Below, piece by piece: positions 1 through 64,000 of a DNA stretch of 64,000 nt. A model generated the notes under the pieces. The model worked only from the letters and a program-made list of their open reading frames with translations, had not been told where the DNA came from and ran no database searches. Numbering within the stretch: the first letter of the stretch is position 1; the number at the start of each line of letters is the position of its first letter. This DNA comes from Streptomyces halstedii. Lineage in GTDB: Bacteria; Actinomycetota; Actinomycetes; Streptomycetales; Streptomycetaceae. The position numbers were made by a program, and so were the translations under genes. The DNA is taken from the NCBI GenBank assembly GCA_000720535.1, contig JOAZ01000005.1, positions 248,001 through 312,000 on the forward strand. Reading direction: 5' to 3'.

Positions 1-874
1 CCTTCTTCCCGTCGAGGAGATCCACCGCGCTCGCCACCGCCGTCTTCCCGATCAGCCCGGGGGAGTTGGCGACGGTGGCGGCGAAACGTCCGTCCTCGAC
101 AGCCGCCAGGCCCTTCGCGGTGCCGTTCTCCGTGACGATCTCGGCGTCGCCGGCACCCGCCGCGTCGAAGGCCTTCCGGACGGCGAAGGCCATCTCCTCG
201 TTCGCGACGAAGACGTAGTCCAGATCGGGATGGGCCTGGATCATGTTCTCGGCCACGTCCTGCGCCTTGGCCGGGTTGAACATGCCGGACTGGTTGGCCA
301 CCGTCTTCGCGTTGCCGGGCAGCGCTTCGGTGAAGCCGGACACCATCAGGTCGGAAGCGGCTCCGGGGGAGCCGGCCACGATGCCCACCTTCACCTGACG
401 GCCGTTCGCGTCCTTCTCGATCCATCCGGCGTCCAGGGCGCCCAGCTTCTTCAGATCGACGACGGCGGCACCGAGGATGTCCGACGTGTCGGCCGTGGCG
501 AGTGACGTCAGGTAGAGGGGCACGCCCGCTTGCCGTGCCTTGCCGACACCAGCCTTGAGCGCGTCCATGTTGACGGTCTGGACGATCAGGGCATCGACCT
601 TGCGGGTGAGCATGTCCTCGACGTTGGACAGCTCCTTCGCCGCGTCCATCTGCGAGTTCGCCGTCCGGACCGTCACCCCTCGGGCCTCGGCCTCTCGTTC
701 GACGGCCTTCTGGAGACACGTGGCGAACTCGCTGGTGTCCCCGTTGACGAATCCGAAGGTGCGTAGGGGGTCATCGGCGGAGCCGGAGGCGTTGCCGCAA
801 CCGGTGACGGCAGCGGCCGTTGTGATGACGACGGCGACGGCCGCCTCTCTGAGAGGGCGAGCGGAGGGAATCAT
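1..874 (-). CDS. Sugar-type ABC transporter substrate-binding lipoprotein (C-terminus beyond window)
   Basis: The reverse strand is open from an ATG at 874 to the window edge, giving 291 codons with the C-terminus missing. The protein starts MIPSARPLREA, continues with an Ala-rich hydrophobic stretch and reaches a lipobox ending AVTGC near residue 22, so it should be exported and lipid-anchored. The mature part shows the Peripla_BP_4 (ribose/autoinducer-binding) pattern: an early FGFVNG strand, a DALIVQTVN strand and VGIVAGSPGAASD after the hinge. A GAAAGG motif lies about 10 nt before the ATG. Proteins of this family deliver sugars or related solutes to an ABC importer. The permease and ATPase genes are not visible and would lie to the left. 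The ligand cannot be read from the sequence. Confidence 0.8.
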   Translation of the reverse strand, partial: MIPSARPLREAAVAVVITTAAAVTGCGNASGSADDPLRTFGFVNGDTSEFATCLQKAVEREAEARGVTVRTANSQMDAAKELSNVEDMLTRKVDALIVQTVNMDALKAGVGKARQAGVPLYLTSLATADTSDILGAAVVDLKKLGALDAGWIEKDANGRQVKVGIVAGSPGAASDLMVSGFTEALPGNAKTVANQSGMFNPAKAQDVAENMIQAHPDLDYVFVANEEMAFAVRKAFDAAGAGDAEIVTENGTAKGLAAVEDGRFAATVANSPGLIGKTAVASAVDLLDGKK

Positions 875-1257
875 GGGGAAGGTGCCTTTCGCTGGAAGAG
901 GGACTCACCTGAGGGAGAGATCTCGCACGGTCGGGCATCCGCCAGGGGAGTGACGGGGCATCGGCCCGACGAGTGCGGGAGCGATGCGGGGTAGGGCTTG
1001 CGCGGCGCAGTCGTGGGTCACGAGCGCCGTACTGTCGGCCGTCCGCCCGGTGGCAAGGGCGGAGGGAAGCGGAGCCCGAGGGGGAGGGAAGCGCGCGTGT
1101 CGCCGTGCCCGGCCGGGCACGAGGTCCGCGCATGCGGAACACCCGGCGGGACGAGGTGCCGACCGCCTCCTTGTCTCGTCACGAGAGCCGGCGGGACGCG
1201 CGGCCACGACCGCACGGCCGCCGACGGAACTCCGTCCGCTGACGAGGGTGGCGGGCT
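875..1257. other. Intergenic region, no gene seen
   Basis: This 383-bp gap separates the monooxygenase stop from the binding-protein start; both genes read leftward. Reading frames here have no ribosome-binding site or recognisable domain. A perfect 16-bp palindrome, GTGCCCGGCCGGGCAC, lies at 1105-1120. It could be part of a terminator or an operator for the binding-protein gene. Nothing else is supported. Confidence 0.5.
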
Positions 1258-2397
1258 TCAGATCGGCTGGATCATCGATTCGAGAACGTGCTGCGTGAGC
1301 CCGGCGTGGTCGAAGTCCGGGTGGCCCGCCGGGTCCATCTCGTACTCGCCGATGGCCACCGACGACTCCACGATGAGCTTGCAGCGCTCGTACCGACGCT
1401 CGCTGTACTCCTCGAACGCCGCCGCGTGATCGTTATGGGTGGACAGGCATTCGGCGAGGACGACTCCGTCCTCGATCGCCTGGGCCGCTCCCTGGCCGAG
1501 ATGCGGAGTGACGGCGTGGACGGCGTCACCGATCAGTACGACGCGCCCGTTGTGCCAGGGGGCCGGGGCTATCAGCCACTCCTCCGGACGGAAGACGATC
1601 TGGGCGGAGTCGTTGATGTACGTGTCGCGAATCCGCCCGGCGAGACCGCCGAACGGCGCCATCCGGGCCCGCAGTTCGTCGGCCATCGTGCTCTGCTCCA
1701 GCCAGCGGCCCTCCTCCCAGGTGGTGTTGTAGAAGAGGTAGGCGAGATCGGGACCGATCGGTACGAAGCCCGCCAGCCCGTCGGGGCCGTGCTGCAGGAT
1801 GATCCGGTCGATCTCGGGCTCGCGGGGGATGTTGAGGCGGAAGGCGGACTGGCCGAGGTAGACCGGCTTCAGCTCCTCGGACAGGACGTAGGGGCGGACC
1901 GTGGAGTAGACACCGTCCGCGCCGACCACGACGTCGTAGGAGCCGGTGGTTCCGTCGGTGAAGACGACCGCGACCTCCTCAGGGCCGTCTTCGAGCGTGG
2001 TGAACGTCTTGTCGTACTCGATCGCCACGCCCACTTCGAGGGCCTTGTCCGTCAGGATCCTGTGCAGCTGAGGCCGGGTGAGGCCGTTCATCGGGGGCAG
2101 TTCGGAGCCGGGGATCACGGCACCGGGCATCTCTCTGATCAACTGTCCGTCCACGTCGAGCATCTGTCCCCAGGCGGTGGTCCGGTACCCCACCGCCATG
2201 CATGCCTCCGCACATCCGATCGCGTCCAGCGCGCGCAGGGCGTTCACGGGCTGGATGATGCCCACCCCGTAGACGGACGAGTGGAGATCCTCCTTGAGTT
2301 CCACGACGTCGACGTCGTATCCGGCGCCGCGTAGCGCGATCCCGGTGGAAAGCCCACCGATTCCGCCTCCGACGATGAGAACGCTGCCTCGACTCAT
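1258..2397 (-). CDS. FAD-dependent monooxygenase (group A aromatic hydroxylase-like)
   Basis: The 379-residue protein has the three signatures of the PHBH/salicylate-hydroxylase family. An N-terminal dinucleotide fold carries VLIVGGGIGGLS at about residues 6-17. The DG motif VVGADGVYSTVR lies mid-protein. The GD motif VVLIGDAVHAVTPHLGQGA lies in the C-terminal third. Such enzymes hydroxylate small, usually aromatic, substrates with NAD(P)H and O2. I chose the ATG at 2397 over the GTG nine bases upstream, because that GTG lies inside the AGGTGG Shine-Dalgarno motif. The gene stands alone. An AT-rich stretch at about 2500-2590 upstream is the likely promoter area. The substrate is unknown. Confidence 0.85.
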   Translation of the reverse strand: MSRGSVLIVGGGIGGLSTGIALRGAGYDVDVVELKEDLHSSVYGVGIIQPVNALRALDAIGCAEACMAVGYRTTAWGQMLDVDGQLIREMPGAVIPGSELPPMNGLTRPQLHRILTDKALEVGVAIEYDKTFTTLEDGPEEVAVVFTDGTTGSYDVVVGADGVYSTVRPYVLSEELKPVYLGQSAFRLNIPREPEIDRIILQHGPDGLAGFVPIGPDLAYLFYNTTWEEGRWLEQSTMADELRARMAPFGGLAGRIRDTYINDSAQIVFRPEEWLIAPAPWHNGRVVLIGDAVHAVTPHLGQGAAQAIEDGVVLAECLSTHNDHAAAFEEYSERRYERCKLIVESSVAIGEYEMDPAGHPDFDHAGLTQHVLESMIQPI

Positions 2398-2852
2398 GCC
2401 AACCACCTAGCGTTGTCGGTCCGGCCGGGCACTGATGTGCGCCCGGCCCGATGCGTGGCGAACGTAACGTGCCGCTCGTGCGGCGGGAAGCATCGGGAAA
2501 CGCACAGTTAACTTGCGGTCCTGTGCCCTTGCTTAATCCGGAAAATTACTCTCCCATGGCTCTGACCTGCGGTTATTCATCAAAGTGTGGTGGCTGAGAT
2601 CGCGTTCTGGGATGCTCGTCAACCAGGATTCCCGGCCGTCGGTAATGCGTCCTTCCGTAAGGGTGTCCCGGCCCGATGAATTTCTCTGTCGGCACCCTTG
2701 GAACTCCGTTGTGCGCGGCGGAGGTCCATGATCCGGCGGCGAACCCCGGTGCCCCTGCCGGCCCGGCGTCAAGACCCCGCCGCGAACTCCGCGCACACGC
2801 CGGAGCGGTGCCCCCATGGGTGAGCACCGCTCCCACTTCCGTATGTTCCTCG
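2398..2852. other. Intergenic region, probable promoter area of the monooxygenase
   Basis: These 455 bp contain no gene I can support. The segment around 2500-2590 is clearly richer in A and T than its surroundings, which in this genome usually marks a promoter. It would serve the leftward monooxygenase gene. No clear -35/-10 pair was assigned. The frames crossing 2533-3273 lack homology signals and overlap the cobC 3' end. Confidence 0.45.
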
Positions 2853-2900
2853 GAGCCTGCCGGGTGGCCTGCGACCGGCCGGAGGCCACCCGGCAGGCTC
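2853..2900 (-). terminator. Hairpin terminator after the cobC fusion gene
   Basis: A perfect 17-bp inverted repeat pairs 2853-2869 with 2884-2900 around a 14-nt loop. It begins immediately after the cobC stop codon (2901-2903). No U-tract follows, as is usual for Streptomyces terminators. Confidence 0.8.
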
Positions 2901-4475
2901 TCAGTCGGCCGGTCTGCGCGGCAGCCCCTGCAATGCCAGGTCGAACGCCTGGAGGAAACGATTCGTCGTCGCCCGGTCGCGTACCGCCAACCGCAGCCAC
3001 TCGGCGCCCAGTCCGGGAAACGTGTCCCCGCGCCGGGCCGCGAACCCCAGTGACCGCAGCCGCTCCCGGACCTCGTTCGCCCGCTCCGTCCGCAGCAGGA
3101 CGAACGGCCCGGCCGACGGTTCCACCACTTGTACCTCGCCGAACTCCGCCAGCCCGGCCAGCAGATGGGCCCGGTCCACCGCGACCCGGTCCGCCGCGTC
3201 CGCCGCCTCCACCAGCGCGCGCGGCTCCATGCACGCCTCCGCCGCCGCCAGGGCCGGGGAGGACACCGGCCACAACGGCTGCGCCTCCTCCAGTGTGGCG
3301 ACGGTCGCCGGATCGGCCAGGACGTATCCGATCCGCAGCCCCGCCAGACCCCAGGTCTTCGTCAGGCTCCGCAGCACGACCAGCCCGGGAAGGTCCGTAC
3401 GTGCGCAGAGGGCCTCGCGCTCCCCGGGCACGGCGTCCATGAACGCCTCGTCGACCACCAGGGTCCGCCCGGGGCGTGCCAGTCGTTCCAGTACACCGGC
3501 CGGGTGGAGTACGGAGGTCGGGTTGGTCGGATTGCCGATCACCACCAGGTCCGCGTCGTCCGGTACCGCCGCCGGGTCCAGCCGGAAGCCGTCCTCCGGA
3601 CGCAGCAGTACGCGTCCCACCTCGTGACCGGCGGCCCGCAGTGCCGCCTCCGGTTCGGTGAACTGCGGGTGCACCACCACCGGCCGCCGGGCCGGCAGGG
3701 CCCGCGCGATCAGCACGAACGCCTCGGCGGCACCGGCCGTCAGCAGGACCCGTTCCTCGGGCAGCCCGTGCCGCGAGGCGACGGCCGCCCGCGCCGGGTC
3801 TCCGTCCGGATAGGCGGCGAGTGAGCCCAGCGACGCGGCTATGCGCTCCCGCAGCCAGTCGGGCGGTGTGTTGGTGCGTACGTTCACGGCCAGATCGGTC
3901 AGATCCAGACCGCGTACCTCAGCGTCGCCGTGGTGCCGCAGATCGGGCCCGGCGCTGTCGATGTGCTTCGTGGGGGGCAGCATGGCAGCCATGGTGAACG
4001 GCGCGGAGCCATCCGTCGATGCCGGGGTGCCGATGAACGGAATCCGGCGGGCCACCGCGCAGGTCGCCGACGCCGACTTCCGCTTGGCGACCAGCAGTTC
4101 ACCGCCACCCGCCCCACCCGCCGCCCCGCACTCGCCTGCCCCTGCCTCCGCCCCCGCCCCTGCCCCCGCTCCCGCCAGCGCCGCGGCCTCGGCCACGGAC
4201 CCGGTGGACACGGCGGCCCGCGCCGCCCGCGACGGGTTCGGCACCCGCACCCGCGCCAGCACCTCCGCCGGATACGGCCGGACCGGCAGCCCCAGACGCG
4301 TCGCGGCACCAACGAGCCCCGGCTCGTCCGCCCGGACGTCGAGCGTCGCCAGGGCGACCACGTCCGCGACCCGCAGCCCGGCCGCCCCCAGCGTCGTGAG
4401 GACCAGCCCCACCACCTCCTCGGCGGGCACACCCCGGCGGGCGCCGACACCGACGACAAGCGTGTGACGGGTCAT
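2901..4475 (-). CDS. cobC: CobE/CbiG-C-like domain fused to CobC-type PLP aminotransferase-fold enzyme
   Basis: The 524-residue product joins two cobalamin modules. Residues about 1-150 resemble CobE/CbiG C-terminal domains: the start MTRHTLVVGVGARRGV, the VPNPSRAA motif, an acidic VAEAAAL helix and ELLVAKRKSASATCAVARR. After a linker, residues about 175-524 are a fold-type I PLP enzyme of the CobC/CobD (threonine-phosphate decarboxylase) and histidinol-phosphate aminotransferase group. It has NPTNPT, VVDEAFMD and the Schiff-base lysine in SLTKTWGLAGLRIGY. The start at 4475 has GGAAGG 7 nt upstream. The gene reads leftward beyond the main cob operon, separated from it by the rightward ZIP gene, and is closed by a strong hairpin. 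A low-complexity Gly/Ala/Glu stretch near residues 105-130 interrupts the first domain. The family role is supplying the aminopropanol-phosphate arm of the lower loop; the CobE role is inferred. Confidence 0.85.
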   Translation of the reverse strand: MTRHTLVVGVGARRGVPAEEVVGLVLTTLGAAGLRVADVVALATLDVRADEPGLVGAATRLGLPVRPYPAEVLARVRVPNPSRAARAAVSTGSVAEAAALAGAGAGAGAEAGAGECGAAGGAGGGELLVAKRKSASATCAVARRIPFIGTPASTDGSAPFTMAAMLPPTKHIDSAGPDLRHHGDAEVRGLDLTDLAVNVRTNTPPDWLRERIAASLGSLAAYPDGDPARAAVASRHGLPEERVLLTAGAAEAFVLIARALPARRPVVVHPQFTEPEAALRAAGHEVGRVLLRPEDGFRLDPAAVPDDADLVVIGNPTNPTSVLHPAGVLERLARPGRTLVVDEAFMDAVPGEREALCARTDLPGLVVLRSLTKTWGLAGLRIGYVLADPATVATLEEAQPLWPVSSPALAAAEACMEPRALVEAADAADRVAVDRAHLLAGLAEFGEVQVVEPSAGPFVLLRTERANEVRERLRSLGFAARRGDTFPGLGAEWLRLAVRDRATTNRFLQAFDLALQGLPRRPAD

Positions 4476-4527
4476 GGGGAGTCCTTCCAGAGGCGGGACG
4501 GGAGCAGGGAGCAGGGAGCGGAGAGAC

Positions 4528-4587
4528 GGGACACGGGAACACGGGACACAGGAACACGGGACACAGGAACACGGGACACGACGACAC
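4528..4587. repeat. 15-bp tandem repeat, four units
   Basis: Four head-to-tail 15-bp units based on GGGACACAGGAACAC cover 4528-4587; units 2 and 3 are identical, and units 1 and 4 differ slightly. The array lies in the gap between divergent cobC and the ZIP gene. Degenerate copies of the ACAC theme continue to about 4650. The copy number may vary between strains, and the spacing of the two promoters would change with it. Confidence 0.85.
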
Positions 4588-4697
4588 AGCAGGCGACTAC
4601 ACCACAGGCGGGCGACCACACCGCAAGCGACGACACAGCAACGACGGCAGGGCGGCCTGACGTGCGCGGAGCGGGGTCAATCCGCTAGCAAGGGCCC

Positions 4698-5420
4698 ATG
4701 GCGGTATTCGTCGCGCTCGGCGCGTTCCTGATGACCCTGGCGGGCGGCTGGGTCGCGCAGCGCGTCAGCGACCGCAGACACCTGGTCCTCGGATTCGCCG
4801 GCGGACTGATGCTGGGCGTCGTCGGGCTCGACCTGCTGCCCGAGGCGCTGGACGCGGCGGGCGACGACATCTTCGGCGTACCGGCCGCACTGCTGCTGTT
4901 CGTGGGCGGCTTCCTGACGGCGCACCTCGTGGAGCGTTCCCTGGCGGTCCGCCAGGCGGCACACGGGGCGGCCGAGGGGCGGGTGCCGCAGGTCGGGCTG
5001 ACGGCGGCGGCCGCGATGGTGGGCCACAGCCTGATGGACGGTGTCGCACTCGGTGCCGCGTTCCAGATCGGCGGCGGGATGGGCGCCGCGGTGGCGCTCG
5101 CCGTCATCACCCACGACTTCGCCGACGGCTTCAACACGTACACGATCACCAGCCTCTACGGGAACGCCCGCCGCAAGGCCCTCCTCATGCTGTTCGCGGA
5201 CGCCCTCGCCCCCGTCGCGGGAGCGGCCACCACACGCTTCTTCACCCTTCCGGGGGAACTGCTCGGGTGTTACCTCGGATTCTTCGGCGGGGCGCTCCTC
5301 TACCTGGCCGCGGCCGAGATCCTGCCCGAGGCGCACCACGACCACCCGGCCCGCTCCACCCTGCTGTGCACCGTCGCCGGAGTGGGTTTCATCTGGCTGG
5401 TGGTCGGCGTCGCGGACTGA
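4698..5420 (+). CDS. ZIP-family divalent metal transporter
   Basis: The 240-residue, eight-helix protein carries the paired metal-site helices of the ZIP family. GHSLMDGVALG (about residues 112-122) and THDFADGFN (about 138-146) match the H-S/N-x-x-D/E-G pattern, with Asp in place of the more usual Glu. ZIP proteins import Zn, Fe, Mn or Co. The gene is inserted, in opposite orientation, between two cobalamin genes (cobC fusion and cobB). Cobalt supply is therefore a reasonable inference, but the sequence does not fix the metal. No separate B12 riboswitch or Zur box was seen upstream; the upstream gap holds the 15-bp repeat array. Confidence 0.8.
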   Translation: MAVFVALGAFLMTLAGGWVAQRVSDRRHLVLGFAGGLMLGVVGLDLLPEALDAAGDDIFGVPAALLLFVGGFLTAHLVERSLAVRQAAHGAAEGRVPQVGLTAAAAMVGHSLMDGVALGAAFQIGGGMGAAVALAVITHDFADGFNTYTITSLYGNARRKALLMLFADALAPVAGAATTRFFTLPGELLGCYLGFFGGALLYLAAAEILPEAHHDHPARSTLLCTVAGVGFIWLVVGVAD

Positions 5421-5503
5421 GGTTCCCTGGACCGAGCCGCGCCGGACCGAGCCGCCCCGAACCGCCGAGCCACCCCGGACCGCCGAGCCGCCCCGGACCG
5501 AGC
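5421..5503. repeat. Low-complexity GC repeat between convergent ZIP gene and cobB
   Basis: The short gap is made of imperfect reiterations of CCGGACCGAGCCGC and CCGCCGAGCC. It separates the ends of two convergent genes. It is probably slippage-derived sequence; no clean terminator hairpin was found here. Confidence 0.5.
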
Positions 5504-6859
5504 TCACACCGCCCCCCGACGGCAGTGCTCCACGAACCGCCGGGCCACCCCCGGCTCCGCCGCCCAGTGCGTATGCACATAACTCGCGTGCACACCCCGC
5601 TGGACGAAGCCCTCCACCCGCCGCTCCGGCTGGTGCAGCCCCCACGCGGGTACGGCCCCGGCGCCGGGCTCCAGCACCGTGCGGTGGAACTCGTGCCCCC
5701 GCATCCGGGTGCCCGCCTCCGCCAGCACACTGTCCGACACGGCCACCGCCGAGCGGTAGCCGAGCGTCAGCCGCTCGGACATCCGGGCCGAGGCGTCCAG
5801 CACCCCGCACATCGGCCGTCCGTCCAGCTCACGGGCCAGATACAGCAGCCCCGCGCACTCCGCGGCGACCGGCGCGCCCGCCGCGGCCAGCTCGGTGACG
5901 GCCCCGCGCAGCGACTCGTTCGCCGACAGCTCCGGGGCGAACACCTCGGGGAAGCCGCCGCCGATCACGAGCCCCGCCGTGCCCTCGGGCAGCTTCTCGT
6001 CGCGCAGCGGATCGAAGACGGCCACCTCCGCACCGGCCGCCGTCAGCAGCTCGGCGTGCTCGGCGTACGCGAACGTGAACGCCGCTCCGCCCGCCACGGC
6101 CACCACCGGCCGCCGGGCGCCCTCCACCGCGCACGGTTCCGGCCGCCACACCGGGCCGGGCAGCTCCGGAGCCGTACGGGCCAGCGCCAGCAGGGCGTCC
6201 AGGTCGCAGCCCGCGCGTACCCGCTCCGCCATCGCCGCCACCGCGCCGACGGCGTCGGCCCGCCGCTCGGCCACCGGTACCAGGCCCAGGTGCCGTGACG
6301 GGGTCGCCACCTGGGCGGCCCGTCGCAGCACGCCCAGCACCGGCAGCCCGGTCGCCTCCAACGCCTCGCGCAACAGCGCCTCGTGACGGTCGGAGGCGAC
6401 CTTGTTGAGGATCACCCCGCCGATCCGCACCTCCGGGTCCCACGAGGCGAAACCGTGCACCAGGGCCGCGACCGACCGCGACTGCGAGGAGGCGTCGACC
6501 ACCAGCACCACCGGTGCCCGCAGCAGCTTCGACACATGCGCCGTCGAGGCCAGCTCGCCCTGGCCCGAGGCGCCGTCGTACAGCCCCATCACCCCCTCGA
6601 CGACCGCCAGGTCGCACCCGGAGGAGCCGTGCCCGAACAACGGCGCGATCAACTCGGGCCCGCACATGTAGGCGTCGAGATTGCGCCCCGGGCGGCCGGT
6701 GGCCAGCGCGTGGTAGCCCGGATCGATGTAGTCGGGCCCCACCTTGTGCGGGGACACGGCGAGCCCGCGCTCCGCGAACGCCGCCATCAGGCCCGTGGCG
6801 ACGGTGGTCTTGCCGCTGTTGGAGGCGGGCGCGGCGACGACCAGACGGGGGACACTCAC
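5504..6859 (-). CDS. cobB: Cobyrinate a,c-diamide synthase
   Basis: The 451-residue enzyme amidates the a and c side chains of (hydrogeno)cobyrinate with glutamine and ATP. The N-terminal ATPase domain starts VPRLVVAAPASNSGKTTV, a P-loop. The SPHKVGPDYIDPGYH motif and VVEGVMGLYDG follow. The C-terminal class I glutaminase-like domain contains GLVIGGGFPEVF and the nucleophile region APVAAECAGLLYL with the catalytic Cys; MRGHEFHRT provides the His region. I chose the GTG at 6859 because it overlaps the cobO stop as GTGA, giving translational coupling. This is the last gene of the riboswitch-controlled operon. It is also called CbiA. Confidence 0.95.
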   Translation of the reverse strand: MSVPRLVVAAPASNSGKTTVATGLMAAFAERGLAVSPHKVGPDYIDPGYHALATGRPGRNLDAYMCGPELIAPLFGHGSSGCDLAVVEGVMGLYDGASGQGELASTAHVSKLLRAPVVLVVDASSQSRSVAALVHGFASWDPEVRIGGVILNKVASDRHEALLREALEATGLPVLGVLRRAAQVATPSRHLGLVPVAERRADAVGAVAAMAERVRAGCDLDALLALARTAPELPGPVWRPEPCAVEGARRPVVAVAGGAAFTFAYAEHAELLTAAGAEVAVFDPLRDEKLPEGTAGLVIGGGFPEVFAPELSANESLRGAVTELAAAGAPVAAECAGLLYLARELDGRPMCGVLDASARMSERLTLGYRSAVAVSDSVLAEAGTRMRGHEFHRTVLEPGAGAVPAWGLHQPERRVEGFVQRGVHASYVHTHWAAEPGVARRFVEHCRRGAV

Positions 6860-7464
6860 CACTCGATGCCCCTCTGGCCCTTCTGACCGGCGTCCATCGG
6901 GTGCTTGACCTTCGACATGTCCGTCACCAGGTCGGCGGCCTCGATCAGCTTCGCCGGGGCGTTGCGCCCGGTGATCACCACGTGCTGGGTGCCGGGGCGG
7001 TTCCGCATCACCTCGACCACCTCGTCGGTGTCGATCCAGCCCCAGTGCATCGGGTAGGCGAACTCGTCGAGCACGTACAGCTTGTACGTCTCGGCGGCCA
7101 GGTCGCGCTTGACCTGCTCCCAGCCCTCGCGCGCCTTCTCCTCGTTGTCGGAGTTGTCGCCGTGCAGGCCGCGCTGGACCCACGACCAGCCCTCGCCCAT
7201 CTTGTGCCAGTCGACCGTGCCGCCCTCGCCGCTCGCGCCGAGCACCTTCAGGGCGTTCTCCTCGCCGACCTTCCACTTCGCGGACTTCACGAACTGGAAC
7301 ACCCCGATGGGCCAGCCCTGGTTCCAGGCCCGCAGCGCGAGCCCGAAGGCGGCCGTCGACTTGCCCTTGCCGATGCCCGTGTGGACGAACAGCAGCGGGC
7401 GGTTGCGCCGCTGACGTGTCGTCAGTCCGTCGTCCGGTACCGATACCGGCTGTCCCTGTGGCAT
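6856..7464 (-). CDS. cobO: Cob(I)yrinic acid a,c-diamide adenosyltransferase
   Basis: The 202-residue protein is a CobA/CobO/BtuR-type ATP:corrinoid adenosyltransferase, which transfers the 5'-deoxyadenosyl group of ATP to Co(I). It has the family P-loop HTGIGKGKSTAA (about residues 28-39), the W-rich segment GWSWVQRGL, YVLDEFAYPMHWGWID and VVITGRNAP. Length is normal for the family. Its ATG shares one base with the TAA stop of the preceding chelatase gene, and its own stop overlaps the cobB start. Confidence 0.95.
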   Translation of the reverse strand: MPQGQPVSVPDDGLTTRQRRNRPLLFVHTGIGKGKSTAAFGLALRAWNQGWPIGVFQFVKSAKWKVGEENALKVLGASGEGGTVDWHKMGEGWSWVQRGLHGDNSDNEEKAREGWEQVKRDLAAETYKLYVLDEFAYPMHWGWIDTDEVVEVMRNRPGTQHVVITGRNAPAKLIEAADLVTDMSKVKHPMDAGQKGQRGIEW

Positions 7465-9494
7465 TACGCGGCCCTCCCCGCTGCGGTGACGTCCTTGACC
7501 AGCCCGGCGATCGAGTCGGCGCGCAGCTCGTGGAGCGTGACCGCGCCGCCTCCCAGCTCCCGGGCGAGTTGTGCGGCGAGCCCCAGGCGTACGACGCCCG
7601 TCTCGCAGTCCACGACGACCGAGGCGGTGCCCTCGGCGGCGTGCAGCCGGCCGGCCCGCGCCGCGAGGGCCACCGGGTCGGGGCCTCCGGTCGCCCGGCC
7701 GTCCGTCACCACGACGAGCAGCGGCCGCCGCGACGGGTCACGCATCCGCTCCACCCTCAGCACGTCGTGCGCCTTCAGCAGCCCGGCGGCCAGCGGGGTG
7801 CGCCCGCCGGTCGGCAGCGACTCCAGCCGCGCCGCCGCCGCGTCCACCGACGACGTCGGCGGCAGAGCCACCTCGGCCTCCTTGCCGCGGAAGGTCACCA
7901 GCCCCACCTTGTCCCGCCGCTGGTAGGCGTCCAGCAGCAGCGACAGCACGGCTCCCTTGACCGCGCCCATCCGCTGCCGGGCGGCCATCGACCCGGAGGC
8001 GTCCACCACGAACAGCACGAGGTTGCCCTCTCGCCCCTCCCGGGTGGCCTGCCGCAGATCGTCACGCCGTACGACGAGCCCGCGCCCGGACCGACCGCGC
8101 GCCCGCTGGTGCGGTGCCGCCGCCTGTACGGTCGCCGCCAGGTGCAGCTTCGTGAGCGCGCCCTCGGGCCGACGCGCCCCGGTGGTGCGCCCGTGCTCGG
8201 TACGGGCCCGCGAGCGCCGTCCGGCCGCGCCCTCGCCGAGACCGGGCACGCTGAGCATCTTCGCCCGGAAGGGCTCCGAGGCCCCCACGGGCGCCTGCTC
8301 GGCTCCCCCGGCCGGTGCGGGCCGCTGCTCGGAGCCGGAGCCGTCGCCCCCGGCCGGTGCGTCGGCGGGCGTGTCGTCACCCGTCCCCGCCTCCCGGTCC
8401 GGCGCGTCGGGACCGCCGCTCTGGGGCGGCACCCCGCCACCCCCGCCGGGCCCGTCGTCGTCCCCGTCGCCGTCGTCCGAGTCGCCCTCGGCCTCCCTGA
8501 GGGTGTCGTCGAGCTTCTCCTCGTCCAGCCCGGGGGCGTCGAACGGATTGCGGCGGCGTCGGTGGGGGAGTGCGAGGAGCGCGGCCTGCCGCACGTCCTC
8601 GGCGGTGACCTCCTCCCGCCCCGCCCACGCGGCCAGCGCGGTCGCGGTCCGGGCCATGACGATGTCGGCCCGCATCCCGTCGACCTCGAACGCCGCGCAG
8701 GTCGCGGCGATCTGCCGCAACACGCCGTCGCCCAGCACCACGCGCGGCAGCAGGACACGCGCGGCGGCGATCCGCTCCCGCAACGCCGTCTCCTCGCGCG
8801 CCCACCGGGCGGCGAACCCCTCCGGATCGTCGTCGTACGCCAGCCTGCGCCGCACGACCTCCACCCGCTGGTCGGTGTCCCGGGACGCCGCGACCTCGAC
8901 GGTCAGCCCGAACCGGTCCAGCAACTGGGGCCGCAGCTCGCCCTCTTCGGGGTTCATCGTCCCGACGAGCAGGAACCGCGCCGCGTGCCGTACGGAGACG
9001 CCCTCGCGCTCGACGTAGGAGGCACCCATGGCCGCCGCGTCCAGCAGGAGGTCCACCAGGTGGTCGTGGAGGAGGTTGACCTCGTCCACGTACAGGATCC
9101 CGCGGTGGGCGTCCGCCAGCAGACCCGGCTCGAAGGCCTTCACCCCCTCCGAGAGAGCCCGTTCGATGTCGAGCGCGCCCACGAGCCGGTCCTCCGACGC
9201 GCCGACGGGCAGTTCGACGGTCCGCGCGGGCCGGGACACGCCCGGCCCCGCCTCGTGGGGGCCGTCCGGACACGCCGGATCGGGCGCCGACGGATCGCAC
9301 GAGAACCGGCACCCGGACACGACCGGGACCTCCGGCATGAGCGCGGCGAGCGCCCGTACGGCCGTGGACTTGGCGGTGCCCTTCTCCCCGCGTACGAGCA
9401 CCCCGCCCACGGCGGGACTGACGGCGTTGAGCAACAGCCCGAGCCGCAGGTCGTCCTGCCCGACGATGGCGGTGAAGGGATACGGCGTACTCAC
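7464..9494 (-). CDS. Fused BchI/BchD-type cobaltochelatase subunit (AAA+ plus VWA)
   Basis: The 676-residue protein combines both small chelatase subunits. Residues about 1-330 are an MgsA/ChlI AAA+ ATPase with Walker A GEKGTAKST, Walker B ILYVDEVNLL and the insert VGTMNPEEGELRPQLLDRFGL. A Pro/Gly/Asp-rich linker follows (about 345-420). The C-terminal VWA domain has the MIDAS motif FVVDASGSMAAR and a downstream TDG. Such fused proteins work with a large CobN subunit to insert cobalt into hydrogenobyrinate diamide in aerobic actinobacteria. No cobN lies in this window. The GTG start at 9494 overlaps the cobQ stop as GTGA. Confidence 0.9.
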   Translation of the reverse strand: MSTPYPFTAIVGQDDLRLGLLLNAVSPAVGGVLVRGEKGTAKSTAVRALAALMPEVPVVSGCRFSCDPSAPDPACPDGPHEAGPGVSRPARTVELPVGASEDRLVGALDIERALSEGVKAFEPGLLADAHRGILYVDEVNLLHDHLVDLLLDAAAMGASYVEREGVSVRHAARFLLVGTMNPEEGELRPQLLDRFGLTVEVAASRDTDQRVEVVRRRLAYDDDPEGFAARWAREETALRERIAAARVLLPRVVLGDGVLRQIAATCAAFEVDGMRADIVMARTATALAAWAGREEVTAEDVRQAALLALPHRRRRNPFDAPGLDEEKLDDTLREAEGDSDDGDGDDDGPGGGGGVPPQSGGPDAPDREAGTGDDTPADAPAGGDGSGSEQRPAPAGGAEQAPVGASEPFRAKMLSVPGLGEGAAGRRSRARTEHGRTTGARRPEGALTKLHLAATVQAAAPHQRARGRSGRGLVVRRDDLRQATREGREGNLVLFVVDASGSMAARQRMGAVKGAVLSLLLDAYQRRDKVGLVTFRGKEAEVALPPTSSVDAAAARLESLPTGGRTPLAAGLLKAHDVLRVERMRDPSRRPLLVVVTDGRATGGPDPVALAARAGRLHAAEGTASVVVDCETGVVRLGLAAQLARELGGGAVTLHELRADSIAGLVKDVTAAGRAA

Positions 9495-11137
9495 AGGGCC
9501 TCCTCGTTCACAGAAACGTCACTCCCGGCGCCCGGATCCCGGGGCAGCCCGGTCCCACTCCCGCCATCCGCGACAGGCCCATCCGCGACAGGCCCGCCCG
9601 CGACAGGCCCGCCCGCGGCCGGCGCCCCCGCGGCCGGCGCCCCCGGCGGCACGAACGGCAGACCCTTCGGCGGCCCCGCCTCGATCAACCGCCACAGCGC
9701 GTCCGTGTCCGCGTGCTCCTCGACCAGATCGCCCAGCCGGTCCAGCTGCTCTTCCCGCAGCGCCGCGAAACTCGTGTCCGGGTCAGCCCTGAACCGCCGC
9801 CCCGCCGCCCGCGCGACCTCCCCCAGGAACGCCCGCCGGAACGCGTCGCTCTCCAGGGACCCGTGCCAGTGCGTCCCCCACACCGAGCCGACCCGGCATC
9901 CGTCCAGGAAGGGCTCACCGCCGCGCACCTCGGCGACCCCGTGGTGGATCTCGTACCCCTCCACCGCCTCGCCGAGCGCCGAACCCACCGGCCTGGCCAG
10001 CACCTTCTCCCGGCCGAAGCGGACCCGTACCGGCAGCAGGCCGAGCCCCTCGACCAGACCCGCCCGGGACTCCACCTCGTCCTCGACCGACTCGCCCAGG
10101 ACCTGGAACCCGCCGCAGACACCCAGCACCGGGCGCCCCTCGGCGGCCCGCCGCCGCAGAGCCCCGGCCAGCCCCCGCTCCCGCAGCCACGCCAGCGCCC
10201 TGACCGTGCCACGGGTGCCGGGCACGACCACCAGGTCCGCGTCGGCCAGTTCCTCGGCCCGGTCCACGAACCGCACCACCACACCCGGCTCGGCGGCCAG
10301 CGCGTCCACATCGGTGAAGTTCGACATCAGCGGCACCGCGCACACCGCCACCCGCAGCACCTCCTCGCCGTGCGGGGGCGCCACGACCGACTCGCGTACG
10401 GTGCCGCGCATCGACACCCGCAGCCCGTCCTCCTCGTCGATGCCCAGCCCGTGGGCGTACGGGAGGACCCCGTACGTACGCCGCCCGGTGAGCCCGTACA
10501 GCATGTCCAGACCCGGTTCCAGCAGCGAGACGTCGCCCCGGAACTTGTTGACGAGATACCCCGCCACCAACGACTGGTCCTCCGCGCCCAGCAGGGCCGT
10601 CGTCCCGAAGAACGAGGCGAACACCCCACCCCGGTCGATGTCCCCCACGACCAGCACGGGAAAGCCCGCGGCCCGCGCGACGCCCATGTTCACGATGTCG
10701 GTACGCCGCAGATTGATCTCCGCCGGAGAGCCCGCGCCCTCGCAGATCACCGCGTCGTACTCGCTCCGCAACCGCTCCAGGCAGTCCACGACGGTCCCGA
10801 ACAACGCCTCCTGGCGCCCCCCGTGGTAACCGCGCGCACTCATCTCGCCGACGGGCTTGCCCATCAGGACGACCTGGCTGGACCGGTCGCCGCCGGGCTT
10901 GAGCAGCACCGGGTTCATCAGCGCGGTCGGCTCCACCCGGGCGGCCTGCGCCTGCATGGCCTGGGCGCGGCCGATCTCCGCGCCCTCGCGCGTGACGAAG
11001 GAGTTCAGCGACATGTTCTGCGCCTTGAACGGGGCGGTCTTCACCCCCTGGCGCACCAGCCACCGGCAGATCCCGGCCGTGACGACGCTCTTGCCCGCGT
11101 CCGACGTCGTCCCCGCGACCAGCAGTCCGCCGCTCAT
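9491..11137 (-). CDS. cobQ: Cobyric acid synthase
   Basis: The 548-residue CobQ/CbiP amidates side chains b, d, e and g of adenosylcobyrinate diamide. The ATPase half starts MSGGLLVAGTTSDAGKS and has FKAQNMSLNSFVT, GAGSPAEINLR and VVGDIDRGGVFASF. The glutaminase half shows VPGTRGTV, the nucleophile elbow VLGVCGGFQ and YEIHHG. The last 50 or so residues are a Pro/Gly/Ala tail of 5-residue repeats (GPVAD type) that is not part of the catalytic fold. The ATG at 11137 overlaps the cbiB stop as ATGA. Confidence 0.95.
   Translation of the reverse strand: MSGGLLVAGTTSDAGKSVVTAGICRWLVRQGVKTAPFKAQNMSLNSFVTREGAEIGRAQAMQAQAARVEPTALMNPVLLKPGGDRSSQVVLMGKPVGEMSARGYHGGRQEALFGTVVDCLERLRSEYDAVICEGAGSPAEINLRRTDIVNMGVARAAGFPVLVVGDIDRGGVFASFFGTTALLGAEDQSLVAGYLVNKFRGDVSLLEPGLDMLYGLTGRRTYGVLPYAHGLGIDEEDGLRVSMRGTVRESVVAPPHGEEVLRVAVCAVPLMSNFTDVDALAAEPGVVVRFVDRAEELADADLVVVPGTRGTVRALAWLRERGLAGALRRRAAEGRPVLGVCGGFQVLGESVEDEVESRAGLVEGLGLLPVRVRFGREKVLARPVGSALGEAVEGYEIHHGVAEVRGGEPFLDGCRVGSVWGTHWHGSLESDAFRRAFLGEVARAAGRRFRADPDTSFAALREEQLDRLGDLVEEHADTDALWRLIEAGPPKGLPFVPPGAPAAGAPAAGGPVAGGPVADGPVADGGSGTGLPRDPGAGSDVSVNEEAL
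9563..9637. repeat. 15-bp coding tandem repeat in the cobQ 3' end
   Basis: Five 15-bp units run from 9563 to 9637; the first three contain CGCGACAGG and the last two CGCGGCCGG. Because the unit is a multiple of three, the array encodes a GGPVA(D/G)-type pentapeptide tail on CobQ without shifting the frame. Confidence 0.8.
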
Positions 11138-12099
11138 CCCCGCCCCTTCCGAGCTCTTCGTACGGTGTGTCCCACGGCCAGCCGCCCGGCCACGCACACA
11201 CCCAGGGCCAGCACACCCACGCGGCGCGACAGCCGTACCGCGCGTTCGATGTCCCCGGTGCGCACCTCGCGCCCGGCCTCCCCGTTGAGCACGGGCCGGT
11301 GCTCGACCCGCCCGCCGTACGCCAGGGTCCCGCCCAGCCGTACGCCGAGCGCACCGGCGAAGGATGCCTCCACCGGGCCCGCGTTGGGGCTCGGATGCCG
11401 GTCCGCGTCCGCCCGCCAGGCCCGTACCGCCTGCCGGGGGCGCCCCCCGGCGGCCACCGCGAGCGCGGCGGTGAGGCGGGCGCCGGGCCAGCCTGCCAGG
11501 TCGTCGAGCCGGGCGGAGGCCCAGCCGTAGCGCCGGTGACGCGGCGACCTGTGGCCGACCATGGCGTCCAGGGTGTTCACGGCCCGGAACCCGACCAGCC
11601 CCGGCGTGCCGCCCAGCGCGCCCCACACCAGGGCGCCCACCACCGCGTCGGAGGTGTTCTCGGCGACGGACTCCACCACCGCGCGGGCGATGCCCGGCCC
11701 GTCCAGGGCGTGCGGGTCGCGGCCGCACAGACGCGGCAGCCGCTCCCGGGCCAGGGCGAGGTCACCGGCGGCGAGGGCGTCACCGATGGCGCGGGCCTCC
11801 CGGCCCAGCGAGGTGCCCCCGACGACGGTCCAGGTGGCGGCGGCGGTCAGCGTCACGGCAGCGGCGGGGCGGTCGCGCACGGCACGGGCGGCCAGCGCGG
11901 CGGCACCGGTGGCGCCGCCGGCGCAGAGCAGCGTGTGCAGGGCGCCCCAGCCGCGGTGATCGCGCCACAGCCGGTTCTCGACGCCCGCCGCGGCGCGCCC
12001 GAAGGCGGCGACCGGATGGCCCCGACGGGGGTCACCGAGCAGCAGGTCGCCGATCAGACCGGCGGCGGCGCCGTACGCGAAGATGCGGTCGGCTCGCAC
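11134..12099 (-). CDS. cbiB: Adenosylcobinamide-phosphate synthase (CbiB/CobD)
   Basis: The 321-residue integral membrane protein attaches the aminopropanol linker to adenosylcobyric acid. Family motifs are visible: GDLLLGDPRRGHPVAAFGR near residue 18, VESVAENTSDAVVGAL mid-protein, FRAVNTLDAMVGHRS, and PSPNAGPVEASFAGALGVRLGG. Several hydrophobic segments span the membrane. The GTG start at 12099 has only a weak upstream purine motif. It follows, three bases after a stop codon, a short in-frame leader ORF. The gene is first in the leftward cob operon and is preceded by a B12 riboswitch. Confidence 0.92.
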   Translation of the reverse strand: MRADRIFAYGAAAGLIGDLLLGDPRRGHPVAAFGRAAAGVENRLWRDHRGWGALHTLLCAGGATGAAALAARAVRDRPAAAVTLTAAATWTVVGGTSLGREARAIGDALAAGDLALARERLPRLCGRDPHALDGPGIARAVVESVAENTSDAVVGALVWGALGGTPGLVGFRAVNTLDAMVGHRSPRHRRYGWASARLDDLAGWPGARLTAALAVAAGGRPRQAVRAWRADADRHPSPNAGPVEASFAGALGVRLGGTLAYGGRVEHRPVLNGEAGREVRTGDIERAVRLSRRVGVLALGVCVAGRLAVGHTVRRARKGRG

Positions 12100-12102
12100 G
12101 GA

Positions 12103-12174
12103 TCAGCCGGCCGTCGCGCCTCGGAGGGGGGACGGCACGGGTGGTACGGGGTCCGACGCACGGCGGCCGGGCAT
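12103..12174 (-). CDS. Putative 23-codon leader ORF between the B12 riboswitch and cbiB
   Basis: An ATG at 12174 with GAGGA about 8 nt upstream opens a 23-codon frame (MPGRRASDP..., Pro/Arg-rich). Its TGA ends three bases before the cbiB GTG, in the same frame. It lies wholly between the riboswitch aptamer and the first structural gene. Its ribosome-binding site is better than that of cbiB, so translation of cbiB may depend on it by re-initiation. No homology is recognised; it could also be non-functional. Confidence 0.4.
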   Translation of the reverse strand: MPGRRASDPVPPVPSPLRGATAG

Positions 12175-12199
12175 GGCAGATGTCCTCACTCAGGGTCCG

Positions 12200-12380
12200 C
12201 GCCCTGGTTCGACGTGACCGGCGACGAGAGTCTCCTGGCTCCCGGATCCGCTGTTCCCCCGGCCTTCCAGCCCGCGCGGCGGGCCGTGACGTCCGTGTGG
12301 GGGGACAGCTCCCCGGTGACAGTGGCGGGACCGCGCCGGATTCGCACCGGCTTCCTCTGCTGCCGCCGTACTTGGCCCCG
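12200..12380 (-). promoter_or_regulatory. Cobalamin riboswitch (AdoCbl type)
   Basis: On the reverse strand this segment carries the conserved core of the cobalamin aptamer. From 5' to 3' these are GCCGGTGCGAATCCGGC at about 12338-12354, then GGTCCCGCCACTGTCA at about 12315-12332, and the B12 box AGCCAGGAGACTC at about 12228-12240. Outer boundaries are approximate. It stands before cbiB, so B12 should repress the whole cbiB-cobQ-chelatase-cobO-cobB operon, probably at translation initiation as is common in actinobacteria. Confidence 0.92.
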
Positions 12381-12456
12381 GCAGTCCACCACGCCCCCCG
12401 AACAGCCGTCAACCTGCCGCTGACCTGCGAGGCCGCAGTGTGCGCAGACGCACACC

Positions 12457-12486
12457 GGGCCGGACACGCGGGTGCGTGTCCGGCCC
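12457..12486 (-). terminator. Hairpin terminator after the pit operon
   Basis: A perfect 13-bp stem pairs 12457-12469 with 12474-12486 around a GGGT loop. It lies 20 bp past the stop of the small membrane gene and upstream of the riboswitch, so it isolates the pit operon from the cob operon. Confidence 0.85.
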
Positions 12487-12505
12487 GGCGCGGAGGAACG
12501 GGAGA

Positions 12506-12724
12506 TCAGGCGACGATCAGATAGATCCCGTATCCGACCGCCGCCGCGCACAGCGCGAAACAGGCGTACGCACCGGCGCGCGCCCGCACCGGGGAGCCGC
12601 TCGTCGTGGCGGACGCCTGCTTGGCGAGGCCGACGATGCCGAGGCTGAAGAGGCCGACCAGCGCCACGGTGACCACGAGGCTGACGCCGAAGACGGAGGC
12701 GAGGGCCGCCCAGTCGATGTTCAT
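12506..12724 (-). CDS. Small membrane protein of the pit operon
   Basis: The 72-residue protein has two predicted membrane helices (about residues 6-34 and 48-71) separated by a short polar loop. It begins 12 bp after the phosphate-permease stop on the same strand, with a terminator behind it. Cotranscription with pit is therefore likely. No catalytic motif is visible. A role as an accessory of the Pit permease is only an inference from position. Confidence 0.75.
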   Translation of the reverse strand: MNIDWAALASVFGVSLVVTVALVGLFSLGIVGLAKQASATTSGSPVRARAGAYACFALCAAAVGYGIYLIVA

Positions 12725-12736
12725 ACGGATCCGTCC

Positions 12737-13996
12737 TTACACCGTGGCCGGTCGGGCCGGGGGGTCGGCGGGAGCGTCCGGCGCCGGGACCGGGGCCGGG
12801 ATGGTGGTCTTGAGTTCCGGGACGTTCACGCCCACGGGCGGCGGGCTGACGGCCGCGATGGCGGTGGTGACGACACCCGCGGGCTCGGGCTCGGTGACGT
12901 TGGTGTGGTCGACCGGCTTGCGGCGCGACAGCAGCCAGATGGCGCCGGACCCGGCGACGAGCAGCACGGCCACCACCGCGACGCCCCAGGGGCCCTGCTT
13001 GGTCAGGAACTCCGCGCCCGCGCCGACCAGACCGGCGGCCGGCAGCGTCAGACCCCAGGCGACGAACATCCGGGTGGCGGTGGACCAGCGGACCACGCCC
13101 CCCTGGCGGCCGAGACCCGCGCCCATCACGGCCCCGGAGCAGGACTGGGTGGTGGAGAGGGAGAAGCCGAGGTGCGAGGAGGCCAGGATGACCGTGGCCG
13201 CGCTGGTCTGGGCGGCGAAGCCCTGCGGCGGCTTGAGGTCGGTGAGGCCGCTGCCCATGGTGCGGATGATGCGCCAGCCGCCGAGGTAGGTACCCATCGC
13301 GATGGCCAGACCGGCCGAGGCGATGACCCACACCGGCGGGTTGGAGCCGGGGGCCAGGACGCCACCGGTGACCAGGGCCAGGGTGATGATGCCCATCGTC
13401 TTCTGCGCGTCGTTGGTGCCGTGGGCGAGTGAGACGAGGCCCGCCGAGGCGATCTGCCCGGCCCGGTAGCCCTTGGCCGTCGACTTCAGCTGGGCCTCGT
13501 CGGTGATCTTCCGGTTGATGCGGTACGTCAGCTTCGTGGCCAGCAGCGCGGCCACACCGGCGACGAACGGGGCGGCGATCGCGGGCAGCAGGACCTTGGT
13601 GACGACGGTGCCGCCGTTGATCGAGGACCAGCCGGCCGACATGACCGCGGCGCCGATGAGGCCGCCGAAGAGTGCGTGGGAGGAACTGGAGGGCAGGCCG
13701 ACCAGCCAGGTCAGCAGGTTCCACAGGATGGCGCCGACGAGCGCCGCGAAGATGACCTCGGTTCTGAGGCCGTTCTCGTTGATGATCCCGCCGGAGATCG
13801 TCTTGGCGACCTCCACCGACAGGAACGCGCCGACCAGGTTGAGAACGGCGGACATGGCCACCGCGGTCTTCGGCTTCAGGGCGCCGGTCGAGATGGTGGT
13901 GGCCATCGCGTTGGCGGTGTCATGGAAACCGTTCGTGAAATCGAACACGAGAGCTGTTACGACCACAATCGCAAGCAGCAGGGTGATGTGTTCCAT
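12737..13996 (-). CDS. pit: Low-affinity inorganic phosphate transporter, Pit family
   Basis: The 419-residue permease shows the duplicated PiT signature. The N-terminal half has DFTNGFHDTANAMAT (about residues 19-33); the C-terminal half has SLAHGTNDAQKTMG. GLPSSSSHALFGGLIG and the later TTQSCSGAVMG are the paired serine-rich segments. About ten membrane helices are followed by a Pro/Ala/Val-rich cytoplasmic tail. Pit proteins import metal-phosphate complexes by proton symport. A PHO box 48 bp upstream of the start indicates phosphate-dependent control by PhoP, as in Streptomyces pitH2. The small membrane gene follows as a second cistron. Confidence 0.93.
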   Translation of the reverse strand: MEHITLLLAIVVVTALVFDFTNGFHDTANAMATTISTGALKPKTAVAMSAVLNLVGAFLSVEVAKTISGGIINENGLRTEVIFAALVGAILWNLLTWLVGLPSSSSHALFGGLIGAAVMSAGWSSINGGTVVTKVLLPAIAAPFVAGVAALLATKLTYRINRKITDEAQLKSTAKGYRAGQIASAGLVSLAHGTNDAQKTMGIITLALVTGGVLAPGSNPPVWVIASAGLAIAMGTYLGGWRIIRTMGSGLTDLKPPQGFAAQTSAATVILASSHLGFSLSTTQSCSGAVMGAGLGRQGGVVRWSTATRMFVAWGLTLPAAGLVGAGAEFLTKQGPWGVAVVAVLLVAGSGAIWLLSRRKPVDHTNVTEPEPAGVVTTAIAAVSPPPVGVNVPELKTTIPAPVPAPDAPADPPARPATV

Positions 13997-14043
13997 TTAC
14001 CCAGGCAATCGTTCGACGTCATTGGCAGTTGGAACGTAGGCAA

Positions 14044-14065
14044 GCTGGGTGAACGGAAGATGAAC
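14044..14065 (-). promoter_or_regulatory. PHO box (PhoP operator) for pit
   Basis: Two adjacent 11-nt direct repeats on the reverse strand, GTTCATCTTCC (14055-14065) and GTTCACCCAGC (14044-14054), match the Streptomyces PhoP repeat GTTCACC. The next 11 nt form a weaker third unit. The box ends 47 bp before the pit ATG, where it would overlap the promoter. Confidence 0.85.
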
Positions 14066-14116
14066 TGAGCAGGGCGCTGTGGTGACCCCAAACGCGTGCG
14101 GACGTTCCGGTTGGCT

Positions 14117-14145
14117 CCCCGGGAGGCGGCGGAACCCTCCCGGGG
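14117..14145. repeat. Inverted repeat between pit and the aldolase gene
   Basis: A 10-bp perfect stem pairs 14117-14126 with 14136-14145 around a 9-nt loop. It lies between divergent promoters, so it may be an operator or an attenuator rather than an end-of-gene terminator. No U-tract follows on either strand. Confidence 0.5.
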
Positions 14146-14244
14146 CGGTGTGCGGCCCGGCCTTCGCCCGGTTCTGGTGAACCCCCGGCGTGGGGGCTTC
14201 CGTCCTGTCCGAGGACGTCGGGGAGACGTCTCTCACGTCCTCGC

Positions 14245-14250
14245 TACGAT
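14245..14250 (+). promoter_or_regulatory. Probable -10 element of a leaderless aldolase transcript
   Basis: TACGAT fits the TAnnnT -10 consensus and ends only 6 nt before the ATG at 14257. Transcription would start at or next to the start codon, giving a leaderless mRNA. This agrees with the absence of a ribosome-binding site. No convincing -35 hexamer was found. Confidence 0.55.
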
Positions 14251-14256
14251 CCCCGC

Positions 14257-14916
14257 ATGACGGACCACGGGCAGGACGCGATCGGGCGGGCATGGCGGGG
14301 CGTCGTCGCGACGGCCCGCAGGACGGCCGCGGAGGGGCTCGTCGTGGGCACCTCGGGCAACGTCTCGGCCCGGGTCGGCCCCGTCGTCCTCGTCACCCCC
14401 AGCGGAGTGCCCTACAACCGGCTCGGACCCGGGGACGCGGTGGGCGTCGACCTCGACGGGCGGCAGGTCCTCGGCCGCCTCAACCCGACCAGCGAACTCC
14501 CCCTGCACCTCGCCGTGTACCGCGACACCCCGGCCGCCGCCGTCGTCCACACCCACGCGGTGCACGCCACCGCCGTCTCCACTCTGGTCACCGAGGTCCC
14601 GCCGGTGCACTACGCCGCCGCCCTGCTCGGAGGCTCCGTCCGCACCGCCGCCTACGCCCGCTACGGCACCCCGGAACTCGCCGAGCACATGCGGGAGGCC
14701 CTGCGCGACCGCACCGGCTGCCTCCTGCGCAACCACGGCACCGTCACCTACGGCGACACCCTCGACCAGGCCTACGAGCGCACCGCCCAACTGGAATGGC
14801 TGTGCCGGGTCTGGCTCGCCGCCGCCTCCGTACCCGGCCGCGAACCGTCCCTGCTCACCCCGGACCAGATGCGCGACGTCCAGGAGGCCCTGGAAGGCTA
14901 CGGGCAGCCCGGCTGA
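14257..14916 (+). CDS. Class II aldolase/adducin family protein
   Basis: The 219-residue protein resembles L-fuculose-phosphate aldolase and ribulose-phosphate epimerase relatives. Glycine-rich GTSGNVSARVG (about residues 31-41) binds the phosphate. TPSGVPYN and TSELPLHLAVYRDTP supply the catalytic Glu, VVHTHAVHATA supplies two zinc-ligand histidines, and LLRNHGTVTYG supplies the third. Members cleave or epimerise sugar phosphates with a divalent metal. The substrate is not deducible. It starts at an ATG without a Shine-Dalgarno sequence but directly behind a TACGAT element. The alpha/beta hydrolase gene follows 80 bp downstream on the same strand. Confidence 0.85.
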   Translation: MTDHGQDAIGRAWRGVVATARRTAAEGLVVGTSGNVSARVGPVVLVTPSGVPYNRLGPGDAVGVDLDGRQVLGRLNPTSELPLHLAVYRDTPAAAVVHTHAVHATAVSTLVTEVPPVHYAAALLGGSVRTAAYARYGTPELAEHMREALRDRTGCLLRNHGTVTYGDTLDQAYERTAQLEWLCRVWLAAASVPGREPSLLTPDQMRDVQEALEGYGQPG

Positions 14917-14996
14917 GTCCGGGGCCGCCCGGATGGCCGGGCACCGTACGGCCCGGCCCGCTGGCAACGCGGCCCCCGGCCCGCGAGACTGGGGCG

Positions 14997-16127
14997 ATGC
15001 GCCCGGCAAAAGCGACGGCAGCGGCCGTCACCACGATCCTCGGCGTCGGCGCGGCAGCGGTCGCGGCCGGCCGCTACGCCAGCGACGCCGCCCTCGCGGG
15101 AGGCTCCCCGCGCCCCTTCCCCGGCGACCGCAGACTCACCGTGCACGCCACCGCGGCCGGACAGGTCACCCTGACCCGCTCCTTCGCCGCCCTGCGCCCC
15201 GGCACGTACGGGCTGGCGGGCCGCGACACCCACGCCATCGTCGGACCCGTCCTCGACCGGGCACCGGACGGCTCCGCCGACACCGTCGTACGCCGCCTGG
15301 AGCGGGTCACACGCGGCAGCCTGGAACCGGGCGCCCGGGTCCGCCTCACCCCGCAGCTGCACAGCGGCGACCCCCTCGGCGGCCTCGGCCTCGATTACGA
15401 GGACGTCGAGATCCCCGGCGAGCTGGGCACCCTGCCCGCCTGGTTCGTCCCCGGCGACCGCGACACCTGGGTGATCACCGTGCACGGCCTCGGCACCACC
15501 CGGGAACACCCGATGAACGTGCTGGACTTCCTGCGCTCCCAGCAACTCCCCGTGCTGGACCTCGCCTACCGCGGCGACGAGGGCGCCCCCCGATCACCCG
15601 ACGGGCTCGCCCACCTCGGCGAGTCCGAATGGCGCGACCTGGACGCGGCCATCCGCCACGCGGTGCGGTACGGGGCGAAGCGGGTCGTCGTGCACGGCTG
15701 GTCCACCGGCGCCTCGATGGCCCTGCACGCGGCCGTCAACTCCGCGCTGCGCGACCGCGTCGCCGGACTCGTCCTCGACTCCCCGGTCATGGACTGGCGG
15801 GTCACCCTGCGCGCCCTGGCCTCCGCCCGCGGCGTCCCCACCGCGCTGCTGCCCCTCGCCGTCCGCGCGGCCCAGGGCCAGACCGGCCTGCGCGGGGCGC
15901 CGCTCCTGGACACCTCCGTGCCGGAGGCCCTGGACACGCCGACCCTGATCTTCCACGGCCCCGACGACACCCTCGCGCCCTGGCGGCCGTCCCGGGAACT
16001 CGCCGCGCTCCGCCCCGAGCTGGTCACCCTGCACGCCGTACCGCAGGCTCCGCATGGCGCGATGTGGAACGCCGACCCGGCCGGCTACGAGGAGACCCTG
16101 CGGCGATTCCTCACGCCCCTGATGTGA
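14997..16127 (+). CDS. Alpha/beta hydrolase, membrane-anchored or exported
   Basis: The 376-residue protein begins with a hydrophobic Ala/Gly-rich segment after MRPAKATA, which could be a signal anchor. A beta-rich N-terminal module precedes the hydrolase fold. The oxyanion region is TVHGLGTTREHP. The nucleophile elbow is HGWSTGAS with Ser near residue 236. The acid is in FHGPDDTLAP and the histidine in APHGAMW near residue 351. The layout resembles bacterial peptidase/esterase-type S9 relatives. The frame is open further upstream, but 14997 is the first start after the aldolase stop. The substrate is unknown. Confidence 0.8.
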   Translation: MRPAKATAAAVTTILGVGAAAVAAGRYASDAALAGGSPRPFPGDRRLTVHATAAGQVTLTRSFAALRPGTYGLAGRDTHAIVGPVLDRAPDGSADTVVRRLERVTRGSLEPGARVRLTPQLHSGDPLGGLGLDYEDVEIPGELGTLPAWFVPGDRDTWVITVHGLGTTREHPMNVLDFLRSQQLPVLDLAYRGDEGAPRSPDGLAHLGESEWRDLDAAIRHAVRYGAKRVVVHGWSTGASMALHAAVNSALRDRVAGLVLDSPVMDWRVTLRALASARGVPTALLPLAVRAAQGQTGLRGAPLLDTSVPEALDTPTLIFHGPDDTLAPWRPSRELAALRPELVTLHAVPQAPHGAMWNADPAGYEETLRRFLTPLM

Positions 16128-16237
16128 GGTGATGGGGTGGATCGGACCGGTTGGGGACAGCCCGGCGGACCGCCCCGAGCCCCCGGGACCGGGCTTCCGT
16201 TTGGGCTTTCGGGCCGTCAGACGCAAGACTGCTCCCC

Positions 16238-16397
16238 GTGACGTCCCGTACCCCGCGCGACTCCAGGCTGCGACTTGTCCGCCCGCGACCCCTTGCCACC
16301 GCCCGCAAGGCCGTGACGACCCGGCGCGCCAGGCCGGCCCCCCCGCCCGCCCGCGGGCACCCCGGCACCCGCCGAACTGGCCCGTCAGGCCAGGGCC
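16238..16397 (+). other. Possible displaced N-terminus of the following gene (C7 frameshift)
   Basis: A frame from GTG at 16238 encodes VTSRTPRDSRLRLVRPRPLA... with Streptomyces-like third positions, but runs on out of frame with the next gene. If one C of the seven-C run at 16338-16344 is ignored, it joins smoothly to ...PAELARQARAV and continues into the 16398 gene. The fused product would be about 457 residues. This looks like a one-base insertion, either real or a sequencing error. Confidence 0.5.
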
Positions 16398-17612
16398 GTG
16401 CTGGCCGACGCCGTACGCATCGCCCGCTGGGCGGCCGACGGCGCGGGTCCGGGCGCCGTCCCGCTCGCCGACCGCGCCCTCGAACGGGCCGCGGCCGCCA
16501 TGGAACTCTCCCCGGCCCAGGTGCGGGCCGGCTGGGACCGGGCCAGGCTCGCCGGGCTGATCGAACTGCACGGTGACACCGCGCGGCCCGGCTGGCGTCT
16601 TCGCGCGTGGAACCGCGACGACTCCGCCGTGCTGCGCGGCTGGGTGGCGCTCTTCGACGCCTGGTCACTGGTGCACTCCTCACCCGAGGGCATCGAGGCC
16701 ACCGCGGTCGCCGAGGCCGTCGAGGCCGTCCCCCAGGTCCTCTCCCTGCTCCAGCTCTCCGCGGGGCCCGTCTCCGTACCCGCGCTCCTCGACCTCCTCG
16801 CCCAGCGCGTCGCGGAACTCCACGAGGAACGCTGCGAGGTGCCCTACGGCTCCCAGGAGCGGCCCGCCCCCGCCACCGAGACCTCGGCGGACCTCAACGC
16901 CCTGCTGCTCGACTGGGCCCTGGAGGGACTCGCCGCGGTGGGCGCCCTCACCCTCGGCTCGGGGCACGCCACCCTCACCCCCCTCGGCAACTGGGCGGTC
17001 TGGGTCAAGCTCGAACAGATCTGTGTGGCCGCGCAGAGCCCCGCCGGCAACATCGAGCAGTCCGCCGCCGACATGCTGCTCGGCTGCGCCCGGCTCACCC
17101 CCGGACCGGCCCGCGCCGAATACCGCGCCTGGCTCGCCGCCCGCCCGGTCGGCAGCGCCGTGGCCGAACTGCTGGCCGTCGCGCGCGGCGAGGACGCCCT
17201 GCTGCGCGGACTCGCCTTCGAGGCGCTGCGCGTCGTCGGCGCCCCCGCCGAACCCGTGGTGCGGTCCGTGGTCACCGAGGCCCCGCTGCGCCCGTACGCC
17301 CTGCTCTGGCTCGCCGAGTACGAGGGCGCCGACCCCGACGACGCCCAGGACGTCCTCAGCCGGGAGGAGGCGACCTGGCTCTGGGTGGACACCGCCGCGG
17401 CCGTCGCCGACCACGGCGAGAGCGGGCTCCTCGTCCGCCACCTCGACTCCGCCGTCCAGGGCACGGTCCCCGCGCTGCTGGACGAGGTACGGGCGGTCGG
17501 ACACCCGCGCACCGTGCAGGTGCTGGTCGCCCTGGCCGCCGCGCACCCCGACCCGGCCCTGGCCAAAGCCGTCCGCCGGGCGGCCTTCCAGGTGCACACC
17601 GGCGGCGCCTGA
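16398..17612 (+). CDS. Conserved actinobacterial protein of unknown function (N-terminus probably frameshifted)
   Basis: From the first in-frame start, GTG 16398, the protein is 404 residues, rich in Ala, Leu and Glu and almost entirely helical. It has no membrane segment and no catalytic motif I recognise. The C-terminal half (DALLRGLAFEALRVVGAPAEPVV and repeats of similar spacing) has the look of HEAT-like helical repeats. The coding frame stays open back to 16317 without a start, and its N-terminal helix appears to be cut. An adjacent frame from 16238 supplies a plausible beginning across a C7 tract. No ribosome-binding site precedes 16398, which supports the longer gene. Function is unknown. 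Confidence 0.7.
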   Translation: MLADAVRIARWAADGAGPGAVPLADRALERAAAAMELSPAQVRAGWDRARLAGLIELHGDTARPGWRLRAWNRDDSAVLRGWVALFDAWSLVHSSPEGIEATAVAEAVEAVPQVLSLLQLSAGPVSVPALLDLLAQRVAELHEERCEVPYGSQERPAPATETSADLNALLLDWALEGLAAVGALTLGSGHATLTPLGNWAVWVKLEQICVAAQSPAGNIEQSAADMLLGCARLTPGPARAEYRAWLAARPVGSAVAELLAVARGEDALLRGLAFEALRVVGAPAEPVVRSVVTEAPLRPYALLWLAEYEGADPDDAQDVLSREEATWLWVDTAAAVADHGESGLLVRHLDSAVQGTVPALLDEVRAVGHPRTVQVLVALAAAHPDPALAKAVRRAAFQVHTGGA

Positions 17613-17698
17613 CGCCCGGGCGCCGGGCCCCCGGGCACGGGCGGCCGGTCCCGCCCACCCGGGGCGCACACCCCGGAAAACCAGGTGGACACCGCCGG

Positions 17699-17704
17699 TA
17701 GAAT
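17699..17704 (+). promoter_or_regulatory. Probable -10 element upstream of the ABC-F leader
   Basis: TAGAAT is a near-consensus -10 hexamer in an otherwise GC-rich region. It ends 6 nt before the ATG of a 7-codon ORF, so the transcript probably begins at that ATG. No good -35 at 17 nt was found. Confidence 0.55.
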
Positions 17705-17710
17705 GGCCCC

Positions 17711-17734
17711 ATGGCAATTCTCCCAGTGCACTAG
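17711..17734 (+). CDS. Seven-codon leader peptide before the ABC-F gene
   Basis: ATG at 17711 encodes MAILPVH and stops at TAG. It begins right behind a TAGAAT element and so is probably read from a leaderless mRNA. The stop is followed by a potential hairpin (17734-17740 with 17769-17775) and then the ABC-F start at 17797. Short leader ORFs with hairpins are the usual attenuation device for ABC-F genes that respond to ribosome-stalling drugs. The assignment here is from position and layout only. Confidence 0.45.
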   Translation: MAILPVH

Positions 17735-17796
17735 ACGGCGTCGAGTCGTGAGTCCGTAACCGTCCGTCCGCCGTCCATACCGCCCTGGAGTTTTCC

Positions 17797-19395
17797 GTGA
17801 TCACCGCTTCCGGCATCGAGCTGCGCGCCGGCGCCCGCATCCTCATCGAGTCCGCCTCCTTCCGCATCGCCAAGGGCGACCGCATCGGTCTCGTCGGCCG
17901 CAACGGCGCGGGCAAGACCACGCTCACCAAGTGCCTGGCCGGTGAGGGCACCCCGGCCGGCGGGACCATCACGAGCTCCGGCGAGGTCGGCTACCTCCCG
18001 CAGGACCCGCGCACCGGCGACCTCGACGTCCTGGCCCGCGACCGCATCCTCTCGGCCCGCGGCCTCGACGAGATCCTGCGCAAGATGCGGGAGAACGAGG
18101 ACCGGATGGCGAACGGCAAGGGCGCCACCCGCGAGAAGGCGATGAAGCGGTACGAGCGCCTGGAGACGGAGTTCCTCACCAAGGGCGGGTACGCCGCCGA
18201 GGCCGAGGCCGCCACCATCGCCGCCGCGCTCAGCCTGCCCGACCGGGTGCTCGGCCAGCCGCTGCACACCCTCTCCGGCGGTCAGCGCCGCCGCGTGGAG
18301 CTGGCCCGGATCCTCTTCTCGGACGCCGACACCCTGCTCCTGGACGAGCCGACCAACCACCTGGACGCCGACTCCATCGTCTGGCTGCGCGACTACCTCA
18401 AGAACTACCGCGGCGGCTTCATCGTCATCTCCCACGACGCCGAACTGGTCGAGAAGGTCGTCAACAAGGTGTTCTACCTCGACGCCAACCGCTCCCGGAT
18501 CGACATCTACAACATGGGCTGGAAGCTCTACCAGCAGCAGCGCGAGGCCGACGAGAAGCGCCGCAAGCGCGAGCGCCAGAACGCCGAGAAGAAGGCCGCC
18601 GCCCTCAACTCGCAGGCCGACAAGATGCGCGCCAAGGCCACCAAGACCGTCGCCGCGCAGAACATGGCCAAGCGGGCCGAGCGCCTGCTCTCCGGCCTGG
18701 AGGCGGTCCGGGTCTCGGACAAGGTCGCCAAGCTGCGCTTCCCCGAGCCGTCCCCGTGCGGCAAGACGCCCCTGATGGCCGAGGGGCTCTCCAAGTCCTA
18801 CGGCTCGCTCGAAATCTTCACCGACGTGGACCTGGCCATCGACAAGGGCTCCCGCGTCGTCATCCTCGGCCTCAACGGCGCGGGCAAGACCACGCTGCTG
18901 CGCCTCCTCGGCGGCGCCGAGAAGCCCGACACCGGCCAGGTCATCGAGGGCCACGGCCTCAAGCTCGGCTACTACGCGCAGGAGCACGAGACCCTCGACC
19001 CGGAGCGCACGGTCCTGGAGAACATGCGCTCGGCGGCGCCCGACCTCGGCCTCGTCGAGGTCCGCAAGACGCTCGGTTCGTTCCTCTTCTCCGGGGACGA
19101 CGTCGACAAGCCCGCCGGGGTGCTCTCCGGCGGCGAGAAGACCCGGCTGGCCCTGGCCACCCTGGTCGTCTCGTCCGCCAACGTGCTGCTCCTCGACGAG
19201 CCGACCAACAACCTCGACCCGGCCAGCCGCGAGGAGATCCTCGGCGCCCTGCGCACCTACAAGGGCGCGGTCGTCCTCGTCACCCACGACGAGGGCGCGG
19301 TCGAGGCGCTCCAGCCGGAGCGGATCATCCTGCTGCCGGACGGCGTCGAGGACCTGTGGGGCGCGGACTACCGCGACCTGGTCGCCCTGGCCTGA
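17797..19395 (+). CDS. ABC-F family ATPase (ribosome-associated, two ABC domains)
   Basis: The 532-residue protein has two ATP-binding cassettes and no membrane helices. ABC1 has Walker A VGRNGAGKTT (about residues 34-43), signature LSGGQRRR and Walker B LLLDEPTNHLD. A Lys/Arg/Glu-rich coiled-coil linker (about 240-310) is the ribosome-facing interdomain arm. ABC2 has LGLNGAGKTT, LSGGEKTRLA and LLLDEPTNNLD. ABC-F proteins act at the ribosomal E site in translation quality control or antibiotic protection. Which role applies is not certain. The GTG start has GGAG 7 nt upstream. The 7-codon leader and hairpin before it suggest translation-dependent regulation. Confidence 0.92.
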   Translation: MITASGIELRAGARILIESASFRIAKGDRIGLVGRNGAGKTTLTKCLAGEGTPAGGTITSSGEVGYLPQDPRTGDLDVLARDRILSARGLDEILRKMRENEDRMANGKGATREKAMKRYERLETEFLTKGGYAAEAEAATIAAALSLPDRVLGQPLHTLSGGQRRRVELARILFSDADTLLLDEPTNHLDADSIVWLRDYLKNYRGGFIVISHDAELVEKVVNKVFYLDANRSRIDIYNMGWKLYQQQREADEKRRKRERQNAEKKAAALNSQADKMRAKATKTVAAQNMAKRAERLLSGLEAVRVSDKVAKLRFPEPSPCGKTPLMAEGLSKSYGSLEIFTDVDLAIDKGSRVVILGLNGAGKTTLLRLLGGAEKPDTGQVIEGHGLKLGYYAQEHETLDPERTVLENMRSAAPDLGLVEVRKTLGSFLFSGDDVDKPAGVLSGGEKTRLALATLVVSSANVLLLDEPTNNLDPASREEILGALRTYKGAVVLVTHDEGAVEALQPERIILLPDGVEDLWGADYRDLVALA

Positions 19396-19500
19396 CCCGC
19401 CGCCCGGACGCCCCGCGACGCCCGGTGATCCACCCCGTACGGAGCATTCGGCCGATGGGTGATCCATCATCTGGATGAGGACGTCTCGTACCCGACGGCA

Positions 19501-19526
19501 GCGCCCGGCAGATACCTGCCGGGCGC
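19501..19526 (+). terminator. Terminator hairpin after the ABC-F gene
   Basis: A perfect 11-bp stem pairs 19501-19511 with 19516-19526 around an ATAC loop; ACCCATTTTGG follows, including a short T run. It lies 106 bp past the ABC-F stop within the 351-bp gap before gbn. The rest of that gap (19396-19746) has no gene I can support but carries three GATC sites. Confidence 0.85.
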
Positions 19527-19746
19527 ACCCATTTTGGTGTACCACCCCCATACGGCCCTGACCTGGCGGTTCTTTTCTCAGCCCGTACCAAGGCCCTCCG
19601 TTGCCCCCTGGAACACCGGATTCCGATTGTGGTGGCCGGAATCCGGGCCGGGAATCGGGACGTACGGACCTTGCCGAATGGGTGGCCAGGAAGCTCGCGA
19701 GGGGTGATCATGAGAGTCCAGAGCGCACTTCCTTGAGGAGGCACGG

Positions 19747-19968
19747 GTGGCCGAGACTCTGAAGAAGGGCAGCCGGGTGACCGGCGCCGCGCGTGACAAG
19801 CTCGCGGCAGACCTGAAGAAGAAGTACGACTCCGGTGCGAGCATCCGGGCGCTGGCCGAGGAAACGGGCCGCTCCTACGGATTCGTCCACCGGATGCTCA
19901 GTGAATCCGGAGTCACGCTGCGGGGACGCGGCGGAGCGACACGAGGCAAGAAGGCCGCTTCGGCCTGA
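19747..19968 (+). CDS. gbn: Gbn-like small nucleoid-associated DNA-binding protein
   Basis: The 73-residue protein is basic at both ends and has a central helix-turn-helix: DKLAADLKKKYDSGASIRALAE followed by TGRSYGFVHRMLSESG. Sequence and size match Gbn, the Streptomyces GATC-binding nucleoid-associated protein described for S. coelicolor SCO1839. It would bind many chromosomal GATC sites and affect sporulation timing and chromosome organisation. GTG start; GAGGAGG lies 7 nt upstream. Its own upstream region holds GATC at 19427, 19461 and 19706, the last as GATCAT, so self-binding is plausible. Confidence 0.85.
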   Translation: MAETLKKGSRVTGAARDKLAADLKKKYDSGASIRALAEETGRSYGFVHRMLSESGVTLRGRGGATRGKKAASA

Positions 19969-20116
19969 CGGCGCCGGTCCGGGGCGGGTGGAGGTCCGCC
20001 CCCGACGGCTCGCCGGAACACCGGGTGGCCACCCGGCCGACCCTCAGGTCGTCCGGGTGGTTACTGTTCAGTCACTTATCAGTACGTGCTGACTGCACCC
20101 GATCCGGAGGCGCCTC

Positions 20117-20908
20117 ATGACCTCGCACGCACCCGTGCTCGACAAGGACGGCATACGGCTCACCGTCGACGACGCGGTCGCCACGGTGACGCTCAACGGC
20201 CCGGCCAAGCGCAACGCTCAGTCTCCCGCTCTGTGGCGGGCGTTGACAGAGGCCGGACGGTCCCTGCCCGGCAGCGTCCGGGTGGTCGTGCTGCGCGCCG
20301 AGGGCAAGTCCTTCTCGGCGGGCCTCGACCGGCAGGCGTTCACCCCGGAGGGGTTCGACGGCGAGCCGTCCTTCCTCGACATGGCACGGGGATCCCACGA
20401 GGAGCTCGACGCGACCATCGCCGCGTACCAGGAGGCGTTCACCTGGTGGCGCCGCAACGACCTCGTGTCGATCGCGGCCGTCCAGGGGCACGCGATCGGC
20501 GCCGGTTTCCAGCTCGCCCTCGCCTGCGATCTGCGGATCGCCGCAGAGGACGCGCAGTTCGCCATGCGCGAGACCAGCCTCGGGCTCGTCCCCGACCTCA
20601 CGGGCACCCACCGCCTGACGCACCTGGTGGGATACGCCCGCGCGCTGGAGATCTGCGCCACCGGCCGCTTCGTGCACGCCGAGGAGGCCGAGCGCACCGG
20701 CCTGGCCAACCTGGTGGTCCCGGCCGGTCAGCTCGACGCGGCGGCGCGTGACCTGGCCGCCGCCCTGCTGGCCGCCCCGCGCGACGCCGTGGTCGAGACC
20801 AAGGCACTGCTCGCCGGCGCCGCCTCGCGTACCTACGAGGAGCAGCGGGCCGCCGAACGCGCCGCGCAGGGCCGTCGGCTCCGCGACCTGGCGGGCCTCT
20901 CCGACTGA
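20117..20908 (+). CDS. Enoyl-CoA hydratase/isomerase family protein
   Basis: The 263-residue protein has the crotonase fold. The first oxyanion strand is KSFSAGLDRQAF (about residues 71-82) and the second is QGHAIGAGFQLALACDLRIA (about 124-143). MRETSLGLVPDLTGTHRL follows. The catalytic Glu of true hydratases at the first helix is not obvious (WRRNDLVSI), and the second-acid region reads SLGLVPD. Isomerase or related chemistry is therefore possible. GGAGG lies 7 nt before the ATG. It follows gbn on the same strand after a 148-bp gap, so it probably has its own promoter. Confidence 0.88.
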   Translation: MTSHAPVLDKDGIRLTVDDAVATVTLNGPAKRNAQSPALWRALTEAGRSLPGSVRVVVLRAEGKSFSAGLDRQAFTPEGFDGEPSFLDMARGSHEELDATIAAYQEAFTWWRRNDLVSIAAVQGHAIGAGFQLALACDLRIAAEDAQFAMRETSLGLVPDLTGTHRLTHLVGYARALEICATGRFVHAEEAERTGLANLVVPAGQLDAAARDLAAALLAAPRDAVVETKALLAGAASRTYEEQRAAERAAQGRRLRDLAGLSD

Positions 20909-20980
20909 CCCCGACGACCCGACTGACCCGACGACCGGACGCCGGACGCCGGGTTCCCGCCGGGCGCGGGCGCGTCGCGG

Positions 20981-21676
20981 TCAGTCCCGGGGCAGCACGG
21001 CCGTGACCAGGACGGCCACGGTGGGAGCGCCCTCCACCGCGGCGGCCACCGCCCGGCGTACGGCCCGTGCCACGTCGAGCGCCCGGTGGTCGGCGGCCGT
21101 CGCCAGCTCCACCCGGACATGGCCGGCGTCCAGGTGCACCGCGCCGCCCAGCATCCGGGTCAGCGAAACGACTCCCGGCACCCCGGCCGCCGCCGCCCCG
21201 GCGGCGCCCTCCGGCTCGGCCGTACGGACGTCGGCCGGCTCCGGCGGGGTGCGTACGGGTTCCTCTTCGAGCAGCTCCGTCACCGTCAGGTCCACCTCCG
21301 CGACCACCAGCCCGAGCCGGGTGTCCGCCGCCTCCAGCATCGCCACCCGCAGCGCGTGGGCCGTCGCGGGCAGCGGGTGCCGGGCCGTGGAGGCGAAACC
21401 GGCCTCGATCCGCAGCGGTCCGGGCGGCAGGGCACTGGGCGGCCCCGGCACCACCGGCGTACGGGCGTCGTCCTCGCCGGTCCGCGCGATCCTCAGCCGG
21501 CCCAGTACCGCGCCCGTCTCCACCGCCGCCTCTCTCAGCACCGCGGCGGCCGCGCGTTCGGCGATCCAGGCCGCGTCGTCGGGCCCGCCCAGCGGAAGCA
21601 GCCTGCCCAGGCCGAGCTTCTGGCGTACCGCCGTGGTCCATCCGTCGGCCCGGTGAGGGCCGTCAGCCGTAGTCAT
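20981..21676 (-). CDS. Asp23-like protein, divergent from the asp23 cluster
   Basis: The 231-residue product has a C-terminal section, VRVELATAADHRALDVARAV, then a helix and VAVLVTAVL. This follows the strand-helix-strand plan of Asp23/Gls24 domains. An earlier section ending VVAEVDLTVTEL looks like a second, more degenerate copy. A linker rich in Pro/Glu/Ala separates them. I chose ATG 21676, with GGGGGA upstream, over the in-frame start 45 bp earlier. The gene is divergent from asp23 and shares its 94-bp promoter gap. Family assignment is by pattern and context. Confidence 0.6.
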   Translation of the reverse strand: MTTADGPHRADGWTTAVRQKLGLGRLLPLGGPDDAAWIAERAAAAVLREAAVETGAVLGRLRIARTGEDDARTPVVPGPPSALPPGPLRIEAGFASTARHPLPATAHALRVAMLEAADTRLGLVVAEVDLTVTELLEEEPVRTPPEPADVRTAEPEGAAGAAAAGVPGVVSLTRMLGGAVHLDAGHVRVELATAADHRALDVARAVRRAVAAAVEGAPTVAVLVTAVLPRD

Positions 21677-21770
21677 TCCCCCAGCCTGCCGTATCCACGG
21701 CGCGGTATCCGGCAAGCGCACTTAGCGTGGTCGGCAGAAGTGCAACCCCGCCCCGAAGGGAAGAGTGGCG

Positions 21771-22271
21771 ATGACCGAGAGCCCACAGCGGAACCGGCCC
21801 GACAGCCCCGGCAGTTCGTTCGGCGGGGACGACGGCAGGGGGAGCACCAGTTCCCTGAGCAAGCGAGGCGGAGGAGCCCCCGCGGGGCGGGGCCGCACCA
21901 CCATCGCGGACGGTGTCGTCGAGAAGATCGCCGGAATGGCGGCCCGCGACGTCGGCGGCGTCCACGCCATGGGCAGTGGCATCTCCCGCACCTTCGGCGC
22001 GATGCGCGACCGTGTCCCCGGCGGCGGCAAGTCCGTGTCACGGGGCGTCAAGGCGGAGGTCGGCGAGTCGCAGGCGGCCCTTGACCTGGAGATCGTCGTC
22101 GAGTACGGCGTGGCGATCGCCGATGTCGCGGGCGATGTCCGGGAGAACGTCATCGCCGCCGTCGAGCGCATGACCGGCCTGGAGGTCGTCGAGGTCAACA
22201 TCGCCGTCAGCGACGTCAAGCTTCCCGACGAGGACGACGACGAGGACGAGTCCGAGTCACGCGTCCAGTAG
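21771..22271 (+). CDS. Asp23/Gls24 family envelope stress response protein
   Basis: The 166-residue protein has a disordered Gly/Ser/Arg N-terminus and then the Asp23 domain: TTIADGVVEKIAGMAARDVGG, a Gly-rich loop, VKAEVGESQAALDLEIVVEYG, and a final helix-strand IAAVERMTGLEVVEVNIAV. A highly acidic tail ends the protein. In other Gram-positives Asp23 sits under the membrane, held by AmaP, and responds to envelope and alkaline stress. The AmaP homologue is the fifth gene of this run. I chose ATG 21771 with GGGAAGAG upstream; a GTG six bases earlier is possible. Confidence 0.9.
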   Translation: MTESPQRNRPDSPGSSFGGDDGRGSTSSLSKRGGGAPAGRGRTTIADGVVEKIAGMAARDVGGVHAMGSGISRTFGAMRDRVPGGGKSVSRGVKAEVGESQAALDLEIVVEYGVAIADVAGDVRENVIAAVERMTGLEVVEVNIAVSDVKLPDEDDDEDESESRVQ

Positions 22272-22302
22272 GCCTCGCCCCCGAGGCAGTTGAGGAGCAC
22301 AG

Positions 22303-22494
22303 ATGAACATGGCTGTAGTCGGCCTGATCGCCGGCATGGCGCTCGGCTTCGCCGGGTACTTCGGTGGGTTCGGCGCGTTCCTGCTGGTCGCCGCACTCGG
22401 TGCGGTCGGCTTCATCGCCGGCCGTTTCCTGGACGGTGACCTGGAGCCCGGCGACTTCTTCCGGAGTCGCGAGCGCGGCGACCGGCGACGGTGA
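22303..22494 (+). CDS. Small membrane protein of the Asp23 cluster
   Basis: The 63-residue protein has two hydrophobic segments (about residues 3-22 and 24-42), rich in Gly and Ala with FxGYFGGFGAF, then a charged C-terminus. It resembles the small DUF2273-type membrane proteins found in asp23-amaP operons. GAGGAG lies 7 nt before the ATG. Its stop overlaps the next gene's GTG start. A membrane partner role for the Asp23 proteins is inferred. Confidence 0.8.
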   Translation: MNMAVVGLIAGMALGFAGYFGGFGAFLLVAALGAVGFIAGRFLDGDLEPGDFFRSRERGDRRR

Positions 22495-22853
22495 CGGCGG
22501 TGACGGCGACGACCGACCGGGTCGCGCCGGCGGACCGCGGCCAGACCCGGATCGCCGACCGCGTCGTCGCGAAGATCGCCGCCCAGGCGGCGAAGGAAGC
22601 GGTCGGAGCGGCCCCCGGTGACGCCGCCCCGCCCCGGGCGACGGTCACCGTGCACCGGGACACCGCCCGGGTACGTGTCAGTCTCGAACTCGGCTACCCG
22701 GGTGACATCGGGCGCCGCTGCGGGGCGGTGCGCCGCCGTGTGGCCGAGCGGGTGGAGACGCTGGCGGGCATGGACGTACCCGAGGTGGCGGTGCAGGTCG
22801 AGCGGCTGCACGCCGCGGACGCGGGCACCGGAGCGGAGGGGAACATCCGATGA
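22491..22853 (+). CDS. Second Asp23/Gls24 family protein
   Basis: The 120-residue protein opens with a short Thr/Ala stretch. It then follows the Asp23 plan: TRIADRVVAKIAAQAAKEAVG, a strand ATVTVHRDTARVRVSLEL, a helix with CGAVRRRVAERVETLAGM, and VPEVAVQVERL. It lacks the acidic tail of the first copy. It starts with GTG in a GTGA overlap with the small membrane gene and ends in an ATGA overlap with the next gene, so the four cistrons are coupled. Confidence 0.85.
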   Translation: MTAVTATTDRVAPADRGQTRIADRVVAKIAAQAAKEAVGAAPGDAAPPRATVTVHRDTARVRVSLELGYPGDIGRRCGAVRRRVAERVETLAGMDVPEVAVQVERLHAADAGTGAEGNIR

Positions 22854-23524
22854 GCGAGCCCCACGACCCGCAGGACGACACGCGGCGCCTGCCCACCACC
22901 GGCCAAGAGCCGCCCGAGCGGTCCGGCGACGTCCTCACGGCGGACCCGGAGGCACCGGCACCGGAGCCGGAGCACTCCGGCGGCCGCGCGGGCCGGTTCC
23001 GGTCCGGGCGGCGGATCCCCGCCGTACTGACCTCCCTGGTGCTGCTCGGCGCCTCCGGCCTCCTGCTCTACGACATCGCGTCGGTCCGGGCGGGCCGGCC
23101 GGCCATGTGGTGGCGGCGTACGTTCGCGGACGAGCTGGCGAGCCGTCACCTCGACGACGTATGGGTGCTGACCGGATCCGCGGTGGCGGCCGCCCTCGGT
23201 CTGTGGCTGCTGTTCCTCGCCCTCACCCCCGGTCTGCGCTCGCTGCTGCCGATGAGCCGCCGGCACGCCGGGGTACGGGCCGCGCTCGACCGGGACGCCG
23301 CCGCGCTCGTGCTGCGCGACCGGGCCGTGGAGGTGGCCGGGGTCCAGTCCGTGCGGGTGAGGATGCGGCGCCGCCGGGCGAAGGTGTCGGCGGTCTCGCA
23401 CTTCCGTGAACTCGACGAGGTCCGGGACGACCTGGACACCGTGGTGGGCGCGGGCATCAAGGAACTGGGGCTGGCCCGGCCTCCCCGGCTGTCCGTCCAC
23501 GTCCGTCGGCCGAAGAAGGGGTGA
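22850..23524 (+). CDS. DUF6286-type membrane protein of the Asp23 cluster
   Basis: The 224-residue protein has a disordered Pro/Glu/Asp N-terminus (about 1-50), one hydrophobic segment at about 57-77 (AVLTSLVLLGASGLLLY), a second at about 105-128, and a soluble C-terminal domain. That domain (VLRDRAVEVAGVQSVRVRMRRRRAKVSAVSHF) resembles the alpha/beta domain of the neighbouring AmaP-like protein. It overlaps both neighbours by 4 bp. It probably forms part of the envelope complex with Asp23 and AmaP. Confidence 0.75.
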   Translation: MSEPHDPQDDTRRLPTTGQEPPERSGDVLTADPEAPAPEPEHSGGRAGRFRSGRRIPAVLTSLVLLGASGLLLYDIASVRAGRPAMWWRRTFADELASRHLDDVWVLTGSAVAAALGLWLLFLALTPGLRSLLPMSRRHAGVRAALDRDAAALVLRDRAVEVAGVQSVRVRMRRRRAKVSAVSHFRELDEVRDDLDTVVGAGIKELGLARPPRLSVHVRRPKKG

Positions 23525-24108
23525 GCCGCGTGATCGGCAAGGCCAACCGGGTACTGCTCGCCCTCGCCGGGCTGATCCTCCTGATCGTCGGCGGTGGCGT
23601 CCTCGCCACCGGGCTCGGGGCGTCCGTCCCGTCCTGGTGGCCCTTCGACGGCAAGAGCGACGTCCTGCTCAGCAGGAGCGACCGCTACCGGTGGCGCGGC
23701 GACGGCTGGTGGTGGCCGGTGGTCATCGCCGTCCTCGCCGTCCTGCTGATCATCGCCCTGTGGTGGCTGCTGGCACAGCTGCGCCGCGCGCGCCTGTCCG
23801 AGGTGCTGATCGACAGCGGCGACGGCGAGGGCGCGGTGCTGCGCGGCAAGGCCCTGGAGGACGCGCTCGGCGACGAGACGGACCGGCTGGACGGGGTGTC
23901 CGAGACCAAGGTCCGGCTGAGCGGCCGGCGTACGGCGCCACGGGCGCGGATCAGGCTGCGGATGGAACCGCACGGCGCCCCGGCGGAGGTGCTGCGCGGG
24001 CTTTCCGACGAGGCGCTGGCCCACGCCCGTACCTCGGCCGGGCTGGACGAACTGCCGGCCGAGGTACGGCTCAAGGCGGTCAAGCACCGTGCGGAGCGCG
24101 TGACCTGA
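23521..24108 (+). CDS. amaP: AmaP-like alkaline shock membrane anchor protein
   Basis: The 195-residue protein has the AmaP architecture. Helix 1 is at about 9-30 (LLALAGLILLIVGGGVLA), followed by a Trp-rich periplasmic loop (SWWPFDG, WRGDGWWWP) and helix 2 at about 63-84. A cytoplasmic domain of about 105 residues follows. AmaP anchors Asp23 at the membrane in Staphylococcus; here it closes the four-cistron run. The GTG at 23521 overlaps the preceding stop (GTGA); a second GTG at 23530 is possible. No terminator was found before the convergent SDR gene. Confidence 0.8.
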   Translation: MSRVIGKANRVLLALAGLILLIVGGGVLATGLGASVPSWWPFDGKSDVLLSRSDRYRWRGDGWWWPVVIAVLAVLLIIALWWLLAQLRRARLSEVLIDSGDGEGAVLRGKALEDALGDETDRLDGVSETKVRLSGRRTAPRARIRLRMEPHGAPAEVLRGLSDEALAHARTSAGLDELPAEVRLKAVKHRAERVT

Positions 24109-24151
24109 GGGCGCCTGCCCGCACGCGCCCCGCCGGTGTCAGGAGCCGGCG

Positions 24152-24907
24152 TCAGAAACCGTGCCGGTAGCCGCCGTCGACGGGCACCATGACACCCGTC
24201 AGGTAGGACGCGGCGGGCGAGAGCAGGAACGCGGCGGTCTTCCCGAACTCCTCCGCGGTGCCGTAGCGGCGCAGCGGAATCAGCGCCTCGTTGGCCGCGC
24301 GGGCCGCCTCCGCGTCGCCGGACAGGGCGTCCAGCTCACGCACCCGGTCCGTGTCGATACGGGCCGGCAGGACTCCGACGACCCGGATGCCGACCGGGCC
24401 CAGCTCGTCCGCGAGGGACTTGGCGAAGCCGGCGAGCCCGGGGCGCAGACCGTTGGAGATCGTCAGTCCGGCGATCGGCTCGTGCACGGACCCCGACAGG
24501 ACGAAGCCGATGACCCCGCCCTCGCCGAGCGCGGCGGCGGCCGTACGGGCCAGCCGGACGGCACCGAGGAAGACCGACTCGAAGGCGGACTGCCACTGGT
24601 CGTCCGTGTTGTCGGCGAGCAGGCCGGGCGGCGGGCCGCCGACGCTGACGAGGATGCCGTCCAGCCGGCCGAAGCGTTCCTTCGCGGTGTCCACCAGGCG
24701 CTGCGCGGCCGACGGGTCGGCGTTGTCGGCGGCGACACCGACCACGCCCTCGCCCAGCTCGGCGGCGGCCGCCGTGACGCCCTCCTCGTCCCGGCCGGAG
24801 ACGACCACCTTCGCGCCGTCCGCGGCGAGGGCGGCCGCGGTGGCGTTGCCCAGCCCCCGGCTGGCACCGGTGACGATGTACACACGGTCCTTCAGTCCAA
24901 GATCCAT
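24152..24907 (-). CDS. SDR family oxidoreductase with altered catalytic residues
   Basis: The 251-residue protein has a classical Rossmann start, YIVTGASRGLGNATA (TGxxxGxG at about residues 12-19), NAD-type strand ends and the C-terminal PVDGGYRHGF. The usual active-site YxxxK is replaced: after LSGSVHEPIAGL comes TISNGLRPGL, with Asn and Arg where Tyr and Lys should be. This SN..R arrangement is known from a divergent SDR subgroup annotated as 3-oxoacyl-ACP reductase homologues, so loss of standard dehydrogenase chemistry is possible. The GH15 gene ends 4 bp upstream of this start, so the two are probably cotranscribed. Confidence 0.88.
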   Translation of the reverse strand: MDLGLKDRVYIVTGASRGLGNATAAALAADGAKVVVSGRDEEGVTAAAAELGEGVVGVAADNADPSAAQRLVDTAKERFGRLDGILVSVGGPPPGLLADNTDDQWQSAFESVFLGAVRLARTAAAALGEGGVIGFVLSGSVHEPIAGLTISNGLRPGLAGFAKSLADELGPVGIRVVGVLPARIDTDRVRELDALSGDAEAARAANEALIPLRRYGTAEEFGKTAAFLLSPAASYLTGVMVPVDGGYRHGF

Positions 24908-24911
24908 GGTC

Positions 24912-26705
24912 CTATCCTGCCGCGTCGTCCAGCATCAGGTCGACCGCGCTGTTCACCAGCCCGATGTGGCTGAAGGCCTGGGGGAAGTTGCCCAGCTGGC
25001 GTCCGGCCACGGGGTCGTACTCCTCCGCGAGCAGGCCCACGTCGTTGCGCAGGCCGAGCAGCCTCTCGAACAGCTTCTCCGCCTCCTGCCTGCGGCCCGT
25101 CCGCAGCAGCGCGTCGACCAGCCAGAACGAGCAGACGACGAACGCCCCCTCGTCGCCGGGCAGGCCGTCCACGGAACCCCCCTCGGTGCTGTACCGGCGG
25201 ACCAGGCCGTCCGCGCCCAGCTCGTCGCGCACGGCGTCGACCGTGCCGATGACGCGGGGGTCGTCGCACGGCAGGAAACCGGTGCGCACGATGAGCAGGG
25301 CCGCCGCGTCCAGCTCCCGCGAACCGTAGGACTGGGTGAAGGTGTTGCGCTCGGGGTCGTAGCCCCGCTCGCAGACCTCCGCGTGGACCGCGTCCCGCAT
25401 CGTGCGCCACCGGTCGGCGTCGCCCGGCAGGCCCGGGTTCTCCTCCAGGGTGCGTACCGCCCGGTCGGCGGCCACCCACGCCATCACCTTGGAGTGCACG
25501 AAGTGGCGGCGCTCCCCGCGGATCTCCCACAGTCCCTCGTCGGGCTCGCGCCACGCGGACTCCAGGAAGCCGAGCAGACTGAGCTGGAGGTTCCAGGCGT
25601 GCGGCTTGTCGTCGAGTCCGGCGTCACGGGCCACCCTGAACGAATCGATGACCTCGCCGTACACGTCGAGCTGGCGCTGCTGCACGGCGGCGTTGCCGGT
25701 GCGGACGGGGCGGGAGTGCTCGTATCCGTCGAGCCACGGCAGCTCCGTCTCGGGGAGTCTGCGCTCGCCGGCCAGCCCGTACATGATCTGGAGGTCGGCC
25801 GGGTCGCCGGCGACGGCGCGCAGCAGCCAGTCGCGCCACTGGCGGGCCTCCTCCAGATAGCCGGCCGAGATCATGGCGCCGAGGGTGAGGGTGGAGTCCC
25901 GCAGCCAGCAGTAGCGGTAGTCCCAGTTGCGTACCCCGCCGATCTCCTCCGGCAGGGACGTGGTCAGGGCCGCGACGATGCCGCCGGTGGGGGCGTAGGT
26001 GAGGGCCTTCAGGGTGATCAGGGAGCGCATCACGGCCCGCCGGTGCGGACCCTGGTACGTGCACCGGGCCGCCCACCGCGCCCAGTCGTCCAGGGTGTGC
26101 CCGAGCGCCTTGTACGGGTCGATCAGCTTGGGCCGCGGGGAGTGCGAGGCGTGCCAGGTGAGGACGAACGCCACGCTCTCGCCCTCCTTCACCGTGAAGG
26201 AGGAGCACGTGCTGAACTGCTGGCCCCAGGTCTTGACCGGCGGTTCGCTGCGCAGCCAGACGGAGTCGGGGCCCGCGACGGCCACCCGGTGACCGTGGGA
26301 GCGGCGCATCCACGGCACCACGCTGCCGAAGTCGAAGCGCAGGCGCAGGACGGAACTCATGTCGACGCTGCCGCTGACGCCTTCGACGATCCGCATCACG
26401 TCGGGCGCCTTGTCGCGCTGCGGCATGAAGTCGGTGACCTTGACCGTGCCGGTCCTGGTCTCCCAGAACGTCTCCAGGACCAGCGAGTCGTCCACGTAGG
26501 CGCGCCGGGCGCAGGTCTCGGCGCTGTCGGTGCCCCGGGGCGCGATCCGCCAGTGGCCGTTGTCCGCGTCGCCCAGCAGGGCCGCGAAGCAGGCGCCGGA
26601 GTCGAAGCGGGGCAGGCACAGCCAGTCGATCGAACCGTTCCGGCCGACCAGGGCGCCGGTCTGGAGATCGCCGATGAGCGCGTAGTCCTCGATGCGTGGT
26701 GTCAC
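24912..26705 (-). CDS. Glycoside hydrolase family 15 protein (glucoamylase/trehalase-like)
   Basis: The 597-residue cytosolic protein has the actinobacterial GH15 layout. An N-terminal beta domain starts PRIEDYALIGDLQTGALVG and GSIDWLCLPRFDSGACF. The (alpha/alpha)6 barrel has GGVRNWDYRYCWLRDST and, at the C-terminus, LLAEEYDPVAGRQLGNFPQAFSH, which contains the catalytic Glu. Characterised relatives include mycobacterial trehalase and glucan 1,4-alpha-glucosidases. Either trehalose or maltodextrin is a possible substrate. There is no signal peptide. It lies 4 bp before the SDR gene. Confidence 0.9.
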   Translation of the reverse strand: MTPRIEDYALIGDLQTGALVGRNGSIDWLCLPRFDSGACFAALLGDADNGHWRIAPRGTDSAETCARRAYVDDSLVLETFWETRTGTVKVTDFMPQRDKAPDVMRIVEGVSGSVDMSSVLRLRFDFGSVVPWMRRSHGHRVAVAGPDSVWLRSEPPVKTWGQQFSTCSSFTVKEGESVAFVLTWHASHSPRPKLIDPYKALGHTLDDWARWAARCTYQGPHRRAVMRSLITLKALTYAPTGGIVAALTTSLPEEIGGVRNWDYRYCWLRDSTLTLGAMISAGYLEEARQWRDWLLRAVAGDPADLQIMYGLAGERRLPETELPWLDGYEHSRPVRTGNAAVQQRQLDVYGEVIDSFRVARDAGLDDKPHAWNLQLSLLGFLESAWREPDEGLWEIRGERRHFVHSKVMAWVAADRAVRTLEENPGLPGDADRWRTMRDAVHAEVCERGYDPERNTFTQSYGSRELDAAALLIVRTGFLPCDDPRVIGTVDAVRDELGADGLVRRYSTEGGSVDGLPGDEGAFVVCSFWLVDALLRTGRRQEAEKLFERLLGLRNDVGLLAEEYDPVAGRQLGNFPQAFSHIGLVNSAVDLMLDDAAG

Positions 26706-26764
26706 GTATCGGCGTCTTCCCGAACCGTGGCCCCGCTAAGCGGCGGGAGGGGGGTGAAGCGGAT

Positions 26765-27559
26765 TCAGGCGGTGGCCGGCTCGGGCTCCCCGGCGTTCTC
26801 GCTCTGGTCCGCCGCCTCCTCGCGGTCGCGCTTCTCGCGGCGCAGGAGGATCACCCAGCCGACCGGGACGCCCGCGGCGAAGAGCCACCACTGGACGGCG
26901 TAGGCCATGTGCGGGCCGATGGAGCCGTCGTCGGGGGCCTCGATCGGCTCGGGACCGCCGTCGGCCGGCACGGGGTCCGTCAGCTCGACGTACCCGCCGA
27001 GGACGGGCCGGCCGAGCAGGTGCGCCTGCTGGGCGCTGTTGATGAGCATCACCTGGCGGTCCGGCAGACCCGCCAGGTCCTTGATGCCGCTGGCGCCCGT
27101 CGTCTCGTCGGCCTTGAGCCGGCCGGTGACGGTGACCTCGCCGCGCGGCGGGGCCGGGACCTCGGGGTACGCCTCCTGGGTGGCGGCGGCGGGGACCCAG
27201 CCGCGGTTGACCAGGACCGTGCCGCCGCCCTTGAGGTCGAGCGGGGTCAGCACCAGGACGCCGATGCGGTCGTCCCGCGAGGTGCGGCGGCGTACGACGA
27301 CCTCGTGCTCGGTGTCGAAGGTGCCGGTGGCCGTCACCGCCCGCCAGTAGTCCGAGCGCGGGACGGTGTGCCCGGGGGAGGTCAGCCGGGAGACGGGGGC
27401 CGGGGCGGCCTCCAGGTTCTTCGTGATCAGCGCGTTCTGCGCGACCCGGTGTTCATGGCGGTGCAACTGCCAGAAACCCAGTTCGACCATCGTGGGAATC
27501 AGGACGAGGACGATGAGGGTGAGGATCACCCACTGCCGGGTCAACAGGAAGCGGTACAC
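26765..27559 (-). CDS. SURF1 family cytochrome oxidase assembly protein
   Basis: The 264-residue protein has the SURF1 form: an N-terminal helix (VILTLIVLVLIPTMVELGFWQLHRH, ending in the family motif GxWQLxR), a long extracytoplasmic domain with VLVNRGWVPA and PHMAYAVQWW, and a second helix (about 224-245). SURF1 proteins assist heme a insertion into aa3-type cytochrome c oxidase. The frame is open further upstream, but the GTG at 27559 gives the correct N-terminal helix start. A short acidic tail ends the protein. Confidence 0.88.
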   Translation of the reverse strand: MYRFLLTRQWVILTLIVLVLIPTMVELGFWQLHRHEHRVAQNALITKNLEAAPAPVSRLTSPGHTVPRSDYWRAVTATGTFDTEHEVVVRRRTSRDDRIGVLVLTPLDLKGGGTVLVNRGWVPAAATQEAYPEVPAPPRGEVTVTGRLKADETTGASGIKDLAGLPDRQVMLINSAQQAHLLGRPVLGGYVELTDPVPADGGPEPIEAPDDGSIGPHMAYAVQWWLFAAGVPVGWVILLRREKRDREEAADQSENAGEPEPATA

Positions 27560-27627
27560 CCCATGACCGTACAACCGGGGCCATGGGGTGCGGCACGGAG
27601 GGTCCCTGTCGTGGGGGGACCGGACCG

Positions 27628-27861
27628 TCACACTTTGTCCACGATGCCCGTCCTTCCCTCGGCCCGGGCGCAGTGGCCGCCGCAGTACCAGTGGCCGTCC
27701 ACCTCGACGCCCTGGCCGATGACCTGCACCCGGCAGTGCTCGCAGATGGGTGCCATGCGGTGGATGGCGCAGGAGAAACAGTCGAAGACGTGGACGGCGC
27801 CCTGCGCGTGCACCTCGAAGGACATCCCGTAGTCGTTTCCGCAAACCTCACAACGTGCCAT
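27628..27861 (-). CDS. Small Cys/His-rich zinc-ribbon protein
   Basis: The 77-residue protein has eight cysteines in four pairs: CEVC near the N-terminus, CFSC, CEHC, and CGGHC near residue 60, with flanking histidines. This suggests two treble-clef or ribbon zinc sites, similar to actinobacterial prokaryotic-metallothionein-like or LIM-like mini proteins. A weak hairpin at 27601-27621 follows the stop. It lies between SURF1 and the exonuclease gene, all leftward. Its role is unknown; metal binding is inferred from the cysteines. Confidence 0.75.
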   Translation of the reverse strand: MARCEVCGNDYGMSFEVHAQGAVHVFDCFSCAIHRMAPICEHCRVQVIGQGVEVDGHWYCGGHCARAEGRTGIVDKV

Positions 27862-27924
27862 GCGCCACAGGGTGGGACGCCGGGCGGCGGGGTGCGAGCG
27901 GGTACCGGGCGAGTCGCGGGCGGT

Positions 27925-28926
27925 TCACTCCGATGACGGTGACGGGGGCGGCACCGCGACACCCCGTGCGGGCGCCACGTCCCTCAGCAGGTGGGTGAAG
28001 GCGCTCTCCTCCAGGATCGGCGTGCCGAACGACTTCGCCTTCACCGTCTTCGACGTCGCCGCGTCCGGGTCGTTGGTGACGAGCAGGCTGGTCAGCCGGG
28101 AGACGCTGGTCGCCACGTGCAGACCGGCCTCCACGGCGCGGTCCTCCAGGAGTTCGCGGTCGACCGAGGTGTCCCCGGAGAACGCCACCCGCATGCCCTG
28201 CGCGAGCGGCTTGTCCGGCTCGTACCGGCCGGGGTTCGGATACGGGCAGGCCGGGCGCTTCCGGGAGGGACGCCAGGTGCCCTGGCCGCGCGAGGGCTGG
28301 TAGCCGGCGCGCGGGGCGACCGGTGAGTCCGTCCACTCCGTCAGCGGCCGGCACTCCAGCAGCGGCAGCCGCGCCCCGGTCCGGGCGGCGGCGTGCAGGC
28401 TCGGCCGGAAGGCCTCGGCCAGCACCCGCGCGTCGTCCAGGGCGTGGTGCGCGCGCTGCTGCACCACACCGAAGTGCGCGGCGAGCGACTCCAGCTTGTG
28501 GTTGGGCAGCGGGAGCCGCAGCTCCTTGGAGAGCGCGATCGTGCACAGCCGCTGCCGCACCGGCGCGGTGATCGCCGCGCGGGCGTACTCCCGGGCGAGC
28601 ATCGACCAGTCGAACGCGGCGTTGTGCGCGACGAGCACCCGGCCGTCGAGCCGCTCGGACAGCTGGGCGGCCACCTCCGGGAAGAGCGGCGCCCCCTCCA
28701 GGGCGTCGCTGGTCAGCCCGTGGATCCAGACGGGGCCGGGGTCCCGCTCGGGGTTGACCAGCGTGTACCAGTGGTCCTCGACGTCGCCCAGCGCGTCCAG
28801 ACGGTAGACCGCCGCGGACACTATCCGGTCGTCGCGGGCGAGTCCGGTGGTCTCCACGTCGACGACCGCGTACCCCTGGGGGTAGGCGGTCGGCCACGGC
28901 GCTGCGGTCTGACGGTCGTCGAGCAT
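27925..28926 (-). CDS. DEDDh 3'-5' exonuclease with C-terminal BRCT domain
   Basis: The 333-residue protein has an N-terminal DnaQ/epsilon-type exonuclease: ExoI YAVVDVETTGLARDD, ExoII VLVAHNAAFDWSML and ExoIII HHALDDARVLAE, with the DEDDh His. A Pro/Arg-rich linker follows, then a BRCT domain (GMRVAFSGDTSVDRELLED and VSRLTSLLVTNDP). Such exonuclease-BRCT proteins are common in actinobacteria and probably act in DNA repair or replication editing. I chose ATG 28926; a longer frame upstream overlaps the divergent VIT gene. Confidence 0.88.
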   Translation of the reverse strand: MLDDRQTAAPWPTAYPQGYAVVDVETTGLARDDRIVSAAVYRLDALGDVEDHWYTLVNPERDPGPVWIHGLTSDALEGAPLFPEVAAQLSERLDGRVLVAHNAAFDWSMLAREYARAAITAPVRQRLCTIALSKELRLPLPNHKLESLAAHFGVVQQRAHHALDDARVLAEAFRPSLHAAARTGARLPLLECRPLTEWTDSPVAPRAGYQPSRGQGTWRPSRKRPACPYPNPGRYEPDKPLAQGMRVAFSGDTSVDRELLEDRAVEAGLHVATSVSRLTSLLVTNDPDAATSKTVKAKSFGTPILEESAFTHLLRDVAPARGVAVPPPSPSSE

Positions 28927-29074
28927 GGTCACAGAGAATACGGGCCGCGACTGACAGCGCCCCAGCCGGGCGCCCCGCGCGGGTGAACCCGAAGGGAGCA
29001 GGGCGCCGTTGGACGCGGGGCCGGCAGGGCGGGTCGTGACGCGTCCGGGCCCCGTGCGGTGAGACCCTCCCGGG

Positions 29075-29788
29075 GTGGACCAGACGCGGAGGCACGAGGA
29101 ACCCCACGAGGGCGCCATGGGGACCCGGCTCAACTGGCTGCGGGCCGCGGTCCTCGGCGCCAACGACGGTGTGGTGTCCACCGCCGGCCTGGTCGTCGGC
29201 GTCGCCGGGGCCACCGGCGACCGCGCCACCCTCCTGACGGCCGGTCTGGCCGGGCTGCTCGCGGGTTCCATGTCGATGGCGGCCGGCGAGTACGTGTCGG
29301 TGTCCACCCAGCGGGACTCCGAGAGGGCCGCGCTGGCGCAGGAGAGGCGCGAGCTGGAGGAGACACCGGAGGACGAACTCGACGAGCTGACCGAGATGCT
29401 GGAGGACAAGGGGCTGACGGCCCGGGTCGCCCGTGAGGCCGCCGTCCAGCTCACCGCCCGTGACGCGCTGCGCGCCCACGCGGAGGTGGAGCTGGGCATC
29501 GACCCCGACGAGCTGACCAACCCCTGGCACGCGGCGGGGGCCAGCTTCCTGGCGTTCACGGTCGGCGCGCTGCTGCCGCTGCTGGCCATCGTGCTGCCCC
29601 CGGCCTCGCTGCGGCTGGTGGTCACGGTGGCGTCGGTGCTCGCGGCGCTGGCCTTCACCGGCTGGTGGAGCGCGCGGCTGGGCGCGGCGCCGATGGGGCG
29701 CGCGGTGCTGCGGAACATGGGCGGGGGAGCGGTGGCCATGGCGGTGACGTACGCGGCGGGGGCGCTGCTGGGGGCCGCGGGGGCGTGA
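29075..29788 (+). CDS. VIT1/CCC1 family metal transporter
   Basis: The 237-residue protein has the family's two N-terminal helices with the characteristic LGANDGVVSTAGLVVGVAGA and GLLAGSMSMAAGEYVSVSTQ. A long cytoplasmic charged region (ALAQERRELEETPEDELDEL, about 85-115) binds metal in plant VIT1, and three C-terminal helices follow. VIT1/CCC1 proteins move Fe(II) or Mn(II) out of the cytosol. GTG start. The gene is divergent from the exonuclease gene. Confidence 0.88.
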   Translation: MDQTRRHEEPHEGAMGTRLNWLRAAVLGANDGVVSTAGLVVGVAGATGDRATLLTAGLAGLLAGSMSMAAGEYVSVSTQRDSERAALAQERRELEETPEDELDELTEMLEDKGLTARVAREAAVQLTARDALRAHAEVELGIDPDELTNPWHAAGASFLAFTVGALLPLLAIVLPPASLRLVVTVASVLAALAFTGWWSARLGAAPMGRAVLRNMGGGAVAMAVTYAAGALLGAAGA

Positions 29789-29888
29789 GGGCGGTCGGGG
29801 CGCGGGCCCCTGGAGCCGGTGGGGCGCAACTTCCGTATCCGGAACGCGGGTTTCCTCCCCGGTGCCGTCCCAGGTGAAATCCCGCGAC

Positions 29889-29943
29889 GCGGTGTTCGCT
29901 TGGTGGAGTCCCGGGGTGCGGTGTTCTTGGTGGAATCCACCAA
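29889..29943. promoter_or_regulatory. Palindrome and partial direct repeat upstream of the sterol desaturase gene
   Basis: TTGGTGGAATCCACCAA at 29927-29943 is a perfect 8-bp palindrome with a one-base centre. The same half-site and its left flank (GCGGTGTTC then TTGGTGGA and TCC) occur 29 bp upstream at 29889-29911, interrupted by GC. The arrangement of one full and one half site fits a repressor operator. It lies 80 bp before the sterol desaturase ATG. Confidence 0.6.
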
Positions 29944-30022
29944 ACGCTGATGACTCCACGTCTCACATACTTGTGGGTAACAACGTCTATCCTCCGCCCG
30001 CCCGCGGCCCTACGGTGCTCGC

Positions 30023-30922
30023 ATGGAGCCGAACCTGCCCGATGTCGTGCTGTGGTCCATCCCGGCCTTCGTCCTGCTGACCGTCCTGGAAATGGTGTCC
30101 TGCCGGCTGCACCCGGACGACGAGGCCGCCGGGTACGAGGCCAAGGACGCCGCCACCAGCGTCACCATGGGCCTGGGCAGCCTGGTCTTCGACCTGTTGT
30201 GGAAGATACCCGTCGTGGCGATCTACACCGCCCTGTACGAACTGACCCCGCTGCGCGTCCCCGTGCTGTGGTGGACGATCCCGCTGATGCTGTTCGCCCA
30301 GGACTTCTTCTACTACTGGTCGCACCGGGGCCACCACGTCATCCGGATCCTCTGGGCCTGCCACGTGGTGCACCACTCCAGCCGGAACTTCAACCTCACC
30401 ACGGCGCTCCGCCAGCCCTGGACCTCGCTGACCACCTGGCCGTTCTACCTCCCGCTGATCGCCCTCGGCGTCCATCCGGCGGCGCTCGCCTTCTGCTCCT
30501 CGGCGAACCTCGTCTACCAGTTCTGGGTGCACACCGAACGGATCGGCAGGCTGCCCCGCCCCTTCGAGTACGTCCTCAACACGCCCTCGCACCACCGGGT
30601 GCACCACGCCTCGCAGGGCGGCTACCTCGACCGGAACTTCGGCGGCATCCTCATCGTCTGGGACCGGCTCTTCGGTTCCTTCGCCGCCGAGGGCGAGCGG
30701 CCCGTCTACGGCCTCACCAAGAACATCACCACCTACAACCCGCTCCGGGTCGCCACCCACGAGTACGCCGCCATCGCCCGCGACGTACGGGCGGCCGGCA
30801 GCTGGAGCGAGCGGGCGGGGCGGGTCTTCCGCGGACCCGGCTGGCAGCCCGCCCGTACCGCCACAGCCCCGGCGCCGGCCGCCACAGCCCCGGCGCCCGC
30901 CGCCACCGAGCGTGCCGGATGA
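30023..30922 (+). CDS. Sterol desaturase/fatty-acid hydroxylase family protein
   Basis: The 299-residue membrane protein contains the di-iron histidine clusters of the family: WSHRGHHVI, ACHVVHHSSRNFN and TPSHHRVHHA. These sit among about four hydrophobic segments. Such enzymes insert hydroxyl or double bonds in lipids using O2; the substrate in Streptomyces is not known. The C-terminus is a low-complexity APAPAAT repeat of 21-bp coding units. Its TGA overlaps the ATG of the YhhN gene. Confidence 0.88.
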   Translation: MEPNLPDVVLWSIPAFVLLTVLEMVSCRLHPDDEAAGYEAKDAATSVTMGLGSLVFDLLWKIPVVAIYTALYELTPLRVPVLWWTIPLMLFAQDFFYYWSHRGHHVIRILWACHVVHHSSRNFNLTTALRQPWTSLTTWPFYLPLIALGVHPAALAFCSSANLVYQFWVHTERIGRLPRPFEYVLNTPSHHRVHHASQGGYLDRNFGGILIVWDRLFGSFAAEGERPVYGLTKNITTYNPLRVATHEYAAIARDVRAAGSWSERAGRVFRGPGWQPARTATAPAPAATAPAPAATERAG

Positions 30923-31599
30923 GCGCGCTCCCCGGGGCGCCCCGCCTCGTCCGCCCGCTGCTCGCCGCGTTCCTCGCCGTCGCCGTGGTGGACCTGGCCG
31001 GCCTCCTCGCCGGGGCGCACGCCGCCCATCTGGCCGCCAAGCCGCTGCTGCTGCCGCTCCTCGCCGCCTACGCGGCGGCCCGAGGCGGGCCCCGGCCGCT
31101 CGTCGCCGCGCTGCTGTGCGGCTGGGGCGGGGACGTGCTGCTGATGCCGGGCGCGGACGCCGCGTTCCTGGCCGGGATGGGGTGCTTCGCCGCGGGCCAC
31201 GTCTGCTACCTCGCGCTCTTCGGGCGCGGACGCGCGTCCGTGGGGGCCGGGGCCGGGTACGCGGTGGCGCTCGCCGTCTTCGTCGTCCTCCTGTGGCCGG
31301 ACCTGCCCGGCGGGCTGCGCGCCCCGCTGGCCTGCTACAGCCTGCTGCTGGCCACCATGGCCTGGCGGGCCGGCGTCCTCGGCCGGTACGCCGCCGCCGG
31401 CGGGGCGCTCTTCCTGCTCTCCGACGCGCTCATCGCCACCGGCATCGCCGACTGGCCGCCGCTGCCCGCCCACGACTTCTGGGTGATGCTGACCTATCTG
31501 GCGGCCCAGTACCTGCTCACCGTCGGGGTGCTGGGGCGCCCGGAGACCGCTTCCGGGACGGACGGAGCGGCGCACCCCGCGGGCGGCGTCCGGATCTGA
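30919..31599 (+). CDS. YhhN/TMEM86 family membrane protein (lysoplasmalogenase-like)
   Basis: The 226-residue protein has seven or eight hydrophobic helices. It carries the YhhN pattern KPLLLPLLAAY near the first helices, GDVLLMPGADAAFLAGMGCFAAGHVCYLALF mid-protein (split across two helices), and a final LLSDALIATGIA with YLAAQYLL. Eukaryotic TMEM86 hydrolyses the vinyl-ether bond of lysoplasmalogens; bacterial members are less defined. ATGA overlap couples it to the sterol desaturase gene, suggesting a lipid-linked pair. Confidence 0.85.
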   Translation: MSALPGAPRLVRPLLAAFLAVAVVDLAGLLAGAHAAHLAAKPLLLPLLAAYAAARGGPRPLVAALLCGWGGDVLLMPGADAAFLAGMGCFAAGHVCYLALFGRGRASVGAGAGYAVALAVFVVLLWPDLPGGLRAPLACYSLLLATMAWRAGVLGRYAAAGGALFLLSDALIATGIADWPPLPAHDFWVMLTYLAAQYLLTVGVLGRPETASGTDGAAHPAGGVRI

Positions 31600-31616
31600 G
31601 GGCGCCGCGACGCCGA

Positions 31617-31647
31617 AGGGGCCGGGGAGGTGTGCTCCCCGGCCCCT
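31617..31647. terminator. Bidirectional terminator between YhhN and protease genes
   Basis: A 13-bp perfect stem pairs 31617-31629 with 31635-31647 around GTGTG. It lies 17 bp past the YhhN stop and 18 bp past the end of the convergent protease gene, so it can serve both. Confidence 0.85.
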
Positions 31648-31665
31648 CAGGTGTGTGCCGTGTCC

Positions 31666-33195
31666 CTACTTGCTGACCGCGTCCAGCGCGTCCACGACAC
31701 CGGCTCCGTAGAAGCCGTTGTAGCTCTTGCCGCCCTGGCAGACGGCGTCGATGACGCCGTCACCGTTGATGTCGTACGGGGCGCCGCACGCGGTGGCGTC
31801 CGCCTGGAGCGTCAGCAGCGCCTTCACCATCGCCGCCGAGGCGTGCGGGTGGCTCGACTTGATGAGCGCCGCGACGCCCGCCACGTGCGGGGACGCCATG
31901 GACGTACCGGCCTTGTAGCCGAACTTCCCGCCCGGCAGCGTCGAGAGGATCAGACCGTTGTCGGCCGGTGCCTCGGGGGCCTGGTAGACGGTGGAGTCAC
32001 CGCCGGGGGCCGCCACGTCGACGACGCCCAGACCGTAGTTGGAGTACGAGGCCTTGAGGCCCTTCGCGCCGGTGGCCGAGACCGTCACGACACCCGGCAG
32101 CAGGCTCGGGATGTCGGGGCAGAGCCGCGGGTTGATCGTGCGGGTCACCGTCGTGGAGTCGTTGGGGCTGGTCGCGTCCTCGATCGAGCGCTGGGCGAGG
32201 TCGAGGCGGGAGTTGCCGGCCGCGGCGACGTTGACGACGCCCTTGCCCTCCGCGTAACGGGTGGCCCGGTTGACCGCCTCGACGAGGGCGCCCTGGTCCG
32301 GGTCGTTCTTGCAGTTGAACATCCACGGGTCGGTGTAATAGCTGTTGTTGGTCACGTCGACGCCGTGCTCCGCCGCCCAGACGAAGCCGCAGACGACCGC
32401 CTCGGTGTAGAAGAAGCCGTCCGGGTTCGACACCTTGATGCCGGACACCTTCACGCCGGGCGCGACACCGGTGATGCCGGTGCCGTTCTTCGCCGCGGCG
32501 ATGGTGCCCGCGACGTGCGTGCCGTGGTCGCTCTCACCGGCCGCCGGGCGCCAGGCGCCCGCGGTGGTGTCCGGGGCGCCGGACACGCAGTTCACCGACG
32601 CGCCGCGGTCGAAGTTCGGCGCCAGGTCCGGATGGGTGTCGTCCACGCCCGTGTCGATGACACCGACCGTCACCCGGCTGCTGCCGAGCGACTTCTTGTG
32701 CGCCTTGTCGGCCTTGATCGCGGGCAGGTCCCACTGGAGCGGCTCCAGCTCGTCCTGGCCGGCCTTCGCGCCCGCGGCCGCGATCTCCGCCTGCTCGGCG
32801 GTGAGGGGCTGCGCCACCCCGATGTCCGTCGTGGCCTGCGGGACGATCGGGTTGGTACGGGTCGCCCCGGCGGACTGCACGGCCCAGGACGTGCGTATCG
32901 CCGGCCCGAAGTCCGGGTTCTGCGAGTGGACGACGATCACGCCTATGCGGTCGTACGACGTGACGACGGTGCCGCCCGCCTTGGCTATCGCCTTCTTCAC
33001 CAGCGCCGCCGTGCCGATACCGCCGCGCGTGTTCACGACGTACGACAGCTTCGGGCCGTCCGTCCGAACCGTCGCCGTCGGCGCGTCCGCCGGAGCGGCC
33101 GAGGCGGTCCCCGGAAGGAAGGCGAGCGAGGCCGTCAGCGCCAGCCCGACGGGCAGCGTGAGTGCGCGTGTCCGTCTGGATGCCAGATGAGCCAT
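31666..33195 (-). CDS. Secreted subtilisin-like serine protease (S8)
   Basis: The 509-residue protein has a signal peptide (RRTR, then a hydrophobic core ending TASA near residue 33), an N-terminal propeptide-like region and a subtilase domain. The catalytic Asp is in TVGVIDTGVDDTHPD (about 180), the His in SDHGTHVAGT (about 224), the oxyanion Asn region in VVNVAAAGN, and the Ser in YKAGTSMASPHVAG (about 440). A C-terminal section has a calcium-like DINGDGVID loop and two Cys that could form a disulfide. It is probably an extracellular protease. The gene is divergent from the DUF485 gene. Confidence 0.95.
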   Translation of the reverse strand: MAHLASRRTRALTLPVGLALTASLAFLPGTASAAPADAPTATVRTDGPKLSYVVNTRGGIGTAALVKKAIAKAGGTVVTSYDRIGVIVVHSQNPDFGPAIRTSWAVQSAGATRTNPIVPQATTDIGVAQPLTAEQAEIAAAGAKAGQDELEPLQWDLPAIKADKAHKKSLGSSRVTVGVIDTGVDDTHPDLAPNFDRGASVNCVSGAPDTTAGAWRPAAGESDHGTHVAGTIAAAKNGTGITGVAPGVKVSGIKVSNPDGFFYTEAVVCGFVWAAEHGVDVTNNSYYTDPWMFNCKNDPDQGALVEAVNRATRYAEGKGVVNVAAAGNSRLDLAQRSIEDATSPNDSTTVTRTINPRLCPDIPSLLPGVVTVSATGAKGLKASYSNYGLGVVDVAAPGGDSTVYQAPEAPADNGLILSTLPGGKFGYKAGTSMASPHVAGVAALIKSSHPHASAAMVKALLTLQADATACGAPYDINGDGVIDAVCQGGKSYNGFYGAGVVDALDAVSK

Positions 33196-33451
33196 GGGTT
33201 CTCCACATCATCCGTGCCCGTGGACCCGGACACGAGTGTGCCCGGGTCTGTACATGACCAGTGAAGCTATCGCTGATCATGCCCGCGCATCAATGAATGC
33301 GGGCAAGTGAGTTCGAGGTGTGATCTCCGGGAGGTGGTTACGCCGTACGGAGGTTCGAAAAGAACGGACGGGTGGTGAACCGCTTCGCGGCGCCCTCCGT
33401 GCCGTTGTCAGGGAGTCACCGCCCACCCCCAACGCGCAGAGGACTCCCCGC

Positions 33452-33865
33452 ATGAAAACCACCGCCGAGAACACCGCACCCGCGTCGCGAGGAGAATCCG
33501 TGGCTACCGATGCACCGCCGCCCCCGGGCAGTACGGACGACAGTCCCGCCCAACCGACGACCGAGGCGTTCGTCGCGACGCAGAAGAGTGCGGAGTTCGC
33601 CGAACTGCGCCGCTCCCACCGGTCGTTCGCCTTCCCCCTGACCATCGGCTTCATCGCCTGGTACCTGCTGTACGTCCTGCTGTCCAGCTACGCCGGCGAC
33701 TTCATGGGCGCCACCGTCTTCGCCAACTTCAACGTGGCCTTCGTCTTCGGCCTCGCCCAGTTCGCCACCACGTTCCTCATCGCCTGGTTCTACTCGCGCC
33801 ACGCGGCGACGAAGATCGACCCCAAGGCGGAGGCCATCAAGTCCCGTCTGGAGGCCGACGCATGA
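33452..33865 (+). CDS. DUF485 small membrane protein, symporter partner
   Basis: The 137-residue protein has a disordered N-terminus and the DUF485 core: FAELRRSHRSFAFPLTIGF, helix 1 (about 69-87), a short loop with GDFMGATVFANFN and helix 2 (about 100-122) ending FYSRHAATKIDP. DUF485 genes almost always precede acetate/solute:sodium symporters, as here with an ATGA overlap. ATG 33452 has AGAGGA; an internal GTG at 33500, behind AGGAG at good spacing, gives a 121-residue alternative that may be the real start. Confidence 0.85.
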   Translation: MKTTAENTAPASRGESVATDAPPPPGSTDDSPAQPTTEAFVATQKSAEFAELRRSHRSFAFPLTIGFIAWYLLYVLLSSYAGDFMGATVFANFNVAFVFGLAQFATTFLIAWFYSRHAATKIDPKAEAIKSRLEADA

Positions 33866-35496
33866 GCGCCGCAGCCCACTCCCACACCGTGATCCTCGCC
33901 GCCTCGTCCACGACCGAGCACCGGCCGCTGATCATCAGCCTCTTCGCCGTGTTCGTCGCCGCGACCCTGGCCATCACCGTCTGGGCCGGACGGCAGACCA
34001 AGAGCGCCTCCGACTTCTACGCCGGCGGCCGCCAGTTCACCGCCTTCCAGAACGGCCTCGCCGTCTCCGGCGACTACATGTCCGCCGCGTCCTTCCTCGG
34101 CATCGCCGGAGCCATCGCGCTCTTCGGATACGACGGCTTCCTCTACTCCATCGGCTTCCTCGTCGCCTGGCTGGTGGCCCTGCTGCTCGTCGCCGAGCCG
34201 CTGCGCAACTCCGGCCGGTACACCATGGGCGACGTCCTCGCCTACCGGATGCGGCAGCGCCCCGTCCGTACCGCCGCCGGTGTCTCCACCATCGTCGTGT
34301 CGATCTTCTACCTGCTGGCCCAGATGGCCGGAGCGGGCGTCCTCGTCGCCCTGCTGCTCGGCATCACCGGCGACACGGGCAAGGTCCTCATCGTGGCGCT
34401 GGTCGGCGTCCTGATGATCCTCTACGTCACCATCGGCGGCATGAAGGGCACCACCTGGGTGCAGATGGTCAAGGCCGTCCTGCTCATCGCGGGCGCCCTG
34501 CTGATGACCTTCATGGTGCTGTGGAAGTTCGACTTCAACGTCTCCGACCTGCTGGGGACCGCCGCCGAGAAGAGCGGCCACGGCACGGCCTTCCTGGAGC
34601 CCGGCCTCAAGTACGGCGCCACCGGCGTCTCGAAGCTGGACTTCATCTCCCTGGGCATCGCGCTGGTCCTCGGCACCGCCGGACTGCCGCACATCCTGAT
34701 CCGCTTCTACACCGTGCCGACCGCCAAGGCCGCCCGTAAGTCCGTCAACTGGGCCATCGGCATCATCGGCGCCTTCTACCTGATGACGATCGCCCTCGGC
34801 TTCGGCGCCGCGGCACTCATCGGACCGGACGAGATCAAGGCGAAGAACCCGGCGGGCAACGCGGCGGCACCCCAGCTCGCGGAGTACCTCGGCGGAGTCG
34901 GCACCACCGGCGGGGCCGTCCTGCTCGCCGTCATCTCGGCGGTCGCCTTCGCCACCATCCTCGCCGTGGTCGCGGGACTCACCCTCGCCTCTTCGTCCTC
35001 CTTCGCCCACGACATCTACGCCAACGTCATCCGCCGGGGGAAGGCCACCGAGAAGGAGGAGATGCGCGCCGCCCGCTGGGCCACCGTCGCCATCGGCATC
35101 GTCTCCATCGCCCTCGGCGCGATGGCCCGCGACCTGAACGTCGCCGGCCTCGTCGCCCTGGCCTTCGCCGTCGCCGCGTCCGCCAACCTGCCGACCATCC
35201 TCTACAGCCTCTTCTGGAAGCGCTTCACCACCCAGGGCGCCCTCTGGTCGATCTACGGCGGTCTCGCCTCGTCCGTCTTCCTCGTGCTGTTCTCCCCGGT
35301 CGTCTCCGGCAAGGCCAGCTCGATGTTCCCGGACGTCGACTTCGCCTGGTTCCCCCTGGAGAACCCGGGCCTCATCTCCATCCCGCTGGGCTTCCTGCTC
35401 GGCTGGATCGGCTCCGTCGTCTCCAAGGAGGAGCCCGACGCCGGCAAGTACGCCGAACTGGAGGTCAAGTCCCTCACCGGCACCGGGGCCCACTGA
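33862..35496 (+). CDS. actP: Cation acetate symporter (SSS family)
   Basis: The 544-residue protein has 13 membrane helices of the solute:sodium symporter family. It opens with a short hydrophobic region, then FYAGGRQFTAFQNGLAVSGD, YMSAASFLG, and later TIGGMKGTTWVQM and AGLPHILIRFYTVP. The match is best to ActP/MctC acetate or monocarboxylate importers. It is coupled to DUF485 and followed by a 15-bp hairpin. Confidence 0.9.
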   Translation: MSAAAHSHTVILAASSTTEHRPLIISLFAVFVAATLAITVWAGRQTKSASDFYAGGRQFTAFQNGLAVSGDYMSAASFLGIAGAIALFGYDGFLYSIGFLVAWLVALLLVAEPLRNSGRYTMGDVLAYRMRQRPVRTAAGVSTIVVSIFYLLAQMAGAGVLVALLLGITGDTGKVLIVALVGVLMILYVTIGGMKGTTWVQMVKAVLLIAGALLMTFMVLWKFDFNVSDLLGTAAEKSGHGTAFLEPGLKYGATGVSKLDFISLGIALVLGTAGLPHILIRFYTVPTAKAARKSVNWAIGIIGAFYLMTIALGFGAAALIGPDEIKAKNPAGNAAAPQLAEYLGGVGTTGGAVLLAVISAVAFATILAVVAGLTLASSSSFAHDIYANVIRRGKATEKEEMRAARWATVAIGIVSIALGAMARDLNVAGLVALAFAVAASANLPTILYSLFWKRFTTQGALWSIYGGLASSVFLVLFSPVVSGKASSMFPDVDFAWFPLENPGLISIPLGFLLGWIGSVVSKEEPDAGKYAELEVKSLTGTGAH

Positions 35497-35520
35497 CCCC
35501 GCCGCCGGGCACCACGGTCC

Positions 35521-35554
35521 GGGGCCCTGTCGTAGAGACCTACGACAGGGCCCC
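35521..35554 (+). terminator. Terminator after actP
   Basis: A perfect 15-bp stem pairs 35521-35535 with 35540-35554 around an AGAC loop, 25 bp past the symporter stop and 100 bp before moaA. Confidence 0.9.
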
Positions 35555-35654
35555 GTCCCGCCTCGTGGCAATCGGCCGGCCCCGATGTCGTACCCCTCGC
35601 GTAGTCTCGATGAGGACGGACCGTAACCGCCGACAAGCCGGGGGAGGGGGCCAC

Positions 35655-36644
35655 GTGCTCATCGACACCTATGGCCGGGTCGCCACCGACCTGCGCGTAT
35701 CACTGACCGACCGGTGCAATCTGCGCTGCACCTACTGCATGCCCGAGGAGGGCCTGCGCTGGCTCGCCAAGCCGGACCTGCTGAGCGACGAGGAGATCGT
35801 CCGGCTCGTCCGCGTGGCCGTCACCCGGCTCGGGATCACCGAGGTCCGCTTCACCGGCGGCGAGCCGCTGCTGCGCCCCGGCCTCGTCTCCGTCGTCGAG
35901 CGGTGCGCCGCCCTGGAGCCCCGCCCCAGGACGTCCCTCACCACCAACGGCATCGGGCTCAAGCGCACCGCCGCCGCGCTGAAGGCCGCGGGCCTGGACC
36001 GGGTCAACGTCTCCCTGGACACCCTGCGCCCGGACGTCTTCCGCACGCTCACCCGCCGCGACCGCCACCAGGACGTGCTGGACGGCCTGGCGGCCGCCCA
36101 CGAGGCGGGACTCACCCCCGTCAAGGTCAACTCCGTCCTCATGCCCGGACTCAACGACGACGAGGCCCCCGACCTCCTCGCCTGGGCCGTGGAACACGGT
36201 TACGAGCTCCGTTTCATCGAGCAGATGCCGCTCGACGCCCAGCACGGCTGGAAGCGCGACGGGATGATCACCGCCGTCGACATCCTCGCCTCGCTGCGCA
36301 CCCGCTTCACCCTCACCGCCGAGGACGAGGACGCCCGCGGATCGGCGCCCGCCGAGCGCTGGAGCGTGGACGGCGGACCGCACCGCGTCGGCGTCATCGC
36401 CTCCGTGACCCGGCCCTTCTGCCGGGCCTGCGACCGCACCCGGCTCACCGCCGACGGCCAGGTCCGCACCTGCCTGTTCGCCCGGGAGGAGACGGACCTG
36501 CGCGGCGCCCTGCGCTCGGGCGCCTCCGACGAGGAGATAGCCGGGATCTGGAAGACCGCGATGTGGGGCAAGAAGGCGGGTTCCGGGCTCGACGACCCGG
36601 CCTTCCTCCAGCCCGACCGCCCGATGTCAGCGATCGGTGGCTGA
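35655..36644 (+). CDS. moaA: GTP 3',8-cyclase MoaA
   Basis: The 329-residue radical SAM enzyme performs the first step of molybdenum cofactor synthesis. The SAM cluster motif is DRCNLRCTYCMP (about residues 17-28). FTGGEPLLRPG is the SAM-binding GGE motif. The C-terminal second [4Fe-4S] ligands are in FCRACDRTRLTADG with Cys of RTCLF. The terminal double-Gly tail (SAIGG) needed by MoaA is present. The GTG at 35655 has GGGGAGGGGG upstream; the frame is open further left but without a comparable site. Confidence 0.95.
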   Translation: MLIDTYGRVATDLRVSLTDRCNLRCTYCMPEEGLRWLAKPDLLSDEEIVRLVRVAVTRLGITEVRFTGGEPLLRPGLVSVVERCAALEPRPRTSLTTNGIGLKRTAAALKAAGLDRVNVSLDTLRPDVFRTLTRRDRHQDVLDGLAAAHEAGLTPVKVNSVLMPGLNDDEAPDLLAWAVEHGYELRFIEQMPLDAQHGWKRDGMITAVDILASLRTRFTLTAEDEDARGSAPAERWSVDGGPHRVGVIASVTRPFCRACDRTRLTADGQVRTCLFAREETDLRGALRSGASDEEIAGIWKTAMWGKKAGSGLDDPAFLQPDRPMSAIGG

Positions 36645-36875
36645 GGACTCCCACCGCTCCAGCGGCACGACGTCCTTCAGGAAACCGCGCACCCCGAGGA
36701 ACGAGGACAGGTGCTCCCGGTGCTCCTCGCAGGCCAGCCAGGTCTTGCGGCGCTCCGGGGTGTGCAGCTTCGGGTTGTTCCAGGCGAGCACCCACACCGC
36801 GTCGGCGCGGCACCCCTTCGCGGAGCAGACGGGTGCGCCGGTGGCGCTCTCGGCGGAGACATCGGGGAAGTTCAC
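36627..36875 (-). CDS. Small conserved actinobacterial protein with Cys/His ligands
   Basis: The 82-residue protein has CSAKGC near residue 17, a central WVLAWNNPKLHTPERRKTWL block and ACEEHREHLSSFL, so two Cys, then Cys-x2-x-His could bind zinc. Homologues are sometimes labelled acetone carboxylase subunits without good reason. It reads leftward and its 3' end overlaps the last 18 bp of moaA in the opposite orientation. GTG start at 36875. No function is known. Confidence 0.75.
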   Translation of the reverse strand: MNFPDVSAESATGAPVCSAKGCRADAVWVLAWNNPKLHTPERRKTWLACEEHREHLSSFLGVRGFLKDVVPLERWESSATDR

Positions 36876-37095
36876 GCCGTCAACCCTACGGGCTCCGCGC
36901 CACACCCCCGCCGGGGAGAAACGGCGACGCCGGGCAGCCACGGGGGGAGCTGCCCGGCGTCGGTCCATCGCTCCGACGGGGGATGCGGAGCGCGTACGAA
37001 GTATGTCACGGGCACCGGGGTGCGGTGCACAGGAACCTGACGATTGATCTGAGGTTTTCTTGAGCTTTCCGGCCCCCGGTGCGGGCCGGACGGGC

Positions 37096-37476
37096 TCATT
37101 CCGGGCGGGACGTACCGCCGGCGGTACCCGCTGTCCCGGAATCCGGGACAGGCCCCGCCGGTCCGGCCGCGGGAGCCGCGCCCAGGGCGGCCGGCCGCAT
37201 TGGCGCCGGCACGAAGGTCGAAGGGAGCGAAGGGGTGTTCTCACGGCCCGCGTTGGCGATGACCACCGCGACGTACGGGAGCAGGACACCCAGGGCGAGC
37301 GCCACCACCGCCACGTGCCGCTCGACGTTCCACAGCGCCGCGGCCAGCACCACGGAGACCGTCCGCACGGACATCGAGATGATGTAACGCCGCTGCCGGC
37401 CCCGCACGTCGTCGGCGAGTGACTGCCGGGCGCCCGTGATCCGGAAGACCTCCGCGCCCCTCTGATCCCGCATCAT
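37096..37476 (-). CDS. DUF3099 membrane protein
   Basis: The 126-residue protein has a short polar N-terminus (RITGARQSLADDVRGRQRRYI), two closely spaced hydrophobic helices (about residues 36-52 and 54-72) and a long Pro/Ala/Gly tail. This is the DUF3099 pattern of actinobacteria. Adjacent ATG codons at 37476 and 37473 are equal start choices. It is monocistronic and divergent from the GlsB-like gene. Function is unknown. Confidence 0.8.
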   Translation of the reverse strand: MMRDQRGAEVFRITGARQSLADDVRGRQRRYIISMSVRTVSVVLAAALWNVERHVAVVALALGVLLPYVAVVIANAGRENTPSLPSTFVPAPMRPAALGAAPAAGPAGPVPDSGTAGTAGGTSRPE

Positions 37477-37686
37477 GTACCACCATCAGATCGCTCCACC
37501 GACCGTCCCCGGTCCGGGCCGCTCCCTACGGTACGCCCGGTATGCGCCCGGTCCGGGACCGGGGCGCGCCCGGCCCGGCCGGGTCCCCGCAGCCGCGCCC
37601 CGTACGGCCCCGTCCGGCATGCGGCGTGCCCCCGGCGGACCGAGACTGGTCGAACGCGCGAACACCGCGCCGCACGAGGAGGCGAC

Positions 37687-37971
37687 ATGGGCTGGCTGTG
37701 GGCAATCATCGTGGGTCTGGTGCTGGGTGTGATCGCACGCGCGATCCTGCCGGGCAAACAGAACATCCCCCTCTGGCTGACGGTGGTGTTCGGCATTCTC
37801 GGCGGCATTCTCGGCAACGCCGTGGCCGGCTGGCTCGGCGTGCGGCACACCAGCGGGATCGACTGGACGCGCCACGTGCTCCAGCTGATCGGCGCCATCG
37901 CGGTCGTCGGGGTCGGCGACATGCTCTGGCAGTCGGTCAGGGGCAACCGGGGCGACCGGCGGAGAACCTGA
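37687..37971 (+). CDS. GlsB/YeaQ/YmgE family stress-response membrane protein
   Basis: The 94-residue protein has three hydrophobic segments with the family pattern IIVGLVLGVIARAILPGKQ and GGILGNAVAGWLGV. Transglycosylase-associated (YeaQ) proteins are induced under stress in many bacteria; their biochemical role is not established. The start has GAGGAGG 5 nt upstream. Confidence 0.88.
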   Translation: MGWLWAIIVGLVLGVIARAILPGKQNIPLWLTVVFGILGGILGNAVAGWLGVRHTSGIDWTRHVLQLIGAIAVVGVGDMLWQSVRGNRGDRRRT

Positions 37972-37993
37972 GCCGGTGGGGAGACGCGGAACA

Positions 37994-38030
37994 CCGCGGC
38001 CGGTCACGCGAGAGGCGTGACCGGCCGCGG
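37994..38030. terminator. Bidirectional terminator before tyrS 3' end
   Basis: A 16-bp perfect stem pairs 37994-38009 with 38015-38030 around GAGAG. It is 23 bp past the GlsB-like gene and 66 bp from the end of tyrS, which converges on it. Confidence 0.88.
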
Positions 38031-38095
38031 CGCCGTGTGTTCCCGGGCGGGCCGGGTGTGCCGATCGGGCCGGGTCGATCGGGCGGGCCGGGCGG

Positions 38096-39364
38096 TCAGC
38101 CGGCCGTGACCTCGACGGCCGCCAGGTTCTTCTTGCCCCGGCGCAGGACCAGCCAGCGCCCGTGCAGCAGCTCCGCGCGGGCCGGTGCGGTCTCGCCGTC
38201 CGCGACCTTCGCGTTGTTCACGTAGGCCCCGCCCTCCTTGACCGTCCGGCGGGCGGCCGACTTGCTGGCCGACAGGCCGACCTCCACCAGGAGGTCCACC
38301 ACCGGGCCCAGCTCGCTGACCCGGGCGTGCGGCACCTCGGAGAGCGCCGCGCCGAGCGTCGCCTCGTCCAGCCCGGCCAGGTCGCCCTGGCCGAAGAGCG
38401 CCTTGGACGCCGCGATGACCGCCGCGCACTGGGCGCCGCCGTGCACCAGCGTCGTCAGCTCCTCGGCCAGCGCGCGCTGCGCGGACCGGGCCTGCGGACG
38501 CTCCTGGGTGAGCTGCTCCAGCTCCTCCAGCTCCTCGCGGTTCTTGAAGCTGAGGATGCGCATGTACGTCGAGATGTCCCGGTCGTCCACGTTCAGCCAG
38601 AACTGGTAGAACGCGTACGGCGTGGTCATCTCCGGGTCCAGCCAGACGGCCCCGCTCTCGGACTTGCCGAACTTGGTGCCGTCCGCCTTCACCATCAGCG
38701 GCGTCGCCAGAGCGTGCACCTCGGCACCGGGCTCCAGGCGGTGGATCAGGTCGATGCCCGCCGTGAGGTTGCCCCACTGGTCGCTGCCGCCCTGCTGGAG
38801 GGTGCAGCCGTGCCGCCGGTACAGCTCCAGGAAGTCCATGCCCTGGAGCAGCTGGTAGCTGAACTCGGTGTAGCTGATGCCTTCCTGGGACTCCAGCCGG
38901 CGGGCCACCGAGTCCTTGGTGAGCATCTTGTTGACCCGGAAGTGCTTGCCGATGTCCCGGAGGAACTCGATCGCGGACAGGCCCGCCGTCCAGTCCAGGT
39001 TGTTCACCATCGTCGCGGCGTTCGGGCCCTCGAAGGTGAGGAAGGGCTCGATCTGCCCGCGCAGCCGGTCCACCCAGGCCGCGATGGTCGCCGGGTCGTT
39101 CAGCGTGCGCTCGGCGGTCGGGCGGGGGTCACCGATCTGGCCGGTGGCCCCGCCGACCAGGGCGAGCGGCCGGAGGCCCGCGAGCTGGAGCCGGCGCATG
39201 GTGAGCACCTGGACCAGGTGCCCGACGTGCAGGCTCGCCGCGGTCGGGTCGAAACCGCAATAGAACGTGACCGGGCCGTCCGCGAGAGCCTTGCGCAGGG
39301 CGTCCTCGTCAGTGGACTGGGCGAACAGCCCGCGCCACTTCAGCTCGTCGACGATGTCCGTCAC
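38096..39364 (-). CDS. tyrS: Tyrosyl-tRNA synthetase
   Basis: The 422-residue class I synthetase has the HIGH-type motif [10 protein letters not shown] (about residues 44-53), the KMSKS-type motif [10 protein letters not shown], and a C-terminal S4 RNA-binding domain ([21 protein letters not shown]). GTG start with GGAGAG upstream. It is a housekeeping gene placed next to tldE/tldD in the same orientation. Confidence 0.97.
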
Positions 39365-39416
39365 GGTCTTTTCTCTCCTCGAAGGTATGAGTGGGTGCCC
39401 GGTCAGTCTAAGTCGG

Positions 39417-40811
39417 TCACACGCCCCGGCTGACCGAGCTCATGTGGAAGTCGGGCACGCGCAGCGCGGGCATGGCGGCCCGGGTGAAGTAGTCGCCCCA
39501 CTCGCGCGGCAGCGTCAGCTCCGTACGGCCCGCCTCCGAGGCCCGGGACAGCAGGCCGACCGGCGACTCGTTGAACCGGAAGTTGTTCACCTCGCCGACG
39601 ACCTCGCCGTCCTCCACCAGGTACACCCCGTCCCGGGTCAGCCCGGTCAGCAGCAGCGACGCCGGGTCCACCTCGCGGATGTACCAGAGGCAGGTCAGCA
39701 GCAGGGCCCGCCCGGTCGTCGCGGCCACCATCTCCTCCAGCGAGCGCTCACCGCCGCCGTCCAGGACGAGGTTGTCCACCGCGGGGGCCACCGGCAGGCC
39801 CGTCAGCCCGGCCGAGTGGCGGGTCGTGGTGAGCCGCTCCAGCCGGCCGTCCTCGATCCACCGGACCGGCTCCAGCGGCAGCCCGTTGTCGAAGACGGAG
39901 GAGTCGTCGCCGGAGGAGTGGGCGATCACGAAGGGCGCGGACTCCAGACCCGGCTCGTGCGGGTCACCGCGCAGGGTCAGCGGCAGCTCGGACAGCTTCT
40001 CGCCGATCCGGGTCCCGCCCCCGGGCCGCGAGAAGACCGTACGGCCCTCGGCGGCGTCCCGGGCCGAGGCCGACCAGTACTGGTAGATCAGCAGGTCGGC
40101 CACCGCGGTCGGCGGCAGCAGCGTCTCGTACCGCCCGGCCGGAAGCTCGACGCGGCGCTCGGCCCAGCGCAGCCGTCGCGCGAGCTCCGCGTCGAGCTCC
40201 GCGGGGTCCACGTCCGCGAAGTCCCGGGTGGCCCGCCCGGCCCAGGCGGACCGGGTGCGGTCGGGGGACTTGGCGTTCAGCTCCAGCGTGCCGTTGGGCT
40301 GGTCGTGCCGCAGCCGCAGCCCCGTCGAGGTACCCAGGTAGGTGGAGGTCATCTCGTGGTGGGCGAAGCCGTACAGCTCGCGGCCGCCGGAGCGGGCACG
40401 GGCGAAGGAGTCGCCCAGGGCCGGGGCGAAGTCCCCGAAGACCTCGGAGCCGGTCTCGGCCGGGGCGTCCGTGAATCCGGGGGACGCGGGTACGCCGGAG
40501 ACGAGCGGCTGGGCGTCCTCGGCGGGTCCGGCGCCACGGGCCGCGGCCTCGGCCGCCCGCACGAGGGGTTCCAGGTCGTCCGGGGTGACCGCCGAACGCG
40601 ACACCACACCGGACGCCGTCCCCTGAGCCCCGTCGACGGTGGCGATCACGGTCAGCGTCCGGCCGCGCGTCACCCCGTTGGTGGTCAGCGCGTTGCCCGC
40701 CCAGCGCAGGTTGGCGGAGGAGTTCTCCTCCGCGATGACCACACAGCCGTCGGCGGTGGACAGGTCGAGCGCCCGCTCGACGATCTCGTGCGGCTTGCTG
40801 ACGCGGCTCAT
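39417..40811 (-). CDS. tldE: TldE/PmbA metallopeptidase-like subunit
   Basis: The 464-residue protein is the TldE/PmbA partner: it has the fold but no HExxH motif. It carries [15 protein letters not shown] near residue 36, [16 protein letters not shown] and the C-terminal [39 protein letters not shown] in family order. With TldD it forms a heterodimeric protease that cleaves unstructured peptides, including leader peptides of modified peptides. The ATG at 40811 overlaps the stop of the 29-codon ORF as ATGA. Confidence 0.92.
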
Positions 40812-40897
40812 CGCCCGCCCTCCTGCGTCGTGTTGAGACGGTGTGTGCCCGGGGGGCGGCCCCCGGACCCCCGGCCGGACAGCGTGTACCGCTTCAT
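40808..40897 (-). CDS. 29-codon ORF between tldD and tldE, born from a local duplication
   Basis: ATG 40897 overlaps the tldD stop (ATGA), and its own stop overlaps the tldE start (ATGA). The peptide begins MKRYTLSGRGSGGRPPGTHR and ends LNTTQEGGR; the ending repeats the last residues of TldD (LNTTQEAGR). AGGAGG lies upstream of both starts because it was copied with the repeat. It would be translated by coupling between the two protease subunits. Whether the peptide has a function is unknown. Confidence 0.55.
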   Translation of the reverse strand: MKRYTLSGRGSGGRPPGTHRLNTTQEGGR

Positions 40898-40922
40898 CGC
40901 CCGGCCTCCTGCGTCGTGTTGA
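40808..40922. repeat. 29-bp direct repeat at the tldD/tldE junction
   Basis: Positions 40808-40836 and 40894-40922 share 29 nt with one mismatch, 86 bp apart. Each copy contains the end of a coding frame, the AGGAGG ribosome-binding site and an ATGA overlap. One copy ends tldD, the other ends the mini-ORF. Confidence 0.9.
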
Positions 40923-42417
40923 GGATGTTGACACCCCGGAAGAGGGCGGAGGGGCAGCCGTGCGAGACGGCGGCGACCTGGCCCGGCTGGGCCTTGCCGC
41001 AGTTGAACGCGCCGCCCAGGACGTAGGTCTGCGGGCCGCCGACCTTCTCCATCGAGCCCCAGAAGTCCGTGGTCGTCGCCTGGTACGCCACGTCCCGCAG
41101 CTGGCCGGCCAGCCTGCCGTTCTCGATGCGGAAGAACCGCTGCCCGGTGAACTGGAAGTTGTACCGCTGCATGTCGATGGACCAGGAGCGGTCGCCGACC
41201 ACGTAGATCCCGCGCTCCACCCCGCCGATCAGGTCCTGGGTGGACAGCCCGCCCGGATCCGGCCGCAGGGAGACGTTCGCCATGCGCTGGACGGGGACAT
41301 GGCCGGGGGAGTCCGCGTACGCGCACCCGTTGGACCGGCCCAGGCCCGTCAGCTTCGCGATCCGGCGGTCGGTCTGGTAGCCGACCAGCTTGCCGTCCTT
41401 GACCAGGTCCCAGGACTGCGCCTCGACGCCCTCGTCGTCGTACCCGACGGTCGCGAGACCGTGCTCGGCGGTGCGGTCGCCCGTCACGTGCATCACGGGG
41501 GAGCCGTACGTCAGCGTGCCCAACTGGTCGAAGGTGGCGAAGGAGGTTCCCGCGTACGCCGCCTCGTAGCCCAGCGCCCGGTCCAGCTCGGTGGCGTGGC
41601 CGATCGACTCGTGGATGGTCAGCCAGAGGTTGGACGGGTCGACGACCAGGTCGTAACGGCCCGCCTCGACGCTCGGCGCCCGCATCTTCTCGGCCAGCAG
41701 CCCCGGCATGCCCTCCAGCTCGGCGTCCCAGTCCCAGCCGGTGCCCGTGAGGTACTCCCAGCCCCGCCCGGCCGGCGGCGCGATGGTGCGCATCGAGTCG
41801 AACTCACCGGTCGCGGAGTCCACGGCCACGGCCGTCAGCTGCGGATGCACCCGCACCCGTTGCTGCGTCGTGACGGTGCCGGCCGTGTCCGCGTAGAACT
41901 TGTTCTCGTGGACGGCCATGAGCGAGGCGTCCACGTGCGCCACCCCGTCGGCCGCCAGCAGCCGCGCGCTCCATTCGGCGAGCAGCCCGGCCTTCTCCTC
42001 GTCGGGTACGGAGAACGGATCGACCTCGTACGCGGACACCCAGGTCCGCTCCCCGTGCACCGGCTCGTCCGCCAGCTCGACGAACTCGTCGGAACCGGCC
42101 GCGGCGATCACCTTCGCCGAGAGCTTCGCCATGGCGACGGCCCGCGACGCGACCTTCGCCGCCGCGTCCATCGTCAGGTCCACGCCGGACGCGAACCCCC
42201 AGGCCCCGCCGTGCACCACGCGGACCGCGTATCCCAGGTCGGTGGTGTCCGACGTCCCGGAGGGCCGGGCGTCGCGCAACCGCCAGGTGGCACCGCGCAC
42301 CCGCTCGAACCGGAAGTCGGCGTGCGCCGCCCCGAGCGCGCGGGCGCGTGCCAGGGCCGCGTCGGCGAGGGCGCGCAGTGGCAGGGCCAGGAACGACTGA
42401 TCTACCTCGTGGGCCAC
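40894..42417 (-). CDS. tldD: TldD metalloprotease subunit
   Basis: The 507-residue protein has the catalytic TldD motif LTIHESIGHATELDRALG (HExxxH; about residues 265-282), the third-ligand region with MHVTGDRTAEHG, and FQFTGQRFFRIENG with GGAFNCGKAQPGQ near the C-terminus. It is the zinc-binding half of the TldD/TldE protease. It starts the leftward tldD-(mini-ORF)-tldE unit and is divergent from fabG. Confidence 0.95.
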   Translation of the reverse strand: MAHEVDQSFLALPLRALADAALARARALGAAHADFRFERVRGATWRLRDARPSGTSDTTDLGYAVRVVHGGAWGFASGVDLTMDAAAKVASRAVAMAKLSAKVIAAAGSDEFVELADEPVHGERTWVSAYEVDPFSVPDEEKAGLLAEWSARLLAADGVAHVDASLMAVHENKFYADTAGTVTTQQRVRVHPQLTAVAVDSATGEFDSMRTIAPPAGRGWEYLTGTGWDWDAELEGMPGLLAEKMRAPSVEAGRYDLVVDPSNLWLTIHESIGHATELDRALGYEAAYAGTSFATFDQLGTLTYGSPVMHVTGDRTAEHGLATVGYDDEGVEAQSWDLVKDGKLVGYQTDRRIAKLTGLGRSNGCAYADSPGHVPVQRMANVSLRPDPGGLSTQDLIGGVERGIYVVGDRSWSIDMQRYNFQFTGQRFFRIENGRLAGQLRDVAYQATTTDFWGSMEKVGGPQTYVLGGAFNCGKAQPGQVAAVSHGCPSALFRGVNILNTTQEAGR

Positions 42418-42611
42418 GCGGGCCTCCCCTTCTGAGATGGTCCTGGCAGTGAATCACGGGCGGAACCCCCACCGGGCGGCTACCGGTCCGCGGACCGTGG
42501 GACACGGCGCGCGCCCGCCGCGGCCCGCCGGGGGCGTCGCTGTAGGAACCCGACAGTGCCGTGCCGAAGGCGCTGTCAGGGGCCGAGTCCCCTCGCCCGG
42601 CGCGGTACCGA

Positions 42612-42617
42612 TAGGTT
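42612..42617 (+). promoter_or_regulatory. Probable -10 element of fabG
   Basis: TAGGTT, followed by TTC, sits 36 bp before the fabG start. It lies between two GGTACC palindromes (42604-42609 and 42622-42627). The same TAGGTTTTC string occurs before the gene at 47287 and the one at 57102, so it is likely a housekeeping-sigma -10 region. No convincing -35. Confidence 0.55.
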
Positions 42618-42653
42618 TTCGAGGTACCAGACCGACAAGGAAAGGGTGATCCG

Positions 42654-43373
42654 TTGAGCCGCTCGGTTCTCGTCACCGGAGGAAACCGGGGCATCGGCCT
42701 CGCCATCGCCCGCGCCTTCGCCGACAACGGCGACAAGGTCGCGATCACCTACCGCTCCGGCGAGCCGCCCCAGGCGCTCACCGACGCGGGCTGCCTGGCG
42801 GTCCGGTGCGACATCACCGACACCGAACAGGTGGAGCAGGCCTACAAGGAGATCGAGGAGAAGCACGGTCCCGTCGAGGTGCTGGTGGCCAACGCCGGTA
42901 TCACCAAGGACCAGTTGCTGATGCGGATGTCCGAGGAGGACTTCACGTCCGTCGTGGAGACCAACCTCACCGGCACCTTCCGCGTCGTCAAGCGCGCCAA
43001 CCGCGCGATGCTGCGCGCGAAGAAGGGCCGTGTCGTCCTGATCTCCTCCGTCGTCGGCCTGCTGGGGTCGGCCGGACAGGCCAACTACGCGGCGTCCAAG
43101 GCGGGCCTGGTCGGCTTCGCCCGGTCGCTGGCCCGTGAGCTCGGCTCGCGGAACATCACGTTCAACGTCGTCGCGCCCGGGTTCGTCGACACCGACATGA
43201 CCCAGGTGCTCACCGACGAGCAGCGCAAGGGCATCGTGTCGCAGGTCCCGCTCGGCCGCTACGCGCAGCCCGCCGAGATCGCCGCCGCGGTGCGCTTCCT
43301 GGCGTCCGACGACGCGTCGTACATCACTGGAGCCGTCATTCCCGTTGACGGCGGATTGGGCATGGGTCACTGA
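42654..43373 (+). CDS. fabG: 3-oxoacyl-ACP reductase FabG
   Basis: The 239-residue SDR has NADPH site TGGNRGIGLA (about residues 8-17), NAG in VLVANAGITKD, catalytic Ser in VVLISSVVGLLG and YAASKAG with Tyr and Lys, ending PVDGGLGMGH. This is the classic FabG/MabA pattern. The start is TTG at 42654 with GGAAAGGGTG upstream; no ATG or GTG in frame fits. With the enoyl reductase 5 bp downstream it forms a two-gene fatty-acid elongation operon, in the arrangement of mycobacterial mabA-inhA. Confidence 0.95.
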   Translation: MSRSVLVTGGNRGIGLAIARAFADNGDKVAITYRSGEPPQALTDAGCLAVRCDITDTEQVEQAYKEIEEKHGPVEVLVANAGITKDQLLMRMSEEDFTSVVETNLTGTFRVVKRANRAMLRAKKGRVVLISSVVGLLGSAGQANYAASKAGLVGFARSLARELGSRNITFNVVAPGFVDTDMTQVLTDEQRKGIVSQVPLGRYAQPAEIAAAVRFLASDDASYITGAVIPVDGGLGMGH

Positions 43374-43378
43374 TCACC

Positions 43379-44146
43379 ATGAGCGGAATTCTCGACGGCA
43401 AGCGCATCCTCGTCACAGGTGTGCTGATGGAGTCGTCCATCGCCTTCCACGCCGCGAAGGTGGCCCAGGAGCAGGGCGCCGAGGTCATCCTCACCGCCTT
43501 TCCCCGGCCGACGCTCACCGAGCGCATCGCGAAGAAGCTGCCCAAGCCCGCGAAGGTCATCGAGCTGGACGTCACGAACGACGAGCACCTGGACCGGCTC
43601 GCCGGGCTGGTCCGCGAGGAGCTCGGCTCGCTGGACGGCGTCGTCCACTCCATCGGCTTCGCGCCGCAGGACGCGCTCGGCGGCAACTTCCTGAACACGC
43701 CGTTCGAGTCGGTCGCCACGGCCATGCACGTCTCGGCGTTCTCGCTGAAGTCGCTCGCCATGGCCTGCAAGCCGCTGATGAGCGACGGCGGTTCGATCGT
43801 CGGCCTCACCTTCGACGCGCAGTACGCCTGGCCCCAGTACGACTGGATGGGCCCCGCCAAGGCGGCCCTGGAGGCCACCTCCCGCTACCTCGCCCGCGAC
43901 CTGGGCAAGGACGGTCTGCGCTGCAACCTGGTCTCCGCCGGGCCGCTCCGCTCGATGGCCGCCAAGTCCATCCCGGGCTTCGACGAGCTCGCGGACGTCT
44001 GGAACCACCGTTCGCCGCTGGCCTGGGACATGGCCGACCCCGAGCCGGCCGGCCGCGGCATCGTCGCGCTGCTCTCGGACTTCTTCCCGAAGACCACCGG
44101 CGAGATCATCCACGTCGACGGTGGCGTGCACATGATGGGCGCCTGA
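43379..44146 (+). CDS. fabI: Enoyl-ACP reductase (InhA/FabI type)
   Basis: The 255-residue enzyme reduces the trans-2-enoyl-ACP in fatty acid synthesis with NADH. It opens GKRILVTGVLMESSIAFHAA (family loop with Ser instead of the Gly-rich motif), has SIGFAPQDALGGNF, the active-site FDAQYAWPQYDWMGPAKAALE with Tyr and Lys, and GPLRSMAAKSIPGF. This is the InhA/FabI actinobacterial form. It is cotranscribed with fabG and closed by a 13-bp hairpin. Confidence 0.95.
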   Translation: MSGILDGKRILVTGVLMESSIAFHAAKVAQEQGAEVILTAFPRPTLTERIAKKLPKPAKVIELDVTNDEHLDRLAGLVREELGSLDGVVHSIGFAPQDALGGNFLNTPFESVATAMHVSAFSLKSLAMACKPLMSDGGSIVGLTFDAQYAWPQYDWMGPAKAALEATSRYLARDLGKDGLRCNLVSAGPLRSMAAKSIPGFDELADVWNHRSPLAWDMADPEPAGRGIVALLSDFFPKTTGEIIHVDGGVHMMGA

Positions 44147-44176
44147 GCCCCTGCGGGCCGCTCCGGCCCGCCGCCC

Positions 44177-44220
44177 ACGGCCGCGTACCGCTCCCGCGAG
44201 GAGTCCTGGTACGCGGCCGT
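44177..44220 (+). terminator. Terminator hairpin after fabI
   Basis: A perfect 13-bp stem pairs 44177-44189 with 44208-44220; the 18-nt loop holds a further CTCC/GGAG pairing. It starts 30 bp past the fabI stop. Confidence 0.85.
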
Positions 44221-44362
44221 CGCGCGTCCGGGAGCGGCGGCCGGGCCCGGAAGGGGAGGGCTGGTCAGGGGGCTCCCGCTGTCTCGGGTCGAAAAGATGA
44301 CCGGCCCACCGCAGAATATGGAGGAACCGGACTTTCGGTCAGGCTGTGGGGAGGAGACCGCT

Positions 44363-44734
44363 GTGCGCTCCACACGTCGCCGGACCTGGGCCCTGGTGGC
44401 CACGGCGACGGCCGTCGCCGGTCTCCTCGCCCCGGTCGCCGTCAGCGCGGCGAGCCGGGTGGCCGGGAGCGGGGCGGCCGCTCCCGCGGTGCCGTCCCCC
44501 GAACCCTCGGGCGCCGAGTGCCGTACGTCGGTCGAAGGCTCCCGGGTCGTCGCCTACTGCCACAACCCCTACCCCACGACGGACCTCGTCCAGCTGCACA
44601 CCGAGTGCGCCCGCTGGTGGGACGTCGACGCCGACGCCGAGGCGGTCGCGGTGCAGCCGGGCCGGACGGTCCGGCTGGAGGACCGGTGCTGGAAAGAGGT
44701 CGGCCGGGCCTGGGTCAGCCACCGGGTGCCGTGA
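44363..44734 (+). CDS. Secreted small protein with two possible disulfides
   Basis: The 123-residue protein starts RSTRRRTWALVATATAVAG, a twin-Arg-like charged start and hydrophobic core, with cleavage likely after VSAAS near residue 29. The mature part has four cysteines (ECRTS, YCHNPYP, ECARWW, RCWKE) and many Trp/Asp. GAGGAG lies 6 nt before the GTG at 44363; longer upstream starts lack this. It is exported; its function is unknown. Confidence 0.75.
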   Translation: MRSTRRRTWALVATATAVAGLLAPVAVSAASRVAGSGAAAPAVPSPEPSGAECRTSVEGSRVVAYCHNPYPTTDLVQLHTECARWWDVDADAEAVAVQPGRTVRLEDRCWKEVGRAWVSHRVP

Positions 44735-44800
44735 GGGGTCCCGTCGCGTCCCGTGAGACGGGCGGAGGACACCGTCCCGGCCGGTCAGGCGGTCCGGTCC

Positions 44801-45502
44801 TCAGGCCGTGGCCCCGTGCCCCGACGCCCGGATCCGGTCCCGCAGGCACTTCAGCGCGTGGCCGGCGGCCTCCGAGGAGGCCGTCTCCGCGTCGCCCGCC
44901 CGGATCGCCTCGACGAGCCGGCCGTGGTCCATGTAGTCCTCCGGCCGCAGCCGGGGGCCCACGTCCCCCCGCAGGTAGTCGCGGAGCAGGTCGTTCAGGT
45001 CGGCGTACAGCTCGGTGAGCACGTCGTTGTGGGAGGCCGCGACCACGGCCAGGTGCAGGGTCGCGTCGGCGGCCACGAACGCCTCCGTGTCCCCGGTCTC
45101 CCAGCTCGCCTCGCGCCGGGCCATCAGCGTGTCCAGCTGCCGCAGGTCCCGGTCGGTGCGCCGCAGCGCGGCCAGCCGGGCCGCCGACGACTCCAGCGTG
45201 GAGCGCAGCTCGGCGACGTGCCGGGGATCGGCGTCCGCGAACCGGCGGTGCATCACCCCGGCCAGCTCACTGGTGGCGACCACGTACGTGCCGGAGCCCT
45301 GGCGGATGTCCAGCAGCCCGTTGTGCGCCAGGGCGCGCACCGCCTCACGCACCGTGTTGCGGGCGACCCCCAGCTGCTCGACCAGCTCGGGCTCGGTGGG
45401 GATCCGTGAACCCACGGGCCACTCGCCCGCCGTGATCTGGTTCCTCAGCTGGGCAATCACCTGGTCGGCGAGAGCCGAACGCCGCGGAGACGTCAGCGCC
45501 AT
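44801..45502 (-). CDS. GntR-family (FadR-type) transcriptional regulator
   Basis: The 233-residue protein has an N-terminal winged helix (ADQVIAQLRNQITAGEWPVG, IPTEPELVEQLGVARNTVREAVR, LDIRQGSGTYVV) and a C-terminal all-helical FCD ligand-binding domain. The latter has the metal-type residues in ADATLHLAVVAASHN and YMDHGRLVEAIRAGD. It is divergent from the MFS gene at 45632, with a palindrome between them, so it probably controls that exporter and perhaps itself. Ligand unknown. Confidence 0.9.
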   Translation of the reverse strand: MALTSPRRSALADQVIAQLRNQITAGEWPVGSRIPTEPELVEQLGVARNTVREAVRALAHNGLLDIRQGSGTYVVATSELAGVMHRRFADADPRHVAELRSTLESSAARLAALRRTDRDLRQLDTLMARREASWETGDTEAFVAADATLHLAVVAASHNDVLTELYADLNDLLRDYLRGDVGPRLRPEDYMDHGRLVEAIRAGDAETASSEAAGHALKCLRDRIRASGHGATA

Positions 45503-45608
45503 GGTGCTCCTTGCTCGTGGCCCCGGACTGGGGCGATGCGGGAAGTGCGGCCCGTTGACCCGTCCGCCGCTTGTCTCAGCGGGAGAGCCGAGGTGGACAG
45601 TTAATCAT

Positions 45609-45627
45609 CCCATGATTCTATGATGGG
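45609..45627. promoter_or_regulatory. Putative GntR operator between regulator and MFS exporter
   Basis: CCCATGATTCTATGATGGG is a 19-bp near-perfect palindrome (one mismatch per arm, centre TCT). It lies between the divergent GntR and MFS genes and overlaps possible MFS start codons at 45620 and 45623. Repression by the adjacent FadR-type protein would block the start of the exporter. Confidence 0.6.
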
Positions 45628-45631
45628 TTCC

Positions 45632-46957
45632 ATGCGTCATGAGGAGTCTCCCACCCTGAACCCCGCGCCCACTCCCGGCCCCGGCCCCAGTTCCGGTCCC
45701 GGCCCCGCCGTCGGTCCCGGTTCCGGCCCCGGGACCGGCGGCACGGCCGCCCCCGGACCGTCGCCCTGGGTGCTGCGCCTGGTCGCCCTCGGCCTCGTCC
45801 TCGCCGCCCTCAACCTGCGGCCCGCCATCACCAGCCTCGGCCCCCTCATGAAGGAGGTCCGCGACGGGCTGCACATGAGCGGCAGCGTCGCCGGTCTGCT
45901 CACCTCCGTACCGCCGCTCTGCTTCGCCCTCTTCGGGTTCATGGCGCCCCGGCTCGCCCGCCGCTTCGGCCCCGGAGCCGTCGTCTGCACCGGCATGGCC
46001 GCCATCGCGGCCGGGCTGCTGCTGCGCCCCTTCGTGGGCGGTACGGCCGGGTTCCTCGCCGCCAGCGCGCTCGCCCTGATGGGCATCGCGGTCAGCAACA
46101 TCCTGATGCCGGTGATCGTCAAGCGCTGGTTCCCCGACCGCGTCGGCACCATGACCGGCCTCTACTCGATGGCGCTCGCCCTCGGTACGGCGTTCGCGGC
46201 CGCCCTCACCGTGCCCATGACGAACGCGCTGGGCGGCAGCTGGAAGACCGGGCTCGCCGTCTGGGCGGTGCCGGCCCTCATCGCCGTCGTGCCCTGGCTC
46301 GCGCTCGTACGGGACCGTGGCGGATCGGCGGAGCGGCACGAGGCGAAGCCCGCGGCGGCCCCCGGGCCCGCCCCCGCGCTGCGGATCACCCGCAGCCGTA
46401 CGTCCTGGGCGCTCGCCTGCTTCTTCGGCCTCCAGGCCACGGCGGCCTACATCACCATGGGCTGGATGCCGCAGATCTTCCGGGACGCGGGGGTCTCGGC
46501 GGGCACCGCGGGCGTCCTGCTCGCCGTGATCATGGCCATGGGCGTGCCGCTGGCCTTCGTCATCCCCCGGGTCGCCACCCGGCTGCGGACGCAGGGCCCG
46601 ATCGTCCTCGTCCTGGGCGGCAGCGGCCTGGTCGGCTACGCCGGCCTCTACCTGGCCCCGGCGGGCGGCGCCTGGATCTGGGCCCTGCTCCTGGGCGTCG
46701 CCAACTGCGCCTTCCCGCTCGCCCTCACCATGATCGGCATGCGCTCCCGTACCGGCGCCGGGGTCGTCCGGCTCTCCGCCTTCGCCCAGTCCGTCGGCTA
46801 CCTGCTCTCCATCCCCGGCCCGCTGCTCGTCGGCGTGCTGTACCAGCACAGCGGCGGCTGGGGCCTGCCGCTCGCCCTGATGGCGGGCCTCCTGGTGCCC
46901 CAGACGGTGGCGGGCGTGCTCGCCGGGCGGGACCGGGTGATCGAGGACGAGTGCTGA
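45632..46957 (+). CDS. MFS transporter, CynX/NimT type
   Basis: The 441-residue protein has 12 membrane helices after a long Pro/Gly/Ser N-terminal tail (PTPGPGPSSGPGP repeats). The first helix carries LNLRPAITSLGPL, typical of the CynX/NimT group, and SNILMPVIVKRWFPDRVGTM marks helix 4-5. Members export cyanate, nitroimidazoles and related small molecules. I chose ATG 45632 because earlier in-frame ATGs fall inside the putative operator. It is followed, 17 bp on, by a 38-codon gene. Confidence 0.88.
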   Translation: MRHEESPTLNPAPTPGPGPSSGPGPAVGPGSGPGTGGTAAPGPSPWVLRLVALGLVLAALNLRPAITSLGPLMKEVRDGLHMSGSVAGLLTSVPPLCFALFGFMAPRLARRFGPGAVVCTGMAAIAAGLLLRPFVGGTAGFLAASALALMGIAVSNILMPVIVKRWFPDRVGTMTGLYSMALALGTAFAAALTVPMTNALGGSWKTGLAVWAVPALIAVVPWLALVRDRGGSAERHEAKPAAAPGPAPALRITRSRTSWALACFFGLQATAAYITMGWMPQIFRDAGVSAGTAGVLLAVIMAMGVPLAFVIPRVATRLRTQGPIVLVLGGSGLVGYAGLYLAPAGGAWIWALLLGVANCAFPLALTMIGMRSRTGAGVVRLSAFAQSVGYLLSIPGPLLVGVLYQHSGGWGLPLALMAGLLVPQTVAGVLAGRDRVIEDEC

Positions 46958-46974
46958 GATGCGAGACTGAGTCC

Positions 46975-47091
46975 ATGCCAGTGCTCGATCCGCACCCCCA
47001 GAACGGTCAGAAGAAGCTTCTCCTCGTGCTCGGGGCGATGCTGCTCATCTCGGTGGTGATCGGGGTGATCGCCACGATCGCCTCCCCCTGA
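46975..47091 (+). CDS. SGM_5486-family transporter-associated small protein
   Basis: The 38-residue protein (MPVLDPHPQNGQKKLLL...) has a short polar start and one hydrophobic helix. It lies 17 bp after the MFS gene. Its sequence matches the small transporter-associated family named from Streptomyces griseus SGM_5486. It is below the size limit of many gene finders. It may stabilise or regulate the MFS exporter. Confidence 0.75.
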   Translation: MPVLDPHPQNGQKKLLLVLGAMLLISVVIGVIATIASP

Positions 47092-47246
47092 TCCCGGGCG
47101 CGGAGGTGCCGCGCCGAGCGGCCCGGCACCGGGCGGACGCGGGCCCGGCCGGGCCCGGTGGTGGGGCTGGCCCCACCATCCCCTAGGGGGCCAGGTTCAG
47201 GGTCGAGTGGGTGGGTCGCCGGATGGGCCCGCCACCGGCGGGTCCG

Positions 47247-47252
47247 TAGGTT
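47247..47252 (+). promoter_or_regulatory. Probable -10 element of the 47287 gene
   Basis: TAGGTT, then TTCGG, lies 34 bp before the ATG of the small membrane gene. It repeats the TAGGTTTTC string seen before fabG and the ABC gene at 57102. Confidence 0.5.
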
Positions 47253-47286
47253 TTCGGTATCGGCACCGAAACCCCAGGAGGCGGAC

Positions 47287-47496
47287 ATGCCGGCCCGTAC
47301 AGAGACCCGGACCCACCCTGCCGCCCCGGACGACGCCGTCGAGATCCGGCTGCCCTGGTGGGCCGTCGCACTGCCCGCCCTGGCCTTCGCCGCGCTGCTC
47401 CTGCTGATCACGGGACCCGGGCAGGCCCACGCGGCGGCCGGCGATCCGGCGGTCGGACGCCTGGTCGGGCTGATCATGGAACTGCTCCCCAGGTGA
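47287..47496 (+). CDS. Small single-helix membrane protein
   Basis: The 69-residue protein has one hydrophobic helix (about residues 28-43, LPALAFAALLLLITG) and short polar ends. AGGAGG lies 5 nt before the ATG, an unusually strong site, so translation is likely. It has no known family that I recognise; it lies between the MFS unit and sixA. Confidence 0.65.
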   Translation: MPARTETRTHPAAPDDAVEIRLPWWAVALPALAFAALLLLITGPGQAHAAAGDPAVGRLVGLIMELLPR

Positions 47497-47581
47497 CGCC
47501 GCCGGACGGCCCCTCGCCCGTACCGGCGGAGCATCCCAACACCCTGCGCCCGGCCGTGCGTTTCGTGCGAAGCTGAGGTGT

Positions 47582-48100
47582 ATGAGCGCCGAAACACCTC
47601 GCAGGATCGTCCTTCTCAGGCACGCAAAGGCGGAATGGTCGCAGGAGTCCGACCACGAGCGGCCCCTGGCCGACCGGGGACGCAAGGACGCCCCCGTCGC
47701 CGGCCGACGGCTCGCCGATTCCGGTATCGATGTCGATCTGGCTCTGTGCTCGACCGCCGGCAGGACCCGTGAGACCTGGAAGCTCGCGGTCCACGAGTTC
47801 CCCCGGCGCCCCAGGACCGTGTACGAGGAGCGGCTGTACGAGGCCTCCGTCGGCGAGCTGATCGCCCTGTTCAACGAGGTCTCCGACGACATCCGTACGC
47901 TGCTGGTCATCGGCCACAACCCGGGGATGCACGGGGTGGCGGACGTCCTGGCCGGTCAGGCCCGGGGCGACACACTGACCCGGCTGACCAGGGACGGCTT
48001 CTCGACCGCCGCCTTCGCGGTGGTGGAGTTCCAGGGGCCCTGGAAGAAGCTGGAGCCCGGTGTGGGCACGCTCACCGAGTACTGGACGCCGAACGACTGA
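47582..48100 (+). CDS. sixA: SixA-type histidine phosphatase
   Basis: The 172-residue protein has the phosphohistidine phosphatase signature IVLLRHAKAEWSQ (RHA, about residues 12-14), the second Arg in STAGRTRETW and the second His in LLVIGHNPGM. SixA removes phosphate from histidine of phosphotransfer proteins in E. coli; the target here is unknown. A 17-bp hairpin follows. Confidence 0.88.
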   Translation: MSAETPRRIVLLRHAKAEWSQESDHERPLADRGRKDAPVAGRRLADSGIDVDLALCSTAGRTRETWKLAVHEFPRRPRTVYEERLYEASVGELIALFNEVSDDIRTLLVIGHNPGMHGVADVLAGQARGDTLTRLTRDGFSTAAFAVVEFQGPWKKLEPGVGTLTEYWTPND

Positions 48101-48111
48101 GCGAGGACGGA

Positions 48112-48148
48112 CACGGGCCCCGGCGCGGATGCCGCGCCGGGGCCCGTG
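48112..48148. terminator. Bidirectional terminator between sixA and serB
   Basis: A perfect 17-bp stem pairs 48112-48128 with 48132-48148 around ATG. It lies 12 bp past sixA and 45 bp beyond the convergent serB end. Confidence 0.9.
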
Positions 48149-48193
48149 CGTACGGGTGGGGACCGGGCGCCTCGGGAGCGCGGGTCCGGGGGG

Positions 48194-49462
48194 TCAGTCG
48201 ACGAGACCGTCGGCGGCCTCGACCTCCTCGCGGGTGATGCCCAGCAGATACAGCACGGTGTCCAGGAACGGGACGTTCACCGCCGTGTGCGCCGCCTGCC
48301 GGACCACCGGCTTGGCGTTGAACGCGACCCCGAGCCCGGCGGTGTTCAGCATGTCCAGGTCGTTCGCGCCGTCCCCGATCGCCACCGTCTGTGCCAGCGG
48401 CACCCCGGCCTGCTCGGCGAAGCTCCGCAGCAGCCGGGCCTTGCCCGCCCGGTCCACGACGTCACCGACGACCCGGCCGGTGAGCCGGCCGTCGATGATC
48501 TCCAGGGTGTTGGCGGAGGCGAAGTCGAGCCCGAGGCGCTCCTGGAGGTCGTCCGTGACCTGCGTGAACCCGCCCGAGACCACGCCGACCTGGTAGCCGA
48601 GACGCTTGAGCGTACGGATCAGGGTGCGCGCGCCGGGAGTCAGCCGGACCTCGGCCCGCACCTTGTCCACCACCGAGGCGTCGAGCCCCGCCAGCAGAGC
48701 CACCCGGGCGTGCAGCGACTGCTCGAAGTCGAGCTCGCCGCGCATCGCCCGCTCGGTCACGTCGGCGACCTTCTCCTCGCAGCCGGCGTGCGCCGCGAAG
48801 AGTTCGATGACCTCGTCCTGGATGAGCGTGGAGTCCACGTCCATCACGACCAGCCGCTGGGCCCGGCGGCTCAGCCCGGCCGACATGACGGCGATGTCCA
48901 CACCGATCCCGGCGGCCTCGGGCGCCAGGGCGGTGCGCAGCTCCTCGGTGGCGGTGCCGGACACCGCGAACTCGACCGCCGTGACCGGATACTTCGCCAG
49001 GCGGAAGATACGGTCGATGTTGCCGCCGGTGGAGGTGATCCTGGCCGCTATGGCCGCGGTGGACTCCGCGGTCAACGGGTTGCCCAGCACGGTCACATGG
49101 GAGCGGCCGTCGCCGCGCGGACGGTTGTCGCCGATACCCGAGATGATCTCGGCCTGGAGCTTCAGCGACTCCGCCCAGCTGTGGACCGTGGACCGGAGGT
49201 TGCCCTCGGTCGCGCCGCCGGCCGCCGGGTCGGTCACCAGCGCGCACAGGACGATGCGGCCACGGGTGACGACCTGCTCGATGTCGACGACGTCGACGGA
49301 GAACGCGGCGAGGGTGTCGAAGAGACCGGCGGTGATACCGGGCCGGTCCTTCCCGAAGATCTTGACGAGAAGCGTGGGTGTGCCCGTGCCGGTGACGTGC
49401 GGGGACGGGGCATCGGGAAGCTCAGGAGACCGGGGAGACCGAGGTGGCTGAGATGCGCTCAT
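48194..49462 (-). CDS. serB: Phosphoserine phosphatase SerB with ACT domains
   Basis: The 422-residue protein has two N-terminal ACT-type regulatory domains (LLVKIFGKDRPGITAGLFD and SHVTVLGNPLTAEST), then a HAD phosphatase: nucleophile VVMDVDSTLIQDE, GVVSGGFTQVT, and VAIGDGANDLDMLN. It makes serine from phosphoserine. Serine probably regulates it through the ACT domains. The ATG at 49462 has GGTGGAG upstream, and a TATAC-like -10 sits about 12 nt earlier. Confidence 0.93.
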   Translation of the reverse strand: MSASQPPRSPRSPELPDAPSPHVTGTGTPTLLVKIFGKDRPGITAGLFDTLAAFSVDVVDIEQVVTRGRIVLCALVTDPAAGGATEGNLRSTVHSWAESLKLQAEIISGIGDNRPRGDGRSHVTVLGNPLTAESTAAIAARITSTGGNIDRIFRLAKYPVTAVEFAVSGTATEELRTALAPEAAGIGVDIAVMSAGLSRRAQRLVVMDVDSTLIQDEVIELFAAHAGCEEKVADVTERAMRGELDFEQSLHARVALLAGLDASVVDKVRAEVRLTPGARTLIRTLKRLGYQVGVVSGGFTQVTDDLQERLGLDFASANTLEIIDGRLTGRVVGDVVDRAGKARLLRSFAEQAGVPLAQTVAIGDGANDLDMLNTAGLGVAFNAKPVVRQAAHTAVNVPFLDTVLYLLGITREEVEAADGLVD

Positions 49463-49783
49463 GGTGACTCCACCGTATAGGGCGGGCCCGGCCGCTTCTC
49501 GGCCTGTCCCGAGGAGCGGACACCCGGGGGCCACCGGAAGCCGGGGCGTGCGCGGGGATGCGGAGAAGGGGAAGGGGCGGCGGGAGGGGCCGCGCCGGGC
49601 GCCGGAGACCGCACCGCTCCCGCGCCCCGGTCCCATTCCTCCCGAGTCGGCCCGAGCCCGCGGGGTGCGCGCCCGGTCTTCACACCGCCCGGCTTTCCGT
49701 TACGGGACGGGTCCTGGAATAGTTCCCCACGATGTTCAGCATCCCTAGGCCCCCCTCGGTGGGGGCGACACGGGGGACAACTA
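49463..49783. other. Intergenic region with divergent promoters, no gene
   Basis: This 321-bp gap separates divergent serB and the FHA-ABC gene. A TATACG-like element at about 49473-49480 could serve serB. TAGTTC at about 49717-49722 is a weak candidate for the other direction. A small CCCCC/GGGGG hairpin near 49749-49764 precedes the FHA-ABC start. No gene is supported. Confidence 0.4.
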
Positions 49784-52354
49784 GTGGGGCGCGGAGTGCC
49801 GGAACTCGTACTGGAATTCAACGGAAGGACCTGGCCGCTCGATCCGTCCAGGTCGTACACCCTCGGACGTGATCCGCAGGGCGATCTGACGGCCGACGAC
49901 GCCAGGGTGTCGTGGCGGCATGCCACGATCAGCTGGAACGGCCGGAGTTGGTGCGTGGAGGACCACGGCAGCACCAACGGCACCTATGTGGGGGGCCAAC
50001 GCGTCCAGCAGGCGGAGATCGGCCCCGGCGTCGCGGTCAACCTGGGCAACGCCAACGACGGGCCGCGGCTGACGCTCACCGCCGCGGCCACCGCCGGCGC
50101 CGGTGCGTACGGCGGGCAGTCCGCCGCCGCGCAGCCCGGTCCGGCCGCGGGGCAGGCCGCTTCAGTGTGGCCCGACCCGGCGCAGCAGCAGCAACAGCAG
50201 CAGGCCGCCGCCCAGCCGCAGACGGGGTACGCTCCTCCGCCGGTCCCGCACCAGCAGGGCCCCGCCCCGTACCAGCGGGCGCCGGGCCCGACGCCCGGCG
50301 CGGGGGGTGCGGGCGGTCCGGCGGGCGGCTCGCCGGTCCACGGCGAACGCAGCCCGACCACCTTCCACCAGCTGGACCTGGGCCGGGTCATGCGCATCGG
50401 CCGTGCCCTGGAGAACGAGCTGGTCGTCTCCGACCTCCAGGTTTCCCGGCTGCACGCCGAGTTCCGGGCGACGCCCGACGGCCGCTTCGAGATCCGCGAC
50501 CTCGGCTCGCACAACGGCACGTACGTCAACGGTCTGCCGCTCAGCAAGTCCGGTGCGGCGCTCATCGGCCCCAACGACATCGTCGGCGTCGGCCACTCGA
50601 CCTTCCGGCTGGTCGGGGACCGGCTGGAAGAGTTCGTCGACACCGGTGAGGTCTCCTTCTCCGCCCGCCATCTGACGGTGACGGTCGGCGGTGGGAAGGA
50701 CATCCTCAAGGACGTTTCCTTCGGTGTCCCGGAGAAGTCCCTGGTCGGGGTCATCGGCCCGTCGGGCTCCGGCAAGTCCACCCTGCTCAAGGCGCTCACC
50801 GGCTACCGGCCCGCCAACCAGGGCGACGTCCTCTACGACAACCGGAACCTGTACAAGCAGTTCGCCGAGCTGCGGCAGCGCATCGGGCTGGTCCCGCAGG
50901 ACGACATCCTGCACAAGGAACTCACGGTCAGCAAAGCCCTCGGATACGCGGCCAAGCTCCGCTTCCCCGCGGACACCACCGAGGCCGAGCGCACCGCCCG
51001 GATCCACGAGGTCCTGGCCGAGCTGAAGCTCGACATCCACAAGGACAAGAAGGTCACCTCCCTCTCGGGCGGACAGCGCAAGCGCGTCTCGGTGGCCCTG
51101 GAACTGCTCACCAAGCCCTCGCTGATCTTCCTGGACGAGCCGACCTCCGGTCTCGACCCGGGCATGGACCGCGACGTCATGCAGCTGCTGCGGGGCCTGG
51201 CCGACGACGGCCGTACGGTCCTGGTCGTCACCCACTCCGTCGCCGAGCTGGCGATCTGCGACAAGCTGCTGGTGATGGCGCCCGGCGGGGCGGTCGCCTA
51301 CTTCGGTCCGCCCGAGGAGGCGCTGAACTTCTTCGGCTACACCAGCTGGGCCGACGTCTTCTCCGCCTTCGAGAACTACCGCGACTACGACTGGGCGGGC
51401 CGCTGGCGCGGTTCGCAGCACTACCAGATGTACGCCGCGGACATCGACGCCGTTGCCGTCCAGCCCGCCCACGTGCCCCCGCCGCAGCAGATCCGCGCGC
51501 GGAAGCCGCAGGGCTGGACCGCCCAGCTGCTGACGCTGATGCGCCGGTACATCTCGGTGATCGCCTCCGACAAGGGCTTCCTCGCCCTGATGGTGATCCT
51601 GCCGGCGGTGCTCGGCGTGGTCAGCGTGGTCATTCCGGCCGAGTTCGGGCTGGCGGAGCCCGACCCGCCCTCCCGCTTCAACAGCAAGGCCGGGACGATC
51701 ATGCTGATCCTCGCGGTCGGCATGTGCTTCGCGGGTTCGGCCAACTCCGTACGAGAGCTGATCAAGGAACGGGTCATCTACGAGCGGGAACGGGCCACCG
51801 GCCTCTCCCGGTCCGCCTACCTGCTCTCCAAGGTGATCGTCCTCGGGGTGATCACCGCGGTGCAGGGCGTGATCATCTGCGGTATCGGGTTCTCCACCCG
51901 CAAGCTGCCCGAGGAGGGGCTCTTCATGGCCCCGGCCGCGGAGATCTGCCTGTCGATCATCGCGCTCGGCATCACCTCGATGATGGTCGGCCTGATGATC
52001 TCCGCGCTGGTGAAGACCGCCGAGAAGACGATGCCGCTGCTCGTCATGTTCGCCATCGTCCAGGTGGTCTTCACCGGCGTGCTCTTCCAGGTCTACGGAT
52101 CACCCGGCCTGGAGCAGTTCGCCTGGCTGATGCCGTCGCGCTGGGCGCTCGCCGCCACCGGCACCACGCTGGACCTCGCCCACCTGATGCCGCCGTGGGA
52201 CACGGCGAACCCGACCGACCTGGACCCGCTCTGGGAGCACTCGGCCGGCCAGTGGGGGATGAACATCGCGGTGCTGCTGCTGATGGCCGTGGTCCTCTTC
52301 GCCGCCGTCTCGCGGCTGCTGCGCCGCCACGAACCCGAGGTGATGCGCAAGTAG
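49784..52354 (+). CDS. FHA-FHA-ABC transporter (Rv1747-like)
   Basis: The 856-residue single-chain half-transporter has a first FHA domain (YTLGRDPQGDLTADDARVSW, STNGTYVGGQRV), a Gln/Pro-rich linker (about 115-185), a second FHA (RIGRALENELVVSDLQVSRL, GSHNGTYVNGLPLSKSG), an ABC ATPase (Walker A GPSGSGKST, signature LSGGQRKRVS, Walker B LIFLDEPTSGLD) and six C-terminal helices of the ABC-2 type. FHA domains bind phosphothreonine, so Ser/Thr kinases (PknB/PknF type) probably control it, as with mycobacterial Rv1747. GTG start with GGGGGA 7 nt upstream. The transported lipid or glycolipid is unknown. Confidence 0.93.
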   Translation: MGRGVPELVLEFNGRTWPLDPSRSYTLGRDPQGDLTADDARVSWRHATISWNGRSWCVEDHGSTNGTYVGGQRVQQAEIGPGVAVNLGNANDGPRLTLTAAATAGAGAYGGQSAAAQPGPAAGQAASVWPDPAQQQQQQQAAAQPQTGYAPPPVPHQQGPAPYQRAPGPTPGAGGAGGPAGGSPVHGERSPTTFHQLDLGRVMRIGRALENELVVSDLQVSRLHAEFRATPDGRFEIRDLGSHNGTYVNGLPLSKSGAALIGPNDIVGVGHSTFRLVGDRLEEFVDTGEVSFSARHLTVTVGGGKDILKDVSFGVPEKSLVGVIGPSGSGKSTLLKALTGYRPANQGDVLYDNRNLYKQFAELRQRIGLVPQDDILHKELTVSKALGYAAKLRFPADTTEAERTARIHEVLAELKLDIHKDKKVTSLSGGQRKRVSVALELLTKPSLIFLDEPTSGLDPGMDRDVMQLLRGLADDGRTVLVVTHSVAELAICDKLLVMAPGGAVAYFGPPEEALNFFGYTSWADVFSAFENYRDYDWAGRWRGSQHYQMYAADIDAVAVQPAHVPPPQQIRARKPQGWTAQLLTLMRRYISVIASDKGFLALMVILPAVLGVVSVVIPAEFGLAEPDPPSRFNSKAGTIMLILAVGMCFAGSANSVRELIKERVIYERERATGLSRSAYLLSKVIVLGVITAVQGVIICGIGFSTRKLPEEGLFMAPAAEICLSIIALGITSMMVGLMISALVKTAEKTMPLLVMFAIVQVVFTGVLFQVYGSPGLEQFAWLMPSRWALAATGTTLDLAHLMPPWDTANPTDLDPLWEHSAGQWGMNIAVLLLMAVVLFAAVSRLLRRHEPEVMRK

Positions 52355-52390
52355 CGCCGCCGGGCCCGTACCGGTACCCGGAAACGCCCG

Positions 52391-52418
52391 AGGGCGGCAC
52401 CCCGCGGGGTGCCGCCCT
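52391..52418 (+). terminator. Terminator after the FHA-ABC gene
   Basis: A 12-bp stem (52391-52402 with 52407-52418, loop CGCG) ends in CTT. It lies 37 bp past the stop and about 75 bp beyond the end of the convergent transglycosylase-like gene. Confidence 0.85.
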
Positions 52419-52492
52419 TCGGCATGTGCCGGCCGGTCACGCGACGCTGCGGACCGGCGGTCCGGCTCTGCCAGGCCTTGCTCGGTGGTGGC

Positions 52493-53173
52493 TCAGTACG
52501 CGCTGTTGACGTTGTCGATCGAGCCGTACTTGTCGGCGGCGTAGTTGGCCGCGGCGGTGATGTTGGCGACCGGGTCGTACTGGTCGTGCTTGGTGCCGGC
52601 GACGTGGTAGTAGTCGAACGTCGGCTTGACGACCTGCAGCAGACCCTTCGACGGTATGCCGTTGATCGCGTTGATGTCCCAGTTGTTGATGGCACGCGGG
52701 TTACCGCTGGACTCACGGATGATGTTGCGGTGCAGGCCCTCGTACGTACCGGGGATCTTCTTCTCGTGCATGATGGACAGCGCCTCGCGGATCCAGCCGT
52801 CCAGGTTGTTGGCGTAGACCGGCTTGCGGTCGGCCGCACGGCTCGACTTCTCGGCCGCCCGCTTCTTCGCGTCCGCCTCGGCCTTCTTCTTCTCTGCCGC
52901 GGCCTTGGCCTTGGCGGAGTCGGAAGCCTTGACGATCTTCTCCGCGGTGGAGTCCTTCTCGATGGCGCTCGCCTTGAGGGCGTCGGTCTTCGCCTTGTCG
53001 GCGAGGACGACCGGCGCGCCGGATCCGGCCTGCGACTCGGCGCTCGCCGAGGCGTCGTGGGGGACCAGGGAGAGTGCGATACCGGCGGCGGCCAGAGTGG
53101 ACACACCCGCCACGGAGAGCTTCTGCGCCTTGTTCAGACGACGGCTACGGCTGGTGATGCGGGAGATGGACAT
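52493..53173 (-). CDS. Secreted transglycosylase SLT-like protein
   Basis: The 226-residue protein has a signal peptide (MSISRITSRSRRLNKAQKL then a hydrophobic core ending ASASAES) and a Lys/Ala/Glu coiled-coil spacer (about residues 75-125). The C-terminal lysozyme-like domain has IIRESSGNPRAINNWD (catalytic Glu), GLLQVVKPTFDYYH and ITAAANYAADKYG. Such SLT/Rpf-like proteins cleave peptidoglycan during growth or spore germination. AAGAGG lies 9 nt before the ATG. A promoter with a 17-bp spacer precedes it. No c-di-AMP riboswitch was found. Confidence 0.88.
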   Translation of the reverse strand: MSISRITSRSRRLNKAQKLSVAGVSTLAAAGIALSLVPHDASASAESQAGSGAPVVLADKAKTDALKASAIEKDSTAEKIVKASDSAKAKAAAEKKKAEADAKKRAAEKSSRAADRKPVYANNLDGWIREALSIMHEKKIPGTYEGLHRNIIRESSGNPRAINNWDINAINGIPSKGLLQVVKPTFDYYHVAGTKHDQYDPVANITAAANYAADKYGSIDNVNSAY

Positions 53174-53260
53174 ACAGTCGTACCTCTTCGAATAGCAGGG
53201 GTCCTCGGCGAGGACGCGGACGGAAGCGCCGAAGCACATCTCCGTCGGGGACGCTTGCAA

Positions 53261-53289
53261 TTCTTAGCGCCAGCAAAATGCCCTGGCAA
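53261..53289 (-). promoter_or_regulatory. Promoter of the transglycosylase-like gene
   Basis: On the reverse strand TTGCCA (53284-53289) and TAAGAA (53261-53266) are separated by exactly 17 bp, close to the housekeeping-sigma pattern. Transcription would start near 53254, about 80 nt before the ATG. Confidence 0.65.
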
Positions 53290-53299
53290 AGGTGTGACG

Positions 53300-53397
53300 T
53301 ACGAAGCCGGATAGTGGAGGCGAGGGCTGTTCATACCTCCCTGTCCGTTTTGATCCCAGCCGTATTGCCCGTTTTGGTCCAACTATCCGACTTCGTA
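53300..53397. repeat. Long-spaced inverted repeat upstream of the transglycosylase-like gene
   Basis: TACGAAGCCGGATAGTGG (53300-53317) and CCAACTATCCGACTTCGTA (53379-53397) are inverted copies with one mismatch and a one-base gap, 61 bp apart. The interval also holds CCGTTTTGATCC and CCGTTTTGGTCC as a direct repeat (53345-53356, 53369-53380). The outer repeat starts just upstream of the -35. Confidence 0.7.
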
Positions 53398-53489
53398 AGT
53401 GATGTGGGTCCTATGCCTGGGCTCACATGGGGACCCCCTCGAACTCACGAAAAGTTGCTCCTGTAATGCGGAGAGTGAGGCCCCGGAGC

Positions 53490-53660
53490 GGGCAGAAAGA
53501 GGTGGGTGTCGCCGAACTCGTGCCAGAGGTACCGCCTCTCCAGCGCCTCGGCGTACCCCCGCCGCAGCACCGCCCGGCCCGCGATCGCCTCCAGCGTCAG
53601 CAGATGGGAGGCCTCCGGCTCGTGCAGCCCGGTCAGCAGCCGCCCGCCGGACGGCCCGGA
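53490..53660 (-). pseudogene. C-terminal remnant of a QueA-like tRNA ribosyltransferase-isomerase
   Basis: A reverse-strand frame contains GGRLLTGLHEPEASHLLTLE, YAEALERRYLWHEFGDTHLFLP: the closing section of QueA-like proteins (GLxxPEASHLxxLEA... YLWHEFGDxHLLLP). The frame continues to a stop at 53445 with unrelated residues, and upstream of about 53660 it loses similarity. Codons from a second frame at about 53660-53780 may belong to the same relic with a frameshift. Only about the last 55 residues remain, so it cannot be functional. Streptomyces that keep the gene have it intact; here it seems to be decaying. Confidence 0.6.
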
Positions 53661-53839
53661 CCCATGGGTGCCCGAGCCCTGACGGCTCCGGCGCCCCCCA
53701 ACGTAGGAACCGGGACCCGCCCGCCGCCTCGTCCGCGAGCCGCAGCCGCCCGGAGCACTTCGGCCTACGACCAACGCCCCGTGCGGCGGGGGTCTCCGGC
53801 CCGATACGGCCGCGATGATCACGCCGGTACGGTGAGCGC

Positions 53840-54985
53840 ATGAGCCATCGCCCACCGTCCGGCCTCGCCGCGGTCAGCGCCGCGCTGCTCGCCATGAGCC
53901 GGCACCTGGAGGTGCGCGACGTCCTCAAGACGATCGTCGCCTCCGCGCGCGAGCTCCTGGACGCCGAATACGCCGCCCTGGGCGTCCCGGACGACCACGG
54001 CGGCTTCGCCCAGTTCGTCGTGGACGGCGTCAGCGACGAGCAGTGGAAGGCCATCGGACCGCTGCCCCGGCAGCACGGCATCCTCGCCGCGATGCTGCGC
54101 GAGGCCACCCCCCAGCGGCTCGGTGACGTCCGCCAGGACCCCCGGTTCGAGGGCTGGCCCGACGCCCACCCCGACATGTCCGACTTCCTCGGCCTGCCGA
54201 TCCGGGACGGCGAGGAGACCATCGGCGCGCTCTTCCTCGCCAACAAGCGGTGCCCCAAGCCGGCCGGCGGCTGCGGATTCACCGAGGCCGACGAGGAACT
54301 GCTCGGGATACTCGCCCAGCACGCCGCGATCGCCCTCACCAACGCCCGGCTCTACGAACGCAGCCGCGAGCTGACCATCGCCGAGGAACGCTCACGCCTC
54401 GCCCACGAGCTGCACGACGCCGTCAGCCAGAAACTCTTCTCGCTCCGGCTGACCGCCCAGGCCGCCACGGCCCTCGTGGACCGCGACCCGGCCCGCGCCA
54501 AGGGCGAACTCCAGCAGGTCGCCGCGCTCGCGGCCGAAGCCGTGGACGAGCTGCGCGCCGCCGTCGTGGAACTGCGCCCCGCGGCCCTGGACGAGGACGG
54601 CCTGATCGCCACCCTGCGCACCCAGGTCCAGGTCCTGGACCGCGCCCACACCGCCCGGGTCACCTTCGGGAGCACCGGCGTGCGCGCGCTGCCCGCCGCC
54701 CAGGAGGAGGCGCTGCTGCGGGTGTCCCAGGAGGCCCTGCACAACGCGCTGCGCCACTCCGGCGCCGGGAACGTCTCGGTGAGTCTGGAGCGGCGCGGCC
54801 CGGCCACGGTCCTGCGGATCACCGACGACGGCGGCGGCTTCGACGTCCACGCGGTCCGGCGCGAGGGCCGCCACCTCGGCCTGGTCTCCATGCGGCACCG
54901 CGCGGGCAGCGTCGGAGGCAGGCTCACCGTTGTGTCGGAGCCCGGCAAGGGCACCACGATCCAGATGGAGGTCCCCGGTGGCTGA
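53840..54985 (+). CDS. GAF-domain sensor histidine kinase (NarL/DesK class)
   Basis: The 381-residue protein has an N-terminal GAF domain (about 20-170; LDAEYAALGVPDDHGGFAQF), a dimerisation helix with the phosphoacceptor in RSRLAHELHDAVSQKLFSL (HELHD, HisKA_3 type) and a HATPase domain (EALHNALRHSGAGNVSV, DDGGGFDVH, MRHRAGSVGG). It has no membrane segment, so it senses an intracellular signal. It is translated together with the regulator that follows (8-bp overlap). Confidence 0.92.
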   Translation: MSHRPPSGLAAVSAALLAMSRHLEVRDVLKTIVASARELLDAEYAALGVPDDHGGFAQFVVDGVSDEQWKAIGPLPRQHGILAAMLREATPQRLGDVRQDPRFEGWPDAHPDMSDFLGLPIRDGEETIGALFLANKRCPKPAGGCGFTEADEELLGILAQHAAIALTNARLYERSRELTIAEERSRLAHELHDAVSQKLFSLRLTAQAATALVDRDPARAKGELQQVAALAAEAVDELRAAVVELRPAALDEDGLIATLRTQVQVLDRAHTARVTFGSTGVRALPAAQEEALLRVSQEALHNALRHSGAGNVSVSLERRGPATVLRITDDGGGFDVHAVRREGRHLGLVSMRHRAGSVGGRLTVVSEPGKGTTIQMEVPGG

Positions 54986-55622
54986 CAAGATCATCAAGGT
55001 GCTGCTGGTCGACGACCACCAGGTCGTCCGGCGGGGCCTGCGCACCTTCCTGGAGGTCCAGGACGACATCGAGGTCGTCGGAGAGGCCGCCGACGGGGCC
55101 GAAGGCGTCGACCAGGCCGAGTCACTGCGGCCCGACGTGGTCCTGATGGACGTCAAGATGCCCGGCACCGACGGCATCGAGGCCCTGCGCCGGCTCCGCG
55201 CGCTGGACAACCCCGCCAGGGTGCTGATCGTCACCAGCTTCACCGAACAGCGCACGGTCGTCCCCGCCCTGCGCGCGGGCGCCTCCGGCTACGTGTACAA
55301 GGACGTGGACCCGGACGCCCTCGCGGGCGCGATCCGCTCCGTGCACGCCGGCCACGTCCTGCTCCAGCCCGAGGTCGCCGGGGCGCTGCTCGCCCAGGAG
55401 GACGGAGGCGGCGGTACGGGCCGGGGCGGCACCCTGACCGAGCGGGAGAGGGAGGTGCTGGGGCTGATCGCCGACGGCCGGTCCAACCGGGAGATCGCCC
55501 GCGCGCTGGTCCTGTCCGAGAAGACCGTCAAGACGCACGTCTCCAACATCCTGATGAAGCTCGACCTGTCCGACCGGACGCAGGCGGCGCTCTGGGCCGT
55601 GCGGCACGGGGCGGCGGGCTGA
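54978..55622 (+). CDS. NarL-family response regulator
   Basis: The 214-residue protein has a receiver domain (VLLVDDHQVVRRG, phospho-Asp in VVLMDVKMPGTDG, LIVTSF, YVYKDVD) and a LuxR-type DNA-binding domain (LTEREREVLGLIADGRSNRE, LSEKTVKTHVSNILMKL). GTG at 54978 lies inside the kinase gene's end. It is the cognate partner of the GAF kinase. The regulon is unknown; chaplin E lies 250 bp downstream. Confidence 0.93.
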   Translation: MADKIIKVLLVDDHQVVRRGLRTFLEVQDDIEVVGEAADGAEGVDQAESLRPDVVLMDVKMPGTDGIEALRRLRALDNPARVLIVTSFTEQRTVVPALRAGASGYVYKDVDPDALAGAIRSVHAGHVLLQPEVAGALLAQEDGGGGTGRGGTLTEREREVLGLIADGRSNREIARALVLSEKTVKTHVSNILMKLDLSDRTQAALWAVRHGAAG

Positions 55623-55665
55623 GCGGCCGGGGCCCCGCCTTCCGGTACGCGGTCCCGGTGGGGAA

Positions 55666-55725
55666 CGGCGGACGGCTCGACGGCGGACGGCTCGACGGCG
55701 GACGTCTCGACAGGGGACGGCTCGA
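55666..55725. repeat. 15-bp tandem repeat, four units
   Basis: Four 15-bp units based on CGGCGGACGGCTCGA fill 55666-55725; the first two are identical, the last differs at its start. The array lies between the response regulator stop and the chaplin promoter. It resembles in size the arrays at 4528-4587 and 9563-9637. Confidence 0.85.
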
Positions 55726-55732
55726 CGGGGAT

Positions 55733-55773
55733 GGTTCCCGTTCCACGGAAACCGGCCGCGAATTTCATACTGT
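55733..55773 (+). promoter_or_regulatory. Candidate operator and -10 of chpE
   Basis: GGTTCCCGT-TCC-ACGGAAACC (55733-55753) is an inverted repeat with one mismatch that covers the -35 area of a TACTGT -10 (55768-55773). This gives about 100 nt of leader before chpE. The repeat could bind a developmental regulator. Confidence 0.5.
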
Positions 55774-55873
55774 CGGGTGGATGTCACCCGTACGGCGCAT
55801 CCTGAACGGCACGGCCGCGTTCTCCAGAGCGTGCCGCGGCGGACCGCCGCGGCGATGCGAGGAGGAACCAGAA

Positions 55874-56125
55874 GTGAAGAACCTGAAGAAGGCCGCCGCC
55901 GCCACCCTGATCGCGGGCGGGATCATCGCCGCCGGTGCCGGTGCGGCCTCCGCCACCGACCACGGCGGCGCGGGTGCCCACGGCACCGCGGTCGGCTCCC
56001 CGGGCGTCGTCTCGGGCAACCTCGTCCAGGTCCCGGTGAACATCCCGGTGAACGTGGTCGGCAACACCATCGACGTGGTGGGCCTGCTCAACCCGGCCTT
56101 CGGCAACGTCGGCCTGAACGGCTGA
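55874..56125 (+). CDS. chpE: Short chaplin E
   Basis: The 83-residue protein has a Sec signal (KNLKKAAAATLIAGGIIAAG, cleavage near ASAT at about 29) and one chaplin domain: GSPGVVSGNLVQVPVNIPVN, then VVGNTIDVVGLLNPAFGN. Chaplins assemble as amyloid on aerial hyphae and spores. Unlike most chaplins it has no cysteine pair, which is the known mark of ChpE. GTG start with GGAGG 8 nt upstream. Confidence 0.92.
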   Translation: MKNLKKAAAATLIAGGIIAAGAGAASATDHGGAGAHGTAVGSPGVVSGNLVQVPVNIPVNVVGNTIDVVGLLNPAFGNVGLNG

Positions 56126-56138
56126 CCGACGCCCGGCC

Positions 56139-56176
56139 CCGCCGCCGGACGGGCCCGACAGCCCGCCCGGCGGCGG
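56139..56176. terminator. Hairpin terminator after chpE
   Basis: A two-part stem (10 bp, 56139-56148 with 56167-56176; then 5 bp, 56150-56154 with 56161-56165; loop CCGACA) lies 14 bp past chpE and 13 bp beyond the convergent gene's stop. It can serve both. Confidence 0.8.
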
Positions 56177-56188
56177 CGGGACCACACC

Positions 56189-56968
56189 TCAGCGCCCCCG
56201 CTCCTCCAGATACGCGTTGTACGCGGCCACCTGCGCCCGCCTGGCCACCCGCTCCACCGGCCGCAGCGCCTCGCTCCGGGCCGCGATCTCCGAGGCGCTC
56301 ACCGCGCCCCCGTGTCCGTACCCATGGGCGACCGCCACCAGCAGCCCCACCCGCTGGGCCAGCTCCAGCACCCGTACCGCCCGAGGCGGATAGCCCGGCG
56401 CCAGGATGTCGCGCCCCGGCTCCGCCCGCGCCCGGTACGCGTCCACCGCGGCCTCCGCCACCGGACCCGAAGCGGCCACGTCCAGACGGGACAGCACCGC
56501 CGTCGCGTCGCGCAGCGCCTCCGCCAGCTCCCGTTCGGCCTCGCCCAGCGACGGCACGTCGGCCGGCGGGGCCTCCCGCACCGGCAGACAGTGCCACACC
56601 ACCTCCACGTGCGTGTCCCCCTCGGGCCCCGCCTCACCGACCTCAGGCACCAGCCCGTACGGCGCCCCGAAGACGACCACCGCCTCCTCCGCGTCCAGGG
56701 CGCGCGCGTTGAAGTCCGGCGGCCCGCTGAGCCCCAGTGGATGACCGGGCACCGGCAGCGCCACCCGGAAACCCGTCGCGCCGAGCGCCCGCAGCCGCCC
56801 CAGCGCCAGCGTGAGCCCGACCGGCCCCGCCTCGCCCGGCACCCCCTCGACGCGGTGCACCGCGTCCTGACCGACGATCGCCTGCGCCGCGTCGTCCGGC
56901 GCGACGAGTCCGGCGAGAAGTGCGTTTCCCCATGCGGCGAGCCGCCCTGAGCGTGGTTCCGAAAGCAT
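56189..56968 (-). CDS. Conserved actinobacterial protein of unknown function
   Basis: The 259-residue protein opens LSEPRSGRLAAWGNALLAGLVAPDDAAQAI and has GPVGLTLALGRLRALGATGFRVALPVPGHPLGLSGP and LPGxxxFNARAL-type segments; the rest is Ala/Glu/Arg-rich helix. It is soluble and has no motif I recognise. A GTG at 56974 is a possible alternative start, six bases upstream. It is divergent from the ABC ATPase gene and convergent with chpE. Confidence 0.75.
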   Translation of the reverse strand: MLSEPRSGRLAAWGNALLAGLVAPDDAAQAIVGQDAVHRVEGVPGEAGPVGLTLALGRLRALGATGFRVALPVPGHPLGLSGPPDFNARALDAEEAVVVFGAPYGLVPEVGEAGPEGDTHVEVVWHCLPVREAPPADVPSLGEAERELAEALRDATAVLSRLDVAASGPVAEAAVDAYRARAEPGRDILAPGYPPRAVRVLELAQRVGLLVAVAHGYGHGGAVSASEIAARSEALRPVERVARRAQVAAYNAYLEERGR

Positions 56969-57031
56969 GGGCACAGCCTAGGGAACGGACCGCGGGCAGG
57001 CCCTAGGAGTCGGAGCACTCTCCGGGTGGCG

Positions 57032-57037
57032 TAGGTT
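57032..57037 (+). promoter_or_regulatory. Probable -10 element of the 57102 ABC gene
   Basis: TAGGTT (followed by TTC) lies 65 bp before the ATG. The same TAGGTTTTC string occurs before fabG and the gene at 47287. Confidence 0.5.
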
Positions 57038-57101
57038 TTCCTTGGGAGCTGTGCCCACAGGCACGCGACGATCTCGACACTGCATGGGGAGACAACGCGC
57101 C

Positions 57102-57902
57102 ATGAGCGATGTACTGGAGCTGGTGGACGTATCCGTGGTCCGCGACGGACGCGCTCTGGTGGAAGACGTCTCCTGGTCGGTCAAGGAGGGGGAGCGCTGG
57201 GTCATCCTCGGCCCGAACGGCGCGGGCAAGACCACCCTGCTCAACATCGCCTCCAGCTACCTCTTCCCCAGCACCGGCACCGCCACGGTCCTCGGCGAGC
57301 GGCTCGGCGGCGTCGGCACCGACGTCTTCGAACTGCGCCCGCGCATCGGCATCGCCGGTGTGGCGATGGCCGAGAAGCTGCCCAAGCGCCAGACCGTCCT
57401 GCAGACGGTGCTCACCGCCGCGTACGGCATGACCGCCACCTGGAACGAGAACTACGAGGCCGTCGACGAGGAGCGGGCCCGCGCCTTCCTCGACCGGCTC
57501 GGCATGACCGACTACCTCGACCGGAAGTTCGGCACCCTCTCCGAGGGCGAGCGCAAGCGCACCCTCATCGCCCGCGCCATGATGACCGACCCCGAACTGC
57601 TCCTGCTCGACGAGCCCGCCGCGGGACTCGACCTCGGAGGCCGCGAGGACCTGGTCCGCCGCCTCGGCCGGCTCGCCCGCGACCCGTACGCCCCCTCCAT
57701 GATCATGGTGACCCACCACGTCGAGGAGATCGCCCCCGGCTTCACCCACGTCCTGATGATCCGTCAGGGCAAGGTGCTCGCCGCCGGCCCCATGGAGACC
57801 GAGCTCAGCTCCCGTAACCTCTCCCTCTGCTTCGGCCTGCCGCTCGTCGTCGAGCACCACGGCGACCGCTACACCGCCCGCGGACTGCCCCTCGGAAAGT
57901 AG
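57102..57902 (+). CDS. ABC transporter ATP-binding protein
   Basis: The 266-residue single ABC protein has Walker A ILGPNGAGKTTLLN (about residues 35-48), signature LSEGERKRTLIARAMM, Walker B LLLLDEPAAGLDLG and switch VTHHVEEI. The sequence between Walker A and signature (LRPRIGIAGVAMAEKLPKRQ) is of the ModF/YlmA-like cytosolic type. No permease lies next to it, so its partner or non-transport role is unknown. Confidence 0.9.
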   Translation: MSDVLELVDVSVVRDGRALVEDVSWSVKEGERWVILGPNGAGKTTLLNIASSYLFPSTGTATVLGERLGGVGTDVFELRPRIGIAGVAMAEKLPKRQTVLQTVLTAAYGMTATWNENYEAVDEERARAFLDRLGMTDYLDRKFGTLSEGERKRTLIARAMMTDPELLLLDEPAAGLDLGGREDLVRRLGRLARDPYAPSMIMVTHHVEEIAPGFTHVLMIRQGKVLAAGPMETELSSRNLSLCFGLPLVVEHHGDRYTARGLPLGK

Positions 57903-57956
57903 GCCCGCGCCACGGTCAACTCCCCGGCGCCCTGTCGGGGAAGGCGCCCGCGGTCC

Positions 57957-57962
57957 TACGAT
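57957..57962 (+). promoter_or_regulatory. Probable -10 element of a leaderless nfeD transcript
   Basis: TACGAT ends 6 nt before the GTG start of the NfeD-like gene, the same spacing as at the aldolase gene (14245-14250). The mRNA would begin at or near the start codon. No Shine-Dalgarno motif is present. Confidence 0.5.
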
Positions 57963-57968
57963 GGCCGC

Positions 57969-58397
57969 GTGGACATCGACGCGTGGGTGTGGTGGCTGAT
58001 CGGCGCGGTGGGACTGGGCATTCCCCTCGTCCTGACCGCGATGCCCGAATTCGGAATGTTCGCCGTCGGGGCGGTGGCCGCGGCCGTCGTCGCCGCGCTC
58101 GGCGGGGGAGTCGTCGCCCAAGTCCTGGTCTTCGTCGTGGTGTCGGTGGCGCTCATCGCCGTCGTACGCCCGATCGCCGCCAGGCACCGGTCCGGCCAGT
58201 CCGGGCACGCCAGCGGCATCGACGCGCTGAAAGGCCGTCAAGCCGTCGTCCTGGAACGGGTGGACGGCAGCGGCGGCCGCATCAAGCTGGCCGGAGAGGT
58301 CTGGTCCGCCCGCTCGTTCGACGGCGACCAGAGCTTCGAACCCGGCCGCCAGGTGGACGTCGTGGACATCGACGGCGCGACAGCCGTCGTCATGTGA
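57969..58397 (+). CDS. nfeD: NfeD-like membrane protein
   Basis: The 142-residue protein has three or four hydrophobic helices (about 5-75; WVWWLIGAVGLGIPLVL, AVAAAVVAALGGG, LVFVVVSVALIAVV) and a C-terminal OB-fold domain (GRQAVVLERVDGSGGRIKLAGEVWSARSFD). It is the short NfeD form that pairs with SPFH/stomatin proteins; such a gene follows. GTG start at 57969. Confidence 0.88.
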   Translation: MDIDAWVWWLIGAVGLGIPLVLTAMPEFGMFAVGAVAAAVVAALGGGVVAQVLVFVVVSVALIAVVRPIAARHRSGQSGHASGIDALKGRQAVVLERVDGSGGRIKLAGEVWSARSFDGDQSFEPGRQVDVVDIDGATAVVM

Positions 58398-58447
58398 GCG
58401 AACCGGTCACACGGCAGGCCGGGGTCTGCCACACTCGAAGTCGATCA

Positions 58448-58470
58448 TCATGAGAATGCGGTTCTCATGA
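58448..58470. promoter_or_regulatory. Perfect inverted repeat between nfeD and the SPFH gene
   Basis: TCATGAGAA-TGCGG-TTCTCATGA is a perfect 9-bp inverted repeat with a 5-nt centre. It lies 55 bp before the SPFH start and could be an operator or a small mRNA hairpin. It resembles but does not match the Zur box, whose half-sites are two bases closer. Confidence 0.65.
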
Positions 58471-58524
58471 CCACGCGACCTCGATCCTCGCGATCCGTCG
58501 GCAAACGAAGGGCTCAGGCACACG

Positions 58525-59454
58525 ATGCAACCGATCATCATCGTCCTGATCATTCTGGTGGTGCTCGTCTTCATCGCCCTGATCAAGACGATCCAGGTCA
58601 TCCCGCAGGCCAGTGCGGCCATCGTGGAGCGCTTCGGCCGCTACACCCGCACACTCAACGCCGGGCTGAACATCGTCGTCCCGTTCATCGACTCGATCCG
58701 CAACCGGATCGACCTCCGGGAACAGGTCGTCCCTTTCCCGCCCCAGCCGGTGATCACCCAGGACAACCTGGTCGTCAACATCGACACCGTCATCTACTAC
58801 CAGGTGACCGACGCCCGCGCCGCGACGTACGAAGTCGCCAGCTACATCCAGGCGATCGAGCAGCTCACCGTCACCACCCTGCGCAACATCATCGGCGGCA
58901 TGGACCTGGAGCGGACCCTGACCTCCCGCGAGGAGATCAACGCGGCGCTGCGCGGAGTCCTCGACGAAGCCACCGGCAAGTGGGGCATCCGCGTCAACCG
59001 CGTCGAGCTGAAGGCCATCGAACCGCCCACCTCCATCCAGGACTCGATGGAGAAGCAGATGCGCGCCGACCGCGACAAGCGTGCCGCGATCCTCACCGCC
59101 GAAGGCATCAGGCAGTCCGCCATCCTCACCGCGGAAGGCGAGAAGCAGTCCGCGATCCTGCGCGCCGAAGGTGAGGCCAAGGCCTCCGCCCTGCGCGCCG
59201 AAGGCGAGGCCCAGGCCATCCGTACGGTCTTCGAGTCCATCCACGCCGGAGACCCGGACCAGAAGCTCCTGTCGTACCAGTACCTCCAGATGCTCCCCAA
59301 GATCGCCGAGGGAGACGCCAACAAGCTCTGGATCGTGCCCAGCGAGATCGGCGACGCGCTCAAGGGACTCAGCGGCGCCTTCGGCAACCTCGGCGGCGGC
59401 GTGCCCGGCTTCAACACCGGTGCGGAGCGGCGGGAAGAGCCCCCCGTCAAGTGA
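58525..59454 (+). CDS. SPFH/stomatin-like membrane protein
   Basis: The 309-residue protein has one N-terminal helix (IIIVLIILVVLVFIALI), the SPFH domain (about 30-190; ERFGRYTRTLNAGLNIVVPF, VTTLRNIIGGMDLERTL) and a C-terminal coiled coil of repeated AEGE(K/A)-type heptads (AEGEKQSAILRAEGEAKAS). A short Gly/Phe tail ends it. Such proteins build membrane scaffolds with NfeD partners; the adjacent nfeD fits. Confidence 0.92.
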   Translation: MQPIIIVLIILVVLVFIALIKTIQVIPQASAAIVERFGRYTRTLNAGLNIVVPFIDSIRNRIDLREQVVPFPPQPVITQDNLVVNIDTVIYYQVTDARAATYEVASYIQAIEQLTVTTLRNIIGGMDLERTLTSREEINAALRGVLDEATGKWGIRVNRVELKAIEPPTSIQDSMEKQMRADRDKRAAILTAEGIRQSAILTAEGEKQSAILRAEGEAKASALRAEGEAQAIRTVFESIHAGDPDQKLLSYQYLQMLPKIAEGDANKLWIVPSEIGDALKGLSGAFGNLGGGVPGFNTGAERREEPPVK

Positions 59455-59533
59455 CGCGCTCACCCCTTCGTGCAAGATTCTGTGCGGCCCCTCGACCTCG
59501 ACGGCGGGGAGGCGTCACTGACCATCGAAGGGG

Positions 59534-60307
59534 ATGGCCTTGTCCATCTGGGAAATGCTCGCCGTGTTCGCGGCCGGAGTCGGCGCCGGGACGATCAACA
59601 CCATCGTCGGCTCCGGCACGCTGATCACCTTCCCCGTACTCCTCGCCACCGGCCTGCCGCCGGTCACCGCCACCGTCTCCAACGCCCTCGGCCTGATCCC
59701 CGGTTCCATCAGCGGCGCCATCGGCTACCGCAAGGAACTCGAAGGCCAGCGCCGCCGCATCCTCAAGCTGGGCGCCGGGGCGCTGGTCGGCGGGCTCACC
59801 GGCGCCACCCTGCTGCTGTCACTGCCCTCCACCGCGTTCGAGACGATCGTCCCCGTCCTGGTGGCACTCGCCCTGGTCCTGGTCATCCTCCAGCCCCGGA
59901 TCAGCAAGGCGGTCCAGAACCGTCGCGAACAGAACGGCACCGTCGCCCGCACGGACGGCGGCCCGCTCCTGTTCGTCGGACTGACGCTCGCCAGCGTCTA
60001 CGGCGGGTACTTCACCGCCGCCCAGGGGATCATCTACCTCTCCCTGATGGGCATGCTGCTCGACGACACCATGCAGCGCCTCAACGCGGTCAAGAACGTC
60101 CTCGCGGCCGTCGTCAACAGCGTCGCCGCGCTGTTCTTCCTCTTCGTCGCCGACTTCGACTGGACGGCCGTGGTCCTCATCGCGGTGGGCTCCGCGATCG
60201 GCGGACAGATAGGCGCCAAGGTCGGCCGCCGCCTCAGCCCGCGTCTGCTGCGGGCGCTCATCGTCGTCGTCGGCACCGCGGCCATCGTCCAACTGCTGCT
60301 GCGCTGA
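59534..60307 (+). CDS. TauE/SafE family permease
   Basis: The 257-residue protein has eight membrane helices and the family features GxGxGTINTIVGSGTLITFP (about 15-34), NALGLIPGSISGAIGY and a second-half repeat GGYFTAAQGIIYLSLMG. Members export sulfite, sulfoacetate or other organosulfur anions; the substrate is unknown. ATG 59534; a 79-bp gap separates it from the SPFH gene. Confidence 0.85.
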   Translation: MALSIWEMLAVFAAGVGAGTINTIVGSGTLITFPVLLATGLPPVTATVSNALGLIPGSISGAIGYRKELEGQRRRILKLGAGALVGGLTGATLLLSLPSTAFETIVPVLVALALVLVILQPRISKAVQNRREQNGTVARTDGGPLLFVGLTLASVYGGYFTAAQGIIYLSLMGMLLDDTMQRLNAVKNVLAAVVNSVAALFFLFVADFDWTAVVLIAVGSAIGGQIGAKVGRRLSPRLLRALIVVVGTAAIVQLLLR

Positions 60308-60328
60308 ACGCCGGTGGCCCGCCCCCAA

Positions 60329-60357
60329 GGCGCCGCGGGCGGGCCGCTCGCGGCGCC
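60329..60357. terminator. Terminator between TauE permease and HNH genes
   Basis: A 9-bp stem pairs 60329-60337 with 60349-60357 around an 11-nt loop. It lies 22 bp past the permease and 8 bp beyond the end of the convergent HNH gene. Confidence 0.7.
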
Positions 60358-60364
60358 CCCGCCG

Positions 60365-60871
60365 TCAGGCCGCGGAGAGGGCCAGCCACTCGGGCAGCGC
60401 GGACCGGTCCCTGACCCCCAGCGCGAGCAGCATCGCGTCCGCCGGCGAGGGCACGAACGGCTGCCGCAGCAGCGGCATACCCGCCTGCTCCGGAGTCCGG
60501 GCCGCTTTACGGTGGTTGTCCTCGGCACAGGAGGCCACGGTGTTCAGCCAGGAGTCCTGCCCGCCCTGGGCGCGCGGCACCACGTGGTCGACGGTGCTCG
60601 CCCGCCGCCCGCAGTACGCGCACCGGTGCTGGTCCCGTATCAGCACCCCCCTCCTGGACCAGGGGGCGTGTCTTCGGAACGGCACCCGCACGTACCGGCA
60701 GAGCCTGATGACCCGCGGCACCGGGATGTCGATGGCGGCGCCCCGCACACGGAGTCCGGGATGCGACTGCTCGACGACAGCCTTGTCCTGGAGGATCAGG
60801 ACCACCGCGCGGTTGAGTGTCACCGTCGACAGCGGCTCGAAGCTCGCGTTGAGTACCAGTGTGTCGCGCAT
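60365..60871 (-). CDS. HNH endonuclease domain protein
   Basis: The 168-residue protein has a beta N-terminus (RDTLVLNASFEPLSTVTLNRA) and an HNH nuclease motif: CAYCGRRASTVDHVVPRAQGG, then SWLNTVASCAEDNHRKAARTP, with the zinc Cys pairs and the catalytic His. This is the chromosomal HNH family common in actinobacteria, not linked here to a phage. GGAGGTGGGCGGG precedes the ATG at 60871. Confidence 0.9.
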   Translation of the reverse strand: MRDTLVLNASFEPLSTVTLNRAVVLILQDKAVVEQSHPGLRVRGAAIDIPVPRVIRLCRYVRVPFRRHAPWSRRGVLIRDQHRCAYCGRRASTVDHVVPRAQGGQDSWLNTVASCAEDNHRKAARTPEQAGMPLLRQPFVPSPADAMLLALGVRDRSALPEWLALSAA

Positions 60872-60949
60872 CCCGCCCACCTCCCGTGTGCTGCCCGCCG
60901 GCCGGCGGGCCCGGATCAACTCTGGCCGGGAGAGCCGTGAGGGACAACG

Positions 60950-60996
60950 CAATAAAAAGTGCCCTGCCCTGATCTCTCCAAGACCAGGGCAGGGCA
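60950..60996 (-). terminator. Intrinsic terminator with U-tract after the YbhB gene
   Basis: On the reverse strand a 12-bp stem (60985-60996 with 60960-60971) is followed by CTTTTTATT (60959-60951). This is the one terminator in the window with a true U-run. It follows the YbhB gene. Confidence 0.9.
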
Positions 60997-61012
60997 AACG
61001 GCGGGTGAACCG

Positions 61013-61546
61013 TCAGCTCTCCGGAGTGGCGTACTCACCGATCAGCCGGGCGCGCCCCAGGGTGTGGAAACGCAGGTTGAATCCGACCACCGCGGGGGAG
61101 GCGTCGCTGTCGGGGCCGAGCTTCTCGCTGTCCACCGCGTACACGGTGAAGACATAGCGGTGGTTCTCCCCGGCCGGAGGAGCGGCGCCCCCGAAGTCCT
61201 TCGAGCCGTAGTCGTTGCGGGCGTGCACGGCTCCCGGGGGCAGGCCCTCGAAGGCCCCGCCGCCCGCACCGGCCGGCAGCTCGGTGACGTTCGCCGGGAT
61301 GTCGAAGAGCACCCAGTGCCAGAACCCGCTGCCGGTGGGGGCGTCGGGGTCGAAGCACGTCACGGCGAAGCTCTTCGTCTCCGCGGGGAAGCCCTCCCAC
61401 CGGAGGTGGGGCGAGGTGTTCCCGCCGGACCGCGCCTGGGCGTCGGCGAGTACGGCGCCGGGAGCGAGGTCCTCGCTCACCACGGTGAACGAGGGGACCT
61501 CGGGATGGAAGTCGTGCGGCAGCGGAGCCCTCTTCGGCTCGGTCAC
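61013..61546 (-). CDS. YbhB/YbcL (PEBP/RKIP-like) protein
   Basis: The 177-residue protein has the phosphatidylethanolamine-binding-protein fold: [21 protein letters not shown] (ligand-site DPDAP and HW), [17 protein letters not shown] and [11 protein letters not shown]. Bacterial members are cytosolic and of unclear function; similarity to Raf kinase inhibitor proteins is structural. GTG 61546 with GGAGAGG upstream. Confidence 0.92.
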
Positions 61547-61704
61547 GTCAGCACCTCTCCTGGTCGGCTGTGGGACGTCTTCCCCCGACCCTAAGGGCTG
61601 TCCCCGTCGTCCCCGGCCAAGGTCCGGTCCCTTGCCGTCCCCGGCGGGCACACCGCCGGGCACGAGGTGACCGGGGCCCCGGACCGTCACCGGCCGCGGG
61701 TCCC

Positions 61705-62487
61705 TCAGAGCCAGTTGCGCCGTCCGCCGACCTGCGCCAGCCACTGGTTGAGGTAGGCGGCCCAGTCCGTGCCCTGGTAGTCGTGCAGCCCGACCTTGAA
61801 GGCGCGGTAGGAGTCGCTGCCCTCGCTGAAGAGGCCCGCCTTCTTGTCCATCTCCAGCACGACGTCCATCTCACGGTCGTCGGCGACGAAGGTCAGCTCG
61901 ACCTGGTTCAGCCCGCGGTACTGCTGCGGCGGGTGGAACTCGATCTCCTGGTAGAAGGGCAGGCTCTGGCGGGTGCCCCGGATGTGGCCGCGCTCCATGT
62001 CGGCGCCGCGGAAACGGAACCCCAGCTGCCCGAACGCGTCGAGGACGGCCTGCTGCGCGGGGAGCGGGTGCACGTTGACGGCGTCGAGGTCGCCGGAGTC
62101 CACGGCACGGGCGATCTCCAGCTCCGTGGTCACCCCTATGTCCATGCCGTGCAGGTGCTGTCCGGCGAACATGGTGATCGGCGTCTCCCAGGGGATCTCC
62201 AGCCCGAAGGGGACGACGTGCACGGCGCCCGCCTGGACCTCGAAGGCACCGCCCAGCCGCAGCTTGGTGAACTCGATGTCCTGCTTGGTCTCCTGGTCAC
62301 CGCTCTCGACCTCGACACGTGCGCGCAGACCGACCGACAGGCCCTCGATCCGCTGGGCCACGGAACCGCCCTGCACGCGCACCTCACCCTGGACGACTCC
62401 ACCGGGGACGACATTGAGTTCGGTGAGCTCGGTCTCCACCGAGGCACCGCCGGCACCCATGCTCGCGAGCAGCCGCTTGAAGCCCAT
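61705..62487 (-). CDS. spo0M: Spo0M-like sporulation-control protein
   Basis: The 260-residue protein has the arrestin-like Spo0M fold: [72 protein letters not shown], then [29 protein letters not shown]. In Bacillus Spo0M influences the phosphorelay and cell morphology; in Streptomyces the family is kept but not well studied. AGGAGG lies 6 nt before the ATG. It is divergent from mpg. Confidence 0.9.
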
Positions 62488-62574
62488 GTGTTTCCTCCTA
62501 AGGTTCTGTCCCCTACATACGCGCGAGGACGGCAACCGGTTCCGTGCCGGGCCCTCCCAGTACCCTGGGACGGC

Positions 62575-62850
62575 ATGGAAACGCGCATGGACCGTACGCC
62601 GCTCACGCGGGACTTCTTCGACCGGCCCGTTCTGGACGTGGCCCCCGACCTGCTCGGCCGCGTCCTGGTACGCACCACCGACGAGGGGCCCATCGAACTG
62701 CGGCTGACGGAGGTCGAGGCGTACGCGGGGGAGATCGACCCCGGCTCCCACGCCTTCCGCGGGCCCACCCCCCGCAACAGCGTGATGTTCGGCCCGCCGG
62801 GGCATTCGTACGTGTACTTCACGTATGGCATGTCAAGGCGGTCAGCATGA
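62575..62850 (+). pseudogene. 3-methyladenine DNA glycosylase (Mpg/AAG) truncated at codon 89
   Basis: Ninety-one residues survive: [39 protein letters not shown] with the catalytic Glu, [22 protein letters not shown]. After GM the sequence turns to SRRSA and stops. The AAG family needs about 200 residues, and the product lacks the second half of the substrate pocket. Its GC is high, like its neighbours. The TGA overlaps the ATG of the next gene. It is the 5' part of the resident mpg gene. Confidence 0.8.
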
Positions 62851-63458
62851 ACGTCGATCTCCTCGCCCATCCTGCTGAAGAGGTCGCCCCCAAGCTGCTC
62901 GGGAGCATCCTCACCTGCAAGACCGCCGAGGGAACCGTGAGCATCGCGATTACGGAGACCGAGGCGTACTCCGGCACGGCTGACCCAGCTTCCCATGCCT
63001 ACCGAGGCCGGACACCCCGTAACGCCGTCATGTTCGGACCCGCAGGACACCTGTATGTCTACCGGTCCCACGGTCTCCACTGGTGCGCGAACGTCGTCAC
63101 CGGGACGGATGGCATCGCCTCAGCTGTCCTCATCCGGGCAGGCAGGGTCATCGAGGGGGTAGACCTGGCACGCAAGCGGAGAGGGGTCAGGGTCGAGACC
63201 CCACGTCTTGCCCGAGGCCCGGGGAACTTCTGCCAGGCACTCGGCATCACGGCAGAGCACAACGGCGCGGACCTCCTGACAGGCACCTCGGTCATGTTGT
63301 CCGAGGGCGAGTCGGTACCTACCGCGCTCATCCAGGTTGGTCCTCGGGTAGGCGTGAGCAAGGCCCACGACTGGCAACACCGGTTCTACCTCGCCGATGA
63401 TCCAACGGTCTCGGCGTACCGACTGAGCCCGCGAGCCAAACCGCCCGCCGGAGCCTGA
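62847..63458 (+). CDS. 3-methyladenine DNA glycosylase, second full-length copy
   Basis: The 203-residue protein is a complete Mpg/[91 protein letters not shown] and [20 protein letters not shown]. Its catalytic Glu and DNA-intercalating Tyr region are present. It removes alkylated purines. GC is lower than the flanking genes, and its N-terminal half is not a close copy of the truncated gene. ATGA overlap places it under the promoter of the broken gene. Confidence 0.9.
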
Positions 63459-63725
63459 GCCGCTGTGCGCCTCGCTCGCGGCCCGCCGGTGAGTCGGAGC
63501 GGAGTTGGACCAGAAGTTGCGTGATCGTTCGCGAGCGCGGCGCGTGACGCGTTCCTGGCCGGTCGAGTGACTGCCGACGTGCGCCGACTCGGACCGGACG
63601 GGTGGGTGTGACTGAGCACCCCAGTTGGCATTCGAGCAGCCGAGTTGGGATCTTGTCCCTGCCTGGTGCATGCGAATCAAAGCAGCAGACACAGATCTGG
63701 ACCGGTCAGGCGTGGGGGTGGGTGG
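63459..63725. other. Intergenic region of lower GC after the second mpg
   Basis: No gene is supported. AGTTGG recurs at about 63503, 63624 and 63643, and the base composition is lower in GC than the chromosome. This is consistent with imported DNA. The native mpg 3' half does not appear here. Confidence 0.5.
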
Positions 63726-64000
63726 ATGAGCGCAGATGCGGAGCGGGAGCGCTGGGAGCAGCGATCCGGAGAAGGCGTGGGGCCGCTGCAGTTCGGGATG
63801 TCTCCAGCCGAGGTCGCCGACGCACTGCTGGTCTCTGGGCCTCTGGCACGGGTCGGTGGTCCGTACGAGCAGGAAGACTTCCCGGACGGGGTGAAGGCGT
63901 TCTACGACGCGGGCAAGCTCGCATGCGTCGCGCTGGATGCAGCTACCGGTCCGCAGGTCTTCCTGGCCGGCTTCCCGTTGGCAGGGAGCGATCCAGTGCA
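63726..64000 (+). CDS. Unknown protein, C-terminus beyond window
   Basis: ATG 63726 opens 91 codons to the window end: MSADAERERWEQRSGEGVGP, then LQFGMSPAEVADALLVSGPLAR. The block GVGPLQFGMSPAEV is a small-domain pattern seen in many short actinobacterial proteins, some of them immunity-like. The gene reads in the same direction as the second mpg and has the same lower GC. I do not recognise its function. Confidence 0.6.
   Translation, partial: MSADAERERWEQRSGEGVGPLQFGMSPAEVADALLVSGPLARVGGPYEQEDFPDGVKAFYDAGKLACVALDAATGPQVFLAGFPLAGSDPV

Follow-up and report, generated by a model that had tools for sequence, protein, structure and literature searches.

The locus raises the question of how a chromosomal mpg gene came to be cut short and followed at once by a complete but distant copy of itself. 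The window, by which we mean the whole 64,000-nucleotide stretch of Streptomyces DNA that was analysed (G000:C5:248001-312000), holds the first part of this arrangement, and the contig runs 5.4 kb beyond the window end (locus L004, in which a position equals the window position minus 62000). A reverse-strand neighbour gene, presumably spoM and used here as the host marker, occupies 61705..62487 inside a listed open reading frame. Native mpg starts at 62575, and its 5' fragment, hereafter the stub (62575..62828, forward strand, positions 1-73 of the PF02245 profile), reads to YVYFTYGM and then continues as SRRSA to a TGA. The bases past the crossover core (62829..62850, forward strand) come from the end of the element and contain the M-S-R-R-S-A-TGA end of the frame, an SD-like AAGG and an ATGA overlap, in which the TGA of the stub (62848-62850) overlaps the ATG of the next gene (62847). 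This gene, mpg2 (62847..63458, forward strand), is an element-borne, complete and divergent gene for a predicted DNA-3-methyladenine glycosylase of 203 aa, and its start codon lies 19 bases past the last base of the core. The earlier note had described just such a full-length foreign mpg joined by an ATGA overlap. It had also placed the cut at codon 89; native mpg is indeed interrupted, but at codons 84-85 counted from 62575 (TATGG, 62824-62828).

The missing native 3' half had been predicted to lie at the other end of an integrated element, and it was found 6.0 kb downstream (L004:6860-7072, 4.9 kb past the window end), beside a gene for a large serine integrase that supplies the recombinase expected there. 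From core to core the element of the window measures 6,036 bp, and since the other half of native mpg sits at this distance downstream, chance can be excluded as the cause of the layout. After mpg2 come orfA (162 aa, 63726..64000 and on past the window to L004:2214, forward strand) and orfB (L004:2355-2852), then on the reverse strand the genes for a DUF7848 protein (L004:3057-3485), an HTH/DUF5753 regulator (L004:3571-4404) and a DUF6879 protein (L004:4401-4904), orfC (L004:4909-5190) and the integrase gene (484 aa, L004:5347-6801), which points away from the native 3' piece and into the element. The GC content falls after the junction as had been noticed, although only modestly: values are 0.63-0.69 for 500-base windows inside the element and 0.66-0.78 for 1-kb windows over the rest of the window. 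A recent tandem duplication was ruled out, as mpg2 and the native stub share only 52% identity over 77 residues. A relative would likewise leave a foreign mpg at the mpg locus if it recombined homologously with mpg or converted part of the gene, but this identity and the position of the native 3' half, 6 kb off and past an integrase, already contradict such an origin for the window's own copy, and gene conversion was rejected.

The two ends of the element share the core ACSTAYGGSATG, the short repeat that had been sought near the junction, and an uninterrupted mpg for comparison is present in a close relative (L156, from genome G065), whose gene is the nearest to the native fragment at 93% identity. 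The site reads ACGTACGGGATGTGG in this relative, ACGTATGGCATGTCAAGG at attL (TATGG, 62824..62828, forward strand) and ACCTATGGGATGCGG at attR (core L004:6860-6864). Host and element differ on either side of TAYGG, which confines the exchange to these five bases. The Tyr-Gly pair encoded there corresponds in the alignment, by our own count along it, to Tyr162-Gly163 of human AAG, in the DNA-wedge loop; PMC13299579 describes Tyr162 as the intercalating residue. TAYGG was present in 29 of the 29 genes uninterrupted at this site that are printed in the alignment, some of them from other families, but only 27 of the 51 attL sites retain it exactly. By eye, one base is missing at TAYGG in four of the 13 readable attR cores (L057, L013, L017 and L023; L061, L062 and the duplicate of the latter, L022, were set aside as unreadable) and in at least two attL cores (L098 and L110). 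These losses could be damage or imperfect rejoining at the exchange point. In our reading, the symmetry of the short arms (CATGCT / AGCATG) would centre the exchange on GG. The junction lies in the same short interval across unrelated genomes, which again speaks against gene conversion.

The integrase exceeds the cut-offs for PF00239 (E 8e-20) and PF07508 (1e-12) and falls just below that for PF13408 (24.2 against 25.3 bits), so that it has the Resolvase, Recombinase and zinc-ribbon architecture of large serine integrases with the last domain marginally under threshold, and it matches the PHROGs integrase family at E 5.5e-78. A brief common core flanked as attL and attR, with the crossover within TAYGG, is a further trait of this class seen in the window's element. 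The protein probably catalyses recombination between attP and attB.

Relatives of mpg2 (E <= 1e-70) were found in 41 of 392 Streptomyces genomes, the window's own included, and mpg2 adjoins the same host gene, spoM, in all 51 distinct loci that could be checked. A class-wide sample of 394 genomes, which included some Streptomyces, yielded no mpg2 relative above 62% identity outside Streptomyces; one of the named loci, L023, is from Actinacidiphila. Relatives of the integrase (E <= 1e-60) occurred in seven of the 392 Streptomyces genomes, again counting the window's own. All seven showed the junction of stub and mpg2, and six the native 3' piece, G179 being the one without it. A named collection gave 14 integrase loci, each with mpg2, integrase sequence that is either whole or broken, and a match to the native 3' piece, which is weak in L024; the stub was seen in 13, and the fourteenth (L015) is cut at the locus edge. 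Three of the named loci (L022, L024 and L026) duplicate sampled genomes and were left out of the counts of distinct loci.

In every one of the 41 carriers mpg2 was the only near-complete MPG match (E <= 0.001), truncated in G290, while the native matches were fragments, and none of the 41 had a whole native mpg together with mpg2. An intact frame of 201-211 aa was kept in 48 of 51 assessable distinct loci; of the exceptions, L016 has an apparent frameshift, in L125 the frame runs on, and L126 has lost the 3' end. These counts lend indirect support to the claim that the incoming gene replaces the function of the broken one. In L126 (G290:C1, about 5410000) the mpg2 match ends at residue 145 and the frame continues to 1817 codons, so that mpg2 looks fused to, or overrun by, downstream DNA. 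As a separate observation, 11 of 121 genomes of the genus (e.g. G008, G023 and G036) gave no match to the N-terminal half of native mpg at E <= 1e-5. Some Streptomyces may have lost mpg, and a few of these 11 assemblies are incomplete.

What the element carries besides mpg2 and the integrase varies from nearly nothing in L014, where the two genes are about 50 bases apart and the element is about 2.2 kb, to about 11 kb in L015. The window's orfA, which also occurs in L057 and L021, had no match in Pfam, NCBIfam, PHROGs or PADLOC. A block of orfC, DUF6879 and HTH/DUF5753 genes beside the integrase (L004:3571-5190) recurs in L015, L019, L059 and L061, with the strand reversed relative to mpg2 in L015, and we read it as a common cargo module. 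A defence role of the cargo found no support, as the sole PADLOC matches among eight proteins of the window's element were to the HTH protein. PMC9513070 defines an AICE by Rep and TraB besides an integrase. Eight chosen ORFs of the window's element, mpg2 and the integrase included, gave no match to Rep or TraB, and no transfer genes were found among them with Pfam and NCBIfam. Neither did the element resemble a prophage, since no structural or lysis match appeared among eight ORFs with Pfam or seven with PHROGs.

It is nevertheless conceivable that a phage satellite or AICE has decayed here and that mpg2 was a chance passenger beside attP. The HTH protein and the integrase both match PHROGs families, and L015 carries a protein like phage replication initiators together with phage-like unknowns. 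Against this, mpg2 is the only gene besides the integrase in all 14 named loci, and in an element as small as L014 little else is left. Phage sources were not apparent either: the integrase had matches in 471 phage records, none of them at 60% identity or more, the top match being the integrase of the Streptomyces phage phiCAM (JX889246; 99% query coverage, 35.8% identical). Pattern scans of viral_contigs, able to pick up only close relatives, yielded none for the integrase or for mpg2. We therefore regard the passenger explanation as quite improbable. Plasmids offered no source at this level (none of 108 plasmid records with an integrase match at >=60% identity), and all 13 phage records with an MPG match were below 60% identity. 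A putative 3-methyladenine DNA glycosylase in a Wolbachia phage WO record (MN180249) is 37% identical to mpg2.

The product of mpg2 belongs to the MPG / AAG glycosylases by family profile, scoring above the Pfam cut-off for PF02245 (E 4e-66) and the NCBIfam cut-off for NF002003 (DNA-3-methyladenine glycosylase), and by its active-site residues. It keeps the residues aligned to human Glu125, Tyr127, His136 and Tyr159, to which PMC13299579 assigns catalytic roles, and has His in place of Tyr162. It is thus predicted to be an active glycosylase. All 55 mpg2 rows share one spelling where native mpg reads YVYFTYGM, namely RSHGL instead of FTYGM, and because of this difference the window's copy has CACGG at the core position and not TACGG. 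The rescue copy would accordingly contain no attB of its own. We considered that RSHGL had evolved within the element as an escape from its own integrase, and dropped the idea because RSHG or RSYG is already found at the site in distant relatives outside Streptomyces (L130, L139, L140, L149 and L151). The donor allele probably lacked the integrase site from the start, the spelling being inherited and not evolved for the purpose. A third mpg-like type was seen in L093 (G020:C34:12500-16000), which is 42% identical to mpg2 and reads YVYRTHAVHRC at the site; its genome also has an uninterrupted native mpg.

The histidine at the intercalating position, with the catalytic-aligned residues kept, means that the activity of mpg2 may differ from that of the native enzyme. 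From this one could argue that mpg2 spread because it is a better or different enzyme, with another damage spectrum, the element being its vehicle and the rescue a side effect. Continued purifying selection on mpg2 at eroded loci, described below, would fit this idea as well. However, a pure gain needs neither a break at one codon pair nor a strict ATGA junction, and it would not lead one to expect that whole native mpg and mpg2 never occur together among the 41 genomes. We consider it a possible explanation, though a doubtful one.

The histories of the native pieces, mpg2 and the integrase were compared through sequence distances, with spoM standing for the host. In a well-kept set picked by hand (22 loci named, 21 usable), distances between stubs correlated with those of spoM (r 0.74) and not with those of mpg2 (r -0.04). 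Stub and native 3' piece correlated at 0.77 over 27 rows and at 0.58 over 20 well-kept rows, and integrase and mpg2 at 0.62 (17 rows), compared with 0.08 for integrase and spoM (16 rows) and -0.03 for mpg2 and spoM (49 rows). The spoM and mpg2 topologies were each rejected by the data of the other (AU p 2.6e-72 and 1.6e-51, 51 rows), with an mpg2 tree that is weakly resolved (stars on six of its 48 inner branches, and a bootstrap that had not settled). Taken together, the well-kept native pieces follow the history of the host gene, and mpg2 and the integrase have a different history in common. This division speaks against gene conversion; no analysis here favoured it, and we give it almost no credence. 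When all 38 distinct stubs were used, the correlation was 0.42 with spoM and 0.30 with mpg2 (0.33 with three duplicates kept), and the value of 0.30 was reached in 2 of 999 permutations with duplicates removed. This goes against wholly separate histories, and a shared age of decay may lie behind it. A spoM tree was built for 44 non-carriers and 51 carriers, 10 of the latter being named loci that had been selected because they have the integrase. The carrier label takes 32 changes on this tree, compared with a mean of 31.7 after shuffling, and well-supported branches force no fewer than 22 of them. The tree does not distinguish gains from losses, and spoM is a single gene and not a species tree.

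The loci differ in their state of decay. Of the 41 genomes with mpg2, two have a whole integrase and 13 a partial one, and in the other 26 no integrase was detected. Upstream of mpg2 a stub match is present in 35 genomes; on the downstream side 26 show a native 3' remnant, some contigs ending soon after mpg2. The earlier note had held that the same layout in relatives lacking any insertion would speak against an integrated element. Such genomes do exist literally, as 26 genomes have mpg2 at the mpg locus with no detectable integrase, but 14 of these 26 retain the native 3' remnant beyond mpg2. These remnants and the integrase fragments in 13 of the 41 genomes lead us to read the integrase-less loci as eroded insertions. 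With our own division into integrase-bearing and eroded loci, the median pairwise dN/dS was 0.15 and 0.21 for mpg2 and 0.17 and 0.35 for the stub, compared with 0.20 for the region in question where mpg is uninterrupted. The value for the stub at eroded loci is elevated, yet well below 1, and by this measure mpg2 is under purifying selection at the eroded loci.

The stub also keeps its reading frame. Of 51 distinct loci, seven had no N-terminal stub anchor above our threshold, and in 39 of the remaining 44 the native frame is open to the ATGA overlap; three of the five frameshifted stubs stop seven bases past the usual stop. Among stubs with a net change in length the frame was kept in 16 of 21 (p 7e-5 against one third), and among those with deletions of at least 39 bases in nine of 11 (p 1e-3). 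Some small in-frame changes may predate the insertion. Retention of the frame despite loss of sequence and length is what translational coupling would select, and it suggests that stub and mpg2 are coupled. The junction geometry and the retained stub frame likewise point to mpg2 borrowing the promoter of native mpg.

Some eroded cases could have arisen without any integration of their own, if homologous recombination had brought in a locus that was eroded beforehand. In G110 spoM is 98.3% identical to that of the uninterrupted G013, yet a heavily eroded element is present and the stub is just 92.6% identical to the corresponding part of G013. On the mpg2 tree, however, eroded and integrase-bearing copies are mixed (14 changes, shuffled mean 12.5, under our division), and thus no spreading eroded clade is seen. 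Such import is unlikely in our opinion.

We consider it very probable that a 6.0-kb element was inserted into mpg by its serine integrase, that mpg2 took over and that the remainder erodes. In this sequence of events, the large serine integrase would bring the element into mpg by recombining attP with attB, the latter being the conserved codons for the Tyr-Gly pair that falls, by alignment to human AAG, in the DNA-wedge loop. A full divergent mpg is the first gene of the element. The host frame passes the core and stops in the ATGA overlap, so that mpg2 would be read from the host's mRNA, most likely by ribosomes fresh from finishing the stub. Later the integrase, the cargo and the native 3' half would decay, as would part of the stub, and mpg2 and, mostly, the stub frame would be retained.

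Islands that carry a copy of the gene they break are already known. In Vibrio cholerae S24, the island called recA mobile element (RME) interrupts a conserved gene for DNA repair and has a complete divergent copy of it at one end and an integrase at the other (PMC4405046); the mpg element shares this arrangement inside the broken gene. The RME is 32.8 kb long and has a 'phage integrase', 9-bp inverted repeats and LexA sites in the recA promoter region. In contrast, the mpg element has a large serine integrase, many of its relatives retain the replacement alone, and mpg2 starts so close to the att core that the integrated form leaves no space for a separate mpg2 promoter. Excision of the RME was shown to restore the native gene (PMC4405046). 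The native 3' half in G000 is short of 183 bases (61 codons) compared with L156, and because of this loss circular excision there would leave no whole mpg, only a native gene lacking the 61 codons; the G000 host may depend on the element for mpg. L013 and L017 combine a whole integrase with a 3' half that is still open. A 4.2-kb insert in a Clostridium difficile gene for thymidylate synthetase (Knetsch 2011, as cited in PMC4405046) also disrupts a gene and brings a version of it, which in Clostridium is, by that citation, the more active one. According to PMC10111431, the helper-embedded PICI 11capE of E. coli is inserted in a capsid gene and brings one of its own; its target, unlike ours, is a prophage gene, and the attP of these PICIs is described there as containing no replacement sequence. 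Also according to that paper, islands in tRNA genes or icd similarly integrate without loss of the target function, but their attP replaces the cut sequence, whereas here a whole divergent gene would take over. Our literature search on the site and mechanism, mostly at the level of titles, recognised no description of an element in Streptomyces mpg. New here are the genus-wide recurrence, the serine integrase, the start codon beside the att core, the apparently coupled stub with its kept frame and the erosion to a replaced gene.

When a distant orthologue takes the place of a gene at its old locus, homologous recombination is usually given the credit. At slightly better than even confidence, we propose that orthologue replacement has occurred here repeatedly by site-specific recombination, through an element resembling a rescue drive that cuts codons that are hard to change, rescues the function, creates dependence as soon as the native half has decayed, and vanishes. 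If this is true, the rescue copy would be promoterless, free of the integrase target and translationally coupled to the stub of its victim, and in roughly one in ten of the sampled Streptomyces the endpoint would look like nothing more than the horizontal replacement of a single gene. One site in one genus displays states that range from a whole integrative element to a bare replaced gene. The locus may thus serve as a test case for how selfish elements become indispensable, with a promoterless rescue gene coupled to the stub of the gene it broke, and the integrase with its conserved attB might offer an extra integration site for Streptomyces genetics.
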